Source of the DNA: Streptomyces erythrochromogenes
GTDB taxonomy: Bacteria; Actinomycetota; Actinomycetes; Streptomycetales; Streptomycetaceae
DNA: 64,000 nt
Assembly: GCF_036170895.1 (NCBI RefSeq)
Contig: NZ_CP108036.1
Location: forward strand, 5,449,501 to 5,513,500
Direction of reading: 5' to 3'
Shown: in pieces, positions 1 to 64,000 of the stretch
Layout of the letters: each line of letters begins with the position of its first letter
How positions within the stretch are numbered: the first letter of the stretch is position 1
Notes under the pieces: model-generated
Databases searched by the model: none
Told to the model about the DNA's origin: nothing
What the model saw: the letters and a program-made list of their open reading frames with translations, nothing else
Made by a program: the position numbers and the translations under genes

Positions 1-447
1 ACCTCCACCGTCGTCCTCGCCAACGACCCCGACTTCACCGTCGGCACGCGCCTGGAGAAGACCGGCGAACTCGGCTTCGCCACCGGCCAGGGCGACCGCG
101 CCCTGTCCGTCCAGATGCTCAACGGCAAGGCCAAGGTCAGCCCCGGCGACCGGCTCGTCACCTTCGGCTCGCGCGGCAACAAGCCCTTCGTGCCCGGCGT
201 CCCGATCGGCGAGGTGGTCAAGGTCGACCCCTCGCGCGGCGACCTGACCCGCACCGTCTGGGTGCGTCCGTTCGTCGGCTTCTCGCGGCTGGACATCGTC
301 GGCGTCGTGGTGATGCCGCCGCGCGAGGACCCGCGCGACGCCGTCCTGCCGCCCAAGCCCGAGGCCCCCAAGCCCACCCCGACGGTCACCGTCACGGTCA
401 CCCCGTCCGGGGCCGCCAGCCCGCTCGCCCAGCCGGCCGACGACTAG
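1..447 (+). CDS. mreC: MreC, cell shape-determining protein (C-terminal part)
   Basis: The window opens inside this gene, so the cytoplasmic tail, membrane anchor and coiled coil lie upstream. The visible 148 residues contain the end of the extracytoplasmic beta-barrel region (glycine-rich stretches such as VTFGSRGNKPFVPGVPIGEV) followed by a Pro/Thr/Val-rich tail. MreC is known to scaffold the elongation machinery outside the membrane, linking MreB/MreD to PBP2; in Streptomyces it serves mainly spore-wall synthesis. Identity is supported by mreD, a class B PBP and a SEDS protein following in order. The stop codon TAG (445-447) overlaps the TAGGAG that serves as ribosome binding site for mreD, suggesting translational coupling. 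Confidence 0.93.
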   Translation, partial: TSTVVLANDPDFTVGTRLEKTGELGFATGQGDRALSVQMLNGKAKVSPGDRLVTFGSRGNKPFVPGVPIGEVVKVDPSRGDLTRTVWVRPFVGFSRLDIVGVVVMPPREDPRDAVLPPKPEAPKPTPTVTVTVTPSGAASPLAQPADD

Positions 448-460
448 GAGCCGACCCCGC

Positions 461-1168
461 ATGCGCTTCAACCGGATCCTGCTCTCGGCCACGCTCGTCG
501 TGGTCGCCCTCGTCGTCCAGGTCACCGTCCTGGGCCGGCTCCAACTGCCCGGCGCCGTACCCGACCTGCTGCTCCTCACCGTCGTGTCCCTCGCACTCGT
601 GTACGGGCACGTCAGCGGCGCGCTCATCGGCTTCGGCGCCGGACTCCTCGCCGACCTGGCACCGCCCGCCGACCACGCGGCCGGGCGGTACGCGCTCGTC
701 CTGTGCGTCATCGGCTACGTCGCCGGCCTCGTCCGCCCCGACGGCGGGCGGTTCCGCTCGGCCTGGGGCCCGATGCTGACCGTCGTCGCCGCCGCGATCG
801 GCTCCACCCTGCTCTACGCGGGCGTGGGCGCCCTCGTCGGCGACACCGCAGCCCGCCACGTGGGCCTGACCGGGCTGGTGTTCACCGCCACCCTCTACGA
901 CCTGCTGCTCGCGCCCTTCACCGTGCCGTGGATCATGGCGCTGGCGCGCAAGGCCGACAACGACCCGATGGCCGTCGAGGCCGGCGGCGGCCCCGCCAAC
1001 AAGGCAGCCGACGTCTCCGCCGGCTGGCTGACCGGCGGCACCGGCCTGCGCATCGGCAGCCAGCGCGGCGGCCTGCGCCTGAAGACCGCGCGGTCCCGCG
1101 CCAACAAGGCGGTCCGCATAAAGGGCGTCAAGCCGACCAAGGGTGTGAAGAGCGTCAAGAAGCTGTGA
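461..1168 (+). CDS. mreD: MreD, rod shape-determining membrane protein
   Basis: A 235-residue integral membrane protein. Hydrophobic segments cover residues of roughly 5-160, starting with a helix around ILLSATLVVVALVVQVTVLG, and the C-terminal 60 residues are Lys/Arg-rich and presumably cytosolic. MreD is a membrane component of the elongasome that binds MreC and the PBP2/SEDS pair. The ATG at 461 lies 11 bases after TAGGAG (445-450), and the gene sits 13 bases after mreC. The basic tail, ending in repeated KGVKPTKGVKSVKK-like residues, is longer than in short Gram-negative MreD proteins; I have not seen a function for it. Confidence 0.92.
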   Translation: MRFNRILLSATLVVVALVVQVTVLGRLQLPGAVPDLLLLTVVSLALVYGHVSGALIGFGAGLLADLAPPADHAAGRYALVLCVIGYVAGLVRPDGGRFRSAWGPMLTVVAAAIGSTLLYAGVGALVGDTAARHVGLTGLVFTATLYDLLLAPFTVPWIMALARKADNDPMAVEAGGGPANKAADVSAGWLTGGTGLRIGSQRGGLRLKTARSRANKAVRIKGVKPTKGVKSVKKL

Positions 1169-1181
1169 GGGAGGAGCAGAC

Positions 1182-3353
1182 GTGACCAACGTCCCGGAGA
1201 CCGGCCGCACCTCCCGGGTGCAGATCAGGCTCGTCATCATGCAGGTCCTCGTCTTCTCGATGCTCATCACCCTCGGCGGCCGGCTCTGGTTCCTCCAGAT
1301 CCGCAACGGCGCGGAGTACTACCACGAGGCCAAGAGCAACCACGTCCAGCGGGTCGTCCAGCCGGCCGTGCGCGGCTCGATCCTCGACGCCCGCGGGGTC
1401 CCGCTCGCCGACAACGAGACCCGCCTGGTCGTCTCCGCCAGCCGCACAGCGCTGATGAAGATGAAGGACAAGGGCAAGGGCGTCATGACCCGCCTCGCCG
1501 ACGTCCTGGACATGACCCCCAAGGAGGTCATGGACAAGGTCCGGCTCTGCGACTCCCAGACGCCCAAGCCCTGCTGGAACGGGTCCCCGTACCAGCCGAT
1601 CCCGGTCACCCTCGAAGCCACCACCCAGCAGGCGCTCCAGCTGCGCGAGCGCCCGGAGGAGTTCCCCGGCATCACCGCGGAGCCCACCGCCGTCCGCCGC
1701 TACCCGGCCCCCGGCGGCGCCCGCACCTCACAGGTGCTCGGCTACCTCTCGCCCGTCACCGACGACGAGATCCAGAAGGCCAAGGACACCGACTCCCCGC
1801 ACCTGCGGTCCGACCAGGTCGGCCGCTCCGGGATCGAGCGCACCTACGACCGCGAGCTGCGCGGCAAGGCGCAGGTCACCTCCTACGAGGTCGACAACCT
1901 CGGCCGGGTCATGGGCCAGACCAGGTCCGACCCCGGAATCGCCGGGTCCACCCTCGTCACCAGCATCGACGCACGGGTCCAGGCCGTGGCCGAGTTCGAG
2001 CTCCAGCAGGCGATGAAGGTCGTCCGCAACGAGACCGACAACATCACCGGCCGCAAGTACGAGGCCGACTCGGGCGCCGTAGTCGTCATGGAGGCCAAGA
2101 CCGGCCGCATCGTCGCGATGGCCTCCCAGCCCGACTACGACCCCAACGCCTGGGTCGGCGGCATCTCCGGCGCGGACTACGCCAAGCTCACCAGCAAGGG
2201 CTCCAACTACCCGCTGCTCAACCGCGCCATCCAGGGCATGGCCCCCGCCGGCTCCATCTTCAAGGTGGTCTCCGCGAGCGCCGCCGTCCGGGCCGGCTAC
2301 AAGTTCAACGACAAGTACAACTGCAGCAGCTCCTACAGCCTCGGCGGCCGCAGCTTCGCGAACTTCGAGTCCAAGGGGCACGGCCCCATCACCCTCGGCG
2401 AGGCCCTCAAGTTCTCCTGCAACACCGTCTTCTACGCCCTCGGGCACAAGGAGTGGCAGCGCGACGGGGGCCTCAGCCCCAAGAAGGACGCCCACGACTG
2501 GTTCTACCGGACGGCCCGCGAGTTCGGGCTCGGCTCCGAGACCGGGATCGACCTGCCCAACGAGGTCAAGGGCCGCATCCCCGACCGCCAGTGGAAGCAG
2601 AGCTTCTGGGCGGCCAACAAGAACTCCTGGTGCAAGCAGGGCAAGCGGGGCGGCACCTACGTCGAGCAGATCGCCTACGAGAGCTGCCTCGAAGGCAACC
2701 AGCTCAAGGCGTACGACAGCATCAACTTCGCCATCGGCCAGGGCGACGTCCTCGTCACCCCCATCCAGATGGCCACCGCCTACTCCGCCATCAGCAACGG
2801 CGGCACCCTCTACAACCCCACCGTCGGCAAGGCCGTGATCAGCCCCGACGGCAAGCGCGTCGAGATGATCAAGCCCCAGTCCCACGGCAGGCTCCCCATC
2901 GGCGCCCAGACCGTCGCGGACCTCGACAAGGGCCTGCGCATGGTCGTCGAGCCCGGCGGCACCGCCGCGTGGCGCTTCGGCGGCTGGCCCCAGGACAAGA
3001 TCCCGATGCACGCGAAGACGGGTACCGCCCAGGTCTACGGCAAGCAGACCACCTCGTGGCTGGCGACCTACACCAAGGACTTCACGATCGTCATGACGAT
3101 CTCCCAGGGCGGCACCGGCTCCGGAGCCTCCGGCCCCGCCGTCCGCAACCTCTACAACGCCCTCTACGGTCTGACCATGGACGGGAAGTACGACCCGAAG
3201 AAGGCCCTGCTGCCGGTCCCGGAGGCGAAACTGCCCAAGATCAACCCCGACGGCTCCATCGAGTCCCCCGAGATCAGGCCGTACGTACCGCCGTCCGCGG
3301 AGGAACTGGAACCGCCGGCACTCGCCGGGCCTCCCCCGACACGGCACGACTGA
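1182..3353 (+). CDS. mrdA: Class B penicillin-binding protein 2 (peptidoglycan transpeptidase)
   Basis: A 723-residue monofunctional transpeptidase that cross-links peptidoglycan for lateral or spore wall. It has one N-terminal membrane anchor at about residues 17-37, a dimerisation/pedestal domain, and a penicillin-binding domain with all three active-site motifs: SIFK (nucleophile Ser about 358), SCN (about 412) and KTG (about 612). The C-terminus is Pro-rich and low in complexity, as in other actinobacterial PBP2 proteins. The GTG start at 1182 is preceded by GAGGAG, 13 bases after mreD. Its role with the downstream SEDS glycosyltransferase as a synthase pair is established for the family. 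Confidence 0.95.
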   Translation: MTNVPETGRTSRVQIRLVIMQVLVFSMLITLGGRLWFLQIRNGAEYYHEAKSNHVQRVVQPAVRGSILDARGVPLADNETRLVVSASRTALMKMKDKGKGVMTRLADVLDMTPKEVMDKVRLCDSQTPKPCWNGSPYQPIPVTLEATTQQALQLRERPEEFPGITAEPTAVRRYPAPGGARTSQVLGYLSPVTDDEIQKAKDTDSPHLRSDQVGRSGIERTYDRELRGKAQVTSYEVDNLGRVMGQTRSDPGIAGSTLVTSIDARVQAVAEFELQQAMKVVRNETDNITGRKYEADSGAVVVMEAKTGRIVAMASQPDYDPNAWVGGISGADYAKLTSKGSNYPLLNRAIQGMAPAGSIFKVVSASAAVRAGYKFNDKYNCSSSYSLGGRSFANFESKGHGPITLGEALKFSCNTVFYALGHKEWQRDGGLSPKKDAHDWFYRTAREFGLGSETGIDLPNEVKGRIPDRQWKQSFWAANKNSWCKQGKRGGTYVEQIAYESCLEGNQLKAYDSINFAIGQGDVLVTPIQMATAYSAISNGGTLYNPTVGKAVISPDGKRVEMIKPQSHGRLPIGAQTVADLDKGLRMVVEPGGTAAWRFGGWPQDKIPMHAKTGTAQVYGKQTTSWLATYTKDFTIVMTISQGGTGSGASGPAVRNLYNALYGLTMDGKYDPKKALLPVPEAKLPKINPDGSIESPEIRPYVPPSAEELEPPALAGPPPTRHD

Positions 3354-3368
3354 GGACCCCATACCGAC

Positions 3369-4568
3369 ATGCCAACCGCCAACAAGTTCTCCGTCTCCCG
3401 GTACGCGCCCGAGCGCGGCCCGATGGCCAAGCTCACCGCCCGCGACTCCGTGCTGCGCCGGCTCGACTGGCCGATCCTGCTCTCGTCGCTCGCACTGTCC
3501 TTCCTCGGGGCCCTGCTCGTGTGGTCGGCCACCCGCAACAGGACCACCCTGAACCAGGGCGACCCCTATTACTTCCTCGCCCGGCACGCCCTGAACACCG
3601 GCATCGGCCTGGTGCTGATGATCGGCACCATCTGGCTCGGCCACCGCACCCTGCGCGGAGCCGTCCCCGTCCTCTACGGGCTCTCGCTCGTGCTCATCCT
3701 CGCCGTGCTGACCCCGCTCGGCGCCACCATCAACGGCGCCCACGCGTGGATCGTGATCGGCGGCGGATTCTCCCTCCAGCCGTCCGAGTTCGTGAAGATC
3801 ACGATCATCCTGGTCATGGCGATGCTGCTCGCCACCCGGGTGGACGCGGGCGACCTCGCCCATCCGGACCACCGCACGGTCGTCAAGGCGCTCTGCCTGG
3901 CCGCCGCCCCGATGGGCATCGTCATGCTGATGCCCGACCTCGGCTCCGTCATGGTCATGGTCGTCATCGTGCTCGGCGTGCTGCTCGCCTCCGGGGCCTC
4001 CAACCGCTGGGTGATCGGCCTCCTCGCCTCCGGCGTGGGCGGAGCCGTCCTGATATGGCAGCTCGGCGTGCTCGACGAGTACCAGATCAACCGCTTCGCG
4101 GCCTTCGCCAACCCCGAGCTCGACCCCGCCGGCGTCGGCTACAACACCAACCAGGCGCGCATCGCGATCGGCTCCGGCGGCCTGACCGGCTCCGGGCTCT
4201 TCAAGGGCTCGCAGACCACCGGCCAGTTCGTGCCCGAGCAGCAGACGGACTTCGTCTTCACCGTGGCCGGCGAGGAGCTCGGCTTCGTCGGGGCCGGCCT
4301 GATCCTCGTACTGCTGGGCGTCATCCTCTGGCGGGCCTGCGTGATCGCCCGGGAGACCACCGAGCTCTACGGGACCATCGTGTGCGCCGGCATCATCGCC
4401 TGGTTCGCCTTCCAGTCCTTCGAGAACATCGGGATGACCCTCGGCATCATGCCCGTTGCCGGTCTGCCGCTGCCGTTCGTGTCCTACGGAGGCTCGTCGA
4501 TGTTCGCCGTGTGGATAGCGGTAGGACTCCTCCAGTCGATCAAGGTCCAACGGCCATTGTCAGCCTGA
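3369..4568 (+). CDS. rodA: SEDS peptidoglycan polymerase RodA/FtsW family (Sfr-like)
   Basis: A 399-residue polytopic protein with about ten membrane helices. Family features visible are the loop EQQTDFVFTVAGEELGF, containing the Asp/Glu region needed for polymerase activity in SEDS proteins, and the C-terminal signature around GLPLPFVSYGGSS. SEDS proteins polymerise lipid II into glycan strands and work with a class B PBP, here encoded 15 bases upstream. In Streptomyces the copy at this locus is called Sfr. The ATG at 3369 is used; a second ATG at 3423 is possible, but the upstream one fits the operon spacing. Last gene of the mre operon. Confidence 0.94.
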   Translation: MPTANKFSVSRYAPERGPMAKLTARDSVLRRLDWPILLSSLALSFLGALLVWSATRNRTTLNQGDPYYFLARHALNTGIGLVLMIGTIWLGHRTLRGAVPVLYGLSLVLILAVLTPLGATINGAHAWIVIGGGFSLQPSEFVKITIILVMAMLLATRVDAGDLAHPDHRTVVKALCLAAAPMGIVMLMPDLGSVMVMVVIVLGVLLASGASNRWVIGLLASGVGGAVLIWQLGVLDEYQINRFAAFANPELDPAGVGYNTNQARIAIGSGGLTGSGLFKGSQTTGQFVPEQQTDFVFTVAGEELGFVGAGLILVLLGVILWRACVIARETTELYGTIVCAGIIAWFAFQSFENIGMTLGIMPVAGLPLPFVSYGGSSMFAVWIAVGLLQSIKVQRPLSA

Positions 4569-4611
4569 TGTTCCGTTCATCCTGCAGACGTGTTCCGTTC
4601 AGGATTAAGTT
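4569..4611 (+). promoter_or_regulatory. Promoter with two 11-bp direct repeats upstream of CYTH-CHAD gene
   Basis: The 11-mer TGTTCCGTTCA occurs at 4569-4579 and again at 4591-4601, exactly 22 bp apart (two helical turns). It is followed by a -10-like TAAGTT (4606-4611) and, six bases later, the ATG at 4618, so the transcript would be leaderless. The repeats span the expected -35 region and could be an operator; this is inference. Confidence 0.4.
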
Positions 4612-4617
4612 CGGTAC

Positions 4618-6138
4618 ATGGCGGACACAAAGCGCGAGATCGAGCGTAAATTCGAGTTCTCCAAGGCCAAATCTGCCCGGCGCGGGGTGCCGGACCTGAC
4701 GGGGACGGCCGCGATCGCGGCCGTCACCGACCAGGGCACCGTCGACCTCGACGCCGTCTACTACGACACCCCCGACCAGCGGCTCGCCGCCGACGGTCTC
4801 ACCCTCCGGCGCAGAACGGGCGGCGCGGACGAGGGCTGGCACCTCAAACTGCCCGTCTCCCCGGGAGTGCGCGACGAGGTCGGCGCCGCGCTCAGCGACA
4901 CGCTCCCACCCGCCCTCGCCGCCCTCGTCCGCTCCCGCGTCCGCGACGCCGGACTCGGCCCGCAGGTCCGGCTGGTCTCCTCGCGCCGCGTCAGCCATCT
5001 GCTCGACGCCGACGGAGCACTCCTGGCCGAACTGAGCACCGACGAGGTCCTGGCCGAGCGCGGCGACGCCACCGCCGGCTGGACCGAGGTCGAGGTCGAA
5101 CTCGCCGACGGAGTCGACCCCGACCTGCTCGACGCCGTCGAGAAGACCTTCCGCAAGGCCGGGCTCCGGGTCTCCGACGCCCCCTCGAAACTCGCCCGGG
5201 CCCTCGCCGAGACCGACGCCGCGCCCCCGGCCCGCTCCTTCGGAGGCGGCCCCGAGGGCACCGCCGGCGCGCACGTCGTCGCGTACCTGGCCGAGCAGCG
5301 CGACGCCCTGGTCGCCCAGGACCCGGCCGTACGGCGCAACCTGCCGGACTCCGTCCACCAGATGCGGGTCGCCACCCGCCGGCTGCGCAGCGCCTTCAAG
5401 ACCTACCGCAAGGTCCTGGACCGCGAGGTCACCGACCCGCTCGGCGAGGAGCTGCGCTGGCTGGCCGCCGAACTCGGCGTCGACCGCGACCAGGAGGTCC
5501 TGATGGAGCGGCTCCAGGCCCAGCTCGCCGACCTGCCCCGCACCCTGCTGACCGGCCCCGTCCGCAGCCGGCTGCGGACGTGGAACACCGGCCGGCGCGC
5601 CGGATCGCGCCGCAGGGCCCTGGCCGCGCTCGACAGCGACCGCTACGTCACCCTGCTGAACTCCCTCGACGCCCTGCTGGACGCGCCCCCGCTGCTCGAC
5701 GGCGCGGCCGGCTCCCCGGAGAAGGTCCTGCCGAAGGCGGTGCTCCGCGACTACGCGCGCCTCGCCACCCGGATCGACGGCGCCCTCGCCCTCGACGCCG
5801 GCAAGGAACGGGACCTGGCCCTGCACGAGGCCCGCAAGGCGGCCAAGCGCGTGCGGTACGCGGCGGAGTCGGCCGTCCCCGAGCTCGGCAAGCCGGCGAA
5901 ACACCTGGCCAAGGCCGTGAAGAAGGTGCAGACCCTGCTCGGCGACCACCAGGACAGCGTCGTGGCCCGCGAGGCCCTGCGCGGCCTCGCGGCCCAAGCG
6001 GCCGACGCGGGGGAGTCCGCCTTCACCTGGGGTGTGCTCTACGGCCGCGAGGAGGCCCTGGCGGAGCGCCGTGAGCGGGAGCTTCCGGACGTATGGGCGA
6101 AGGCCTCGGCCCCCGCCCTGCGGGCGGCCCTGCGGTGA
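4618..6138 (+). CDS. CYTH and CHAD domain-containing protein
   Basis: A 506-residue soluble protein. The N-terminal CYTH domain (about 5-200) opens with the ExExK-type motif EIERKFEF, and the C-terminal CHAD domain (about 215-500) is helical and rich in conserved His/Arg, for example VHQMRVATRRLR. CYTH tunnels bind triphosphate or polyphosphate substrates with metal; CHAD domains bind inorganic polyphosphate. The likely role is therefore in polyphosphate or triphosphate metabolism, but the substrate cannot be read from sequence. The ATG lies six bases after a -10-like element with no Shine-Dalgarno, suggesting a leaderless mRNA. Separate transcription unit from the mre operon. Confidence 0.88.
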   Translation: MADTKREIERKFEFSKAKSARRGVPDLTGTAAIAAVTDQGTVDLDAVYYDTPDQRLAADGLTLRRRTGGADEGWHLKLPVSPGVRDEVGAALSDTLPPALAALVRSRVRDAGLGPQVRLVSSRRVSHLLDADGALLAELSTDEVLAERGDATAGWTEVEVELADGVDPDLLDAVEKTFRKAGLRVSDAPSKLARALAETDAAPPARSFGGGPEGTAGAHVVAYLAEQRDALVAQDPAVRRNLPDSVHQMRVATRRLRSAFKTYRKVLDREVTDPLGEELRWLAAELGVDRDQEVLMERLQAQLADLPRTLLTGPVRSRLRTWNTGRRAGSRRRALAALDSDRYVTLLNSLDALLDAPPLLDGAAGSPEKVLPKAVLRDYARLATRIDGALALDAGKERDLALHEARKAAKRVRYAAESAVPELGKPAKHLAKAVKKVQTLLGDHQDSVVAREALRGLAAQAADAGESAFTWGVLYGREEALAERRERELPDVWAKASAPALRAALR

Positions 6139-6170
6139 TCATGCGGGTGGGGGCGGCTGAGCCGTCGGGG

Positions 6171-6176
6171 TACGCT
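6171..6176 (+). promoter_or_regulatory. Putative -10 element (TACGCT) for the radical SAM gene
   Basis: TACGCT lies 35 bases before the GTG at 6212 in a 73-bp gap after the CYTH-CHAD gene. No clear -35 is visible. Confidence 0.35.
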
Positions 6177-6211
6177 AGATAGCTGCCCCCTTCCCGCTTC
6201 ACGAAAGTCGC

Positions 6212-8137
6212 GTGATGACCGAGTCGGTCTTCCCTCAGCTTGAGGCCCTGCTTCCGCACGTGCAGAAGCCCATCCAGTACGTCGGCGGTGAACTCAACTC
6301 CACGGTCAAGGAGTGGGACAGCTGCGACGTCCGCTGGGCCCTCATGTACCCGGACGCATACGAAGTCGGGCTGCCCAACCAGGGCGTCATGATCCTCTAC
6401 GAGGTGCTCAACGAGCGCGAGGGCGTCCTCGCCGAGCGCACCTACAGCGTGTGGCCGGACCTCGAAGAACTGATGCGCGAGCACAAGGTGCCCCAGTTCA
6501 CCGTGGACAGCCACCGCCCCGTGTCCGCCTTCGACGTGTTCGGCCTGTCCTTCTCCACGGAGCTGGGCTACACCAACATGCTGACGGCCCTGGACCTCGC
6601 GGGCATCCCGCTGGAGGCCAGGAACCGCACGGTGGACCACCCGATCGTCCTCGCGGGCGGCCACGCGGCCTTCAACCCGGAGCCGATCGCGGAGTTCATC
6701 GACTGCGCGGTCATCGGCGACGGCGAGCAGGCCGTCCTCGACATGACCGAGATCATCCGCACCTGGAAGGCCGAGGGCCGGCCGGGCGGCCGCGAGGAGG
6801 TCCTCCTCCGTCTCGCCAAGACCGGCAACGTCTACGTCCCCGGCTTCTACGACGTCGAGTACCTGCCCGACGGCCGTATCGGCCGCGTCGTGCCCAACCG
6901 GTCCGGCGTGCCGTGGCGCGTGTCCAAGCACACCGTCATGGACCTCGACGAGTGGCCCTACCCCAAGCAGCCCCTCGTCCCGCTCGCGGAGACCGTCCAC
7001 GAGCGCATGTCCGTCGAGATCTTCCGCGGTTGCACCCGCGGCTGCCGTTTCTGCCAGGCCGGCATGATCACGCGCCCCGTGCGGGAGCGAAGCATCACCG
7101 GCATCGGCGAGATGGTCGAGAAGGGTCTCAAGGCGACCGGCTTCGAGGAGGTCGGCCTGCTCTCGCTGTCCTCCGCGGACCACACCGAGATCGCCGACAT
7201 CGCCAAGGGCCTGGCGGACCGCTACTCGGACGACAAGGTGGGCCTGTCCCTCCCGTCGACCCGCGTGGACGCCTTCAACGTGGACCTGGCCAACGAGCTG
7301 ACCCGCAACGGTCGCCGCTCCGGTCTGACCTTCGCCCCCGAGGGCGGCTCCGAGCGCATGCGCAAGGTCATCAACAAGATGGTCTCGGAAGAGGACCTGA
7401 TCCGCACCGTCTCCACGGCGTACGGCAACGGCTGGCGCCAGGTGAAGCTGTACTTCATGTGCGGCCTGCCCACCGAGACCGACGAGGACGTGCTCCAGAT
7501 CGGCGACATGGCGGTCAACGTCATCGCCAAGGGCCGCGAGGTCTCGGGCCAGAACGACATCCGCTGCACGGTGTCCATCGGCGGGTTCGTGCCCAAGCCG
7601 CACACCCCGTTCCAGTGGGCGCCGCAGCTGTCGGCCGAGGAGACGGACGCCCGCCTGGGCAAGCTCCGCGACAAGATCCGCGGCGACAAGAAGTACGGCC
7701 GCTCCATCGGCTTCCGCTACCACGACGGCAAGCCGGGCATCGTCGAGGGCCTCCTCTCGCGCGGCGACCGCCGCATCGGCGACGTCATCCGCGCCGTGTA
7801 CGAGTCGGGCGGCCGCTTCGACGGCTGGCGCGAGCACTTCAGCTACGACCGCTGGATGGAGGCGGCCGAGAAGACGCTGCCCGCCTACGGCGTGGACGTG
7901 GCCTGGTACACGACGCGCGAGCGCACCTACGAGGAGGTCCTGCCCTGGGACCACCTGGACTCCGGTCTCGACAAGGACTGGCTCTGGGAGGACTGGCAGG
8001 ACGCCCTCGACGAGACCGAGGTCGACGACTGCCGCTGGACCCCGTGCTTCGACTGCGGCGTCTGCCCGCAGATGCAGACCGAGATCCAGATCGGCCCGAC
8101 CGGCAAGAAGCTGCTGCCGCTGTCGGTCGTGAAGTAA
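6212..8137 (+). CDS. B12-binding-type radical SAM protein (TIGR03960-like)
   Basis: About 641 residues. The N-terminal part resembles a cobalamin-binding fold of B12-type radical SAM enzymes (RWALMYPDAYEVGLPNQG region). The radical SAM core carries CxxxCxxC as C274-C278-C281 within RGCTRGCRFCQAG. A further Cys-rich segment near the C-terminus (CFDCGVCPQ) may bind a second cluster. Proteins of this family occur next to a DUF2344 protein and RNase E/G with L21/L27, exactly as here (9355-14895); in some bacteria the two are fused. The reaction is not known to me; an RNA or ribosome-related modification is suggested only by context. Start GTG 6212 or ATG 6215; no strong ribosome binding site decides between them. 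Confidence 0.87.
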   Translation: MMTESVFPQLEALLPHVQKPIQYVGGELNSTVKEWDSCDVRWALMYPDAYEVGLPNQGVMILYEVLNEREGVLAERTYSVWPDLEELMREHKVPQFTVDSHRPVSAFDVFGLSFSTELGYTNMLTALDLAGIPLEARNRTVDHPIVLAGGHAAFNPEPIAEFIDCAVIGDGEQAVLDMTEIIRTWKAEGRPGGREEVLLRLAKTGNVYVPGFYDVEYLPDGRIGRVVPNRSGVPWRVSKHTVMDLDEWPYPKQPLVPLAETVHERMSVEIFRGCTRGCRFCQAGMITRPVRERSITGIGEMVEKGLKATGFEEVGLLSLSSADHTEIADIAKGLADRYSDDKVGLSLPSTRVDAFNVDLANELTRNGRRSGLTFAPEGGSERMRKVINKMVSEEDLIRTVSTAYGNGWRQVKLYFMCGLPTETDEDVLQIGDMAVNVIAKGREVSGQNDIRCTVSIGGFVPKPHTPFQWAPQLSAEETDARLGKLRDKIRGDKKYGRSIGFRYHDGKPGIVEGLLSRGDRRIGDVIRAVYESGGRFDGWREHFSYDRWMEAAEKTLPAYGVDVAWYTTRERTYEEVLPWDHLDSGLDKDWLWEDWQDALDETEVDDCRWTPCFDCGVCPQMQTEIQIGPTGKKLLPLSVVK

Positions 8138-8151
8138 CCCTTGGGTCACGA

Positions 8152-8182
8152 GAGGCCCCCGCCCGCAACGGGTGGGGGCCTC
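8152..8182 (+). terminator. Hairpin after radical SAM gene
   Basis: GAGGCCCCC (8152-8160) pairs perfectly with GGGGGCCTC (8174-8182), 15 bases after the radical SAM stop codon. There is no clear T tract, which is common for actinobacterial terminators. It also argues against the earlier TTG (8141) as start of the next gene. Confidence 0.6.
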
Positions 8183-8200
8183 CGTCGTGTCCTTCACTGC

Positions 8201-9286
8201 ATGGAAACGGACAAGCGGCCTCCCGCCGGCGGCGGCGACGGGTGCCTGGTGGGCGTCATCAGGATCCCCGTGAAGATCGTCGCCGTACTCGTCGTACTGC
8301 CCGTACGGGTGGTCTGGGAGCTGCTGGCCGCCGGAGGCCGGGCCGTGCACCGGCACGTCCTGGGGCCGCTGTACGTCCATGCCGTCGAGCCGCTGCTGCG
8401 CGCGCTGGGATGGCTGCTGACCACGCTGCTCAAGCTGGTCTTCGTCTGGCCGTGGGTCGGGCTGTGGCGGTACGTGCTCGTCCCGGTCGGGCAGGGGCTG
8501 GCCTGGCTGTGGCGGGGCCTGTACGCCCAGGTGCTGGCGCCGGCCGGGCGGTTCCTGACCGCCTACGTGCTGCGTCCGCTCGGGGAGGCGCTGGCCTGGC
8601 TCGGCCGCGGCGGCATGCGCTACCTGCTCGCGCCCCTCGCCAAGGGCGTCACCTGGATCGGGTGGGCCCTCGGCATGACGCTGTTCGTCTGGCCGTGGGT
8701 CGCGCTGTGGCGCTACGTGCTCGCGCCCGTGGGCCGCGGGATCGCCTGGCTCGCCGCCGCGGTGTACCGGTACGTGCTCACCCCCGTCGGGCACGGCCTC
8801 GGATGGCTGGCGGTCGCGGTGTTCCGGTACCTGTTGCGGCCGGTCGGGCTGGGTCTCGTATGGCTCGTGGCCGCCCTCTACCGGTACCTGTTGCGGCCCG
8901 TCGGGCTCGGCATCGCGTGGCTCGCCGCCGCCCTGTACCGGTACGTGCTCACCCCGGTCGGGCAGGTCCTCGTCTGGGCCTGGCACGTGGCCGGGAGGAT
9001 CGCCGGCGCCCTGTGGCGCGGGCTCAAGTGGGCCGGCCGGGTACTGGTCGGGTGGCCCGCCTCGCGGGTGTACCGGCACGTCCTCACTCCCGTCGGGCAC
9101 GCCGCGCGCGAGGTCTGGCGGACGGGCCGCGCCGCCGTCCGCGAGGCACGGGCCACCGTGCGCCGTGCGCTCTTCGGTACTCCTCCCGTGGAACCGGCGA
9201 GGTCACGGGCGCGTACTCTGGGTAGTACGACAGCCGCCGACGCGGCACCCGCAGACGAGATCTCCCTGTCCCGACGGCAGGGGTGA
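8201..9286 (+). CDS. Trp/Tyr-rich tandem-repeat membrane-associated protein, unknown function
   Basis: A 361-residue protein I cannot assign to a family. It is dominated by units of 19 residues with consensus RY-[VL]-L-x-PVG-x-G-[LI]-x-WL-x-x-A-[LV]-[YF], four of them in perfect register (8711-8938), with degenerate copies on both sides and a duplicated FVWPWV..LWRYVL block. The composition is strongly hydrophobic with regularly spaced Arg, Pro, Gly, Trp and Tyr. The last about 60 residues are basic and then disordered. It may form amphipathic helices on or in the membrane. The ATG at 8201 follows a hairpin; no Shine-Dalgarno is obvious. The stop overlaps the beginning of the longest open frame of the next gene. 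It sits between two proteins that are adjacent or fused elsewhere. Confidence 0.7.
   Translation: METDKRPPAGGGDGCLVGVIRIPVKIVAVLVVLPVRVVWELLAAGGRAVHRHVLGPLYVHAVEPLLRALGWLLTTLLKLVFVWPWVGLWRYVLVPVGQGLAWLWRGLYAQVLAPAGRFLTAYVLRPLGEALAWLGRGGMRYLLAPLAKGVTWIGWALGMTLFVWPWVALWRYVLAPVGRGIAWLAAAVYRYVLTPVGHGLGWLAVAVFRYLLRPVGLGLVWLVAALYRYLLRPVGLGIAWLAAALYRYVLTPVGQVLVWAWHVAGRIAGALWRGLKWAGRVLVGWPASRVYRHVLTPVGHAAREVWRTGRAAVREARATVRRALFGTPPVEPARSRARTLGSTTAADAAPADEISLSRRQG
8711..8998 (+). repeat. 57-bp coding tandem repeat (19-residue units)
   Basis: In-frame units begin at 8711, 8768, 8825, 8882 and 8939, each with an Arg-Tyr codon pair followed by a Leu-x-Pro-Val-Gly block. The third and fourth copies are the most alike at DNA level. 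The strict 57-bp spacing implies expansion by unequal exchange. Confidence 0.85.
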
Positions 9287-9354
9287 GCCGGAGCGGGTCG
9301 ACAGACCTCAGGGCGATGCGCGAGCCGCGGAGCCCCGCACAAGGAGAAGAACCA

Positions 9355-10176
9355 CTGGGCAAGCGACAGCCCGAAGGCCCGCCTCCCGCACCGGTGGTGC
9401 AGCGCATCCGACTGCGCTACACCAAGCGCGGCCGCCTCCGGTTCACCAGCCACCGAGACTTCCAGCGCGCCTTCGAGCGGGCCCTGCGCCGCGCCGAGGT
9501 GCCGATGGCGTACTCGGCGGGCTTCACCCCCCACCCGCGCGTCTCGTACGCGAACGCCGCCCCTACCGGGACCGGCAGCGAGGCCGAATACCTGGAGATC
9601 GGCCTCGCCGCGCCGCGCGACCCCGAGAAGCTCCGCGAGCTGCTCGACGAGTCGATGCCGGCCGGACTCGACATCATCGACGCCGTCGAGGCCCGTACCT
9701 CGGGCCTGGCCGACCGGCTGACCGCCTCCGTGTGGGAGCTGCGCCTGGACGGCGTGGAGCTCGCCGAGGCCGAGCGGGCCGTGACGGTCTTCCTCGCCGC
9801 CGAGGCCGTCGAGGTGCAGCGCAAGACCAAGAACGGCGTGCGGACCTTCGACACCCGCGGCGCCGTCGTCAGCCTCGAAGCGCTTCCGGCGCCGGCTGAT
9901 AGGCCGCTGGACAATGCTTGTGCGATACTGCGGCTGGTTGTTCGGCATCTGACACCTGCCGTGCGACCCGACGACGTCCTGTCCGGTCTCCGAGCTGTGG
10001 CCGACCTGGCGCCGCCGGTCCCCTCTGCGGTGACCAGGCTGGCGCAGGGGCTCTTCGACGAGGAGTCCGGCACGGTGACCGACCCGCTCGCGCCCGACCG
10101 CGAGGCAGACACGGCCGCCCCACCCACGGTCGCCGTGACCGCCGACGCGAAGGCGCCGGAAGGTCCCGCCGCGTAG
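9355..10176 (+). CDS. DUF2344 / TIGR03936 radical SAM-associated protein
   Basis: About 273 residues. The N-terminal stretch RIRLRYTKRGRLRFTSHRD and the segment AYSAGFTPHPRVSYANA are hallmarks of this family, which accompanies the B12-type radical SAM protein encoded at 6212-8137. Function is unknown; RNA binding has been a plausible guess because of the neighbouring RNase E/G and ribosomal protein genes. Start choice: AAGGAGAA (9341-9348) is an excellent ribosome binding site, and the codon at the right distance (8 bases after GGAG) is CTG at 9355, giving (M)GKRQPEG. ATG 9316 and GTG 9283 are in frame but lack a site and would add residues upstream of the conserved start. The C-terminal 60 residues are low in complexity. 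Confidence 0.85.
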   Translation: MGKRQPEGPPPAPVVQRIRLRYTKRGRLRFTSHRDFQRAFERALRRAEVPMAYSAGFTPHPRVSYANAAPTGTGSEAEYLEIGLAAPRDPEKLRELLDESMPAGLDIIDAVEARTSGLADRLTASVWELRLDGVELAEAERAVTVFLAAEAVEVQRKTKNGVRTFDTRGAVVSLEALPAPADRPLDNACAILRLVVRHLTPAVRPDDVLSGLRAVADLAPPVPSAVTRLAQGLFDEESGTVTDPLAPDREADTAAPPTVAVTADAKAPEGPAA

Positions 10177-10256
10177 GGATCGTCGTCGTCGCGCAGCCCT
10201 GGCACTCGGGAGCCACCTGGGTCGGGCCGCGCACAGACCTGAAGACTTCCGCCAGG

Positions 10257-10354
10257 CCGTACGAACACACACGTACGGAACCGGCGGCCATGGACTACAG
10301 CTCCCGTGTGGCGAACGCGCCCCGGAGGCCGGCTCCGCGTCATCGCGCGGAGCC
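10257..10354 (+). promoter_or_regulatory. Structured 5' leader of the RNase E/G gene
   Basis: Two strong inverted repeats lie in the 235-base gap: CCGTACG (10257-10263) with CGTACGG (10272-10278), and GGCTCCGCG (10331-10339) with CGCGGAGCC (10346-10354). Either could be a terminator for the upstream gene or a leader structure. RNase E mRNA is autoregulated through its leader in E. coli; any parallel here is inference. Confidence 0.45.
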
Positions 10355-10411
10355 GTGCCGGACCGGAAGTCAGCCGCGGCGCCCGGGAGCGTGACGGGAG
10401 AACCGCCCGCA

Positions 10412-13400
10412 ATGCTCAACAACGAAAACGACACCATCCCCGCCGGCGCCGACAGCGGCAGCCCCAGCGACAACCTGCCCCCGCGCAGGCGTCGCCGCGC
10501 CGCTTCCCGGCCGGCCGGTCCGCCCGGCGGCACCCCCGCCGCCGAGGTGACTCCGGTGGCGGAGCCCGCCCCCGTCGAGGAGGCCGCTCCGGCCGCCGCA
10601 CCCGCCCGTCCCCGCCGCCGCGCGACCCGCGCCGTGGCCGCTCCGAAGGCCCAGGCTGCGGAGGCCGTCGTCGAGCCCGCCACCGAGACCCCGGTCGCCG
10701 AGGCCGCTGCTCCGGTAGTGGAGGAGGCTGCTTCGGCTCCGGCTCCGCGTGCCCGCCGTCGTGCGACCCGTGCCGTGGCCGCTCCGGCGGCTGAGGCTGC
10801 CGAGGTTCCGGTTGTGGAGGCTCCGGCTGCTGCCGAGGCCGCTGCTCCGGTGGTCGAGGAGGCTGCTTCGGCTCCGGCTCCGCGTGCCCGCCGTCGTGCG
10901 ACCCGTGCCGTGGCCGCTCCGGCGGCTGAGGCTGCCGAGGTTCCGGTTGTGGAGGCTCCGGCTGGTGCCGAGGCCGCTGCTCCGGTGGTCGAGGAGGCTG
11001 CTTCGGCTCCGGCTCCGCGTGCCCGCCGTCGTGCCACCCGCGCCGTCACCGCTCCGGCCGCCGAGGCCCCGGCGGTGGAGACCGCCGCCGAGCCCGCCCC
11101 GGCCGCCGCCGCGGAGGAGGAGGCTCCCAAGGCCGCTCGCGCCGTGACCGTCGCCGACGCGGTGGACGCCCCGAAGCGCGGCCGCCGCCGTGCCACCCGC
11201 TCCACCACCGCTGCCGCCTCCGCCGCCCCGCAGCAGCCCGCCGCCGCCGAGCCCGAGGCCGCCGAGGCGCCCGCCGCTCCGGCCCGTGGCCGCCGCGCGG
11301 TGCGTCCCGCCGTCGCCGTCTTCCAGGCGCCGGTCTTCACCGAGCCGATGTTCCAGACCCCCGAGACCGCCGCCATGGCCGCCGCTGCAGCCGCAGCCGC
11401 GATCGAGGCGGAGGAGGCCGAGGAGGAGGAAGAGGTCGAGGCCGCCGCTCCCGCCGAGCCCGCGCAGCCCGCCGGCCGCCGCCGTCGCCGCGGCCGCGGC
11501 GCCGCCGAGACCGCTCCGGTCTCCCTGCCCGAGGTGCTCGCGGAGGAGCCGGAGGCCGAGGCCGCCGAGTTCGAAGAGGAGTCCGCCGAGGCCGCGGAAT
11601 TCGACGAGGGCGACGAGTCGGGCGAGCGCCCCTCGCGCCGCCGCCGTCGCGGTGGCCGTCGCCGCCGTCGGGGTGAGGCCGCCGACCTCGACGAGTCCGC
11701 CGAGGAGGAGGCCGAGGCCGAGGCCGAGCAGGACGCCGACGAGGAAGAGGACGAGGAGACCGAGGAGGCCTCCGGTTCCACCTCCAGCCGCCGTCGCCGC
11801 CGTCGCCGTCGCCGCAGCGGTGAGCCCGCCGACGTCACCGGCGAGTCCGCCGGCGACGAGGACGGTGTCCGCACCGTCGTCAAGGTCCGCGAGCCGCGCC
11901 CGGCGCGCGAGAAGGCCGAGCCGTCCGACGAGGTCCAGTCCATCAAGGGCTCGACCCGCCTGGAGGCGAAGAAGCAGCGCCGCCGCGAGGGCCGCGAGCA
12001 GGGCCGCCGCCGCGTGCCGATCATCACCGAGGCCGAGTTCCTGGCCCGCCGCGAGGCCGTCGAGCGCGTCATGGTCGTCCGCCAGAGCGGCGAGCGCACC
12101 CAGATCGGCGTCCTCGAGGACAACGTGCTCGTCGAGCACTACGTCAACAAGGAAGAGGCCACCTCGTACGTCGGCAACGTCTACCTGGGCAAGGTCCAGA
12201 ACGTGCTGCCGTCGATGGAGGCCGCCTTCATCGACATCGGCAAGGGCCGCAACGCGGTCCTGTACGCCGGTGAGGTCAACTTCGAGGCGCTCGGCATGGC
12301 CAACGGGCCGCGCCGCATCGAGTCCGCCCTCAAGTCCGGCCAGTCGGTCCTCGTGCAGGTCACCAAGGACCCGATCGGACACAAGGGCGCCCGCCTGACC
12401 AGCCAGGTCTCGCTGCCCGGCCGCTACCTGGTCTATGTGCCCGAGGGCTCGATGACCGGCATCAGCCGCAAGCTGCCCGACACCGAGCGCGCGCGCCTGA
12501 AGACCATCCTCAAGAAGATCGTCCCCGAGGACGCGGGCGTCATCGTGCGCACCGCCGCCGAGGGTGCGAGCGAGGACGAGCTGCGCCGCGACGTCGAGCG
12601 CCTGCAGGCCCAGTGGGAGGACATCCAGAAGAAGTCGAAGCAGATCACGACCTCTTCGCCGTCCCTCCTGTACGGCGAGCCGGACATGACCGTCCGCGTC
12701 GTGCGCGACATCTTCAACGAGGACTTCTCGAAGGTCATCGTCAGCGGTGACGGCGCCTGGGAGACCATCCACGGCTACGTCTCGCACGTGGCCCCGGACC
12801 TGGCCGACCGGCTCCAGCGCTGGACCTCCGAGGTCGACGTCTTCGCGACGTACCGGATCGACGAGCAGCTCGCCAAGGCGCTCGACCGCAAGGTGTGGCT
12901 GCCGTCGGGCGGCTCGCTTGTGATCGACAAGACCGAGGCGATGATCGTCATCGACGTCAACACCGGCAAGTTCACCGGTCAGGGCGGCAACCTCGAGGAG
13001 ACCGTCACCAGGAACAACCTGGAGGCGGCCGAGGAGATCGTGCGCCAGCTGCGGCTGCGCGACCTCGGCGGCATCGTCGTCATCGACTTCATCGACATGG
13101 TCCTGGAGTCCAACCGCGACCTGGTCCTGCGCCGCATGCTGGAGTGCCTGGGCCGCGACCGTACGAAGCACCAGGTCGCCGAGGTCACCTCGCTGGGCCT
13201 GGTCCAGATGACCCGCAAGCGGGTCGGCCAGGGTCTGCTGGAGTCCTTCTCCGAGACCTGCGTCCACTGCAACGGCCGCGGTGTCATCGTCCACATGGAG
13301 ACGCCGACCGCGATCGGCGGCGGTGGCAACGGCAAGCGCTCCAAGCGCCGTGGCGGCCGCAGCGAGTTCGACCAGCACGACCACGAGGTCGAGACGGTCG

Positions 13401-14314
13401 AGACCGCCGAGTCCGAGGCCTTCGAGTCCGAGGCCGAGGTGGCCGCCGAGGTGGCGGCGCCGAAGGCGCTGCCCGAGCCGGAGTTCGTCGCGGGCGAGGA
13501 GCTCTACAGCTCCCCGGCCGAGGCCGAGGCCGCAGCGGGCCTGAGCGGACGACGCAACCGGCGCCGTGCCACCCGCAAGGCCACCGCTCCGGCGGGTGCC
13601 CCGCGGGGCGAGGCCGCCGCCGTGCAGGCCCCGGCCCCCGTGGCCGAGGTCGTCGCCGAGCCGGTGACCGAGCCGGCCGACACCGTCCTGGAGCCGGCCG
13701 CCGAGGTCGTCGCCGAGGCCGTCGAGGCCGCGGAGTCGGTCGAGGCCGCCCCCGTCGCGCCGGTGGAGGAGGCCGCGCCGAAGGGCCGTACCCGTCGCCG
13801 TGCGACCCGCAAGGCCACCGCGCCGGCCCCGGTGGTCGAGGCCGAGCCGGAGCCCGAGCCGGTCGTGGCCGCCGAGCCCGTCGCCGAGCCCGAGCCCGTC
13901 GTCGAGCCCGAGCCCGTCGTCGCGGCCGAGGAGGCCCCGGTGGCGGAGGCCGCACCGGCCCGTCCGCGCCGCCGTGCCACCCGTAAGGCCACCGCACCCG
14001 CCGGTTCCCCGGCGGGCGCCGCGGAGGCCGCCGTGGTGGTCGTCGAGGCCCCGGTGACCGAGCCGGCGGCGCCGGCCGAGGAAGCCGCGCCCGCAGAGGA
14101 GCCCGCGCCGGCCAAGAAGGCCGCCCGCAAGGCTCCGGCCAAGAAGGCGGCCGCGGCGAAGAAGGCCCCGGCCAAGAAGGCGGCGGCCGCCAAGAAGACC
14201 GCGGTCAAGAAGACGGCCACGACCAAGAAGACCGCGACGAAGCGGGCGACGAAGAAGACCGCGGCGGCGGAGCAGCAGGCTGCCCCGTCCGTCTCGGCTC
14301 CGACCGAAGCCTGA
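10412..14314 (+). CDS. rne: Ribonuclease E/G family protein with repeat-rich N- and C-terminal extensions
   Basis: 1300 residues from ATG 10412 (GGGAG at 10396-10400). The central catalytic part (about 530-960) has an S1 RNA-binding region (SYVGNVYLGKVQNVLPSMEA), the metal-binding aspartates of the DNase I-like domain in MIVIDVNTG (about 847) and IVVIDFIDM (about 890), and a Zn-link CVHCNGRG (about 949). It degrades and processes RNA and should organise a degradosome-like complex. The N-terminal 520 residues are Ala/Pro/Glu/Arg-rich with a 45-residue repeat each carrying an RARRRATRAV core. The region after 965 repeats similar RRRATRKATAP cores and ends in a Lys/Ala/Thr tail like histone H1. 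The longer open frame from GTG 10355 is less likely. Confidence 0.92.
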   Translation: MLNNENDTIPAGADSGSPSDNLPPRRRRRAASRPAGPPGGTPAAEVTPVAEPAPVEEAAPAAAPARPRRRATRAVAAPKAQAAEAVVEPATETPVAEAAAPVVEEAASAPAPRARRRATRAVAAPAAEAAEVPVVEAPAAAEAAAPVVEEAASAPAPRARRRATRAVAAPAAEAAEVPVVEAPAGAEAAAPVVEEAASAPAPRARRRATRAVTAPAAEAPAVETAAEPAPAAAAEEEAPKAARAVTVADAVDAPKRGRRRATRSTTAAASAAPQQPAAAEPEAAEAPAAPARGRRAVRPAVAVFQAPVFTEPMFQTPETAAMAAAAAAAAIEAEEAEEEEEVEAAAPAEPAQPAGRRRRRGRGAAETAPVSLPEVLAEEPEAEAAEFEEESAEAAEFDEGDESGERPSRRRRRGGRRRRRGEAADLDESAEEEAEAEAEQDADEEEDEETEEASGSTSSRRRRRRRRRSGEPADVTGESAGDEDGVRTVVKVREPRPAREKAEPSDEVQSIKGSTRLEAKKQRRREGREQGRRRVPIITEAEFLARREAVERVMVVRQSGERTQIGVLEDNVLVEHYVNKEEATSYVGNVYLGKVQNVLPSMEAAFIDIGKGRNAVLYAGEVNFEALGMANGPRRIESALKSGQSVLVQVTKDPIGHKGARLTSQVSLPGRYLVYVPEGSMTGISRKLPDTERARLKTILKKIVPEDAGVIVRTAAEGASEDELRRDVERLQAQWEDIQKKSKQITTSSPSLLYGEPDMTVRVVRDIFNEDFSKVIVSGDGAWETIHGYVSHVAPDLADRLQRWTSEVDVFATYRIDEQLAKALDRKVWLPSGGSLVIDKTEAMIVIDVNTGKFTGQGGNLEETVTRNNLEAAEEIVRQLRLRDLGGIVVIDFIDMVLESNRDLVLRRMLECLGRDRTKHQVAEVTSLGLVQMTRKRVGQGLLESFSETCVHCNGRGVIVHMETPTAIGGGGNGKRSKRRGGRSEFDQHDHEVETVETAESEAFESEAEVAAEVAAPKALPEPEFVAGEELYSSPAEAEAAAGLSGRRNRRRATRKATAPAGAPRGEAAAVQAPAPVAEVVAEPVTEPADTVLEPAAEVVAEAVEAAESVEAAPVAPVEEAAPKGRTRRRATRKATAPAPVVEAEPEPEPVVAAEPVAEPEPVVEPEPVVAAEEAPVAEAAPARPRRRATRKATAPAGSPAGAAEAAVVVVEAPVTEPAAPAEEAAPAEEPAPAKKAARKAPAKKAAAAKKAPAKKAAAAKKTAVKKTATTKKTATKRATKKTAAAEQQAAPSVSAPTEA
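10726..11055 (+). repeat. 135-bp near-identical coding repeat in rne
   Basis: The segment beginning GGCTGCTTCGGCTCCGG recurs at 10726, 10861 and 10996, precisely 135 bp apart (45 codons), with near-identical DNA across most of each unit. The third unit diverges after about 50 bp. The repeats also use GCT/GTT/GCG codons that are unusual for this genome, consistent with recent duplication. Confidence 0.85.
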
Positions 14315-14324
14315 TCCGTCACGT

Positions 14325-14360
14325 GGTCGTGGGCCCCGCCGAGCGGCGGGGCCCACGACC
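14325..14360 (+). terminator. Strong terminator after rne
   Basis: A perfect 16-bp stem (14325-14340 with 14345-14360) and GAGC loop, eleven bases after the rne stop codon. Confidence 0.8.
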
Positions 14361-14374
14361 GTGCGGGGCCCGGT

Positions 14375-14403
14375 TTGACCCTCCGGAACCGGCCCCGTAA
14401 CCT
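14375..14403 (+). promoter_or_regulatory. rplU promoter
   Basis: TTGACC (14375-14380), 17-bp spacer, TAACCT (14398-14403): a good HrdB/sigma-70-type promoter, predicting a leader of about 165 bases before rplU. Confidence 0.7.
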
Positions 14404-14484
14404 AGACCGTCGGCGTGTCCTGTACGCGCCGCGCTCCTGAGCACCTTCCTCCCACTTCCCGCGCGCAAGCGCTGTACGGGAGAG

Positions 14485-14533
14485 GCCGCTCGTCCAATCC
14501 GGATCAGCGCGGGCCCCGGCCCGCCTGAGCGGC
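14485..14533 (+). promoter_or_regulatory. Nested stem in the rplU leader
   Basis: GCCGCTC (14485-14491) pairs with GAGCGGC (14527-14533) around an inner GCGGGC/GCCCGC stem (14509-14524). It is a candidate autoregulatory or protein-binding structure in the L21 mRNA leader. An L21 leader is known in Firmicutes; homology is not claimed. Confidence 0.4.
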
Positions 14534-14574
14534 TGGCTTCAGGAGCATCCGTCCCGAGTGAGAGAGAGATCCGC

Positions 14575-14895
14575 GTGTACGCCATCGTGCGCAGCGGTGG
14601 TCGCCAGCACAAGGTTGCTGTCGGCGACATCGTTGAGGTTGACAAGATTTCCACTGCCAAGGTTGGCGACACGGTCGAGCTCTCGACCCTGCTCGTTGTC
14701 GACGGCGACGCCGTGACCAGCGACCCGTGGGTCCTGGCCGGTATCAAGGTCACGGCCGAGGTCGTGGACCACCACAAGGGCGCCAAGATCGACATCCTGC
14801 GCTACAAGAACAAGACCGGCTACCGCCGTCGCCAGGGTCACCGCCAGCAGTACACGGCGATCAAGGTCACCGGTATCCCCGCGGCTGCGAAGTAA
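14575..14895 (+). CDS. rplU: 50S ribosomal protein L21
   Basis: 106 residues, the full usual length, starting at GTG 14575 ([17 protein letters not shown]). The C-terminal basic signature [17 protein letters not shown] contacts 23S rRNA in the large subunit. First gene of rplU-rpmA-obg, an arrangement conserved across bacteria. The ribosome binding site is weak (GAGAGAGAT just upstream), while a strong promoter and a 165-base structured leader precede it, so leader-mediated control is plausible. Only 13 bases separate it from rpmA. Confidence 0.97.
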
Positions 14896-14908
14896 GAGGG
14901 ACTGAGAC

Positions 14909-15163
14909 ATGGCACACAAGAAGGGCGCATCGTCCACCCGGAACGGGCGCGATTCCAATGCTCAGCGGCTCGGCGTGAAGCGCTTCGGCGGTCAGGTCGT
15001 TTCCGCTGGTGAGATCCTCGTCCGCCAGCGCGGCACCCACTTCCACCCCGGTTCGGGTGTGGGCCGTGGCGGCGACGACACGCTGTTCGCGCTGCAGGCG
15101 GGTGCTGTCCAGTTCGGCACGCACCGTGGCCGCAAGGTCGTCAACATCGTTCCGGCCGCCTGA
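14909..15163 (+). CDS. rpmA: 50S ribosomal protein L27
   Basis: 84 residues starting [17 protein letters not shown], the conserved flexible N-terminus that reaches the peptidyl transferase centre, then [17 protein letters not shown] and [17 protein letters not shown]. No Firmicutes-type cleavable N-terminal extension is present, so it starts directly at the mature-like Ala-His-Lys-Lys. The ATG follows GAGGGAC at good spacing. Co-transcribed with rplU; a very large hairpin separates it from obg. Confidence 0.97.
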
Positions 15164-15196
15164 TCCAGCTTCGGCTGATCAAGCGTACGTAACTTC

Positions 15197-15253
15197 CCGA
15201 GGGCGGATCTCAGCTCTTCCCGGCTCAGGCCGGGAAGAGAGGTCCGCCCTCGG
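15197..15253 (+). terminator. Two-tier hairpin between rpmA and obg
   Basis: The outer stem pairs 15197-15207 with 15243-15253 (11 bp) and the inner stem 15214-15224 with 15229-15239 (11 bp, TCAG loop). No T tract follows. It may reduce obg expression relative to the ribosomal protein genes or end the L21-L27 transcript. Confidence 0.7.
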
Positions 15254-15340
15254 CGCGTTGTCACATAGACACGTTTAATGGGCAGCAAGGCCTGCCCCCG
15301 GATTTTCCGGACTATCCCCGCTGTATCTGGAGGAACAACC

Positions 15341-16786
15341 ATGACCACCTTCGTGGACCGCGTCGAGCTGCACGTCGCCGCGGGTAACGGAGGCCACGGC
15401 TGCGCCTCCGTTCACCGGGAGAAGTTCAAGCCGCTCGGCGGCCCCGACGGCGGCAACGGCGGCCGTGGCGGCGACGTCATCCTGGTGGTGGAGCAGGCGA
15501 TCACCACCCTGCTGGACTACCACCACAGCCCCCACCGCAAGGCCACCAACGGCAAGCCCGGCGAGGGCGGCAACCGTTCCGGCAAGGACGGCCAGGACCT
15601 GATCCTGCCCGTTCCGGACGGCACCGTCGTCCTCGACAAGCAGGGCAACGTCCTCGCCGACCTCGTCGGCCAGGGCACCACCTACGTGGCCGCCGAGGGC
15701 GGCCGCGGCGGCCTCGGCAACGCCGCGCTCGCCTCCGCCCGCCGCAAGGCCCCCGGCTTCGCGCTCCTCGGCGTCCCCGGCACCACCGGCGACATCGTCC
15801 TGGAGCTCAAGACCGTCGCCGACGTGGCGCTGGTCGGCTTCCCGAGCGCCGGCAAGTCCTCGCTGATCTCGGTGCTCTCCTCCGCCAAGCCGAAGATCGC
15901 GGACTACCCCTTCACCACCCTCGTCCCGAACCTGGGCGTCGTCACCGCCGGCTCGACCGTCTACACGATCGCCGACGTCCCGGGCCTGATCCCCGGCGCC
16001 AGCCAGGGCAGGGGCCTCGGCCTGGAGTTCCTGCGCCACGTCGAGCGCTGCTCGGTGCTCGTGCACGTCCTGGACACGGCCACCCTGGAGACCGACCGCG
16101 ACCCGATCGCCGACCTCGACGTCATCGAGGAGGAGCTCAAGCTCTACGGCGGCGGCCTGGAGAAGCGCCCGCGCCTCGTCGTCCTCAACAAGGTCGACAT
16201 CCCGGACGGCCAGGAGCTCGCCGACATGGTGCGCCCCGACCTGGAGGCGCGCGGCTACAAGGTCTTCGAGGTCTCCGCGGTCGCCCGTACGGGCCTGAAG
16301 GAGCTCTCCTACTTCCTCGCCGAGGTCATCGCCAAGGCCCGCGCCCGCAAGCCGAAGGAGGAGGCGACCCGCATCGTCATCCGCCCGAAGGCCGTGGACG
16401 ACGCCGGCTTCACCGTCGCCTACGACGAGGTCGAGGACGTGTACGTGGTGCGCGGCGAGAAGCCGGAGCGCTGGGTCCGCCAGACCGACTTCAACAACGA
16501 CGAGGCCGTCGGCTACCTGGCCGACCGCCTCAACCGCCTCGGCGTCGAGGACGCGCTCAAGAAGGCCGGCGCGCGCGCCGGTGACGGCGTCGCCATCGGC
16601 TCCGACGAGAACGCGGTCGTCTTCGACTGGGAGCCGACCATGATGGCCGGAGCCGAGATGCTGGGCCGCCGCGGCGAGGACCACCGCATGGAGGCCCCGC
16701 GCCCGGCCACCCAGCGCCGCAAGGAGAAGGAAGCCAAGCGCGGGGACTCGGCGCAGCAGGAGTACGACGAATTCCGGCCGTTCTAG
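15341..16786 (+). CDS. obg: Obg/CgtA GTPase
   Basis: 481 residues from ATG 15341 with GGAGGAA nearby. Domain order: glycine-rich Obg fold (1-160), G domain with G1 [10 protein letters not shown]3 DVPGLIPGA and G4 NKVD, then an OCT domain and an acidic/basic tail. Obg binds the 50S subunit, monitors its maturation and links ribosome assembly to nucleotide signalling; in Streptomyces it also affects differentiation. The long open frame upstream (from 15278) has no ribosome binding site. It follows rplU-rpmA as expected but behind a strong hairpin, so it may have partly independent expression. Confidence 0.96.
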
Positions 16787-16817
16787 TCCACTCCCGAGGG
16801 AATCTGCCCCGGAGGGT

Positions 16818-16849
16818 TTGAAGGCGTCTTTATGTGGGTCGCCTAGGAT
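16818..16849 (+). promoter_or_regulatory. Promoter of the GT2-galE operon
   Basis: TTGAAG (16818-16823) and TAGGAT (16844-16849) with a 20-bp spacer. The GTG start at 16857 lies seven bases after the -10, implying a leaderless transcript. Confidence 0.5.
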
Positions 16850-16856
16850 CCTCCGG

Positions 16857-18473
16857 GTGAACAGCAGCAACCTCCCCACGGTCTCCGTCGTGGTCATCGC
16901 GTACAACGACGCCGGGCTCGTGGGCGAGGCCGTCTCCTCGGCCCTCGCCCAGGGCCCGGTGGTCACCGAGGTCATCGCGGTGAACGACGCCTCGTCCGAC
17001 GGCACCGCGCGGGTGCTGGACGAACTGGCCTCCGTCCACCCCCGCCTCAAGGTCGTGCACCGGACGGAGAACAGCGGCGGGTGCGGTACCCCGCGCAACG
17101 ACGGGATCGCCGCGGCGTCCGGCCGGTACGTGCTCTTCCTCGACAGCGACGACATCCTGCCGCCGGGCGCGGCGGACGCCCTGGTGCGCACCGCCGAGCG
17201 GCACCGCGCCCCGGTCACCGTCGGCGCGGCCGTGCGGCGCGAGCTGCCCCAGCACCACGACGTGCCGTGGATGCCCGGTCTCTACACCCCCGGCGACGTC
17301 ATCGAGCGCCCGGCGGACCGGCCCGAGCTCGTCCGCGACACCCTCTGCGTCAACAAGCTCTACGAGCGCGCCTTCCTGGAGGAGCACGGCCTGCGCTTCC
17401 CGGACGGCCGGTTCATCTACGAGGACTTCGTCTTCACGTCCCGCGTGCTCGCCGCGGCCCCCCGCATCGCCGTCACCGGCGACCTCGTCTACGTCTGGCA
17501 CGTGCGCCGCAGCGCCGCCCAGGTGTCCATCTCCCTGGACCGCAAGGACGTCGGGAACTGGCGCTCCCGCATCGAGGCCCACCGCACGGCCGCCCGGACC
17601 CTGGCCGCCGCCTCCCCGGTCCTGGGCAGCGCCTGCCACGTGAAGTTCCTCGAGTACGACCTGCGCATGTACCTGCGCGAGCTCGGCCGCGATCCCGAGT
17701 ACCAGGCCGCCTGGTGGACCCTCACCCGCGAGTACGTCGACACCTTCGCCGAGGCCGACGTCGAGGCCGCCGCGGCCCACGCCCGCTGGATCGTCCGGGT
17801 GCTGCGCGCCACCGCGACCCCGCCCGCCGACGTCGAGCGGCTCACCCGCCTGGCCGCCGAACCGCCGCGCCTGCTGCCCCCGTACGCGGTCGGCGCCTCC
17901 GGCGAGCCGGTGTGGAGCGAGGAGCTCCCCGTCGAGCTGGACGGCCTGCCGGCGCTGCCGGTCGGGGAGCTGCCCGTCACCGTCGACGCCGAGCCGGCCG
18001 GCCGCGGCGCCGTCCGGATCCGCGTGCACGACCTCTACGGGCGCCTCGCCGAGGCCGGCCCGCAGACCGCCCGCCTGAGCTTCATGCCCCGCGCCGGAGG
18101 CGAGCCCGTCCTCGCGCGCCCCGTCGAGCTGCTGCCCGACCGGGGCGGCGGCTGGATCGCCGTGCTGCCGTTCCGTCTCGCCGATCTGGCCGTCACCGGC
18201 CGTCGCCAGGGACTGCGCAGGATGCAGGCCTGGAACGTCGGGGTGGGTGTGCAGTGCGCCGACGGGAGCTCGCTGTTCACCTCCCTGCGCCCCCGGGGCC
18301 GGCTGCTCCGCCGTCGGGCGCTGCCCAGCAGCCGGTACGGTGTTCTGCTGGCGCAGCCCTACCGGACGGGGGCCGGCGCCCTCGCGCTGCGCCTCGCGCC
18401 GGGCGCCGAGGGAGCCCTGTACCTCGTGCGCAACCGCCTCCACCGGGCCCGGGCAGCCCGGGGGGCGGGCTGA
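16857..18473 (+). CDS. Glycosyltransferase family 2 protein
   Basis: 538 residues. The N-terminal GT-A domain (about 1-230) begins TVSVVVIAYNDAG and contains NDASSDGT and the DxD-type LDSDD motif, so it transfers a sugar from a nucleotide donor. The C-terminal 250 residues are not a motif-bearing domain I recognise; an Ig-like beta region followed by a basic tail is likely. Start GTG 16857 is chosen because a -10 box lies seven bases upstream and the conserved fold begins here. galE follows after 59 bases, suggesting a UDP-galactose or similar donor. Probably acts in synthesis of a cell-wall glycopolymer together with the opposing operon at 19656-23674. Confidence 0.85.
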   Translation: MNSSNLPTVSVVVIAYNDAGLVGEAVSSALAQGPVVTEVIAVNDASSDGTARVLDELASVHPRLKVVHRTENSGGCGTPRNDGIAAASGRYVLFLDSDDILPPGAADALVRTAERHRAPVTVGAAVRRELPQHHDVPWMPGLYTPGDVIERPADRPELVRDTLCVNKLYERAFLEEHGLRFPDGRFIYEDFVFTSRVLAAAPRIAVTGDLVYVWHVRRSAAQVSISLDRKDVGNWRSRIEAHRTAARTLAAASPVLGSACHVKFLEYDLRMYLRELGRDPEYQAAWWTLTREYVDTFAEADVEAAAAHARWIVRVLRATATPPADVERLTRLAAEPPRLLPPYAVGASGEPVWSEELPVELDGLPALPVGELPVTVDAEPAGRGAVRIRVHDLYGRLAEAGPQTARLSFMPRAGGEPVLARPVELLPDRGGGWIAVLPFRLADLAVTGRRQGLRRMQAWNVGVGVQCADGSSLFTSLRPRGRLLRRRALPSSRYGVLLAQPYRTGAGALALRLAPGAEGALYLVRNRLHRARAARGAG

Positions 18474-18532
18474 ACCCGATGCGCCCCGCTGCGCTTTCCC
18501 CACCGAAGTCGGACAGGACCAAGGAGATACAC

Positions 18533-19546
18533 ATGACGTTTCTGATCACCGGTGGCGCCGGTTACATCGGCGCGCACGTCGTCCGCGCGATGCTGCTCGC
18601 GGGGGAGAAGGTAGTCGTCCTCGACGACCTCTCCACGGGCAAGGAGGACCGCGTCCCGGAGGGCGTCCCGCTGGTGGTCGGCTCCGTCCTGGACCGGCTG
18701 GTGCTGGAGAAGACCCTCCGCGAGCACAAGATCACGGGCTTGGTGCACCTGGCGGGCAAGAAGCAGGTCGGCGAGTCCGTCGAGAAGCCGCTGTACTACT
18801 ACCACGAGAACGTCCACGGCCTGACGGTCCTGCTCCAGGCCGTGGCCGACGCGGGCGTGCGCAACTTCCTCTTCTCCTCCTCCGCCTCCGTGTACGGCAT
18901 GCCCGACGTGGACCTCGTCACCGAGGACACCCCGTGCGCGCCGCTGAGCCCGTACGGCGAGACCAAGCTGGCCGGCGAGTGGCTGGTCCGCGCCGCGGGC
19001 AAGGCGCACGGCATCTCCACCGCCTGCCTGCGCTACTTCAACGTGGCGGGCGCCGCGACCCCGGAGCTCGCGGACACCGGCGTCTGCAACCTGGTCCCGA
19101 TGGTCTTCGAGCGGTACGACGCCGGCCAGGGCGCCAAGATCTTCGGTGACGACTACCCGACGCCGGACGGCACCTGCATCCGCGACTACATCCACGTCGA
19201 GGACCTGGCGGAGGCCCACGTGGCGGCCGCCCGCAAGCTGGCCGAGTGGGCCGCGGCCGAGGACTACAAGGACCTCACCGTCAACATCGGGCGCGGCGAA
19301 GGCGTCTCGGTCGCCGAGATGGTCGAACTCCTGAACAAGGGCACCGGGCACGACTACGCCCCGGTGATCAGTCCGCGCCGTCCCGGCGACCCGGCGAAGG
19401 TCGTGGCCTCCGCCGACCGGATCAACACGGTGCTGGGCTGGCAGGCCCGCCACGACGTCAGCGAGATGGTCACCTCCGCCTGGGCGGGCTGGGAGGCCAA
19501 CAAGGTGGCCCGAGGCGACGCGCACCGCGACGTCCACAAGGCCTGA
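18533..19546 (+). CDS. galE: UDP-glucose 4-epimerase
   Basis: 337 residues of the extended short-chain dehydrogenase family. The NAD-binding glycine motif is GGAGYIG (7-13) and the catalytic pair is Y141/K145 in SPYGETK, with the upstream Ser in SSSASVYG. It interconverts UDP-glucose and UDP-galactose (or the N-acetyl forms) in the cytosol. ATG 18533 has an excellent AAGGAGAT site. Being in a glycosyltransferase operon rather than a gal operon, it probably supplies sugars for wall polymer synthesis. The gene is followed by a 19-bp-stem bidirectional terminator. Confidence 0.93.
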   Translation: MTFLITGGAGYIGAHVVRAMLLAGEKVVVLDDLSTGKEDRVPEGVPLVVGSVLDRLVLEKTLREHKITGLVHLAGKKQVGESVEKPLYYYHENVHGLTVLLQAVADAGVRNFLFSSSASVYGMPDVDLVTEDTPCAPLSPYGETKLAGEWLVRAAGKAHGISTACLRYFNVAGAATPELADTGVCNLVPMVFERYDAGQGAKIFGDDYPTPDGTCIRDYIHVEDLAEAHVAAARKLAEWAAAEDYKDLTVNIGRGEGVSVAEMVELLNKGTGHDYAPVISPRRPGDPAKVVASADRINTVLGWQARHDVSEMVTSAWAGWEANKVARGDAHRDVHKA

Positions 19547-19576
19547 CCGGTCCGGCCGGTTCCCCGGCCGTACGGC

Positions 19577-19618
19577 GAAGCCGCCCGCCCCGGAGGTGTC
19601 CGGGGCGGGCGGCTTCGT
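19577..19618. terminator. Bidirectional terminator between convergent galE and GT4 gene
   Basis: A perfect 19-bp inverted repeat (19577-19595 with 19600-19618) and GGTG loop in the convergent gap. Confidence 0.85.
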
Positions 19619-19655
19619 CGTAACTCGCGTGCGGCACTCGCGTGCGGCCCGGCCG

Positions 19656-20804
19656 TCAGCGCTCCAGGAAGGAGAACAGCTCCTCCCACCGGTCGGTGAT
19701 CTCGGCGCTGGAGTAGCGCTTCACCGAGCGGAAGGCGTTGTCCCCGAGCCGGTCGCGCAGCTCACGGTCGGACATCAGCACGTGCAGGTGTCCGGCGAGC
19801 TCCATCGTGTTGCCCAGCCGGGCCAGGAGCCCGTCCTCGCCGTGCTCGACGATCTCCCGCACGCCCGGCGCGCAGTCGAAGGCGGCCGGAGCCACGCCCG
19901 CCGCCATCGCCTCCAGCAGCGTGATCGGGAAGCCCTCGGCGCGCGAGGCCTGCGCGAAGACCGAGGCCTCCCGCAGCGCGCCGAGCACGTCGTCGGTGCT
20001 GCCCATCCACTCGACACAGTCGTCGAGCCCGAGCGCGGTGCAGTGCGCCCGCAGCGCAGCCTCCTCCACGCCCGCGCCGTAGATGCGCAGGACCCAGTCG
20101 GGGTGGTGCGGCGCCGCGTCGGCCCACGCGTCGAGCAGCAGGTCGACGCCCTTCTCGAAGGCGAGGCGGCCGACGCTGGCCACGACCTTGCCGGTGCGCG
20201 GAGCGGGGGTGTCGGGCATGAAGGGGATCGGGTTCGGCATGCTGCCGACGTTCTCCATGCCCGCCCGGATCCACAGGTCCGCGTCCTCGGGGGTCAGCAC
20301 CAGCAGCCGGTCGACCTCCCGGTAGTGCCGGCGGACCCGCTCGCCGCGGGTCGACTTCTGGCTGGCCTCGAACGACTCGTGGCTCATGCCGACGACGGAC
20401 AGCCCCTTGGTGTCGGCGAGCGCCACCCACTCCATCGCCCAGACCTGGGTGACGATGACGACCCCGCCCGGACGGGCTCCGCGCAGCAGCTCGCTGAGCC
20501 GGTCCGCCTTGACCCGCATCTGCGCCCGCCGGGCCGCCTGACGGCGCCGCTCGGGCGCGTTCAGCCGGCCCTTGATGCCGCGCAGCCGGCGCGCCGACGG
20601 CGGGTGGGCCCCGTACAGCGTGGTCGTCTCGTAGGGCAGGTCCTGGGGCAGCTTCTGCCGGATCTCCTCGGCGACCGGCGCGATGCCGACGATGTGCACC
20701 CTGTGCCCGCGGTCGGTGAACTGCCGGGCCATCTGGTGCGACCAGGTGGTCACGCCGCCGATCTCGTCGACGCTGTTGGAGACGATGAAGATGTCCCGGC
20801 TCAC
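19656..20804 (-). CDS. Glycosyltransferase family 4 protein
   Basis: 382 residues. It has a GT-B fold with an N-terminal acceptor domain beginning DIFIVSNSVDEIGGVTTW and a C-terminal donor domain containing VASVGRLAFEKGVDLLLDAW, IYGAG and the E-x7-E motif EGFPITLLEAMAAG. It should transfer a sugar with retention from a nucleotide sugar. The GTG start at 20804 overlaps the TGA of the upstream gene (GTGA), so the two are translationally coupled and probably act on the same polymer. The sugar cannot be deduced. Convergent with galE. Confidence 0.9.
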   Translation of the reverse strand: MSRDIFIVSNSVDEIGGVTTWSHQMARQFTDRGHRVHIVGIAPVAEEIRQKLPQDLPYETTTLYGAHPPSARRLRGIKGRLNAPERRRQAARRAQMRVKADRLSELLRGARPGGVVIVTQVWAMEWVALADTKGLSVVGMSHESFEASQKSTRGERVRRHYREVDRLLVLTPEDADLWIRAGMENVGSMPNPIPFMPDTPAPRTGKVVASVGRLAFEKGVDLLLDAWADAAPHHPDWVLRIYGAGVEEAALRAHCTALGLDDCVEWMGSTDDVLGALREASVFAQASRAEGFPITLLEAMAAGVAPAAFDCAPGVREIVEHGEDGLLARLGNTMELAGHLHVLMSDRELRDRLGDNAFRSVKRYSSAEITDRWEELFSFLER

Positions 20805-23674
20805 TTGCCGCTCCCGGTGAAGAACTTCTCGACGATCTGGCGGGCCGCGTCCCCGCGGTCGTACTCGCCGAACTCGGTGAGGAAACGCTGCCGCGCCTCC
20901 GCGTACTTGGCGTCCGCCTCCTCGAAGGCCGCCAGCGCCTGCAGGAGTTCGTCCGCGGTGGCCACCACCGGGCCCGGGGCCTTCTCCTTCAGGTCGAAGT
21001 ACGTGCCGCGGATGTCGGTGGCGTACTTCTCGTAGTCGTACGCGAAGAACACCATCGGCCGGTCCAGGACCGCGTAGTCGAACATCACGGACGAGTAGTC
21101 GGTGATGAGTCCGTCGGCGAGGGCCAGCAGCGGGGTGATGTCGTGGTGCCGTGACACGTCGACGACCCGGCCGGCGACCGACGGCGGCAGCGAGACGCTG
21201 TTGAGGTAGTGGGTCCGCACCAGCAGCGTGAAGCGGTCGCCGAGCCGGTCCGCGAACTCCTCCACGTCGAAGGGGAAGGCGAAGCCCTCCACCGCGCCGT
21301 CCGCGCCCGCCCGGAAGGTCGGCGCGTACAGCAGCACCTTCTTGTCCGGGTCGATGCCGAGTTCCGCGGCGAGGGCGCCGCGGACCCGCTCGCCGCTGTC
21401 CGCCTCGGCCCGGTGCGCTTCGACGAGGGCGTCGTTGCGCGGGTAGCCCGTGCGCAGCAGCACCTCGTCGCGCAGCCGGAAGCCCTTGGCGAGGGTGCGG
21501 GCGTCGTGCTCGGAGCGGATCAGGAAGTGGTCGAAACGGTCCACGGCCGCCTGGAAGCGGGCCTGGCCGGCCCGGCCCTGCGCCTTGGTGCGGGGCTCGT
21601 GGAAGCCCATCCGCTTGAGGGCGGAGCCGTGCCAGGTCTGGATGTACGTGGTGCCCGGGCGCTTGGCGAGCGCCAGCGGGAACCCCTGGTTGTCGACCCA
21701 GTACTCGGCCTGGGCGAGGGCGCGCAGGTACTGCCAGCTCCAGCGCTTGACCAGGGTGGCCTCCTTCGGGAAGCCGGTGGGCTTGGCGCCCGCGTACGAC
21801 CAGACCGCCTCGAAGGGCACGCCCTGGCGGACCATCTCCTCGTAGATGGCCTTCGGGCTGTCGCTGTACTGCTTGCCCATGTGGCTCTCGAAGACGACCG
21901 TGCCCTTCTTGACGGGCAGCTTCGAGAAGACCTCGTGGTAGATCTTCACCTTCTGCTCGCCGGAGCCCATGTTCCGGCGGGCCCGCAGCGCCTTGCGCAG
22001 GCCCCGCTTGACCACGCCCGCCGCCTTGCCCTGTATGGCGTTGTTGATCAGCGACTGGGTGCGGACGGCGGCGGCGCCCTCTGCGGTCAGGACGTAGGAG
22101 AGGTTGCCCTTCTTGGTCATCTCCGCCGCGAAGCGGTCGGAGACCAGGCGGGTCAGCCGCGGCCGTACGCGCAGCCGGGCCGCCGAGTCCAGGTCGAGGC
22201 CGCCGACCGAGACGCGGGTGGTGATCCGCTCGCCACCGGCGGTCAGCTTGAGACGGACGTCCCAGACGGCGTCGATGATGCCGAGGGGGCGGACGGTGCC
22301 GCCGATGTCCGCCGTGGTGCGCCACTCGATCGTGTCACCGGCGTGTCGCACGGTTGCCACCGGGAAGCTGAAGGAGCGCACGCCGACCTGCCGGCGGGCC
22401 CGCAGCTCCAGAGTGGCCTTCAGCTCCGCGTCGTCGGCGATGCGGCCCAGCGGGTTCACGACGGTGCCGGACAGCGTGACGGTGCCGCGGCCGTCGTCCT
22501 CGTAGGAGGTGAGGCGGTTGCCCAGGGTGAGGGACGGGAGCGGGGTGGTGTGGAAGCCCTGCTCGGTGACGTCCAGTATCCGGCGGGCCTCGGCGGCGTC
22601 GGGGCCGTCGATGTGCTGCGCGCACCAGTAGACGCGGCCGTCGCGCTCGGCGAGCGGGGAGGTCAGCCGACCCTTGTTGATCATGGCGTCGGCGGCCGGG
22701 AGCAGGTTGTCCCAGTCCTCCTTGCCCAGCAGGTACGCGCAGATCGCCTGGAGGTGGGTGACGTGCTCGTACGCCTCCGGGTCGATGCCGGCGAGGTAGC
22801 CGTTGGCGAGGCCCGCGAACTCCTGGCGGTACTCGTCGCTCAGCAGCGGCAGGTCGCGCAGGTGCAGGACCAGGTCGTGCTTGAGGAACTTGGCGTCCTT
22901 CGCGGACTTGATGTCCGTGTGGCCCTTGGCCGCCAGCAGCTCGTCGACGCGCCGGTGGATCTCCATCCGGTGGACGAAGTTCGCGATCTCGTGGCGCCGG
23001 TTGCTGATCGACTTGGCCGCGGCCTTCTCGACCACGTTCCAGAAGTAGACGTGGTTGGGGATCAGCGTGATGCGCCGGGCCGCCACGTACGCCTGCGCGG
23101 AGAACAGCAGGTCCTCGTAGTGGATGCCGACCGGGAACTCCAGGCCCTGCTCCAGCAGGAACGCGCGCCGGTAGCACTTGTTCGTGGAGAGCGTGTCGTA
23201 GACCAGCAGGTCCGGGAACTCGGTGATCGACTCCAGCGTGCGGGTGCGCGAGTAGATCCAGGGGTACCACTCGGTGGTCTTGCCCCACCGGTTGTCGAGG
23301 TGCACGCGTACGCACATGCCCGAGACCAGGTCGGATCCGGTCCGCTCGGCGGCGGCCAGCATGTTCCGGCAGGCGTTGCGCTCCAGCACGTCGTCGCTGT
23401 CGAGGAACATCACGTACGTTCCGGTGGCCTGCTGGACGCCGTGGTTGCGCGGCGCACCGCAGCCGCCGCTGTTCTGCGGCAGCTGGAAGGCGCGCACCCT
23501 CCCCGGATGCGCGGACTCGAGTTCCTGGGCGACCGCGAAGGAGCGGTCCTGGCTGCAGTCGTCGACGATCACGACCTCGACACCCTGGAGTGTCTGGTCG
23601 AGAACCGACTGGACTGCTGTCGACAGACGCTCTGCGTCGTTGTAGACGATGACGACCACGGAGACGTCGGGCAC
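20801..23674 (-). CDS. Two-domain GT2 / CDP-glycerol glycerophosphotransferase (TagF-like)
   Basis: 957 residues. The N-terminal GT-A domain (about 1-330) has VSVVVIVYNDAERL, DDCSQDRS and LDSDD. A linker with Ig-like character follows (about 380-500). The C-terminal GT-B-type glycerophosphotransferase domain (about 570-950) has WHGSALKRMGFHEPR, GYPRNDAL, LLYAPTFR and ITDYSSVMFDYA, matching TagF-type teichoic acid polymerases. It likely builds a poly(glycosyl-polyol phosphate) chain at the membrane. GTG 23674 is preferred because GAGG lies five bases upstream; GTG 23680 is the alternative. First gene of a two-gene operon transcribed away from the GtrB/GtrA pair. Confidence 0.9.
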   Translation of the reverse strand: MPDVSVVVIVYNDAERLSTAVQSVLDQTLQGVEVVIVDDCSQDRSFAVAQELESAHPGRVRAFQLPQNSGGCGAPRNHGVQQATGTYVMFLDSDDVLERNACRNMLAAAERTGSDLVSGMCVRVHLDNRWGKTTEWYPWIYSRTRTLESITEFPDLLVYDTLSTNKCYRRAFLLEQGLEFPVGIHYEDLLFSAQAYVAARRITLIPNHVYFWNVVEKAAAKSISNRRHEIANFVHRMEIHRRVDELLAAKGHTDIKSAKDAKFLKHDLVLHLRDLPLLSDEYRQEFAGLANGYLAGIDPEAYEHVTHLQAICAYLLGKEDWDNLLPAADAMINKGRLTSPLAERDGRVYWCAQHIDGPDAAEARRILDVTEQGFHTTPLPSLTLGNRLTSYEDDGRGTVTLSGTVVNPLGRIADDAELKATLELRARRQVGVRSFSFPVATVRHAGDTIEWRTTADIGGTVRPLGIIDAVWDVRLKLTAGGERITTRVSVGGLDLDSAARLRVRPRLTRLVSDRFAAEMTKKGNLSYVLTAEGAAAVRTQSLINNAIQGKAAGVVKRGLRKALRARRNMGSGEQKVKIYHEVFSKLPVKKGTVVFESHMGKQYSDSPKAIYEEMVRQGVPFEAVWSYAGAKPTGFPKEATLVKRWSWQYLRALAQAEYWVDNQGFPLALAKRPGTTYIQTWHGSALKRMGFHEPRTKAQGRAGQARFQAAVDRFDHFLIRSEHDARTLAKGFRLRDEVLLRTGYPRNDALVEAHRAEADSGERVRGALAAELGIDPDKKVLLYAPTFRAGADGAVEGFAFPFDVEEFADRLGDRFTLLVRTHYLNSVSLPPSVAGRVVDVSRHHDITPLLALADGLITDYSSVMFDYAVLDRPMVFFAYDYEKYATDIRGTYFDLKEKAPGPVVATADELLQALAAFEEADAKYAEARQRFLTEFGEYDRGDAARQIVEKFFTGSGK

Positions 23675-23726
23675 GTGCACCTCGATCCCTTCGTTTCGTT
23701 CCGCTCATTCCGCTTATCCCGTCAAA

Positions 23727-23772
23727 GCTACCGTGTGCCGCCCTCGGCTCAGGCAGGGCGACTCTCGGTAGC
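23727..23772. promoter_or_regulatory. 46-bp perfect-symmetry dyad in divergent promoter region
   Basis: GCTACCG (23727-23733) and CGGTAGC (23766-23772) form outer arms, CGCCCT (23739-23744) and AGGGCG (23755-23760) inner arms, with equal 5-bp spacers and one common axis. The left arm overlaps a -10-like TAGCTT on the minus strand; the right arm abuts the plus-strand promoter. Candidate operator controlling both operons. Confidence 0.5.
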
Positions 23773-23783
23773 CGCTCGCCGTG

Positions 23784-23789
23784 CATACT
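23784..23789 (+). promoter_or_regulatory. -10 element (CATACT) for the GtrB/GtrA operon
   Basis: CATACT within GTGCATACTTC, 68 bases before the GT start; no -35 consensus is visible, and the dyad at 23727-23772 occupies that position. Confidence 0.45.
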
Positions 23790-23857
23790 TCTAAGGAAGA
23801 GGTGAGAGGCGGGTCCGGTCGCCACAATCACCCGTTCGGATCCAGCAGGAAGTGTTC

Positions 23858-24853
23858 ATGACGAAGCTGTCCGTAGTTGTCCCTTGCTACAACGAAGAAG
23901 CCGTCATCGACAGCTTCGACGTGGAGATCCGCAGGGTCCTGGACGCCCTGCCCGTCGAGTACGAGGTCTGCTACGTCGACGACGGCAGCCGCGACGGGAC
24001 CCTCGACAAGCTCCGGAAGATCGCCGCGGAACACGGCGAGCGCACCCGCTACGTCTCCTTCAGCCGCAACTTCGGCAAGGAGGCCGGCATGCTCGCCGGC
24101 CTGCGCGAGGCCACCGGCGACGCCGTCGTGATCATGGACGCCGACCTCCAGCACCCGCCGGAGCTCATCGCGACCATGCTGGAGCACTACCGGCAGGGCC
24201 ACGACCAGATCATCGCCCGCCGCACCCGCGAGGGCGACAAGAAGGTGCGCTCCGCGCTCAGCCGCCTCTACTACCGGGGCGTGAACCGCTGGGTCGACGT
24301 CGAGCTCACCGACGGCGTCGGCGACTTCCGGATGCTGTCCCGCCCCGCCGTGGACGCCCTGCTGTCCCTGCCGGAGTACAACCGCTTCTCCAAGGGCCTG
24401 TTCTCCTGGATCGGCTTCGACACCGTCCACTTCGACTACCGCAACGCGCAGCGCGAGGCCGGCGAGACCAAGTGGAAGTTCGGCGCCCTGCTGAACTACG
24501 GCATGGACGGCCTGATCTCCTTCAACAACCGGCCGCTGCGGATCGGCATCTGGTTCGGCGTGTCGCTGGTCGCCCTGACCGGCCTCTACGCGCTGTGGAT
24601 CACCGCCATGGCGATCACCAACGGCGTGGACGCGCCGGGCTACGTCACCCTGGTGGCCATCATCACGGGCCTGGGCGGCGTACAGCTGATCATGCTGGGC
24701 CTCGTCGGCGAGTACATCGGCCGCATCTACTACGAGACCAAGCGCCGGCCGCACTTCCTGGTGAAGGAGTCGCACGGCTCCGATCCCGCCCCGAGGACCG
24801 CGGGCGTCACCCCGGCGGCGGAGCCGACGATCGTGGAGCGCAGCGCCCGATGA
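23858..24853 (+). CDS. Polyprenyl-phosphate glycosyltransferase (GtrB/DPM1-like GT2)
   Basis: 331 residues. The GT-A domain (1-230) has LSVVVPCYNEE and the metal-binding MDADLQHPPE. Two C-terminal membrane helices follow (about 230-250 and 265-290), typical of dolichol/undecaprenyl-phosphate mannosyl- or glucosyltransferases. It would charge the lipid carrier with a sugar on the cytosolic face. ATG 23858 has AGGA seven bases upstream; the in-frame GTG 23852 overlaps that site. The stop overlaps the ATG of the GtrA-like gene (ATGA), indicating coupling. Transcribed divergently from the TagF-like operon. Confidence 0.9.
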   Translation: MTKLSVVVPCYNEEAVIDSFDVEIRRVLDALPVEYEVCYVDDGSRDGTLDKLRKIAAEHGERTRYVSFSRNFGKEAGMLAGLREATGDAVVIMDADLQHPPELIATMLEHYRQGHDQIIARRTREGDKKVRSALSRLYYRGVNRWVDVELTDGVGDFRMLSRPAVDALLSLPEYNRFSKGLFSWIGFDTVHFDYRNAQREAGETKWKFGALLNYGMDGLISFNNRPLRIGIWFGVSLVALTGLYALWITAMAITNGVDAPGYVTLVAIITGLGGVQLIMLGLVGEYIGRIYYETKRRPHFLVKESHGSDPAPRTAGVTPAAEPTIVERSAR

Positions 24854-25290
24854 CCCGCAAGGAGCAGCTCGGCCAGGTATTCCGCTTCGCCCTCGTGGGC
24901 GGGGTCAACACCGGCACCTTCTTCGGCATCTACCTCCTGCTGCACCCGTGGATGCCGTACTTCGCCGCCTACTCGCTCGCCTTCGTGCTGGCGATGGTCG
25001 GCTCGTTCTTCATGAACACCTACTTCACCTACCGGACCCGGCCGACCTGGAAGAAGTTCCTCCTCTTCCCGCTGACGAACGTGACCAACTACGTCATCCA
25101 GTCCGCCGGCCTGTACGCCCTGGTGACCTGGACCGGGATGGACACCCGGATCGCCCCGCTGGTCGCGGCGATCGTGGCCATCCCGTTCACCTTCCTGCTC
25201 TCCCGCAAGATCCTCGTCCCGGGCGCGGCCCGGGCCGCCGCCGAGCAGGAAGAGCGCCAGGGTCGGGCCAGGACCTCGTCCACGGTCTGA
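24850..25290 (+). CDS. GtrA family membrane protein
   Basis: 146 residues with four predicted membrane helices, starting QVFRFALVGGVNTGTFFGIY, a typical GtrA opening. GtrA proteins are thought to flip polyprenyl-phosphate-sugars across the membrane after synthesis by a GtrB-type enzyme, which is encoded directly upstream with a 4-bp overlap. The pair would supply an externally facing sugar for decoration of a wall polymer or lipoglycan. The C-terminal 20 residues are charged and cytosolic. Confidence 0.88.
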   Translation: MTRKEQLGQVFRFALVGGVNTGTFFGIYLLLHPWMPYFAAYSLAFVLAMVGSFFMNTYFTYRTRPTWKKFLLFPLTNVTNYVIQSAGLYALVTWTGMDTRIAPLVAAIVAIPFTFLLSRKILVPGAARAAAEQEERQGRARTSSTV

Positions 25291-25334
25291 GTCCACGGTC
25301 TGAAACCCCTGAGCGGCCCCTGCCCGCCACCCCG

Positions 25335-25340
25335 TAGATT
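25335..25340 (+). promoter_or_regulatory. -10 element (TAGATT) for proB
   Basis: TAGATT lies 46 bases before GTG 25387 in the 96-bp gap after the gtrA-like gene. Confidence 0.4.
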
Positions 25341-25386
25341 GAGGTGGCAGGCATCGAAGGTGACGGCAAGGGGCAAGGGGAAGAAC

Positions 25387-26514
25387 GTGTCAGCGGCTAG
25401 GCAAGGTGTCGTGGACGCCCGCAGGATCGTGGTCAAGGTCGGCTCCTCCTCCCTGACCACCGCGGCCGGCGGACTCGACGCCGACCGGGTGGACGCCCTC
25501 GTCGACGTCCTGGCCAAGGCCCGCAGCGGCGGTGAGAAGGAGATCGTCCTCGTCTCCAGCGGAGCCATCGCCGCCGGGCTCTCCCCGCTCGGCCTGCGCC
25601 GCCGCCCCAAGGACCTGGCCCGCCAGCAGGCCGCCGCCAGCGTCGGCCAGGGCCTCCTCGTCGCCCGCTACACCGCCTCCTTCGCGCGGTACGGCCTCCG
25701 CGTCGGCCAGGTGCTGCTCACCACCGACGACACCAGCCGCCGCGCCCACTACCGCAACGCGTACCGGACCCTCGACCAGCTGCTGGCCATGGGCGCCCTC
25801 CCGGTCGTCAACGAGAACGACACCGTCGCCACGGACGAGATCCGCTTCGGCGACAACGACCGGCTCGCCGCCCTCGTCGCCCACCTCGTCCGCGCGGACC
25901 TCCTCGTCCTCCTCTCCGACGTCGACGGCCTCTACGACGGCGACCCGTCCCAGCCCGGCACCACCCGCATCGACGAGGTCCGCGGGCCCGAGGACATCGC
26001 GCACGTCTCCATCGGCAGCGCCGGCAAGGCGGGCGTGGGCACCGGCGGCATGGTCACCAAGGTCGAGGCGGCCCGGATCGCGGCCGCCGCCGGGATCCCC
26101 GTGGTGCTCACCTCCGCCAGTCAGGCCGCCGACGCCCTGGCGGGCCGGGGGACCGGAACGTTCTTCCACGCCACCGGGCGCCGCTCCGCGGACCGGCTGC
26201 TCTGGCTCCAGCACGCCTCGACCCCGCAGGGCCACCTGGTCCTCGACGACGGGGCGGTCAGGGCCGTGACCCAGCGCGGCAGCTCGCTGCTGCCCGCGGG
26301 CATCGCGGCGGTCGAGGGAGACTTCGTGGCAGGGGACCCGGTGGAGCTGCGCGCCGCCGACGGCCGCGCCGTGGCGCGGGGGCTCGTCAACTTCGACGCC
26401 AAGGAACTTCCGCAGCTCCTCGGCCGCTCCACTCGCGAGCTCGCACGGGAACTCGGACCCGCGTACGAGCGGGAGGTCGTCCACCGGGACGATCTGGTCC
26501 TGCTCCAGGGCTGA
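25387..26514 (+). CDS. proB: Glutamate 5-kinase
   Basis: 375 residues. The amino-acid kinase domain (about 5-255) contains RIVVKVGSSSLT, LVSSGAIAAG, VVNENDTVA and LLSDVDGLYDGDP; a C-terminal PUA domain follows (about 275-365). It phosphorylates glutamate in the first step of proline synthesis; proA is 690 bases downstream. GTG 25387 is preceded by AAGGGGAAG. An in-frame upstream start (25339) would overlap the promoter and is not favoured. Feedback inhibition by proline is known for the family. Confidence 0.94.
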   Translation: MSAARQGVVDARRIVVKVGSSSLTTAAGGLDADRVDALVDVLAKARSGGEKEIVLVSSGAIAAGLSPLGLRRRPKDLARQQAAASVGQGLLVARYTASFARYGLRVGQVLLTTDDTSRRAHYRNAYRTLDQLLAMGALPVVNENDTVATDEIRFGDNDRLAALVAHLVRADLLVLLSDVDGLYDGDPSQPGTTRIDEVRGPEDIAHVSIGSAGKAGVGTGGMVTKVEAARIAAAAGIPVVLTSASQAADALAGRGTGTFFHATGRRSADRLLWLQHASTPQGHLVLDDGAVRAVTQRGSSLLPAGIAAVEGDFVAGDPVELRAADGRAVARGLVNFDAKELPQLLGRSTRELARELGPAYEREVVHRDDLVLLQG

Positions 26515-26607
26515 GGTTCGGCAAAACCGCAGCGCGGCCGCCCGGGGACTGGTCAACTGTGAGGGGCGGAGCAGGCGGACACGCGTAGCGGAGACAGGAG
26601 GCGGCTG

Positions 26608-27021
26608 GTGAGACGAGCGCTGACCAGCGTCGGTCCGGGGGACGGTGACGGCGGCGGGTACGAGCACGACCAGGACCAGGCCTCGCGCCTGTGGCACGTG
26701 ACCCTGAGCGTCTCCGGCAAGCCGGCCCCGCTGTCCGAGGTCCGGCGGGGACTGGAACAACTGGCCCACGACCACCCCTTCCTCCTCACCAGCCGGTACG
26801 CCGACGACCATGCGGAGATCCGCTACTGGGAAGAGGCACGCGACCTCCACGACGCGGCGGCCGTCGCCCTGCGCCTGTGGGGCGAGCACCGCTCCTCGGC
26901 GCAGCTGCCGCCCTGGGAGATCGTCGGCCTGGAGGTCATCGACCGCGCCACCTACCACCTGCGCGTCGCGGAGGGCTACGGCCCGCCCCCGGCCCACCCG
27001 GTGGGTGTCCACCCGTACTGA
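26608..27021 (+). CDS. Conserved small protein of unknown function between proB and proA
   Basis: 137 residues, no membrane segment. After a flexible start the domain reads LWHVTLSVSGKPAPLSEVRRGLEQLAHDHP-type alternation of beta and helix (mixed alpha/beta, possibly ferredoxin-like), ending in LEVIDRATYHLRVAEG. I recall similar proteins at the same place in other Streptomyces, but not a function. GTG 26608 has a perfect AGGAGG at 26597-26602. Position inside the proline genes may be incidental. Confidence 0.75.
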   Translation: MRRALTSVGPGDGDGGGYEHDQDQASRLWHVTLSVSGKPAPLSEVRRGLEQLAHDHPFLLTSRYADDHAEIRYWEEARDLHDAAAVALRLWGEHRSSAQLPPWEIVGLEVIDRATYHLRVAEGYGPPPAHPVGVHPY

Positions 27022-27029
27022 TACGTCGA

Positions 27030-27150
27030 AGCCCGGCCTCTTCCAGCCCCTCCGGCGTTCGAGGAGCGGGGTCCGGGGCGGAGCCCCGGGAAACGGCGAA
27101 AGGGCGGGGCGGGGAGAGGCTCCGCGCAGCGGCGTCCCGCAGAGGCCGTC
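27030..27150. repeat. GC-rich intergenic repeat (copy A)
   Basis: A non-coding block with GGGTCCGGGGCGGAGCCCC and AAAGGGCGGGGCGGGGAGAG. The same words recur at 40130-40285. Such blocks are common between Streptomyces genes; they form strong hairpins. Confidence 0.6.
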
Positions 27151-27192
27151 TCGCGGGATGGTAGCTCCGTCGGCCGGGCCCGGGCAGGGGCT

Positions 27193-27198
27193 TACCCT
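27193..27198 (+). promoter_or_regulatory. -10 element (TACCCT) for proA, leaderless
   Basis: TACCCT ends six bases before ATG 27205, and no Shine-Dalgarno is present. Confidence 0.5.
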
Positions 27199-27204
27199 GG
27201 CCGC

Positions 27205-28488
27205 ATGACCTCGCTCGACGATGCCACCGTCACCTCGCCCGTCCTCGCCACCGCGCACCGCGCCCGGACCGCCGCCGCGGCCATCGCCCCACTCCCGCGG
27301 TCCGCCAAGGACACGGCCCTGCTGGCGATCGCGGACGCGCTGGAGGCCCGTACCGCCGAGATCATCGCGGCCAACGCCGTGGACACGGACAAGGCCCGCG
27401 CCGCCGGTACCAGTGAGACCGTCATCGACCGTCTCACCCTGACCCCGGAGCGGGTCGCCGCCATCGCCTCCGACGTACGCGACGTCGCCGCCCTCCCCGA
27501 CCCCGTCGGCGAGGTCGTCCGCGGCAGCACCCTGCCCAACGGCATCGACCTGCGGCAGATCCGCGTCCCCCTCGGGGTCGTCGGCATCATCTACGAGGCC
27601 CGCCCCAACGTCACCGTCGACGCCGCCGCCCTCTGCCTCAAGTCCGGCAACGCCGTCCTCCTGCGCGGCAGCTCCTCCGCCTACGCCTCCAACACCGCGC
27701 TCGTCGCCATCCTCCGCGACGCCGCCGAGAGCGCCGGCCTGCCCGCCGACGCGATCCAGCTCGTCCCCGGCGAGTCCCGGGAGTCCGTCCGCGAGCTGAT
27801 GCGCGCCCGCGGCCTCGTCGACGTGCTCATCCCGCGCGGCGGCGCCTCCCTCATCAAGACCGTGGTCGAGGAGTCCACCGTCCCGGTCATCGAGACCGGT
27901 ACCGGCAACTGCCACGTCTACGTCGACGCCCAGGCCGACCTTGGCATGGCCGTGGACATCCTCATCAACTCCAAGGCCCAGCGGCCCTCCGTCTGCAACG
28001 CCGCCGAGACCCTCCTCGTCCACCGCGAGATCGCCGGCGCCTTCCTGCCGCGCGCCCTCGACGCGCTCGCCGACGCCGGCGTCACCGTCCACGGCGACCC
28101 GGCCGTCCTCGCCGCCGCCGAGGGCACCAAGGTCACCGCCCTGCCCGCCACGGACGAGGACTGGGCCGCCGAGTACCTCTCGTACGACATCGCCGCGGCG
28201 GTCGTGGACTCCCTCGACGACGCCGTCACCCACATCCGCCGCTGGACCTCCGGGCACACCGAGGCGATCGTCACCACCTCGCAGGCCGCCGCGCGCCGCT
28301 TCACCCAGCTGGTCGACTCCACCACCGTCGCCGTGAATGCATCCACTCGGTTCACCGACGGTGGTCAGTTCGGTTTCGGCGCCGAGATCGGCATCTCCAC
28401 GCAGAAGCTGCACGCCCGGGGCCCGATGGGGCTTCCCGAGCTCACCTCCACCAAGTACATCGTCACCGGCGACGGTCACGTTCGGTAG
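27205..28488 (+). CDS. proA: Gamma-glutamyl phosphate reductase
   Basis: 427 residues of the aldehyde dehydrogenase superfamily. The catalytic Cys is C264 in [12 protein letters not shown]; the NADPH-binding region includes [15 protein letters not shown]. It reduces glutamyl phosphate to glutamate semialdehyde in proline synthesis, following ProB. ATG 27205 lies six bases after a -10 box, so it has its own leaderless promoter rather than depending on proB. Confidence 0.96.
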
Positions 28489-28553
28489 TCGCCGGGCCAA
28501 CTCGGTGTGGCCGGAATTCGGCGGACACCCTGCCCAAAGGCTCTCCCCAGGTC

Positions 28554-28559
28554 TACGCT
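28554..28559 (+). promoter_or_regulatory. -10 element (TACGCT), leaderless
   Basis: TACGCT ends six bases before GTG 28566; no Shine-Dalgarno. Confidence 0.5.
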
Positions 28560-28565
28560 GTTCCC

Positions 28566-29132
28566 GTGCCGGACGACGTGGGGGGCAAGCCGTTCCCGGA
28601 CGACGGGGAGCCCGACGACGACCGCGGAGGCGCGGAAGAGTACTTCGCCTCCGTGGTGTTCGACGAGGACTTCGTCCGGAACGCCGAGATCCATGAACCG
28701 AGCGCCGCAGAGCGCCAGCGGGCGGCCGACCGGGCGCGCGCCGAGGCGGAAGCCGCCCGGGCCGTCGCCGGCGGGTGGACGGGCGACGACGACCACGACG
28801 GCTACGGCTACGGCCACCCCGACGGGTACGACGCCGACGCATACGGCTGGGAGCACGGCGGGGACCACGAGCGGGGCCACGGCCACCCCGACGGCCCGTA
28901 CGGGGCCTACGGCGGCAGCCTGCGCCCCTACCGCGGCCGCGCGCCGTGGCTGCGCCCCGTCGCCTGGGTGCTCGCCTTCGTGATGGGCCTCGGCATGGTC
29001 GCGCTCGCCTTCAGCGCCGTCTACCGCAGTGCCTCGGGCGAAGCGGACCCCGCTCCGGCGCCCGCCAGCACCCCCAGGCGTGAAGTCACCGGCGTCGGCG
29101 CGTTTACGTACCCCTCAGTACGCCAACCCTGA
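28566..29132 (+). CDS. Single-pass membrane protein with VVFDEDFVR motif (short paralogue)
   Basis: 188 residues. The acidic N-terminus contains VVFDEDFVR at 30-38 and SAAER at 46-50. A Gly/Asp/His/Tyr-rich low-complexity stretch follows (about 70-120), then one membrane helix (about 130-150, VAWVLAFVMGLGMVALAF) and a short outer tail. The next gene has the same motif at the same residues. In Streptomyces coelicolor, membrane proteins from this neighbourhood were reported in the spore-wall synthesising complex; I infer a similar role but did not verify orthology. Histidines in the linker could bind metal. Starts at a leaderless GTG. Confidence 0.75.
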   Translation: MPDDVGGKPFPDDGEPDDDRGGAEEYFASVVFDEDFVRNAEIHEPSAAERQRAADRARAEAEAARAVAGGWTGDDDHDGYGYGHPDGYDADAYGWEHGGDHERGHGHPDGPYGAYGGSLRPYRGRAPWLRPVAWVLAFVMGLGMVALAFSAVYRSASGEADPAPAPASTPRREVTGVGAFTYPSVRQP

Positions 29133-29200
29133 AGGTACGACCCCGCTCGCTTTCGCCGGAGCTGGGGGCTTCTCTGAAGCGGGGACAGCGGGGAGAAGCG

Positions 29201-30340
29201 ATGGCCGTGCCAGGAGATCCACCCAACGCCAACCCCGACGGCACCGGCGGGGGCGACGACGAGTTCCGGTCGGACGAATACCGATCGGTGGTGTTCGACG
29301 AGGACTTCGTCCGTGCTGCCCGGCTCCAGGAGTACTCCGCCCAGGAACGCATGGGCGAGCACGCCCGGGCCGTCCGCAGCCGGTCCATGTGGTCCGGCGG
29401 TACCGCACCCCGGACCAGCACCCCCGGCCGCGGCGCCCGGCAGGGCATGCTGCTCGTGCTCCTCATCGCCACGGCCTTCGCCGTGGCCGTCTACATGGGG
29501 CTGCGCAACCCCTACGTGCCCCCGCCCGGGGGGACCGCCCAGGCGCTCACCAGCACCGTGGTCCCGCTCGCGCCGACCACCGCCGTGCCCGGCGGGCTGC
29601 CGCCGGAGCTGTTCGCCGAGAGCCCCGCCGCCGACTACCGGGTCGGGGCGGCCGGGATCACCCTGCCCGCCGTGCGCCGCACGCACCACTTCACCGACGT
29701 CCAGGTGGTCACCGCGCTGTCCATCGCCAAGGACTACCTGGTGCAGTCCTCGCTGGACCCCGATGTCCTGGCCGGGTCCGCCACCAGGCCGGTGCGGGTC
29801 CTGCTCGACCCCGACCAGCTGGCGCAGTTCGACCGCAGCATGACCTCGCCCGCCGGCGACGGCCGGCACGCGGCCACCGGCTGGCTGGTCCGTTTCGACC
29901 CGGCCACCGCCGTCATGGCCGACTCCCGGGTCCGGGCGAGCGGCACCCTCGCCGTCGAGGAGGTGGCCCAGGACGTGCTGGAGGTCAGCACCGATCACAC
30001 CTTCGTGTACGCGGTGCGGCCGGCCACCGGAGCCCCGGCCGCGGCCGACGGCGCGTCGCTCTTCACCGTCCGGCGCGAGCTGCGGCTGCGCTTCGACCGG
30101 GACGACCTGAGCGCCCGGCGGCTGGAGCTGGCATCGGCCTACGTGATGGCCGGACCGCAGGACTGCTCCGCCGACCCGGCCGGAGGCTTCCGCCCGCTCC
30201 TGGCCGGAGCCGGCCCCACCACCGTGGGACCGGCCGCGAGCGACCCGTACGCCAGCGGCCAGCCGAGGCGCTCGGCCGGGCTGTGCGGCGTACTGGCACC
30301 CTCCGCGACGCCGGGCGCCCCGGTCAGCCCTGCCCCGTAG
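29201..30340 (+). CDS. Single-pass membrane protein with VVFDEDFVR motif (long paralogue)
   Basis: 379 residues. The cytosolic N-terminus carries VVFDEDFVR at 30-38 and SAQER at 46-50, exactly in register with the preceding gene. One membrane helix lies at about 82-100 (GMLLVLLIATAFAVAVYMGL), then a Pro/Thr linker and an extracytoplasmic domain of about 230 residues of mixed alpha/beta character that I do not recognise; it contains two Cys near the end. ATG 29201 has GGGAGAAG upstream. Likely partners the shorter paralogue at the membrane in envelope work. The 3' end overlaps the convergent M48 peptidase gene by 17 bp. Confidence 0.78.
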   Translation: MAVPGDPPNANPDGTGGGDDEFRSDEYRSVVFDEDFVRAARLQEYSAQERMGEHARAVRSRSMWSGGTAPRTSTPGRGARQGMLLVLLIATAFAVAVYMGLRNPYVPPPGGTAQALTSTVVPLAPTTAVPGGLPPELFAESPAADYRVGAAGITLPAVRRTHHFTDVQVVTALSIAKDYLVQSSLDPDVLAGSATRPVRVLLDPDQLAQFDRSMTSPAGDGRHAATGWLVRFDPATAVMADSRVRASGTLAVEEVAQDVLEVSTDHTFVYAVRPATGAPAAADGASLFTVRRELRLRFDRDDLSARRLELASAYVMAGPQDCSADPAGGFRPLLAGAGPTTVGPAASDPYASGQPRRSAGLCGVLAPSATPGAPVSPAP

Positions 30341-31397
30341 CCCCCTTGCCCCCGGAGCCGGTGTCGGTACCCGGGCCGGCGCCGGTGAACTTGTCACGCA
30401 GCCTGCCGCCCATGTCGGCCGCGCCGCCCGCGATGTCGCCCACCAGCTTGAACAGCGGGTCCTTGCTGGTGCGCACCGAGTCGGCGTAGTGCGCGGCCGA
30501 CTCCCGGAAGGAGTCCGTGACCGAGGTGTCCTTGTCCTCCTCGCGGCGCGGGTAGTGGCCGTCCATGATCCGCTGGTAGTCCCGGCTCTCCGACCACTTC
30601 TTCAGCTCGGCCGCGCGGACCGTGGTGAAGGGGTGCGTGCGCGGCAGCATGTTGAGGATCTTCAGCACGGAATCCCGCAGGTCGCCGCCCTTCTCGTACT
30701 CGTCGGCCTGCTCCAGGAAGGCGTCCACGTTCATCTCGTGCAGGTGGTTGCCGCCCGCCAGCTTCATCAGCCCGCGCATCGAGGCCGTCACGTCCTGCCC
30801 CACCAGCAGCCCCGCCCGGTCGGCCGAGAGCTCCGACTTGCGGAACCACTCCCGCAGCGCGGTCACGATCGTCATGATCGCCACATTGCCCAGGGGGATC
30901 CACGCGACCTTCAGCGCCAGGTTCGTCAGGAACAGCAGGATCGTGCGGTACACGGAGTGCCCCGACAGCGCGTGGCCCACCTCGTGGCCGACCACCGCCC
31001 GCATCTCCTCCTCGTCGAGCAGCTCGACGAGGCTCGTGGTCACCACGATGATCGGCTCGTCCAGCCCGATGCACATGGCATTGGGCCGCGGGTCCTGCTG
31101 CACGTACATCTGCGGGACCTTCTCCAGGTCCAGGATGTAACAGGCGTCGCGGAGCATCGCGTGCAGGTGCGGGAACTGCGTCTCGCCCACCCGCACCGAG
31201 TCCGACAGGAACAGCAGCCGCAGGCTCCGCTCCGGCAGCAGCCCGCTCAGGGCCTTGAAGACCGTGTCGAAGCCGGTCAGCTTGCGCAGCGCCACCAGGG
31301 CCGAACGGTCCGCCGGATGCTCGTACGCACGCGAGGAGATACCGGGGAACCTCCTGCGGTCCCGCGCCGGTGCCTTCTCGAATCCCGTCTCCGTCAT
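30324..31397 (-). CDS. M48 family zinc metallopeptidase
   Basis: 357 residues. The zinc motif HEVGH is at 138-142, and the third ligand is probably Glu about 189 in SELSADRAG. A hydrophobic segment between them (about 150-182) anchors it in the membrane. M48 proteases of this type, related to HtpX and to C-terminal prenyl-protein peptidases, cut membrane or misfolded proteins. The C-terminal 80 residues are charged and may be regulatory. ATG 31397. It is convergent with, and overlaps by 17 bp, the long VVFDEDFVR protein gene. Confidence 0.88.
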   Translation of the reverse strand: MTETGFEKAPARDRRRFPGISSRAYEHPADRSALVALRKLTGFDTVFKALSGLLPERSLRLLFLSDSVRVGETQFPHLHAMLRDACYILDLEKVPQMYVQQDPRPNAMCIGLDEPIIVVTTSLVELLDEEEMRAVVGHEVGHALSGHSVYRTILLFLTNLALKVAWIPLGNVAIMTIVTALREWFRKSELSADRAGLLVGQDVTASMRGLMKLAGGNHLHEMNVDAFLEQADEYEKGGDLRDSVLKILNMLPRTHPFTTVRAAELKKWSESRDYQRIMDGHYPRREEDKDTSVTDSFRESAAHYADSVRTSKDPLFKLVGDIAGGAADMGGRLRDKFTGAGPGTDTGSGGKGATGQG

Positions 31398-31537
31398 TGG
31401 GCCCTCCCCTGATTGACCTGCTCGACCATGCGTCTATCCTCTCCAACGCCTGAGTCGGCGCGAGCGTGCCCCGGGCGCCCGCATACGATGTGAGCGAAGT
31501 CTCCGACCCGCTCCCCGACTCGATAGGTACCTGCCTG

Positions 31538-31705
31538 ATGAGCCTCTCCTCCACCGCCCACAACCTGGTCGTCCTCGCCTCGGAGGGGGCCGAACAGCAC
31601 GGCGGCAACCACGACAGCCTCAACCCCTATCTGACCGGCGGCGCCGCGTTCGTCATCCTGATGCTGATGCTCTGGGTCACCACGCGCCTGAACCGCGACC
31701 GCTAG
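31538..31705 (+). CDS. Small single-pass membrane protein (55 aa), unknown function
   Basis: 55 residues: a short polar N-terminus containing EQHGGNHDSLNPYLTGG and one membrane helix (about 31-48), ending TTRLNRDR. The gene is 36 bases before nadD. An in-frame upstream start (31466) exists, but ATG 31538 starts the compact protein. I recall similar short proteins preceding nadD in other actinomycetes; no function is known to me. Confidence 0.65.
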   Translation: MSLSSTAHNLVVLASEGAEQHGGNHDSLNPYLTGGAAFVILMLMLWVTTRLNRDR

Positions 31706-31727
31706 TCGGACCGGTCCGCCGGGCCAG

Positions 31728-31733
31728 TAGGCT
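31728..31733 (+). promoter_or_regulatory. -10 element (TAGGCT) for nadD
   Basis: TAGGCT lies eight bases before ATG 31742; probably a near-leaderless transcript. Confidence 0.45.
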
Positions 31734-31741
31734 CTGCGCTC

Positions 31742-32359
31742 ATGGGAGAGCAGGAGACGCCTACCGGTCCGGTCAAGCGCCGGCTCGGCGTGATGGGCGG
31801 GACATTCGACCCGATCCACCACGGACACCTGGTGGCCGCCAGCGAGGTGGCCGCCCTTTTCCACCTCGACGAGGTGGTGTTCGTGCCGACGGGTCAGCCG
31901 TGGCAGAAGTCCCAGCGGGCCGTCTCGCCCGCCGAGGACCGCTACCTGATGACGGTCATCGCCACGGCCTCGAACCCGCAGTTCTCGGTGAGCCGCATCG
32001 ACATCGACCGCGGCGGGCCGACGTACACGATCGACACCCTGCGGGACCTGAAGGCGCTGAACGACGACGCCGACCTGTTCTTCATCACGGGTGCCGACGC
32101 GCTCGCACAGATCCTGACCTGGCGGAACGCCGACGAGCTCTTCTCGCTCGCCCACTTCATCGGAGTCACCCGGCCGGGCCACGTGCTCACCGACGACGGA
32201 CTCCCCGAAGGCGGCGTCTCCCTGGTCGAGGTCCCCGCGCTGGCGATCTCCTCCACGGACTGCCGCGCGCGCGTCGCCCAGGGGGATCCCGTCTGGTACC
32301 TGGTGCCGGACGGCGTGGTGCGCTACATCGACAAGCGTGAGCTGTACCGGGGAGCCTGA
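31742..32359 (+). CDS. nadD: Nicotinate-nucleotide adenylyltransferase
   Basis: 205 residues. The nucleotidyltransferase motif [12 protein letters not shown] (about 20-31) and the C-terminal [10 protein letters not shown] segment define the NadD family, which makes deamido-NAD from nicotinate mononucleotide and ATP. Followed by an LCP-type gene and rsfS, the usual actinobacterial order nadD-LCP-rsfS. The stop is 24 bases before the next start. Confidence 0.95.
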
Positions 32360-32383
32360 GCTTCCGGAGAGAGGGGCCCCGCG

Positions 32384-34075
32384 GTGAACGACCGACAGGA
32401 TCCGTACGACCCGTATGCCGCCCACGAGCAGCAGCTCATCGGCTACGACGCGTACGGGCGGCCGGTGTACGGCCAGGCGCCCGCGCAGCCCGCCCAGCCC
32501 GCCCAGCCCGCCCAGCAGTACGAGCAGCAGTACGGCTACGACTACCAGGGCTACGACCAGCGGCAGCCGCAGCAGTACTACCAGCAGCAGCCGGCGGCCC
32601 AGGAGTACGGGCAGCAGGAGTACACCCAGAGGCCCTCCTACGGCTACGACGCGCAGCAGGCCCCGCAGGCCCAGCAGCAGACCCAGCAGTGGATCCCGCA
32701 GCAGACGGCGCCCGAGCCCCCGGCCGCCGAGCAGCCCCCCGCCCCGGCGGAGCGGCCGGCCCCCCAGGTCCCCGAGCCGCGCCGGCCCGAGGGCGGCTCC
32801 GAGGCGGGCCGGGACTACCGCACCGAGATGTTCGCCTTCATCGACCAGCCGGACGAGGACTCCGAGGACGTCATCGACTGGCTCAAGTTCACCGAGAGCC
32901 GCACCGAACGCCGCGAGGAGGCCCGCCGCCGCGGCCGCAACCGGGTGGTCGCGCTGATCGTCGTCCTCGCGGTGTTCGTCGTCGCGGGCCTCGGCTACCT
33001 CTGGTACGCGGGCAAGCTGCCGTTCCTCGACGGTCCCGGCGGGAAGAAGACCGCCGCCACCGCGGACGCCGCGGCGCAGAAGCGCGACATGATCGTCGTG
33101 CACCTGCACAACACCAAGAAGGGCGGCACCTCCTCGGCGCTGCTCGTCGACAACGTCACCACCAAGCAGGGCGCCACCGTCCTGCTGCCGAACGCCCTCG
33201 CCGTCGCCAACCAGGACGGCACCGCCACGGCACTCGGCAAGGCGGTCGAGGAGGGCGGCCTCGGCACCCGCGAGGCCCTCGACTCGGTGCTCGGCACCCG
33301 CATCGGCGGCACCTGGCGCCTGGACACCCCCTTCCTGGAGAACCTGGTCGAGCTGGTCGGCGGCATCGAGGTCGACACCGACGCCGCGGTCCCGGCCGAC
33401 GACGCGGCCAAGACCCCGGCCGTGGCCCAGGGACAGAAGCAGAGCCTGAGCGGCCCGATGGCCGTCGCGTACGCCACGTACCGCGCCCAGGGCGAACCGG
33501 AGGCCAAGCAGCTGGAGCGCACGGGCAAGGTGCTCCACGCGGTCCTGCGCAAGTTCCCCAGTGACCCGAAGGCCGGGGCGGTCACGGTCGAGAGCATCGG
33601 CCAGATCCTCGACCCCGCGCTGAACGCGCAGACCCTCGGGGCCCTGCTGTCCAAGCTCGGCGCGCACGCCAAGGTGGGCGCGTACCGCACCGACGCCATC
33701 GCGGTGAAGGCGGACGGGACGCTCACGGAGGAGGCCAACAAGAAGGTGGTCAAGGAGGTGCTCGGCGGCTCCGCCGACGCGGCGCAGCCCGGCGCCACCC
33801 CGCGCGTCGGACTCAAGGACGCCACCGGCGACGAGAAGACGCAGGTCGCGGCGAAGGCGGCGCTGATGAACGGCGGCTACACCTTCGTGGACGGCGGCAA
33901 GGCCGACAAGACCGCGACCGCCTCGCAGATCACCTACCAGGACGACGCCCAGCGCGACCGCGCGATCGAGGTCGCCAAGACGCTGGGGCTGCCCGAGACC
34001 GTCGTGAAGAAGGCCGAGAACGTCGTGAACGCCGAGGTCGTGGTGATCCTCGGGAAGGACTACAAGCCGTCCTGA
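32384..34075 (+). CDS. LytR-CpsA-Psr-like protein with LytR_C domain (atypical)
   Basis: 563 residues. A long Gln/Tyr/Pro-rich cytosolic region (1-145, many QQY repeats) leads to a basic stretch, one membrane helix (about 186-208), an LCP-like extracytoplasmic domain (about 225-430) and a C-terminal LytR_C domain (about 460-560). LCP proteins transfer wall teichoic acids or similar polymers from lipid carrier to peptidoglycan. Position after nadD matches a Streptomyces LCP protein described as a poly-diglycosylphosphate transferase (PdtA); I infer but did not verify orthology. The Arg-rich pyrophosphate-binding motifs of classical LCP proteins (RSDT and PRD) are not evident here, so it may be regulatory. 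GTG 32384 follows GGAGAGAGGGG. Confidence 0.82.
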   Translation: MNDRQDPYDPYAAHEQQLIGYDAYGRPVYGQAPAQPAQPAQPAQQYEQQYGYDYQGYDQRQPQQYYQQQPAAQEYGQQEYTQRPSYGYDAQQAPQAQQQTQQWIPQQTAPEPPAAEQPPAPAERPAPQVPEPRRPEGGSEAGRDYRTEMFAFIDQPDEDSEDVIDWLKFTESRTERREEARRRGRNRVVALIVVLAVFVVAGLGYLWYAGKLPFLDGPGGKKTAATADAAAQKRDMIVVHLHNTKKGGTSSALLVDNVTTKQGATVLLPNALAVANQDGTATALGKAVEEGGLGTREALDSVLGTRIGGTWRLDTPFLENLVELVGGIEVDTDAAVPADDAAKTPAVAQGQKQSLSGPMAVAYATYRAQGEPEAKQLERTGKVLHAVLRKFPSDPKAGAVTVESIGQILDPALNAQTLGALLSKLGAHAKVGAYRTDAIAVKADGTLTEEANKKVVKEVLGGSADAAQPGATPRVGLKDATGDEKTQVAAKAALMNGGYTFVDGGKADKTATASQITYQDDAQRDRAIEVAKTLGLPETVVKKAENVVNAEVVVILGKDYKPS

Positions 34076-34109
34076 CCGGGCCCCGGCCCGGCCGGGGGAG
34101 CGCGGGCGC

Positions 34110-34135
34110 GCCCGCGCGGAACGTTCCGCGCGGGC
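34110..34135. terminator. 26-bp perfect palindrome after LCP gene
   Basis: 34110-34122 and 34123-34135 are exact reverse complements with an AACGTT centre, 34 bases after the stop codon. It can act as a terminator hairpin. Confidence 0.65.
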
Positions 34136-34195
34136 TCTGTCGGCGGCACATGAGACCCTTGTAAGGATCTGCCCGCCAACCCGAAAGCATGGCCA

Positions 34196-34642
34196 GTGAC
34201 CGCCACGGACCGCTCCATCGAGCTCATCACCACCGCTGCCCAGGCCGCGGCCGACCGGCTCGCGCACGACATCATCGCGTACGACGTCAGCGACGTGCTG
34301 TCGATCACCGACGCCTTCCTGCTCGCCTCGGCGCCCAACGACCGTCAGGTCAAGTCGATCGTCGACGAGATCGAGGAGCGCCTGCAGAAGGAGCTCGGCG
34401 CCAAGCCGGTGCGCCGTGAGGGCGACCGCGACGCCCGCTGGATCCTGCTCGACTACGTCGACATCGTCGTCCACGTCCAGCACAGCGAGGAGCGGGTCTT
34501 CTACGCGCTGGAGCGCCTGTGGAAGGACTGCCCGGAGATCGAGCTCCCCGAGGACGCCAAGCTCACCATCGGCAAGGCCGAGGAGCACGCCAAGCTGCGC
34601 GAGGCGACGGGCGGCGACGACCTGGACGGTGATCTGTTCTGA
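34196..34642 (+). CDS. rsfS: Ribosome silencing factor RsfS
   Basis: 148 residues of the DUF143 family, with conserved DVSDVLSITDAFLLASAPNDRQVKSI split by the usual helix turn and WILLDYVDIVVHVQ. It binds L14 on the 50S subunit and blocks subunit joining during starvation. GTG 34196; a weak promoter is probable upstream because a palindromic terminator intervenes. The stop codon TGA (34640-34642) overlaps the probable CTG start of the next gene. Confidence 0.95.
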   Translation: MTATDRSIELITTAAQAAADRLAHDIIAYDVSDVLSITDAFLLASAPNDRQVKSIVDEIEERLQKELGAKPVRREGDRDARWILLDYVDIVVHVQHSEERVFYALERLWKDCPEIELPEDAKLTIGKAEEHAKLREATGGDDLDGDLF

Positions 34643-35304
34643 GCGCGACCGACGCGGCCGCTCCGGCCAGGTCCAGCAGGAAGATCGTCCTCTGGCGGCA
34701 CGGCCAGACCTCGTGGAACCTGGAGCGGCGCTTCCAGGGCTCCACGGACATCGAGCTGACCGAGGCGGGCCTGGCGCAGGCGCGCCGCTCCGCGCGGCTG
34801 CTCGCCTCGCTGAAGCCGGACGCCATCGTCGCGTCCGACCTGAAGCGCGCCGCGGCCACCGCGGCCGAGTTGGCCGCCGTCACGGGCCTGCCCGTGACGC
34901 ACACCGAGGCGCTGCGCGAGACGTACGCCGGCGAGTGGCAGGGCCTGACGCACGAGGAGATCGTCGAGAAGTACGGCGAGCAGTACGCGGCGTGGAAGCG
35001 CGGCGAGCCGGTTCGCCGCGGCGGCGGTGAGCTGGAGACCGAGGTCGCCGACCGCGCCGCGCCCGTGGTGCTGGACCACACGGAGCGGCTGCCGTCGACC
35101 GGCACGCTCGTCGTGGTCAGCCACGGCGGCACCATCCGTACGACCATCGGCCGTCTGCTGGGTCTCGAGGCGCACGCCTGGGAGAGCCTGGGCGGGCTCT
35201 CCAACTGCTGCTGGTCCGTGCTCGGCGAGGGCGCGCGCGGCTGGCGTCTGCTGGAGCACAACGCCGGCACCCTGCCGGAACCGGTGCTCGGCGACGACGA
35301 CTGA
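34639..35304 (+). CDS. Histidine phosphatase family protein
   Basis: 221 residues. The catalytic motif WRHGQTSWN starts at residue 19 (His21), with the second His in VVSHGGTIR. It is a phosphoglycerate-mutase-like phosphatase; the substrate is unknown. Start: an in-frame TGA at 34630-34632 limits the gene upstream, and no ATG, GTG or TTG lies between it and the catalytic RHG, so translation must begin at CTG 34639 (or another rare codon). That CTG overlaps the rsfS stop as CTGA, the usual coupling geometry. A sequencing error is the alternative. Confidence 0.85.
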   Translation: MSATDAAAPARSSRKIVLWRHGQTSWNLERRFQGSTDIELTEAGLAQARRSARLLASLKPDAIVASDLKRAAATAAELAAVTGLPVTHTEALRETYAGEWQGLTHEEIVEKYGEQYAAWKRGEPVRRGGGELETEVADRAAPVVLDHTERLPSTGTLVVVSHGGTIRTTIGRLLGLEAHAWESLGGLSNCCWSVLGEGARGWRLLEHNAGTLPEPVLGDDD

Positions 35305-35345
35305 GCGGGCTCCCTGCCGCTTCCCACCGGGGCTCCGACCCGGAT

Positions 35346-35375
35346 TTCACTTTCCGGCTGGTCACAGGCTAGAGT
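35346..35375 (+). promoter_or_regulatory. Promoter of first tRNA-Ala
   Basis: TTCACT (35346-35351), 18 bp, TAGAGT (35370-35375), 54 bases before the tRNA. Confidence 0.45.
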
Positions 35376-35428
35376 TCTTCTTGTTCGCAGCGAAGAACGC
35401 CGGAGACGGGGGAAGCGCAGCGGAGAGC

Positions 35429-35501
35429 GGGGCTATAGCTCAGTTGGTAGAGCGCCTGCATGGCATGCAGGAGGTCAGGAGTTCAATTCTCCTTAGCTCC
35501 A
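35429..35501 (+). tRNA. tRNA-Ala (GGC anticodon), copy 1
   Basis: 73 nt, CCA not encoded. Acceptor stem GGGGCTA pairs with TAGCTCC and includes the G3-U70 wobble that marks alanine tRNAs. D-arm GCTCAGTTGGTAGAGC, anticodon stem CCTGC/GCAGG with loop ATGGCAT (anticodon GGC), T-arm with GGAGTTCAATTCTCC, discriminator A. Confidence 0.97.
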
Positions 35502-35506
35502 CAATC

Positions 35507-35545
35507 AGGATCCCGTCCCCAAGTGGGGGCGGGATCCTTGTTTTT
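35507..35545 (+). terminator. Intrinsic terminator after tRNA-Ala copy 1
   Basis: A 14-bp stem (35507-35520 with 35525-35538, one G-T pair) and AAGT loop, followed by TGTTTTT. Confidence 0.9.
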
Positions 35546-35644
35546 ATACCCTTTGCGTTTGCTGACCTGGCCCGCACCGGCGTGGCAGAATCGGACGGCC
35601 GGAGGGGGAGTCGACGGCCCGACGCGGGAGGGAGTCGCGAACGG

Positions 35645-35878
35645 ATGGGTGCACACCGGCGCCGGTGCGACTGGTGCAACAACGGGACGCCGATCGTGCG
35701 GGACATGGACCCGGTCAACCCCGACTACCAGTACTGGTGCGAGGAATGCGCGCGGGCGCTGATCATAAAGGGCGACCCGATCGAGACGTACCGCGAGCTG
35801 GAAGGGGAGCCGATCTACGGGCGGCTGCTCGACGAGCACTGCACGCTCAAACGCTTCTACCAGTTCGCGAGAGCGTGA
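35645..35878 (+). CDS. Small Cys4 zinc-ribbon-like protein (77 aa)
   Basis: 77 residues. C8-x2-C11 and C32-x2-C35 form a probable treble-clef or ribbon zinc site, followed by a helical GDPIETYRELEGEPIYGRLL segment. I recall this as conserved in Streptomyces but without assigned function. ATG 35645 has GGGAGGGAG about ten bases upstream. It lies alone between two identical tRNA-Ala genes and is followed by a small terminator (35909-35927). Confidence 0.72.
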   Translation: MGAHRRRCDWCNNGTPIVRDMDPVNPDYQYWCEECARALIIKGDPIETYRELEGEPIYGRLLDEHCTLKRFYQFARA

Positions 35879-35908
35879 CAGACTACGCAAATCGGACATG
35901 GCCCTTGG

Positions 35909-35927
35909 TCGGTGGAAACCGATTTTT
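35909..35927 (+). terminator. Small intrinsic terminator after the Cys4 gene
   Basis: TCGGT-GGAA-ACCGA followed by TTTTT. It sits inside a larger inverted repeat (ATGGCCCT..GGTC with GACCAGGGCCAT, about 35899-35940). Confidence 0.7.
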
Positions 35928-35953
35928 GGACCAGGGCCATGACCGTGTAATGT
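35926..35953 (+). promoter_or_regulatory. Promoter of second tRNA-Ala
   Basis: TTGGAC (35926-35931), 16 bp, TAATGT (35948-35953), overlapping the preceding terminator. Confidence 0.55.
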
Positions 35954-36008
35954 TTGGGACGTCGCCAAGGGGAACCGGCAAGGGAAACCGAAGCGGCAAA
36001 CAGGGCAA

Positions 36009-36081
36009 GGGGCTATAGCTCAGTTGGTAGAGCGCCTGCATGGCATGCAGGAGGTCAGGAGTTCAATTCTCCTTAGCTCCA
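36009..36081 (+). tRNA. tRNA-Ala (GGC anticodon), copy 2
   Basis: Identical over all 73 nt to the tRNA at 35429-35501, 580 bp away. Flanks differ, so only the tRNA itself (plus about two bases) is duplicated. Confidence 0.97.
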
Positions 36082-36088
36082 CAGTGAA

Positions 36089-36121
36089 GAAGCGGGCCAC
36101 CCGGATCGGGTGGCCCGCTTC
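36089..36121 (+). terminator. Terminator after tRNA-Ala copy 2
   Basis: A perfect 15-bp stem (36089-36103 with 36107-36121), three-base loop GAT, weak T content after it. Confidence 0.8.
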
Positions 36122-36171
36122 TCGTTGTGTCAGCCGGCGGAACGGCTGAGCGCCGGCGGGGGCCGCTGCGG

Positions 36172-36177
36172 TACCCT
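36172..36177 (+). promoter_or_regulatory. -10 element (TACCCT) of the leuS transcript
   Basis: Ends six bases before the leader peptide ATG (36184), so the leader peptide would be translated from a leaderless start. Confidence 0.5.
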
Positions 36178-36183
36178 GACGCC

Positions 36184-36222
36184 ATGCGTGCCGTACGCCT
36201 CCTGCTTACCGAGCCGCGCTGA
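36184..36222 (+). CDS. leuS leader peptide ([12 protein letters not shown])
   Basis: A 12-codon open frame with three consecutive Leu codons (CTC CTG CTT, 36199-36207), directly followed by alternative RNA structures and an intrinsic terminator, then leuS. This is the layout of a ribosome-mediated transcription attenuator sensing charged tRNA-Leu. Attenuators before leuS have been predicted comparatively in some Streptomyces. Confidence 0.75.
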
Positions 36223-36285
36223 ACAGTACCGACCTTCGAACGGTCGGCCTCGGCGCGGCGCCCCCTCCTGTGCGAGGGGTTTTTT
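36213..36285 (+). promoter_or_regulatory. Transcription attenuator of leuS with intrinsic terminator
   Basis: The terminator is CCCCTC (36262-36267) with GAGGGG (36274-36279) followed by six T (36280-36285), rare in this genome. Competing pairs: CCTCG (36248-36252) with CGAGG (36273-36277) would break it. GCCGCGC (36213-36219, end of the leader peptide) with GCGCGGC (36253-36259) would release it. A local hairpin CCGACC/GGTCGG (36229-36247) lies between. Confidence 0.75.
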
Positions 36286-36335
36286 CGTTTGGGCAGGCAG
36301 AGACGGCAGAGACGATCGATGGAGCTTCAGAAATC

Positions 36336-39200
36336 ATGAGCGAGACGAACACCCCGGCCCCCGAGGCGGCCGAGGCGCACCGCTACACGGCTGCCATGGC
36401 CGCCGACATCGAGGCACGCTGGCAGGACGTATGGGACGCGCAGGGCACGTACGAGGCCCCGAACCCGACCGGTGACCTGGCCGGGGACCCTGCGGTCGTC
36501 GCGCGGCCCAAGAAGTTCATCATGGACATGTTCCCGTACCCGTCCGGTGCGGGCCTGCACGTCGGTCACCCGCTCGGGTACATCGCCACCGACGTCTACG
36601 CCCGCCACCAGCGGATGACCGGCCACAACGTCCTGCACACCCTGGGATTCGACGCCTTCGGCCTGCCGGCCGAGCAGTACGCCGTGCAGACCGGCACGCA
36701 CCCGCGCGTGTCGACCGAGGCCAACATCGAGAACATGAAGCTCCAGCTGCGCCGGCTGGGCCTGGGCCACGACAAGCGCCGGTCGTTCGCCACGATCGAC
36801 CCGGACTACTACAAGTGGACCCAGTGGATCTTCCTGCAGATCTACAACTCCTGGTACGACGCGGACGCGAAGAAGGCCCGGCCGATCGCCGAGCTGGTCG
36901 CCGCCTTCGAGGACGGCTCCCGTGAGGTCCCGGGCGGCCGCGCCTGGGCCGGGCTGACCGCGGCCGAGCGGGCCGACGTACTGAACGGCTTCCGGCTGGC
37001 GTACTCCTCCGACGCGCCCGTCAACTGGTGCCCCGGGCTGGGCACCGTACTGGCCAACGAGGAAGTCACCGCCGACGGCCGCTCCGAGCGCGGCAACTTC
37101 CCGGTCTTCAAGTCCAAGCTGAGCCAGTGGAACATGCGGATCACCGCGTACGCCGACCGGCTGCTGGACGACCTGGACGCGCTGGACTGGCCCGAGGCCA
37201 TCAAGCTGCAGCAGCGCAACTGGATCGGCCGCAGTGAGGGCGCGCGCGTCGACTTCGCGCTGGGCGACGAGGCCATCACCGTCTTCACCACCCGCCCGGA
37301 CACCCTGTTCGGCGCCACCTACATGGTGCTGGCGCCCGAGCACCCGCTGGTCGAGAAGTTCATCCCGGCCGCCTGGCCCGAGGGCACCCACGACGTGTGG
37401 ACCGGCGGGCACGCCACGCCGGCCGAGGCCGTCACCGCCTACCGCAAGCAGGCCGCCTCGAAGTCGGACGTCGAGCGCCAGGCCGAGGCGAAGGACAAGA
37501 CCGGCGTCTTCACCGGCGAGTACGCGATCAACCCGGTCAGCGGCGACAAGGTCCCGGTCTTCATCGCCGACTACGTCCTGATGGGCTACGGCACCGGCGC
37601 GATCATGGCCGTTCCGGCGCACGACAGCCGGGACTTCGAGTTCGCGCGCGCCTTCGAGCTGCCGATGCGCTGCGTCGTGCAGCCCTCGGACGGCCGTGGC
37701 ACCGACCCGGCCGAGTGGGACGACGCCTTCGCCTCCTACGACGCGAAGCTGGTCAACTCCACGGGCGAGGGCATCTCGCTGGACGGCCTGGGGGTCGTCG
37801 AGGCGAAGGCCGCGATCACCGAATGGCTGGCCGAGCGCGGCATCGGCGAGGGGACGGTCAACTTCCGCCTGCGCGACTGGCTGTTCAGCCGCCAGCGGTA
37901 CTGGGGCGAGCCCTTCCCGATCGTCTACGACGAGGACGGCGTCGCGCACTCCCTGCCCGAGTCGATGCTGCCGCTGGAGCTGCCGGAGGTCGAGGACTAC
38001 TCGCCGCGCACCTTCGAGCCGGACGACGCGGACTCCCAGCCGGAGACCCCGCTGTCGCGCAAGGCCGACTGGGTCAACGTCGAGCTGGACCTGGGCGACG
38101 GCGTGAAGTCCTACCGGCGCGAGACCAACACCATGCCCAACTGGGCCGGTTCCTGCTGGTACGAGCTGCGCTACCTGGACCCGAACAACTCCTCCGCGCT
38201 GGTGGACCCGGAGGTCGAGCAGTACTGGATGGGCCCCCGCGAGGGCGCTCCGCACGGCGGTGTCGACCTGTACGTGGGCGGCGCCGAGCACGCGGTGCTG
38301 CACCTGCTGTACGCCCGCTTCTGGTCGAAGGTGCTGTTCGACCTGGGCCACGTGTCGTCGGTGGAGCCGTTCCACAAGCTGTTCAACCAGGGCATGATCC
38401 AGGCCTACGTCTACCGCGACGAGCGCGGCTTCCCGGTCACGGCCACCGAGGTCGAGGAGCGCGACGGCAAGTTCTTCTTCGAGGGCGAGCCGGTCAAGCG
38501 CGAGCTGGGCAAGATGGGCAAGTCCCTGCGCAACGCCGTCACGCCGGACGAGATCTGTGAGGAGTACGGGGCCGACACGCTGCGCCTGTACGAGATGGCG
38601 ATGGGTCCGCTGGACGTCTCCCGTCCGTGGGACACCCGCGCGGTGGTCGGCCAGTACCGGCTGCTGCAGCGCCTGTGGCGCAACATCGTGGACGAGGAGA
38701 CCGGCGCGGTCACCGTCGTGGACGGCGAGCCCGCCGAGGACACCCTGCGTGCGCTGCACAAGGCCATCGACGGCGCCGGCTCGGACATGGCTGGGCTGCG
38801 GTTCAACACCGCCATCGCCAAGATCACCGAGCTGAACAACGCGCTGACGAAGGCGGGCCGCCCGCTGGAGCGCTCGGTCGCCGAGCGGCTGGTGCTGCTG
38901 GTCGCCCCGCTGGCCCCGCACATCGCGGAGGAGCTGTGGCACCGGCTGGGCCACAGCGAGTCCGTGGTCCACCAGGACTTCCCGGTCGCGGACCCGGCGT
39001 ACGTCGTGGACGAGAGCGTCACGTGCGTCGTCCAGGTCAAGGGCAAGGTCAAGGCGCGGCTGGAGGTGCCGCCGACGATCACGGACGCCGAGCTGGAGCA
39101 GCTGGCCGTGAACGACGCCGGTGTCGTGGCGGCGCTGGGCGGCGCGGAGATCCGCAAGGTGATCGTGCGCGCGCCGAAGCTGGTGAACATCGTCATCTGA
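36336..39200 (+). CDS. leuS: Leucyl-tRNA synthetase
   Basis: 954 residues, class I aminoacyl-tRNA synthetase. The HIGH signature is HVGH (75-78) in [15 protein letters not shown], and the KMSKS signature is KMGKS (about 726-730). The large editing (CP1) insertion lies at about 250-450 and the anticodon-binding domain near the C-terminus. It charges tRNA-Leu in the cytosol. ATG 36336 has GGAG at 36321-36324. Expression is probably controlled by the upstream Leu-rich leader peptide and attenuator. Confidence 0.97.
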
Positions 39201-39335
39201 GCAGCCGGAAGGCGCGCCACCCCTGCATGGGGGAGATCCCGTACGGGCAGGTTGGGGGTTCGAATGGAACCCCTCGCCTGCCCGTGGCGTTTACCGTGGA
39301 GGGGAAGAACCGACGCCTGGGGAAAGGGGCCCGTC

Positions 39336-40052
39336 ATGGAGGCCGCGTTGATCATCTTCGCGCTGATGTTGCTGACCGTTGTCGGCCTCGGCGCGTACCT
39401 CACGGTCAAGGCGGTGGGCGCGGCCAAGCGGGGTGTGGAGCGCACCGTCGCCCAGGCGCGGCGCAGTGTGGAGGACACCACGCTGCGCGCCAAGAGCTTC
39501 GGCCAGGTCGGAGTGGCGGGGGCGCTGGCGCAGCTGCGGCTGGACCTGCGCACGTCGATGCGCGCCACCCAGCAGGCGCTGGCCGAGGGCGCCCAGACGG
39601 ACGCCTCGCTGCGGGAGTCCCTCGGGCTGTTCGAACGGCTGAGCACCCACGGGCACGAGCTCGACGGGGAGCTGAAGCGGCTGGAGCAGGAGCCCGACCG
39701 GCAGCGCACCGCCGAGCTCCTGCCGGATCTGCGCGAGCGCGCATCCAAGATCATCCAGGCGGCGGACTCGCTGCGGTGGGCTGCCCGCGACCGGGCCCGG
39801 CGCTTCGCGGAGGACGAGATCTCCCTGCTGTCGGAGCAGATCGAGATGGAGTCGGGCGCACTGCGCGACTGGTCCCGTGAACCGGTGGACGACCTGGCGG
39901 CGGCGGCCGCCGAGTGGGACGCGGCCCAGGCCGCGGCGCCGACCCCGACCCCGAACCCGACGCCCACGCCCCCGCCGGCGGCCCTGAACCCGCCGACCCC
40001 GACGATGCAGTACCCGTGGCAGAAGGCCCCCCGCCCGGAAAGCGCCGGCTGA
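39336..40052 (+). CDS. Membrane-anchored coiled-coil protein, unknown function
   Basis: 238 residues. One N-terminal membrane helix (about 3-25, LIIFALMLLTVVGLGAYLTV), then a long charged helical region (about 30-190) with coiled-coil character, and a Pro/Thr-rich C-terminal tail (PTPNPTPTPPP). ATG 39336 has GGAAAGGGG upstream; the longer open frame from 39252 lacks a site. I do not recognise a family beyond conservation next to leuS and degV in Streptomyces as I recall it. Confidence 0.7.
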   Translation: MEAALIIFALMLLTVVGLGAYLTVKAVGAAKRGVERTVAQARRSVEDTTLRAKSFGQVGVAGALAQLRLDLRTSMRATQQALAEGAQTDASLRESLGLFERLSTHGHELDGELKRLEQEPDRQRTAELLPDLRERASKIIQAADSLRWAARDRARRFAEDEISLLSEQIEMESGALRDWSREPVDDLAAAAAEWDAAQAAAPTPTPNPTPTPPPAALNPPTPTMQYPWQKAPRPESAG

Positions 40053-40129
40053 GCGAGCCCTACGCCACTGCCGGGTACCCGCCCGGTGTCCACCGGGCGC
40101 GCCGGGTGAGAGCCCCTGCGGACCCGTGG

Positions 40130-40285
40130 TGGGCCCTGGGCCCGGGGCTGGAGGGGGCGGAGCCCCTCAGGGGTCCGGGGGGCCCGGGGCGAGGCCCGGG
40201 AGCGGGTTCTCGGGCGCAGCCCCGGGTTTCGGGAAGGGGCGGGGCGGGGAGAGCCCCGCAGGGCCCCGGAGGCCCCGGCGCAGAG
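40130..40285. repeat. GC-rich intergenic repeat (copy B)
   Basis: Shares GGGGCGGGGCGGGGAGAG and the nearby GCCCCGGG words with 27030-27150. The 320-bp gap between the coiled-coil gene and degV holds this block and the degV promoter, no gene. Confidence 0.55.
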
Positions 40286-40359
40286 CGCCCGCCACGCGCT
40301 CCGTATGCTCTGCCCACCTCCCGGCAGGGGCCCGGCTGCCGTCCCGCCCCCGCGAGCGG

Positions 40360-40365
40360 TAACCT
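40360..40365 (+). promoter_or_regulatory. -10 element (TAACCT) for degV, leaderless
   Basis: TAACCT ends seven bases before ATG 40373, with no Shine-Dalgarno. Confidence 0.5.
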
Positions 40366-40372
40366 CCGCCTC

Positions 40373-41218
40373 ATGTCCCGCCATGTCGCCATCGTCACCG
40401 ATTCCACGGCCTACCTGCCCCGACCGGCCATGGCGCGCCACGGAATCACCTCCGTCCCGCTCACCGTGGTGCTCGGCGGCGAGGCGCTCGAAGAAGGCAC
40501 CGAGATCTCGGCGCGCAGCCTGGCCCTCGCCCTGCAGAAGCGCCGCTCGGTCACCACCTCACGCCCCAGCCCGGAGGAGTTCGTACGGGCCTACCAGGCG
40601 GCCGCGGACGCCGGGGCGACCGGCATCGTCAGCCTGCACCTGTCCGCCGAGTTCTCCGGGACCTACGACGCCGCCGTGGTGGCCTCCAGGACCGCTCCCG
40701 TGCCGGTACGCGTCGTGGACACCGGCATGGTCGCGATGGCCCTCGGGTTCTGCGCTCTGGCCGCAGCCGAGGTCGCCGAGGCGGGCGGCTCCGTGGACGA
40801 GGCCGTGGCGGCCGCCGAGAAGCGGGCGGCGGACATGGCCGCGTACTTCTACGTCGACACCCTCGACTACCTGCGCCGCGGCGGCCGGATCGGGGCCGCG
40901 CAGGCCCTGCTCGGCTCGGCCCTGGCGGTGAAGCCGCTGCTGACCCTGGACGGGGGGCGCATCGAGATGCTGGAGAAGGTGCGCACGGCCTCCAAGGCCA
41001 TCGCCCGCCTGGAGGAGCTGGCCGTCGAACGCGCCGGCTCCGCCGACGTGGACGTGGCGGTGCATCACCTGGCGGCGCCGGAACGGGCCGAGAAGCTCGC
41101 CGAGCGGCTCCGCGAGCGGATTCCCGGCCTGGTCGAGCTGCACGTCAGCGAGGTCGGCGCGGTGATCGGCGCACACACCGGACCGGGGCTCCTGGCGGCG
41201 GTCGTGTCGCCCCGCTGA
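40373..41218 (+). CDS. DegV family protein (fatty acid-binding)
   Basis: 281 residues. HVAIVTDSTAYLP at the N-terminus and VDTLDYLRRGGRIGAAQALLG in the middle are DegV family marks. These proteins bind a fatty acid between two domains; in Firmicutes FakB homologues present it to a kinase. No FakA-like kinase gene is nearby, so the partner is unknown. Own leaderless promoter. Confidence 0.9.
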   Translation: MSRHVAIVTDSTAYLPRPAMARHGITSVPLTVVLGGEALEEGTEISARSLALALQKRRSVTTSRPSPEEFVRAYQAAADAGATGIVSLHLSAEFSGTYDAAVVASRTAPVPVRVVDTGMVAMALGFCALAAAEVAEAGGSVDEAVAAAEKRAADMAAYFYVDTLDYLRRGGRIGAAQALLGSALAVKPLLTLDGGRIEMLEKVRTASKAIARLEELAVERAGSADVDVAVHHLAAPERAEKLAERLRERIPGLVELHVSEVGAVIGAHTGPGLLAAVVSPR

Positions 41219-41304
41219 TCACCGGAACGGGTGGCCCGGTTGTCCACAACGGGGCTGTCATGCACCGGAATTGAAGGCTCCGAACGGTGGTCGGGATCTG
41301 CCCC

Positions 41305-41310
41305 TACGGT
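41305..41310 (+). promoter_or_regulatory. -10 element (TACGGT) for comEA, leaderless
   Basis: TACGGT ends six bases before ATG 41317. Confidence 0.5.
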
Positions 41311-41316
41311 CGTGCC

Positions 41317-42297
41317 ATGACTCTTCGAGCGCGTACTCCGTATCCGTCGGGCGCCACCAGCGGCCCGGGCCGTTCCCGCTTCTCCGACAGCCGCCTTCGG
41401 CACGGAGGTGGCCGCGGCAGGCGCCGCCACGGCCTCCGTGGCGCGCCCGCACGTCCCCGCCCGCATCTGCGTCCGCCTCCCGACCCGGGACCGGACCCGG
41501 TGCGGCGGAGGGCCGAAGCCCTGCTCGGTGGCGCCAGCCCGCCGCAGGCACCACAGCTGCTGCCGTCGCCGTCCTCTTCGGCAGGACAGGATCCGCCGGC
41601 ACCGCCCGACGCAGCCGCCGCCCTGCCCGCCGCTGCCGCGCGGCGGCTGGCGGTGCGGGAGCGGCTGCCGGTGTGGCTGCAGGCCCGCTGCGCGGTGGAG
41701 CCGCGCACGGTGGCCGCGGTCGGGGTGGTACTGGTCGCGGCCGTGGGCTTCGCCGGGCAGCAGTACTGGTCGGCCCGGCCCCAGGGCGTGACCGCCCCCG
41801 CGCCGGTCGCCCCGGCGGTCGTCCCGGCGGGGGCCGCGGCGTCGGCCGCGACACCGGCCCCGGGAGGGGGTGGCGCGGGCCCCGCGCGGATCGTCGTCGA
41901 CGTCGGGGGCAAGGTCCGGGATCCCGGAGTCCGGCGGCTTCCGGCGGGATCCCGGGTCGAGGACGCACTGGCCGCCGCCGGGGGAGTGCGTCCGGGTACG
42001 GACACCACCGGGCTGAACCGGGCCCGGGTGCTGGTGGACGGCGAGCAGGTACTGGTGGGTGCGACGGCGCAGCCGCCGGGCGGTGCTGCGGGCGGGCCGG
42101 CCGCCGGGCCGCTCAGCCTGGGCTCGGCCACCGTCGAGCAGTTGGACGGTCTGCCGGGGGTGGGGCCGGTCCTGGCCCAGCACATCGTCGACTTCCGCAC
42201 TGCCCGCGGCGGCTTCCGTTCCGTGGAGGAGCTCCGACAGGTCAACGGCATCGGCGAGCGGCGCTTCGCCGACCTGCGCAAGCTGGTGCGGCCGTGA
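41317..42297 (+). CDS. comEA: ComEA family DNA-binding protein
   Basis: 326 residues. A long Arg/Pro-rich N-terminus leads to one membrane helix (about 130-148), an SLBB-type domain (IVVDVGGKVRDPGV region, about 188-245) and a C-terminal helix-hairpin-helix DNA-binding domain (LDGLPGVGPVLAQHIVDFR, VNGIGERRFADL). It resembles the DNA receptor of natural transformation systems. The next gene, comEC, starts at a GTGA overlap. Streptomyces are not known to be naturally competent by this route, so its role there is open. Confidence 0.9.
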   Translation: MTLRARTPYPSGATSGPGRSRFSDSRLRHGGGRGRRRHGLRGAPARPRPHLRPPPDPGPDPVRRRAEALLGGASPPQAPQLLPSPSSSAGQDPPAPPDAAAALPAAAARRLAVRERLPVWLQARCAVEPRTVAAVGVVLVAAVGFAGQQYWSARPQGVTAPAPVAPAVVPAGAAASAATPAPGGGGAGPARIVVDVGGKVRDPGVRRLPAGSRVEDALAAAGGVRPGTDTTGLNRARVLVDGEQVLVGATAQPPGGAAGGPAAGPLSLGSATVEQLDGLPGVGPVLAQHIVDFRTARGGFRSVEELRQVNGIGERRFADLRKLVRP

Positions 42298-44687
42298 ACC
42301 GCGCGGAGGGGGCGGGCCCGGCGGATCTGCGGCTCGCGGTGCCGGCCGTGGGCGCCTGGGCGGCGGCCGCCCTGGCCCTCGACGCGCCCGTGGGGCGGAC
42401 CGCCCTCGGTGTGGGCCTGGCGGTGGCCGTCGCGGGGCTGCTGATGCTGGTCCAGGGCGGGCGTCCGGGGGCGCCGTGGAGGGTCGCCCCGGCTGTGGCG
42501 GGGGCCCTGCTGTCCGCGGCCGCCGGAGCCGGCGTCGCGGGGCTCCAGCTGGCCGAGGCGCGGGCCGGGCCGGTCGCCGGGCTGGCGCGGGAGCACGCCC
42601 GGGTCCTCGCGGAGCTCACCGTCGGCTCCGATCCCAGGACCGCGCGGAGCGGGAGCGGGCCGCCGGTGGTGGTGCTGGACGCGGTGGTGACCCGGGTGAC
42701 CGGGCCCGACGGGGCGAGCACCCTGGTCGAGACCCCGGTGCGGGTGCTGGCCGGGCACGCGGGGTGGGCACGGCTGCTGCCCTCCACCCGGGTGGCGGTG
42801 GTCGCCCGGCTGGCCCCGGCGCGGGACGGGGAGCGGGCCGTGGCGCTGCTCCGGCCGGCCGGTGACGCACCGCCGGGGGTGACCGGCGGCCCGGACACCG
42901 CCCAGCGGCTGGCGGGGCGGCTGCGGGTCGGGCTGCGCGAAGCCACCGAGGGGCTCGCACCGGATGCACGGGCCCTGTTGCCGGGGCTGGTCGTCGGGGA
43001 CACCTCCAGGGTTCCGCCCGACCTGCACGAGGCGTTCAGGGCCACCGATCTGCTCCACCTGCTGGCTGTCTCCGGGTCGAACCTGACCGTGGTGCTGTTC
43101 CTGCTCATCGGGCCCCCGGGGCGCGCACAGCAGGCCGAGCGGCGCGGGCTGGCGCCACGGCTGGGACTCTCGCTGCGGACGACCGCCCTGTGCGGGGCGG
43201 CCCTGACGCTGGCGTTCGTGGTGGTGTGCCGGCCGGAGCCGAGCGTGCTGCGGGCGGCGGCCTGCGGGGCGGTCACCCTGCTGGCCATCGCCACGGGCCG
43301 GCGCAGGTCCCTGATTCCCGCCCTGGGGGCGGCGGTGCTGCTGCTGGTGCTCTACGACCCGTGGTTGGCCCGCAGTTACGGCTTCCTGCTCTCGGTCCTC
43401 GCCACCGGGGCGCTGCTGACCCTCGCTCCCCGGTGGAGCGGGGCCCTGCGCAGGCGGGGGATGGGGCCCCGGCTCGCCGAGGCGGTGGGTGCCGCCGCTG
43501 CCGCCCAGGCGGTCTGCGCGCCCGTCGTCGCCGTGCTCGCGGCCCGGGTCAGCCTGGTCGCGGTGCCGTGCAACCTGCTGGCCGAGTTGGCGGCCGGCCC
43601 GGCGACCGTCCTCGGCTTCGCCGCGCTGGCGGCGGCCCCGCTCTCGATGCCCGCCGCGGAGGTGCTGGCCCGGTGCGCCGGGGTCCCCGCGGGGTGGATC
43701 GCGGCCGTCGCGCGGGCCGGGGCGGGGTTCCCCGGCGCGGAGGTGTCCTGGCCGGGCGGGCTCACCGGCGGACTGCTGCTGGCCGCCGCCACCCTGACGG
43801 CCGTCGTCCTCGGGGCCCGGTGGGGGCGGCGGCGGTGGCTGTGCTCGGCGCTGGCGGTGCTGCTGCTCCTCGCGGTACTTCGGCCGCCGCAGCTCACCCG
43901 TACGGTCACCGGCTGGCCTCCGCCCGACTGGAGCTACGTCCAGTGCGCCGTGGGGCAGGGGGACGCCGCCGTCCTCGCCGTCGGCCCGGGGGAGGCGCTG
44001 GTGGTGGACGCGGGCGCGGAGCCCGGGCCGGTGGACGGGTGCCTGCGCGAGCTGGGGGTGCGACGGGTGCCGATGCTGCTGCTGACGCACTTCCATGCCG
44101 ACCACGTGGGCGGTCTGCAGGGTGTCCTGCGGGGCCGTTCCGTGGGGGTGATCCAGGTCTCCGTGCTGGAAGAGCCGCAGGGGCAGGCCGAGTTCGTCCG
44201 GCGGACCGCGGCGGCCGCGGGCGTGCCGGTCGTACGGGCCGTGCAGGGGGAGCGGCGCCGGGCCGGCCCGTTCGAATGGCAGGTGCTGTGGCCGCCTTCG
44301 GCCGGGTCGCCCTTCGAAGGCCCCAACGACGCGAGCGTCGTGCTGCTGGTGCGCGGTGCGGGACTCACCCTGCTGCTGCTCGGCGACCTCGAACCGCAGT
44401 CGCAGCAGGCCCTTCTGAGGGAGCATCCGCAACTGGGCCCGGTCGATCTCCTCAAGGTCGCCCACCACGGCTCCGCGCACCAGGATCCCGGGCTGCACGA
44501 GCGGGTCCGACCGCGGCTCGCGATTGTTCCCGTCGGTACAAAAAACCGCTACGGGCATCCCGCGCCAGGTACGCTCGCCCGCCTGCGGGCCGTGGGGGCG
44601 ACGGTGCTCCGCACCGACACCGACGGCTCGATCGCCGTCAGTGGAACCGGCGTTCGGCTGCGTGCGTTTCCAGCCAGGAGACGACGT
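42294..44687 (+). CDS. comEC: ComEC/Rec2 family DNA-uptake channel (apparent stop codon loss)
   Basis: About 790-800 residues of recognisable protein. N-terminal membrane helices, a competence domain with LLAVSGSNLTVVLFLL (about 255), more helices, and a C-terminal metallo-beta-lactamase-like domain with LTHFHADHVGG (about 597) and HHGSAH. It would transport single-stranded DNA and possibly degrade the other strand. The GTG start overlaps the comEA stop. The homologous part ends near 44660, but the reading frame has no stop there: it stays open to 46205, across YceI and into holA. I give an end where the family-like sequence stops. A C-to-T change at CGA 44682 or 44691 would create a stop, or a small indel would use TGA 44687 or 44743. 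Confidence 0.8.
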
Positions 44688-44802
44688 GATCGACACGGGC
44701 ATACCGGGCGCGACCGCTCTGTTTGCCCACGACCCGGCAGCATGATCGAATGCGTCTTCGCCAGATTGGTCCAAGTCCACACAGCACGGGGGTGCACACG
44801 TC

Positions 44803-45684
44803 ATGTTCGGTCGCCGACGGGGGATGGAGTCGGCCGGAAGTTCCAGCCCGCACACATCCGCGACACTGACGCTGCCGCCGACGGCGCGTCTGCTCAGCTG
44901 CCGAGTCCTCGACACGGTCCACCGGCCCATCCGGCAGGCCGCGTTCGAGGTGACGGATCCGATCGGCCGCCGGATCGTCGGCGGCGAGACCGATCCGTTC
45001 GGCGGCTTCACGGCCGCCGTTCCGGAAGGGGAGTACCGGCTCTCGGTCACCGCAGAGGGGTACACGCCGTTCCACGGGGTCACGCTCGTGGGGGACCCGG
45101 CGCAGCCCGGTACGGGGGAGATCATCCTCGACGCGGTGGAGCCGCCGGTCCTGCCGCAGCCCGGCCACTGGGAGCTCGACCCGACGCACTCGTCCATCGG
45201 CTTCACGGCCCGGCACATCGGCATGGCCCGGATCAACGGACGGTTCAACACGTTCGCCGGAGCGGTGCGGATAGCCGACCGCATGGAGGACTCCTCCATG
45301 CACGTGATCATCGATGCGGCGAGCATCGACACCGGGATGCGGCTGCGCGACGACCACCTGCGGTCGGGCGACTTCCTGGACGCGGTCCGCTACCCCACGG
45401 TGGAGTTCTACAGCGAACGGTTCATCCACCGCAGCGGCAGCCGCTGGGCCGTCGCGGGCGCCCTGACCCTCCACGGAGTGAGCCTGTCGGTCACCCTGGA
45501 CACCCAGTACCTGGGCCTCGGGACGGGGATGGAGGGCGAGGTGCGGGCGGCCTGCCGTGCCACCGCCGAGCTGCACCGCGAGGACTTCACCCTCAACTGG
45601 CAGTCGATGCTGGCGCACGGGGTCGCGGCGATCGGTTCGAGCGTGGACGTCGCGCTGGACGTCCAGATCGTGCACAAGGCCTGA
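44803..45684 (+). CDS. YceI family protein with N-terminal carboxypeptidase-regulatory-like domain
   Basis: 293 residues. An Ig-like (carboxypeptidase regulatory) domain at about 28-110 precedes a YceI lipocalin-like barrel (about 118-290; WELDPTHSSIGFTARH opening). YceI proteins bind isoprenoids or other amphiphiles. No signal peptide is evident, so it is probably cytosolic. ATG 44803; GGGGG about ten bases upstream. The nonsense extension of comEC overlaps it completely in another frame, which supports that extension being spurious. Confidence 0.9.
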   Translation: MFGRRRGMESAGSSSPHTSATLTLPPTARLLSCRVLDTVHRPIRQAAFEVTDPIGRRIVGGETDPFGGFTAAVPEGEYRLSVTAEGYTPFHGVTLVGDPAQPGTGEIILDAVEPPVLPQPGHWELDPTHSSIGFTARHIGMARINGRFNTFAGAVRIADRMEDSSMHVIIDAASIDTGMRLRDDHLRSGDFLDAVRYPTVEFYSERFIHRSGSRWAVAGALTLHGVSLSVTLDTQYLGLGTGMEGEVRAACRATAELHREDFTLNWQSMLAHGVAAIGSSVDVALDVQIVHKA

Positions 45685-45696
45685 CCCGGACGGGGC

Positions 45697-45939
45697 TCAG
45701 GGGGCCTCCAGCCAGCCTTCGTACTCGGCGGCGAGGTCGTCCAGGGCGGTGGTGTCGAGCCGTTCCCGCGGATCCTCGACGACGACCAGCCACTGGGCGT
45801 CCTCGGCGTCGTCCTCGCCGGCCAGCGCGTCGCGGACCAACTGCGGCTCCTCCGGGAGGCCGAAGCGGTCGAGGGCCTCCTGCGCCACCTCCTCGGCGGC
45901 GTCGCGGTCGGGCAGGACGAGTACATGTCGCACGTTCAC
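45697..45939 (-). CDS. Small acidic protein of unknown function (80 aa)
   Basis: 80 residues: NVRHVLVLPDRDAAEEVAQ, then a helical acidic segment and VVVEDPRERL. The pattern beta-helix-beta-helix suggests a compact ferredoxin-like fold. GTG 45939 (or GTG 45933). It lies 12 bp from the convergent YceI gene and 76 bp from holA. I recall this as conserved in Streptomyces; no function known. Confidence 0.7.
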   Translation of the reverse strand: MNVRHVLVLPDRDAAEEVAQEALDRFGLPEEPQLVRDALAGEDDAEDAQWLVVVEDPRERLDTTALDDLAAEYEGWLEAP

Positions 45940-46015
45940 CCGGCCATTGTCGAACACCCGGTGGAGGGGGCCGGGGCGCGGGGGGCTGTCAGTGCGGCGT
46001 GGGATGCTGGAGGCG

Positions 46016-47008
46016 ATGGCCACCAGGAAGAACTCCACCGACGATCCCCTTGCCCCGATCACCCTTGCGGTGGGGCAGGAGGAGCTGCTGCTCGACCGCG
46101 TCGTGCGGGAGGTGGTGGCGGCCGCCCGTGCCGCCGACGCCGACACCGACGTCCGCGACCTCACCTCCGACCAGCTCCAGCCCGGCACGCTCGCCGAGCT
46201 GGTGAGCCCCTCGCTCTTCTCCGAGCGCAAGGTGCTGGTCGTGCGCAACGCGCAGGACCTGTCCGCCGACTCGGTCAAGGAGGTCAAGGCCTACCTCGCC
46301 GCGCCCTACGAGGAGATCGCACTGGTCCTCCTCCACGCGGGCGGGGTCAAGGGCAAGGGCCTGCTGGACGCGGCGCGCAAGGCGGGCGCCCGGGAGGTCG
46401 CCTGCCCGAAGATGACGAAGGCGGCGGACCGGCTCGCGTTCGTGCGCGGCGAGTTCCGCACGCTCGGCCGGTCGGCGACCCCGGAGGCGTGCCAGACGCT
46501 GGTCGACGCGATCGGCAGCGACCTGCGGGAGCTGGCGAGCGCCGCGGCCCAGCTGTGCGCGGACGTCGAGGGAACCATCGACGAGGCCGTCGTCGGCCGC
46601 TACTACACGGGCCGCGCCGAGGCCTCCAGCTTCACGGTCGCCGACCGGGCGGTCGAGGGGCGCGCGGCCGAGGCCCTGGAGGCCCTGCGCTGGTCACTGG
46701 CCACCGGGGTGGCCCCGGTCCTGATCACCAGTGCGCTGGCGCAGGCGGTCCGCGCGATCGGCAAGCTCGCCTCGGCCCCGCGCGGGGCCCGGCCCGGGGA
46801 CCTCGCCCGCGACCTCGGCATGCCGCCGTGGAAGATCGACCGGGTCCGCCAGCAGATGCGGGGCTGGTCGGCGGACGGCGTCGCGGACGCGCTGCGCGCC
46901 GTGGCCGCCGCCGACGCGGGGGTCAAGGGCGGGGGCGACGATCCCGAGTACGCCCTGGAGAAGGCGGTCGTCGCGGTGGCCCGCGCGGCCCGCCCCCAGC
47001 GCCGCTGA
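46016..47008 (+). CDS. holA: DNA polymerase III subunit delta
   Basis: 330 residues. [19 protein letters not shown] at the N-terminus and [30 protein letters not shown] at the C-terminus match HolA, the clamp-loader subunit that opens the beta clamp. ATG 46016 gives the conserved start [11 protein letters not shown]; an in-frame ATG 46004 is also possible. Divergent from the small acidic gene. Confidence 0.93.
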
Positions 47009-47084
47009 CTCCCGGCGCCGCCGACCCCCGGCGCCGCTGCCCCGTGTCCTGAAGGCCCGCCCGGCCGGAACAGCCGGGGCAGCA

Positions 47085-47133
47085 CGAAGGCCCCGGTCGT
47101 CACCCTGGGGAAGGGGGGCGGCCGGGGCCTTCG
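47085..47133. terminator. Hairpin between convergent holA and rpsT
   Basis: CGAAGGCCCCGG (47085-47096) pairs perfectly with 47122-47133. The remainder of the 247-bp gap (47009-47255) holds no gene I can see. Confidence 0.65.
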
Positions 47134-47255
47134 GCTACTGCTGGTGTTGCTCCGCACCCGCGTGGCGAACGCTTCGTGTGCGGAGCGGGGTGCCGGTCAG
47201 GAGCGGGAGAGAGGGCCCGCTGGGTCCCTTCCGGCGATCACATCGAGTGCGGAAC

Positions 47256-47516
47256 TCAGATGGCGGCAACCTTGGAGGCCAGCGCCGACTTCTTGTTGGC
47301 GGCGGCGTTCTTGTGGATGACACCCTTCGAGACGGCCTTGTCCAGCTTCTTGGAAGCCAGGCGGGCCGCGGCGGTGGCCTTCTCCGCGTCGCCGGCGAGG
47401 ATGGCCTCGTTGGCCTTGCGGATGAAGGTGCGCAGCTCGGACTTGACCGACTTGTTGCGAAGGCGAGCCTTCTCGTTGGTCTTGTTCCGCTTGATCTGGG
47501 ACTTGATGTTCGCCAC
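47256..47516 (-). CDS. rpsT: 30S ribosomal protein S20
   Basis: 86 residues, Lys/Ala-rich three-helix protein: [20 protein letters not shown] at the N-terminus and [16 protein letters not shown] at the C-terminus. It binds 16S rRNA in the small-subunit body. The start is GTG at 47516 with AAAAGG upstream. Divergent from lepA. Confidence 0.97.
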
Positions 47517-47596
47517 GAAAGAGCCTTTTCAGGTTCAGAGGTTGATCTTCGGATTGTGCCTCGACGGCTGAGAGGGCAGACGAGACACAGCTGCCC

Positions 47597-47626
47597 AGGC
47601 TACCAGGCACGCTCCTGGCGGCCCAA
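47597..47626 (-). promoter_or_regulatory. rpsT promoter
   Basis: On the minus strand TTGGGC (47626-47621), 18 bp, TAGCCT (47602-47597), predicting a leader of about 70 bases. Confidence 0.6.
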
Positions 47627-47771
47627 ACCGAGCGCACTGCCCCGTCCATGGGACCATGGGAGCCTGCGTATGGACCGACATCGTGCCGCCGAGAGCGACC
47701 GGAGCCGGACCGTCCGCTCCGACCGACGCTCCGAAGACGCCTCCGACTGCGACCGAGAATCAGGACACTGC

Positions 47772-49637
47772 GTGCCCGCGATCCCCAGCCACGTGCCCGA
47801 GCCGAGCCGTACCGACCCGGCGCTGATCCGCAATTTCTGCATCATCGCGCACATCGACCACGGCAAGTCGACCCTTGCCGACCGGATGCTCCAGCTCACC
47901 GGTGTCGTCGACCAGCGGCAGATGCGCGCCCAGTACCTCGACCGCATGGACATCGAGCGTGAGCGCGGCATCACGATCAAGTCCCAGGCGGTGCGACTGC
48001 CCTGGGCGCCCACCACGGGCGAGGGCCAGGGCAGCACCCACATCCTCAACATGATCGACACCCCCGGGCACGTCGACTTCACCTACGAGGTCTCGCGCTC
48101 CCTCGCCGCGTGTGAGGGCACGGTCCTGCTGGTGGACGCCGCCCAGGGCATCGAGGCGCAGACCCTCGCCAACCTGTACCTGGCGATGGAGAACGACCTC
48201 GCGATCGTTCCGGTCCTCAACAAGATCGACCTGCCGGCCGCCCAGCCGGAGAAGTTCGCCGAGGAGCTCGCGAACCTGGTCGGCTGCGACCCCGACGACG
48301 TGCTGCGCGTCTCGGCCAAGACCGGCCTGGGCGTCGACGCCCTGCTGGACAAGGTCGTCGCCACCGTCCCGGCCCCGGTCGGCGTCAAGGACGCCCCCGC
48401 CCGCGCGATGATCTTCGACTCGGTCTACGACTCGTACCGCGGCGTCGTGACGTACGTCCGTGTGGTCGACGGCCAGCTCAACAAGCGCGAGCGCATCAAG
48501 ATGATGTCCACCGGCGCCACGCACGAGCTGCTGGAGATCGGTGTCTCCTCCCCGGAGATGACCCCGGCCGACGGCATCGGCGTCGGTGAGGTGGGCTACA
48601 TCATCACCGGCGTGAAGGACGTCCGTCAGTCCAAGGTCGGTGACACCATCACCAGCCTGCACAACGGCGCGACCGAGGCCCTGGGCGGCTACAAGGACCC
48701 GAAGCCGATGGTCTTCTCGGGCCTCTACCCGCTCGACGGCTCGGACTACCCGGACCTGCGCGAGGCCCTGGACAAGCTCCAGCTCAACGACGCCGCGCTG
48801 GTCTACGAGCCCGAGACCTCGGCGGCGCTCGGCTTCGGCTTCCGCGTCGGCTTCCTCGGCCTGCTCCACCTGGACGTGGTCCGCGAGCGCCTGGAGCGCG
48901 AGTTCGGCCTCGACCTGATCGCCACCGCGCCCAACGTGGTCTACCGGGTGGTCCTGGAGGACGGCAAGGAAGTCACCGTCACCAACCCGAGCGAGTTCCC
49001 CGAAGGCAAGATCAAGGACGTCTTCGAGCCGGTCGTCCGGGCCACGGTGCTCGCCCCGACCGAGTTCATCGGCGCGATCATGGAGCTGTGCCAGCAGCGC
49101 CGCGGCACGCTCCTGGGCATGGACTACCTCTCCGAGGACCGCGTCGAGATCCGCTACACCCTCCCGCTCGCCGAGATCGTCTTCGACTTCTTCGACCAGC
49201 TGAAGTCCAAGACGCGCGGCTACGCCTCCCTCGACTACGAGCCCACCGGCGAGCAGGCCTCCAGCCTGGTCAAGGTCGACATCCTGCTGCACGGCGACAA
49301 GGTCGACGCCTTCTCCGCCGTCTGCCACAAGGACGCCGCCTACGCCTACGGCGTGCGCCTCGTCGCCAAGCTGCGCGAGCTCATCCCGCGGCAGGCCTTC
49401 GAGGTGCCGATCCAGGCTGCCGTCGGCTCCCGCGTCATCGCCCGCGAGACCATCCGCGCCATCCGCAAGGACGTCCTCGCCAAGTGCTACGGCGGTGACA
49501 TCTCCCGTAAGCGGAAGCTGCTGGAGAAGCAGAAGGAAGGCAAGAAGCGCATGAAGATGGTCGGCTCCGTGGAGGTCCCGCAGGAGGCCTTCATCGCCGT
49601 CCTCTCCAGTGACGAGTCCGGCGCCAAGAAGAAGTAG
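47772..49637 (+). CDS. lepA: Elongation factor 4 (LepA) GTPase
   Basis: 621 residues. The G domain has AHIDHGKST (G1), DTPGHVDF (G3) and NKIDLP (G4); EF-G-like domains follow and the characteristic LepA C-terminal domain ends [17 protein letters not shown]. It acts on ribosomes, aiding initiation or back-translocation. GTG 47772 with TCAGGA six bases upstream; the open frame continues upstream into holA only by GC bias. Confidence 0.96.
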
Positions 49638-49661
49638 CCACCTCTCCGTCACCCGGCGTAC

Positions 49662-49693
49662 ACAGGCCCCCGCGCATCGGCACGGGGGCCTGT
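49662..49693 (+). terminator. Terminator after lepA
   Basis: ACAGGCCCCCG (49662-49672) pairs with CGGGGGCCTGT (49683-49693), followed by TTCGTTATG. Confidence 0.85.
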
Positions 49694-49871
49694 TTCGTTA
49701 TGAACCGGCCGCTCACTGGCTCTTACGCGCACGCCGGACGCGCTCTAGTCTGATCACTGCTCAACGGTTACTCGCCAGTTTAAAAAGTCAACGGCTGCAA
49801 ACCCGCCAGTCCCAAGCGCCCCCAGCGCCCCACGCCCACGCGCTGCCGCGTGGATCGGTCCGGAGGATGTC

Positions 49872-51764
<1,893 letters not shown>

Positions 51765-51912
51765 CGCCTGCCGCGGGCCCGGCGGGGCGGGGCGGCGTCC
51801 CGCCCCGCACTCCCCGCCACACCCCGCACACCCCGCGCCCCCGGGGGCTCGGGAGCGCACGACCGGTGCGGCCCGGCGGCCGGGGGTGTGCCGGGTGCGG
51901 GATGATGGGGGT

Positions 51913-53145
51913 ATGCCTTCCGCACTCCCCGACGGTGAACCCATGCCCGAAGACGGCTCGCTGCCGTCGCACGCCCTGGCAGGCGCGGGGGAGCGGCCGC
52001 TCGGGTTCTACCTGCACGTCCCGTACTGCGCCACGCGCTGCGGGTACTGCGACTTCAACACCTACACGGCCACCGAGCTGCGGGGCACCGGAGGCGTCCT
52101 CGCCTCCCGCGAGAACTACGCCGACACCCTGATCGACGAGGTCCGGCTCGCGCGGAAGGTGCTCGGCGACGACCCGAGGGCCGTCCGCACCGTCTTCGTC
52201 GGCGGCGGCACGCCGACGCTGCTGCCCGCCGGGGACCTCGTACGGATGCTCGCGGCGATCCGGGACGAGTTCGGCCTGGCCGACGACGCCGAGATCACCA
52301 CGGAGGCCAACCCGGAGTCCGTCGACCCGGCGTACCTGGCCGAGCTGCGCGCCGGCGGCTTCAACCGGATCTCCTTCGGCATGCAGAGCGCCAAGCAGCA
52401 CGTCCTGAAGGTCCTGGACCGCACCCACACGCCCGGACGCCCCGAGGCGTGCGTGGCGGAGGCCCGCGCGGCCGGCTTCGAGCACGTCAACCTCGACCTG
52501 ATCTACGGGACGCCGGGCGAGACGGACCAGGACTGGCGCGACTCCCTCGCCGCCGCCCTCGGGGCCGGCCCGGACCACGTCAGCGCCTACGCGCTGATCG
52601 TCGAGGAGGGCACGCAGCTGGCCCGCCGGATCCGCCGCGGCGAGGTCCCCATGACCGACGACGACGTCCACGCCGACCGCTACCTGATCGCCGACGAGGT
52701 CATGGCCCAGGCCGGGTACGCCTGGTACGAGGTGTCGAACTGGGCCACCTCGGAGGCCGGCCGCTGCCTGCACAACGAGCTGTACTGGCGCGGCGCCGAC
52801 TGGTGGGGCGCCGGGCCGGGCGCGCACTCGCACGTGGGCGGGGTGCGCTGGTGGAACGTCAAGCACCCCGGCGCCTACGCCGCCGCCCTCGCACAGGGGC
52901 GCTCCCCGGGTGCGGGGCGCGAGCTCCTCTCGGAGGAGGACCGCCGCGTGGAGCGGATCCTGCTGGAGCTGCGACTCGTGGACGGAGTCCCGCTCTCCCT
53001 GCTCGCCCCGGCCGGCCTCGCCTCGTCCCGCAAGGCCCTCGCCGATGGGCTCCTGGAAGCGGGGCCCTACGAGGCCGGGCGGGCCGTGCTGACCCTGCGC
53101 GGGCGGCTGCTGGCCGACGCGGTGGTCCGGGACCTGGTCGACTGA
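51913..53145 (+). CDS. hemW: HemW-type radical SAM protein (coproporphyrinogen III oxidase-like)
   Basis: 410 residues. The CxxxCxxC cluster motif is YCATRCGYCDFN, near the N-terminus in FYLHVPYC. The HemW family is now seen as a haem chaperone rather than the oxygen-independent oxidase HemN. ATG 51913 is in a GATGATGGGGGT context with no strong ribosome binding site, possibly leaderless. The C-terminal HemN_C-like winged helix contains LLELRLVDGVPLSLL. Confidence 0.93.
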   Translation: MPSALPDGEPMPEDGSLPSHALAGAGERPLGFYLHVPYCATRCGYCDFNTYTATELRGTGGVLASRENYADTLIDEVRLARKVLGDDPRAVRTVFVGGGTPTLLPAGDLVRMLAAIRDEFGLADDAEITTEANPESVDPAYLAELRAGGFNRISFGMQSAKQHVLKVLDRTHTPGRPEACVAEARAAGFEHVNLDLIYGTPGETDQDWRDSLAAALGAGPDHVSAYALIVEEGTQLARRIRRGEVPMTDDDVHADRYLIADEVMAQAGYAWYEVSNWATSEAGRCLHNELYWRGADWWGAGPGAHSHVGGVRWWNVKHPGAYAAALAQGRSPGAGRELLSEEDRRVERILLELRLVDGVPLSLLAPAGLASSRKALADGLLEAGPYEAGRAVLTLRGRLLADAVVRDLVD

Positions 53146-53160
53146 TCACCCGGAGGGGTG

Positions 53161-53425
53161 AGTACCCCCGGGTCTCCGCGGAAGCGGTGGGCACGGCTCC
53201 AGAGCCAGGTCGTCGACGTCGTCGACGAGGCGAGCGAGCCCGTGCCCGACCCGGTGGTCCTGGATCGCGATGACGATCCCGGCCGGCAGGGGTGACGACG
53301 CCGATCACCGCTCCCAGCGGGTCTCGAGGTTCGGCGAGCCGCTGCCGCTGGAACTGCTCGGCATCGAGCCGGAGACGAGCGACTTCGCAACCTTCGAGGG
53401 CGTCAGGCCTCACCGTCACCCGTGA
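53161..53425 (+). pseudogene. Uma2-like gene remnant (frameshifted, truncated)
   Basis: Two frames carry fragments that fit one protein. Frame one (from 53161) reads PVVLDRDDDPGRQG and ends at TGA 53293-53295. The +1 frame from 53291 continues HRSQRVSRFGEPLPLELLG and EPETSDFATFEG before TGA 53423-53425. The second part resembles the C-terminus of Uma2 family proteins (PD-(D/E)XK-like fold, numerous in Streptomyces). N-terminal and catalytic parts are missing. The end overlaps the convergent DUF3097 gene. Family assignment is by eye. Confidence 0.45.
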
Positions 53426-54218
53426 CGAAGTCGATGAGCTCCTCCACGCGGCCCAGCAGGGTCGGCTCCAGGTCCTTGTAGGAGCCCACCCGGGACAGGA
53501 TGTGCTGCCAGGCGGCGCCGGTGTTCTCCGGCCAGCCCAGGGCCCGGCAGACGCCCGTCTTCCAGTCCTGGCCGCGCGGGACCACCGGCCACGCTGCGAT
53601 GCCCAGCGCCGACGGCTTCACCGCCTGCCAGACGTCCACGTACGGGTGGCCCACCACCAGCACGTCAGGCGAGGTCGCGGCGGCCGAGGCGGCGATGCGG
53701 AACTCCTTGGAGCCCGGCACCAGGTGGTCCACCAGCACCCCCAGCCGGGCGTCCGGCGTCGGGCCGAACTCCGCCACCACCGCCGGGAGGTCGTCGACGC
53801 CCTCCAGGTACTCGACCACCACGCCCTCGATGCGCAGGTCGTCGCCCCACACCCGCTCCACCAGCTCGGCGTCGTGCCGGCCCTCGACGTAGATCCGGCC
53901 CGCCCGGGCCACCCGCGCCCGCGCGCCGGGGACGGCGATCGACCCCGACGCCGTACGCGACGGCGCCGACGGGCCCCGGGGCGGCCGGACCAGGGTGACC
54001 ACCGCGCCGTCCAGCAGGAAGCCCCGCGGCTCCATCGGGAACACCCGGCGCTTGCCGAAACGGTCCTCCAGGGTCACCGTGCCGGCCTCGCAGGCCACCA
54101 CCGCGCCGCAGAAGTCCGTACCCGCCACCTCGACCACCAGGTCCGCTTCCGCGGCGACCTCCGGCACGGCCTTGGGTCGCTTCCACTGCGGGGTCAGGTC
54201 GGGGGAGTACTCGCGCAT
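53403..54218 (-). CDS. DUF3097 family protein
   Basis: 271 residues. It begins [16 protein letters not shown] and has [19 protein letters not shown], a Toprim-like acidic motif, in the middle; a C-terminal domain has [14 protein letters not shown]. It is an actinobacterial family of unknown function; the Toprim-like pattern suggests nucleic acid cleavage or ligation, but that is inference. ATG 54218 lies seven bases after a minus-strand TAGTGT, so it appears leaderless. The longer frame upstream runs into the MBL gene and is not favoured. Confidence 0.8.
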
Positions 54219-54228
54219 CCGGCCGACA

Positions 54229-54972
54229 CTAGGAGAGCCGCGCGCCTCCCGCCTCCGACACGCCGGAACGGGCCGCCAGTGTGGCGCGTTGCGCACGCAC
54301 GAACTCCGCGGTGACCACCGCTCCGTGACCCGGCACGTACAGAGCGTCCTCGCCGCCCAGCGACAGCAGGCGGTCCAGGGCGGCGGGCCACTGCCGGGGC
54401 ACCGCGTCCGGGCCAGCCAACGGCTCGCCCGACTCCTCGACCAGGTCCCCGCAGAACACCGTCTCGCGTTCGCCCGGGACGAAGACGGCCAGGTCGTGCC
54501 CGGTGTGCCCGGGCCCCACGTTGGCCAGCAGCACCTGCACCCCGCCCAGTTCCAGGGTCCACTCGCCCGACACGTGATGGCCGGGCAGCACCAGCAGGTC
54601 CACCGCCTCGGCCGCCTCCGCCTCTGCGAGCCCGTGCCGCACCGCGTCCCCGCGCAGCTCCTCGCGGCCCGAGGCGAGCAGCGCGGCCAGCCCGACCGCC
54701 CCGAAGACCTCGGCCCCGGGGAAGGCGGCCGCGCCCAGTACGTGATCGAAGTGGCCGTGCGTGAATGCGATATGGGTCACGCTCCGGCCCGTCAGACGCT
54801 CGGCCTCGGCCCGCACCTCGGCACCCTCGCGCACGCACGAGCCGGGATCGACCAGGAGGACGGACTCGTCCCCCACCACCAGCCCCACCGTGCAGTCCCA
54901 CACCGGCAGACGCCGCCGGCCGGCCCTTCCGGTGAGCCGTTCCCAGCCCGCCTCTTCCCAACGTACGTCCAT
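54229..54972 (-). CDS. MBL fold metallo-hydrolase
   Basis: 247 residues. The metal motif is [10 protein letters not shown], with further ligand segments [15 protein letters not shown] and PGHGAVV, so all the main ligand positions are present. The substrate is unknown. ATG 54972 lies six bases after a minus-strand TAGCGT (54984-54979), indicating a leaderless promoter. Divergent from hrcA, 153 bp away. Confidence 0.9.
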
Positions 54973-55000
54973 GCCGCGACGCTACCCTGGCGGGCCTCCC

Positions 55001-55031
55001 TTGCCAGGGTCTTACTACCCGGCCGTACACT
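55001..55031 (+). promoter_or_regulatory. hrcA-dnaJ2 promoter
   Basis: TTGCCA (55001-55006), 19 bp, TACACT (55026-55031); the CIRCE operator begins 13 bases downstream. Confidence 0.55.
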
Positions 55032-55044
55032 GAGCGGGGGCTCT

Positions 55045-55071
55045 CTGGCACTCGGACGTACAGAGTGCCAG
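55045..55071 (+). promoter_or_regulatory. CIRCE operator (HrcA binding site)
   Basis: CTGGCACTC (55045-55053), nine-base spacer, GAGTGCCAG (55063-55071): a perfect 9-9-9 inverted repeat that differs from the CIRCE consensus arms only in the outer bases. It places hrcA and dnaJ2 under HrcA autoregulation. Confidence 0.9.
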
Positions 55072-55125
55072 CGAACGCCAGAACACGTCAGAACACGGCA
55101 ACGGATCACGCTGGAGGTGTGCGCG

Positions 55126-56142
55126 ATGCTCAGCGAACGCAGACTCGAAGTGCTGCGCGCCATCGTCCAGGACTACGTCGGGACGGAAGAGCCGGTCGGC
55201 TCCAAGGCGCTCACCGAGCGGCACCGGCTCGGCGTCTCGCCCGCCACCGTGCGCAACGACATGGCGGTGCTGGAGGAAGAGGGCTACATCGCCCAGCCCC
55301 ACACCAGCGCCGGCCGGATCCCCACCGACAAGGGCTACCGCCTCTTCGTCGACAAGCTCGCGGGGGTCAAGCCGCTGTCGTCGCCCGAGCGCCGGGCCAT
55401 CCAGAACTTCCTCGACGGGGCCGTCGACCTCGACGACGTCGTCGGCCGCACGGTGCGGCTGCTCGCGCAGCTCACCCGTCAGGTCGCGGTCGTCCAGTAC
55501 CCGAGCCTGACCCGGTCGACCGTCCGGCACGTGGAGCTGCTCTCGCTCGCCCCCGCGCGCCTGATGCTCGTCCTGATCACGGACACCGGACGCGTCGAGC
55601 AGCGGCTCGTCGACTGTCCGAGCCCCTTCGGCGAGGCCTCGCTCGCCGACCTGCGGGCCCGGCTCAACAGCCGGGTCGTCGGCAGGCGCTTCACCGATGT
55701 GCCCCCGCTCGTCCAGGACCTCCCGGAGTCCTTCGAGGCCGACGACCGGGGCACCGTCTCCACCGTCCTCTCGACGCTCCTCGAAACCCTGGTCGAGGAG
55801 GCGGAGGAGCGGCTGATGATCGGCGGTACCGCCAATCTCACCCGCTTCGGACACGATTTTCCCCTGACGATCAGGCCGGTGCTGGAGGCGCTGGAGGAGC
55901 AGGTCGTGCTCCTCAAGCTCCTCGGCGAGGCCAACGAGTCGGGAATGGCCGTAAGGATCGGGCACGAGAACGCCTACGAGGGGCTCAACTCCACGTCGGT
56001 CGTCTCGGTCGGTTACGGTTCGGGCGGCGAATCCGTCGCCAAACTCGGCGTGGTCGGACCGACCCGCATGGACTACCCCGGAACGATGGGAGCGGTACGC
56101 GCAGTGGCACGTTACGTCGGACAGATCCTGGCGGAGTCGTAA
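55126..56142 (+). CDS. hrcA: Heat-inducible transcriptional repressor HrcA
   Basis: 338 residues. N-terminal winged helix ([26 protein letters not shown], split by a turn) with [18 protein letters not shown], then the GAF-like and dimerisation regions ending [19 protein letters not shown]. It represses CIRCE-controlled heat-shock genes and needs GroEL for activity. ATG 55126 has GGAGG eight bases upstream. The stop codon is directly followed by the dnaJ2 GTG. Confidence 0.96.
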
Positions 56143-57279
56143 GTGGCCACGGACTACTACGCCGTTCTCGGCGTGCGCCGCGACGCATCGCAGGACGAGA
56201 TCAAGAAGGCCTTCCGGCGCCTCGCGCGTGAACTCCACCCGGACGTGAATCCGGACCCGAAGACGCAGGAGCGCTTCAAGGAGATCAACGCGGCCTACGA
56301 GGTGCTGTCGGACCCGCAGAAGAAGCAGGTCTACGACCTCGGCGGCGACCCGCTGTCCTCCTCGGGCGGCGGCGGAGCCGGCGGTTTCGGGGCGGGCGGC
56401 TTCGGCAACTTCTCCGACATCATGGACGCCTTCTTCGGCCAGGCCTCGCAGCGCGGCCCGCGCTCGCGGACCCGGCGCGGCCAGGACGCCATGATCCGCC
56501 TCGACCTGGAGCTGGACGAGGCGGCCTTCGGGACGACCAAGGACATCCAGGTCGACACGGCCGTCGTCTGCACCACCTGCTCCGGCGAGGGCGCAGCCCC
56601 CGGCACCTCGGCGCAGACGTGTGACATGTGCCGCGGCCGCGGTGAGGTCTCGCAGGTCACCCGGTCCTTCCTGGGCCAGGTCATGACCTCGCGCCCCTGC
56701 CCGCAGTGCCAGGGCTTCGGCACCGTCGTCCCGACCCCGTGCCACGAGTGCGCGGGCGACGGACGGGTCCGCTCCCGCCGCAGCCTCACGGTCAAGATCC
56801 CGGCCGGTGTCGAGAACGGCACCCGGATCCAGCTCGCGGGCGAGGGCGAGGTCGGCCCCGGCGGCGGCCCCGCCGGCGACCTGTACGTGGAGATCCACGA
56901 GCTGGCGCACCCGACCTTCCAGCGGCGCGGGGACGACCTGCACTGCACGGTCACCATCCCGATGACGGCGGCCGCGCTCGGCACCAAGTGCCCGCTGGAG
57001 ACGCTGGACGGGCTGGAGGAGATCGACATCCGGCCCGGCACCGGGTCCGGCCAGGCGATCCCGCTGCACGGTCGCGGCGTCACCCACCTGCGCGGCGGCG
57101 GGCGCGGCGACCTGATCGTCCACGTCGAGGTCACCACCCCGGGCAAGCTGGACGCCCAGCAGGAGGAACTGCTGCGCCAGCTGGCGAAGCTGCGCGGCGA
57201 GGAGCGGCCCATGGGCCAGTTCGCGCCGGGCCAGCAGGGCCTCTTCAGCCGCCTGAAGGACGCCTTCAACGGTCGCTGA
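56143..57279 (+). CDS. dnaJ: Molecular chaperone DnaJ (DnaJ2)
   Basis: 378 residues. J domain with the HPD motif (ELHPDVNPDP), a short Gly/Phe region (GGGGAGGFGAGGFGNF), four CxxCxGxG zinc-finger repeats (CTTCSGEG, CDMCRGRG, CPQCQGFG, CHECAGDG) and two C-terminal substrate-binding domains. It stimulates DnaK. GTG 56143 abuts the hrcA stop, and both fall under the CIRCE-controlled promoter, as described for dnaJ2 in Streptomyces. Confidence 0.95.
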   Translation: MATDYYAVLGVRRDASQDEIKKAFRRLARELHPDVNPDPKTQERFKEINAAYEVLSDPQKKQVYDLGGDPLSSSGGGGAGGFGAGGFGNFSDIMDAFFGQASQRGPRSRTRRGQDAMIRLDLELDEAAFGTTKDIQVDTAVVCTTCSGEGAAPGTSAQTCDMCRGRGEVSQVTRSFLGQVMTSRPCPQCQGFGTVVPTPCHECAGDGRVRSRRSLTVKIPAGVENGTRIQLAGEGEVGPGGGPAGDLYVEIHELAHPTFQRRGDDLHCTVTIPMTAAALGTKCPLETLDGLEEIDIRPGTGSGQAIPLHGRGVTHLRGGGRGDLIVHVEVTTPGKLDAQQEELLRQLAKLRGEERPMGQFAPGQQGLFSRLKDAFNGR

Positions 57280-57300
57280 CCGCACGGCGGGCACCGCTTC

Positions 57301-57331
57301 GAGCCCGGCCCGGGGAGACCCGGCCGGGCTC
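57301..57331 (+). terminator. Terminator after dnaJ
   Basis: GAGCCCGGC (57301-57309) pairs with GCCGGGCTC (57323-57331), with additional inner pairing. Confidence 0.75.
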
Positions 57332-57434
57332 TTCGCGTACTCCCGGAGGCCGTCCGTCCGCCCGCCGGGAAGCGGACTATGCCAGGCGAAAGCGGTGATT
57401 CGGCGCCATGGGCCGGACGTGGCACGATGCAGCC

Positions 57435-58526
57435 ATGTCCACCGCCGCGAACGGTCTCTCCCCCCACCCGATCGTGCAGGCTCCCATGGCGGGCGGCGCC
57501 TCCTGCCCGCCGCTCGTCGCCGCCGTGTGCGAGGCCGGCGCACTGGGCTTCCTGGCCGGCGGCTACAAGACCGCCGACGGGATGTACCAGGAGATCAAGC
57601 AGGTGCGCGCGCTCACCCGGCACCGCTTCGGCGTCAACCTCTTCATGCCGCAGACCGGGTACGTCGACCCGGCGGCGGTGGAGGCGTACCGCGGGCAGCT
57701 GGCCGGGGAGGCCAGCTGGTACGCGATCTCGCTCGCCGAGGAGGACATCATCGGCACCAGCGACGACGGCTACGACGCCAAGCTCGCCATCCTCCTCGAG
57801 GACCCGGTCCCGGTCGTGTCGTTCACCTTCGGCTGTCCCGCCCCCGCGGCCCTCGCCGCCCTGCGCAGGGCCGGTACGTACACCGTCGTCACGGTGACCT
57901 CCGTCGAGGAGGCCCGCAGCGCCCAGCAGGCGGGCGCCGACGCCGTCTGCGTCCAGGGCGTCGAGGCGGGCGGCCACCAGGGCACCCACCGGGATGACCC
58001 GCAGATCGACGGCACGGCGGCGGTGGGACTGCTCGCGCTGGTGGCGCAGGTACGGGAGGCGGTGGCCCTGCCGATCATCGCCGCGGGCGGGGTCATGCGG
58101 GGAGGCCAGATCGCCGCGCTGCTGGCGGCCGGCGCGGCGGCGACGCAGCTCGGGACGGCCTTCCTGGTGTGTCCCGAGTCGGGTGCGGACCCCGTGCACA
58201 AGAAGGCGCTGACGGATCCGCTCTTCGTCCGGACGGAGCTGACCCGGGCCTTCTCCGGGCGGCCGGCACGGGGGCTGGTCAACCGCTTCATGCGGGAACA
58301 CGGCCCCTACGCCCCGGCCGCCTACCCCCAGGTCCACCACCTGACCTCGGGGCTGCGCAAGGCTGCCGCCGCGGCCGGCGACCCGCAGGGCATGGCCCTG
58401 TGGGCGGGCCAGGGGCACCGGCTCGCGCGGGCGCTGCCGGCGGCGGAGCTGGTGGAGGTGCTGGCGGCCGAACTGGCCCAGGCGCAGAGGATGTTGAAGG
58501 AAATGCAGATGAGGAGTGCGTCATGA
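57435..58526 (+). CDS. Nitronate monooxygenase family flavoprotein
   Basis: 363 residues, TIM-barrel FMN enzyme. HPIVQAPMAGGASCPPL at the N-terminus, GVEAGGHQGTH in the middle and ALPIIAAGGVMRGGQI near the phosphate-binding loop are typical. It oxidises alkyl nitronates (such as propionate 3-nitronate) or related substrates. ATG 57435. The stop overlaps the ATG of rsmE (ATGA), so the two are co-translated, though no functional link is evident. Confidence 0.9.
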   Translation: MSTAANGLSPHPIVQAPMAGGASCPPLVAAVCEAGALGFLAGGYKTADGMYQEIKQVRALTRHRFGVNLFMPQTGYVDPAAVEAYRGQLAGEASWYAISLAEEDIIGTSDDGYDAKLAILLEDPVPVVSFTFGCPAPAALAALRRAGTYTVVTVTSVEEARSAQQAGADAVCVQGVEAGGHQGTHRDDPQIDGTAAVGLLALVAQVREAVALPIIAAGGVMRGGQIAALLAAGAAATQLGTAFLVCPESGADPVHKKALTDPLFVRTELTRAFSGRPARGLVNRFMREHGPYAPAAYPQVHHLTSGLRKAAAAAGDPQGMALWAGQGHRLARALPAAELVEVLAAELAQAQRMLKEMQMRSAS

Positions 58527-59266
58527 CGGCCCCGGTGTTCGTGGTCGAAGAGGTCCCTGCGGGGGCGGAGTTCGTCCTGGACGGCCCGGAGGGCCGGCAC
58601 GCCGTGTCCGTGAAGCGGCTGAACCCGGGTGAGCAGGTGGTCCTGACGGACGGCCGGGGCGGCTGGGCGGAGGCGGTCGTCAAGGCGGCCGAGGGCAAGG
58701 ACCGGCTCGTCGTGGCGGTCGCCGACGCCGGGCGTGAGGAGGAGCCCGCGGTCCGCATCACCGTTGTCCAGGCCCTGCCCAAGGGGGACCGCGGCGAGCT
58801 GGCCGTCGAGACCATGACCGAGACCGGCGTGGACGCGATCGTGCCCTGGCAGGCCTCGCGCTGCATCACGCAGTGGCGCGGCGACCGAGGGGCCAAGTCC
58901 CTGGCCAAGTGGCGGGCCACGGCCCGCGAGGCGGGCAAGCAGTCCCGCCGGGTCCGCTTCCCTGAGGTGGCCGAGGCCATGTCCACGAAGCAGGTCGCGG
59001 CGCTGCTGGCCGGCGCCGATCTGGCGATGGTCCTGCACGAGGACCGCGACACCCCCTCGCAGGCCCTGGCCACGGCCGAGCTGCCCGCCGCCGGCTCCGT
59101 CGTCCTGGTGGTCGGCCCGGAGGGCGGCGTCTCCCCGGAGGAGCTGGAGGTCTTCGCCGCGGCGGGGGCGCACCCCTACCGCCTGGGCCGTTCCGTCCTG
59201 CGGACCTCCACCGCCGGCACCGCGGCCGCGGCGGTCCTGCTCGCCCGTACCGGACGCTGGGCCTGA
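58523..59266 (+). CDS. rsmE: 16S rRNA (uracil1498-N3)-methyltransferase
   Basis: 247 residues. An N-terminal PUA-like domain precedes a SPOUT methyltransferase domain with VVLVVGPEGGVSPEELE and LGRSVLRTSTAGTAAA, the knot that binds S-adenosylmethionine. It methylates U1498 of 16S rRNA. ATG 58523 has GAGGAG upstream and overlaps the preceding stop by 4 bp. Confidence 0.95.
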   Translation: MTAPVFVVEEVPAGAEFVLDGPEGRHAVSVKRLNPGEQVVLTDGRGGWAEAVVKAAEGKDRLVVAVADAGREEEPAVRITVVQALPKGDRGELAVETMTETGVDAIVPWQASRCITQWRGDRGAKSLAKWRATAREAGKQSRRVRFPEVAEAMSTKQVAALLAGADLAMVLHEDRDTPSQALATAELPAAGSVVLVVGPEGGVSPEELEVFAAAGAHPYRLGRSVLRTSTAGTAAAAVLLARTGRWA

Positions 59267-59345
59267 CCGGCTGGAATGCGCGCCCGCGGCGGGCGCCCGG
59301 CTCGATACGATGCCCGGACCGATCAACGTCACGGGAGGGTGCGCA

Positions 59346-59705
59346 ATGGCCGGGGAACCGCAGGCCGACTGCCTGTTCTGCAAGATCGTCGAGGGGGCCG
59401 TCCCGGCGACGGTGGTCCGGGAGACCGAGACCACCGTCGCCTTCCGGGACATCAACCCGCAGGCGCCCACGCACGTGCTCGTCATCCCCAAGGTGCACTA
59501 CCCCGACGCCGCGTCCCTCGCGGCCGCCGAGCCGGGCGTCGCCGCCGACATACTGCGTGAGGCCGCACAGGTCGCCGCCGACGAGAAGATCGACGACCAC
59601 GGCTACCGGATCGTCTTCAACACCGGCTCCGGGGCCGGCCAGACCGTCTGGCACGCCCACGCGCACGTCCTGGGCGGCCGCGGCCTCCAGTGGCCCCCGG
59701 GATAG
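59346..59705 (+). CDS. HIT family protein (histidine triad nucleotide hydrolase)
   Basis: 119 residues. CLFCKIVEGAVPA at the N-terminus includes a CxxC zinc pair, and the catalytic triad is HAHAHVLGG near the C-terminus (HINT-type). It hydrolyses adenosine phosphoramidates. ATG 59346 has GGGAGGG upstream; an earlier in-frame ATG (59310) lies within a -10-like TACGAT and is rejected. Confidence 0.92.
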   Translation: MAGEPQADCLFCKIVEGAVPATVVRETETTVAFRDINPQAPTHVLVIPKVHYPDAASLAAAEPGVAADILREAAQVAADEKIDDHGYRIVFNTGSGAGQTVWHAHAHVLGGRGLQWPPG

Positions 59706-59708
59706 CAC

Positions 59709-60614
59709 GTGTCCGCCAGGGAATTCGTGGTGCTGGGCACCGCCAGCCAGGTGCCCACCCGCCACCGCAACCACAACGGCTACCTGCTGCGCTGGGACGG
59801 CGAGGGCATCCTCTTCGACCCGGGCGAGGGCACGCAGCGGCAGATGCTGCGTGCCGGGGTCGCCGCGCACGACATCAACCGGATCTGCATCACCCATTTC
59901 CACGGTGACCACAGCCTCGGCCTCGCCGGTGTGATCCAGCGGATCAATCTCGACCAGGTTCCGCACCCCGTCGCCGCGCACTACCCGGCGTCGGGGCAGA
60001 AGTTCTTCGACCGGCTCCGGTACGCCACGGCCTACCGCGAGACCGTGCCGATCACCGAGGAACCGGTGGCCGAGGACGGAACCGTCGCGCACGGGGCCTC
60101 GTACGTCCTGGAGGCCCGGCTGCTCTCGCACCCGGTGGAGTCCTTCGGCTACCGGATCACCGAGCCCGACGGCCGCCGGATGGTGCCCGAACTGCTCGCC
60201 CGGCACGGGATCAAGGGGCCCGACGTGGGCCGGATCCAGCGCGACGGGCGCCTCGGCGAGGTCACCCTGGAGGAGGTCAGCGAGCCCAGGCCCGGGCAGC
60301 GCTTCGCGTTCGTCATGGACACCCGGCTCTGCACCGGCGTGGACGAGCTCGCCGAGGGCTGCGACATGCTGGTGATCGAGTCGACCTTCCTCGACGAGGA
60401 CGAGCGGCTGGCCACCGACCACGGGCACCTCACCGCAGGCCAGGCGGCGCGCGTGGCGCGGGACGCGGGCGTACGGCACCTCGTGCTGACGCACTTCTCG
60501 CAGCGGTACACCGACCCGGCCGAGTTCGAACGCCAGGCGCGGGCGGCGGGGTTCGAGGGGGAGCTCACCGTGGCCGCGGACCTGATGAGGGTGCCGCTGC
60601 CGAAGCGGGGCTGA
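59709..60614 (+). CDS. rnz: Ribonuclease Z
   Basis: 301 residues of the metallo-beta-lactamase superfamily. The metal motif [11 protein letters not shown] (about 62) and [13 protein letters not shown] and LTHFSQRY segments match RNase Z, which matures tRNA 3' ends. This fits tRNA genes that lack an encoded CCA, such as the two in this window. GTG 59709 lies three bases after the HIT gene stop. Confidence 0.92.
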
Positions 60615-60622
60615 CGCTCGCG

Positions 60623-60647
60623 GCCCGGGACGCGCGGAGTCCCGGGC
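60623..60647 (+). terminator. Terminator after rnz
   Basis: GCCCGGGA (60623-60630) pairs with TCCCGGGC (60640-60647). Confidence 0.65.
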
Positions 60648-60791
60648 CCGCCCCCGCGGGTTGCGGCGATCGGGTCGCAGGGCATGTTGTGGGTGACCTG
60701 CGCCACACTGGGTTTTGGTCCCGCCCCTGGTGGGGAGACCTGGCAGCTTTCACCGAGAAACGGCCCTTCGAGATCAACCGGGGAGACCACC

Positions 60792-61886
60792 GTGACCAGT
60801 CGGGACCTCGACAGCCGCACCGCAGCCGTGGACCCGCTCGGTCCGCTGCGCGACCCGGAGGAACCCGGCTGCGACGTCTTCCTGACCGGGACGGTCTTCC
60901 TCGACATCATCTTCACCGGCCTCGACTCGGCGCCGGTGCGCGGTACGGAGTCCTGGGCGCGCGGCATGGGCTCCAGCCCCGGCGGCGTCGCCAACATGGC
61001 CACCGCCCTGGCCCGGCTCGGCCTGCGCACCTCGCTGGCGGCGGCCTTCGGCGACGACCACTACGGCGAGTACTGCTGGGACGCCCTGGAGCAGGGCGAG
61101 GGCATCGACCTGTCCATGTCGCGGATCGTCCCCGGCTGGCACAGCCCCGTCACGGTCTCGATGGCCTACGAGGGCGAGCGCACGATGGTCTCCCACGGCC
61201 ACGAGGCGCCGCCGCCGGCGGACCCCGGGCCCGTGCCGCAGGGCCCGCCGAGAGCCCGCGCCGCCGTGGCCTCCCTGGGCCCCGGCCGCGGAGAGGAGTG
61301 GATCGGCGAGGCCGCCCGGCGCGGCTCGCGGGTCTTCGCGGACGTGGGCTGGGACGAGAGCGGGCGGTGGGACCTCGGGGCCCTGGCCGACCTGGAGCAC
61401 TGCGAGGCCTTCCTGCCGAACGCGGGCGAGGCGATGCGGTACACGCGCACCGAGTGTCCGAGGGCGGCGGCCCGCGCGCTGGCCGAGAAGGTCCCGATCG
61501 CGGTGGTGACCATGGGCGCGGAGGGCTCGTACGCGGTCGACGGGCGCACCGGGGAGACCGCGCACGTCCCCGGGATCGCCGTGGAGGCGCTGGACCCGAC
61601 GGGGGCGGGGGACGTCTACGTGGCGGGCTTCGTCACCGGCACCCTGGCGGGCTGGCCGCTGGCGGACCGGCTGGCCTTCGCCGGGCTGACCGCGGCCCTG
61701 TCGGTCCAGGAGTTCGGCGGCTCCCTGTCGGCCCCCGGCTGGCCGGAGGTGGCCCACTGGTGGCGCGGTGCCCCGCACGCGCTGCGCGGCCGCTACGGCT
61801 TCCTGGACGACCTGATCCCGTCGGCCGCGACCCCGGCCGCCCGGCGCAGGGCCGTGCCGACCATCGGCTTCCGGCACTCCGCGTAG
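60792..61886 (+). CDS. PfkB family carbohydrate/nucleoside kinase
   Basis: 364 residues of the ribokinase-like fold. CDVFLTGTVFLDIIFTGL opens it, GSSPGGVANMATALARLG is the first PfkB signature and DPTGAGDVYVAGF the second with the catalytic Asp. It phosphorylates a sugar or nucleoside; the substrate cannot be read. GTG 60792 has GGGGAGA upstream; the frame extends further but without a site. Confidence 0.88.
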   Translation: MTSRDLDSRTAAVDPLGPLRDPEEPGCDVFLTGTVFLDIIFTGLDSAPVRGTESWARGMGSSPGGVANMATALARLGLRTSLAAAFGDDHYGEYCWDALEQGEGIDLSMSRIVPGWHSPVTVSMAYEGERTMVSHGHEAPPPADPGPVPQGPPRARAAVASLGPGRGEEWIGEAARRGSRVFADVGWDESGRWDLGALADLEHCEAFLPNAGEAMRYTRTECPRAAARALAEKVPIAVVTMGAEGSYAVDGRTGETAHVPGIAVEALDPTGAGDVYVAGFVTGTLAGWPLADRLAFAGLTAALSVQEFGGSLSAPGWPEVAHWWRGAPHALRGRYGFLDDLIPSAATPAARRRAVPTIGFRHSA

Positions 61887-61889
61887 CCC

Positions 61890-61914
61890 GGGGGGCTGCG
61901 CAGCCCCCCCCCCC
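61890..61914 (+). terminator. Terminator with 11-C run after pfkB-like gene
   Basis: GGGGGGCTGC followed by GCAGCCCCCC (61890-61909) is a perfect palindrome, and the C run continues to 61914. It is also prone to length variation. Confidence 0.6.
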
Positions 61915-62041
61915 GCGGGCCGGGGAGGGCGGTGAAAACCCCTCGGGGAAGCAGCGGCGGCGACGTACGCTTGGTACTCCGGAGGTCGTCGATCGGCGCG
62001 GCCCCTCAGCGGGAGGTATGCGCAGGCCACAGTGCCGGCCC

Positions 62042-63082
<1,041 letters not shown>

Positions 63083-63095
63083 AACCCAGCGCACC

Positions 63096-63593
63096 ATGTC
63101 GATCGACGTCAACAACGAGTCCGGAACCGAGGTCGACGAGCAGGCGATCCTCGACATCGCCCGTTACGCGCTCGCCCGGATGCGGATCCACCCGCTCTCG
63201 GAGCTCTCCGTCATCGTCATCGACGAGGACGCGATGGAGCAGCTCCACATCCAGTGGATGGACCTGCCCGGCCCGACCGACGTCATGTCCTTCCCGATGG
63301 ACGAGCTCCGTCCGCCGGGGAAGGACGAAGAGGAGCCCCCGCAGGGGCTCCTCGGCGACATCGTGCTCTGCCCCGAGGTCGCGAAGAAGCAGGGCGAGGA
63401 AGCCCCGACGCAGCACTCCATGGACGAGGAGCTCCAGCTCCTGACCGTCCACGGGGTGCTGCACCTGCTCGGGTACGACCACGAGGAGCCGGACGAGAAG
63501 GCCGAGATGTTCGGCCTCCAGGCGGCCATCGTGGACGGCTGGCGCGGTGAGCGCGGGCTGACCGGCCCGTCCCCGGCTCCCACCGTCTCGTGA
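63096..63593 (+). CDS. ybeY: Endoribonuclease YbeY
   Basis: 165 residues of the UPF0054 family. The zinc motif is [12 protein letters not shown], and DVMSFPMDE is the other conserved block. It processes rRNA and takes part in ribosome quality control. ATG 63096 lies 13 bases after phoH. The stop overlaps the GTG of the next gene. Confidence 0.95.
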
Positions 63594-64000
63594 GCGCCCC
63601 GCAACTGATCACCGGCGCGGTGCTGCTGGTGGTCGTGGCCTGGTTCGCGGCGTGCGCGGAGTCGGGCATCGCCCGCATCTCGATCTTCCGCGCCGAGCAG
63701 GCCGTACGGGAGGGCAGGCGCGGCAGCGAGAAGCTCGCCCAGGTCGCCGGCGACCCCACCCGCTACCTCAACGTGGCGCTGCTGGTCCGGGTCACCTGCG
63801 AGATGGCGGCCGGGGTCCTCGTCACCTACGTCTGCCTCGACGAGTTCGGCGAGAACTGGACCGCGCTGCTCGTGGCAATCGCCGTGATGGTGCTGGTCTC
63901 CTTCGTCGCCGTGGGCGTCTCCCCGCGTACGATCGGCCGCCAGCACCCGCTGAACACGGCGACGGCGGCCGCGTACGTCCTCGTACCGCTCGCCAGGATC
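63590..64000 (+). CDS. CNNM/CorC (HlyC) family membrane protein (N-terminal part)
   Basis: The first 137 residues are visible, then the window ends. Several membrane helices of a DUF21/CNNM domain: [20 protein letters not shown], with the conserved small-residue Ser/Gly turn, and [22 protein letters not shown]. Members of this family are magnesium or cobalt efflux-type transporters with cytosolic CBS and CorC_HlyC domains, which lie outside the window. GTG 63590 overlaps the ybeY stop (GTGA), the usual phoH-ybeY-corC operon. Confidence 0.88.

Follow-up and report, generated by a model that had tools for sequence, protein, structure and literature searches.

A probable leucine-responsive leader-peptide attenuator of leuS in Streptomyces with no sign of a classical antiterminator

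Leader-peptide attenuators ahead of leuS, the gene for leucine--tRNA ligase, have been described before in Streptomyces. Classical attenuators of this gene were predicted in S. avermitilis and S. coelicolor by Seliverstov et al. in 2005 (PMC1262725), and the 2021 reannotation of S. lividans lists leuL2 (SLIV_24828) as a leaderless ORF of 12 codons, followed by a hairpin with a U-stretch and then by leuS, its account of leuL2 proposing no detailed pairing (PMC8079986). Two systems in other bacteria are also close in logic. In the E. coli pyrBI operon it is the ribosome itself that prevents folding of the terminator, and UTP is sensed through pausing of the polymerase in a U-rich leader (PMC10135430). 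For ilvB1 of M. tuberculosis, a 2026 study proposed mutually exclusive RNA structures, in which an anti-terminator can form while the ribosome is stalled and cannot form once it is at the stop codon, and reported that the regulatory codons are needed (PMC13236596).

The window (the whole stretch of DNA that was analysed, 64,000 nucleotides from the 8.6 Mb genome of Streptomyces erythrochromogenes) contains the element listed as leuL2 in S. lividans, with a 12-codon Leu leader before leuS and a hairpin with a U-run before the same gene; the leader peptide differs from leuL2 in one residue. Its parts, in window coordinates, are as follows:

36172..36177, forward strand: -10 box TACCCT, separated from the leader ATG by six bases
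36184..36222, forward strand: leader ORF of 12 codons with a TGA stop, putatively leaderless
36199..36207, forward strand: three consecutive Leu control codons, CTC CTG CTT
36208..36212, forward strand: unpaired gap of 5 nt between the last Leu codon and the stem
36213..36222, forward strand: strand 1 of a 10-bp stem, spanning the last codons and the stop codon of the leader
36229..36247, forward strand: inner hairpin (36229-36234 with 36242-36247) within the loop of the stem, variable in relatives and absent from some
36250..36259, forward strand: strand 2 of the 10-bp stem
36260..36261, forward strand: spacer of 2 nt between the stem and the terminator
36262..36285, forward strand: intrinsic terminator with a 6-bp stem (arms 36262-36267 and 36274-36279), a 6-nt loop and six T (36280-36285)
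36336..39200, forward strand: leuS, leucine--tRNA ligase of 954 aa (TIGR00396, 905 bits against a cut-off of 548)

No U-rich stretch occurs in the GC-rich leader ahead of the U-run that belongs to the terminator, and the stop codon of the leader lies 39 nt from the terminator. An initial annotation, made from the letters of this DNA, had placed the -10 box, leader, three Leu codons and terminator where we find them and had read them as leader-peptide attenuation of leuS from a leaderless ORF, a reading that our analysis supports. It had also noted a pairing of 36213-36219 with 36253-36259, which exists and is part of the longer stem listed above, and had rightly said that the class is not new, given the earlier predictions in two Streptomyces (PMC1262725). 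The leaderless leader, which it took to be special to this copy, is reported for S. lividans leuL2 as well (PMC8079986). The observation is thus right, and the class and the leaderless feature are already known. Leaderless cysteine leader peptides in mycobacteria are reportedly the topic of a cited paper, and a comparative study from 2010, cited in PMC8269248, may treat leuS leaders more broadly.

Several features of the region are modest when taken one at a time. The leader region folds at -44.2 kcal/mol, against -36.25 +/- 3.26 kcal/mol for dinucleotide shuffles (z -2.44), a modest signal taken alone, with 4 of 200 shuffles folding at least as well. The terminator is intrinsic and has its six T, but by a terminator scan alone it does not stand out as had been supposed: seven such sites, this one among them, lie between 27000 and 46000, where shuffles give a mean of 3.1. 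Among the matches listed by an Rfam scan of 34000-38000 with E up to 5, none overlapped 36172-36336, leaving a T-box unsupported; two tRNA genes reached the gathering score in that scan. Just 5' of the leuS leader stand two tRNA-Ala (GGC) genes, at 35429-35502 and 36009-36082, both copies having identical letters in the Rfam alignments. A separate promoter for leuS between the terminator and the gene was considered and dropped, TANNNT occurring there in 1 of 137 leaders.

Comparison with relatives was based on 154 leuS upstream regions (103 from the genus, 31 from other genera of the family and 20 from other families), counted after removal of L002 and L003, which are not leuS, and of L102, L104, L105 and L140, whose genomes were already represented. 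Within the genus, 119 of 121 genomes matched and 90 regions were read, and 13 further regions came from a second survey, one genome of these being also among the 119. For other genera of the family, 31 regions from 30 genomes were read, out of 80 genomes, and in a class-level survey 57 of 118 genomes matched at E 1e-150, 40 of the 47 outside the genus being read. The leader was found in all 103 genus regions and in 30 of the 31 regions from other genera of the family, 26 by the ORF rule and four by eye (these have a GTG start or a broken Leu run); the sole miss is an additional leuS gene of a genome that carries the leader before its other leuS. Two leuS genes are present in genome G213, one with the leader (L128) and one without it (L127). 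Among regions of other families it occurs in 17 of 40, namely in f17 (9/9), f24 (3/5), f28 (2/3), f9 (1/2), f26 (1/1) and f32 (1/1), and none was found in f13 (0/5), f4 (0/7), f22 (0/3) or f16 (0/4).

An ATG-initiated ORF with three consecutive Leu codons is present in 133 of the 154 regions. In every one of these leaders a TANNNT motif precedes the ATG, at 6 nt in 124 and at 7 nt in 9, the count being made without selecting for the motif (in three rows the start was shifted to an ATGCG upstream of an internal ATG); the background density of TANNNT in the window is 0.00055 per base. Such constant placement of the motif in all 133 leaders rules out a chance origin of the element. Under a relaxed rule, which also accepts GTG and TTG as starts and just two Leu codons in a row but requires TANNNT 4-8 nt upstream, 144 of the 154 regions have a leader. 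Fold counts refer to 144 rows (145 by the leader rule minus L132, whose insert exceeds the search span) or, with L198-L200 added, to 147; L196, which stops early, and L201, whose terminator letters differ, show the element by eye and were excluded from all fold counts. CTT serves as the last Leu codon in 140 of 144 leaders and CTC in four; the leuS gene of the window itself uses CTG 75 times, CTC twice and CTT not at all. In leader L198, VASQQQRLIGPR, Gln codons (QQQRL) replace the Leu run, and both stem strands are kept together with the CTT, which stands four codons from the end. Leader L196 stops immediately behind LLLT, where the stem begins, and stem-like strands and the terminator persist there.

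Promoter box, leader, Leu codons, stem and terminator stand at fixed spacings. The gap between the last Leu codon and the stem is 5 nt in 143 of 144 leaders, the lone exception having a fourth Leu codon, and the stem is followed by the terminator after 1-3 nt in 144 of 144. The insert between the stop codon and strand 2, in contrast, ranges from 10 to 79 nt among the 144 leaders. Thus, the distance from the control codons to the terminator is kept only when it is measured through the closed stem. The stem can form all ten pairs in 136 of the 147 leaders; 9 leaders allow nine pairs, one allows eight and one allows seven. Covariation, which had been suggested as a check on the pairing segments, is present though thin, because only 14 distinct strand combinations exist: pair 6 changes on both sides from G-C to A-T in L107, L108, L110 and L121, pair 5 from C-G to T-A in L157, and pair 10 from A-T to G-C in L151 and L152, where the stop codon is altered. 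When the commonest strand 2 is put in place of their own, L151 and L157 gain one pair and L152 is equal; only the four L107-type rows pair better with their own strand.

We consider it very probable, from this arrangement, that the element is a transcription attenuator of leuS that responds to leucine, depends on the ribosome and lies on a leaderless transcript. When leucine is abundant, the ribosome would reach the stop codon, melt the stem and leave; once it is gone, the terminator 39 nt past the stop could fold and leuS expression would be low. With charged tRNA-Leu scarce, the ribosome would halt on a Leu codon just before the stem, and the intact stem would loop out the spacer, bringing the terminator to 13, 10 or 7 nt past the A-site codon (first, second and third Leu) instead of 60, 57 or 54 nt. 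The stalled ribosome would then prevent the terminator from folding and RNA polymerase would proceed into leuS. The antiterminator would be the stalled ribosome itself, with no competing RNA pairing. For this account as a whole, including the steric block of the terminator by a Leu-stalled ribosome, we would put the chances slightly below even.

Published work on ribosomes and terminators gives a scale for these distances. It has been argued that the hairpin must be separated from the A site by no fewer than 10-15 free nt, a terminator near a stop codon suffers almost full repression of its function, and function is maximal beyond about 27-30 nt, the effect of distance being sequence-dependent (an efficiency of about 0.12 at 17 nt and of 0.8 at 18 nt, in different series; PMC4824070). 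A reach of 7-13 nt together with a stop codon at 39 nt thus fits a ribosome that would block the terminator when stalled on Leu and would not when it has finished. The stop codon is closer than 27 nt to the terminator in 23 of 147 leaders, and there a ribosome that has finished might interfere with termination too. Direct action of the ribosome on the terminator, reported for pyrBI (PMC10135430), is for leuS only proposed, at a distance through the closed stem of 7-13 nt as calculated from the coordinates; the leuS leader further differs from that of pyrBI in having Leu codons and a looping stem and no U-rich leader.

Folding predictions were made with a ribosome footprint that masks the RNA as far as 14 nt past the first base of the codon in the P site. 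Since the Leu codons precede the stem, a ribosome stalled on the first of them leaves it intact, with a mean predicted pairing probability of 1.00 under this standard footprint, and it is only the ribosome at the stop codon that removes it (0.00). This does not support the claim in the initial annotation that stalling on Leu would mask 36213-36219. Counting against the steric model is the last Leu codon, the most conserved, whose footprint removes part of the stem, leaving a pairing of 0.31 over its first 7 nt. We infer the steric step purely from geometry; by predicted folding, stem and terminator would coexist.

The stem could instead be the antiterminator in its own right, forming when the ribosome stalls upstream, undone when it reaches the stop codon, and hindering the adjacent terminator without the ribosome's help. 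The predicted state of the stem does follow the ribosome as this scheme requires, being intact with the ribosome on the first Leu codon and gone at the stop, and a scheme of this kind has been put forward for ilvB1 of M. tuberculosis, whose induction was lost when Ala codons replaced the LVVI codons (PMC13236596). The two leaders would have in common the ribosome logic for the read-through structure, but the mutually exclusive structures proposed for ilvB1 are, as judged from the sequence, not a feature of leuS: stem and terminator share no bases, lie next to each other in all 144 leaders, and are predicted to form together when no ribosome is present (stem 0.99, terminator 0.96). Furthermore, such a stem would imply read-through whenever the leader is untranslated. 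We regard this alternative as unlikely.

A classical attenuator of the trp type, in which the Leu-stalled ribosome masks strand 1 and a second helix then blocks the terminator, is what was published for leuS of two Streptomyces (PMC1262725) and what the initial annotation proposed, with 36248-36252 pairing to 36273-36277 as the antiterminator. That helix does exist in the window copy, and the stem is weakened by a stall on the last Leu codon. Its five pairs, however, are all possible in just 4 of 147 leaders (four pairs in 41, three in 66, two in 36), and the control codons sit outside the stem. To put a number on such pairing, we used a 5'-arm test, which measures pairing of the 5' arm of the terminator before its 3' arm has been made and takes values above 0.5 as sequestered; it is blind to antiterminators that take only the 3' arm, for which conservation alone informs. 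All five E. coli controls scored at the first control codon (trpL 0.62, thrL 0.82, leuL 0.60, hisL 0.64, pheL 0.84), although the test is imperfect, thrL also giving 0.56 without a ribosome and hisL 0.64 at the stop.

The trp leaders of Streptomyces provided a control within the genus. They were found by a rule requiring TANNNT 5-8 nt before the leader start; 21 of 30 pattern loci passed the leader rule, the window's own genome had no match to the trp pattern, and the genes behind the two trp leaders that were checked resemble anthranilate synthase component I. Like the leuS leader, these have a short leader with control codons, TANNNT and a terminator, but they behave as classical: with the ribosome at the first Trp codon the 5' arm is sequestered in 21 of 21 (mean 0.99), compared with 0.39 at the stop and 0.67 without a ribosome. 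For the leuS leaders the test gave 0.12, 0.17, 0.34 and 0.21 with the ribosome on the first Leu codon, on the last Leu codon, at the stop and absent; scores above 0.5 were seen in 0, 2, 22 and 9 of 144 leaders, respectively. The window copy gave 0.03, 0.02, 0.37 and 0.04 in the same states. The contrast between leuS and trp was unaltered by footprints from +11 to +17 at 30 or 37 C (48 of the 144 leuS rows and 21 trp rows). Thus, of what marks the trp type, the leuS leader has the ORF with control codons and the intrinsic terminator, whereas strand 1 is not masked by a stall on the first Leu codon and an antiterminator on the 5' arm appears in none of 144 leaders at the first Leu codon and in two at the last. 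In these predictions the leuS RNA shows no sign of a classical antiterminator, and the trp leaders of the genus show one plainly; a classical mechanism for leuS seems improbable to us.

Other readings of the folding were set aside. The equilibrium probability of the terminator was rejected as evidence: it is about 0.98 in stalled leuS leaders, yet four of the five E. coli controls, with the ribosome on their first control codon, also give at least 0.95. By eye, strand 2 (GCGCGG) could pair with the loop of the terminator (CUGUGC), but this helix is wobble-rich and not kept in all loops; the Leu codons could likewise pair with the 3' arm GAGGGG, though the resulting logic would be wrong. With the ribosome at the stop codon, the terminator probability of the window copy drops to 0.08 through pairing of the inner hairpin region, and it is below 0.5 in 15 of 144 leaders. 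That there is no leucine control at all, a constant terminator passing a fixed share of transcripts and the leader being translated incidentally, also seems improbable: the terminator probability is nearly equal without a ribosome and with a Leu-stalled one, as it is in four of five E. coli attenuators at the first control codon, but different families retain the Leu run with its spacing and the CTT codon, and L198, with its QQQRL, still retains the CTT.

A second leader of the genus shares the layout that underlies the steric reading. The ilvB leader (ilvL in S. lividans) was found as a pattern in 21 of 31 genus genomes (L216-L236), the window's own included, and the downstream gene is that for the acetolactate synthase large subunit in both cases checked, one of them in the window genome. 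The copy in that genome is L221, on the minus strand at G000:C1:2749849-2749880. As in leuS, the last Leu codon is a CTT, at codon 8, a stem covers the end of the leader and a CCCCTC(G) terminator comes at once after it; in 21 of 21 the 10-bp stem starts 4 nt after the CTT and ends directly at the CCCCTCG terminator. The ilvB leader differs from that of leuS in its Ile, Leu, Val and Leu codons, its gap of 4 nt, its spacer of 0 nt and its acetolactate synthase gene. Measured through the stem, the four codons lie 13, 10, 7 and 4 nt from the terminator. At most 2 of 21 leaders exceeded 0.5 in the 5'-arm test in any state (mean without a ribosome 0.47), and by this test an antiterminator is predicted to be absent here too. 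A search for a thrS leader, made with a back-translation of a segment of the S. lividans peptide, found it in 0 of 31 genomes.

It is conceivable, though we hold it with some doubt, that the leuS and ilvB leaders make up a kind of attenuator free of a separate antiterminator, in which the stem folds away the spacer, the stalled ribosome serves as antiterminator, and the distance over which the control codons act (through the stem, 7-13 nt for leuS and 4-13 nt for ilvB) is set by the shadow of the ribosome on the terminator. In the passages of the literature that we covered, we found no statement that the leuS and ilvB leaders lack the classical antiterminator of the trp leaders of the genus and instead keep the spacing through the stem. 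The leuS element was filed as classical in 2005 from the S. avermitilis and S. coelicolor candidates, which have gene, leader ORF and terminator in common with ours (PMC1262725), yet the classical part of the RNA is not detected here by our predictions. If true, the steric model would explain why stem and spacing are kept alongside a drifting loop. It would also bear on an old report, cited in the same paper (PMC1262725) and counting against the model as it stands, that codon changes in the ilvB leader of S. coelicolor had no effect on regulation.
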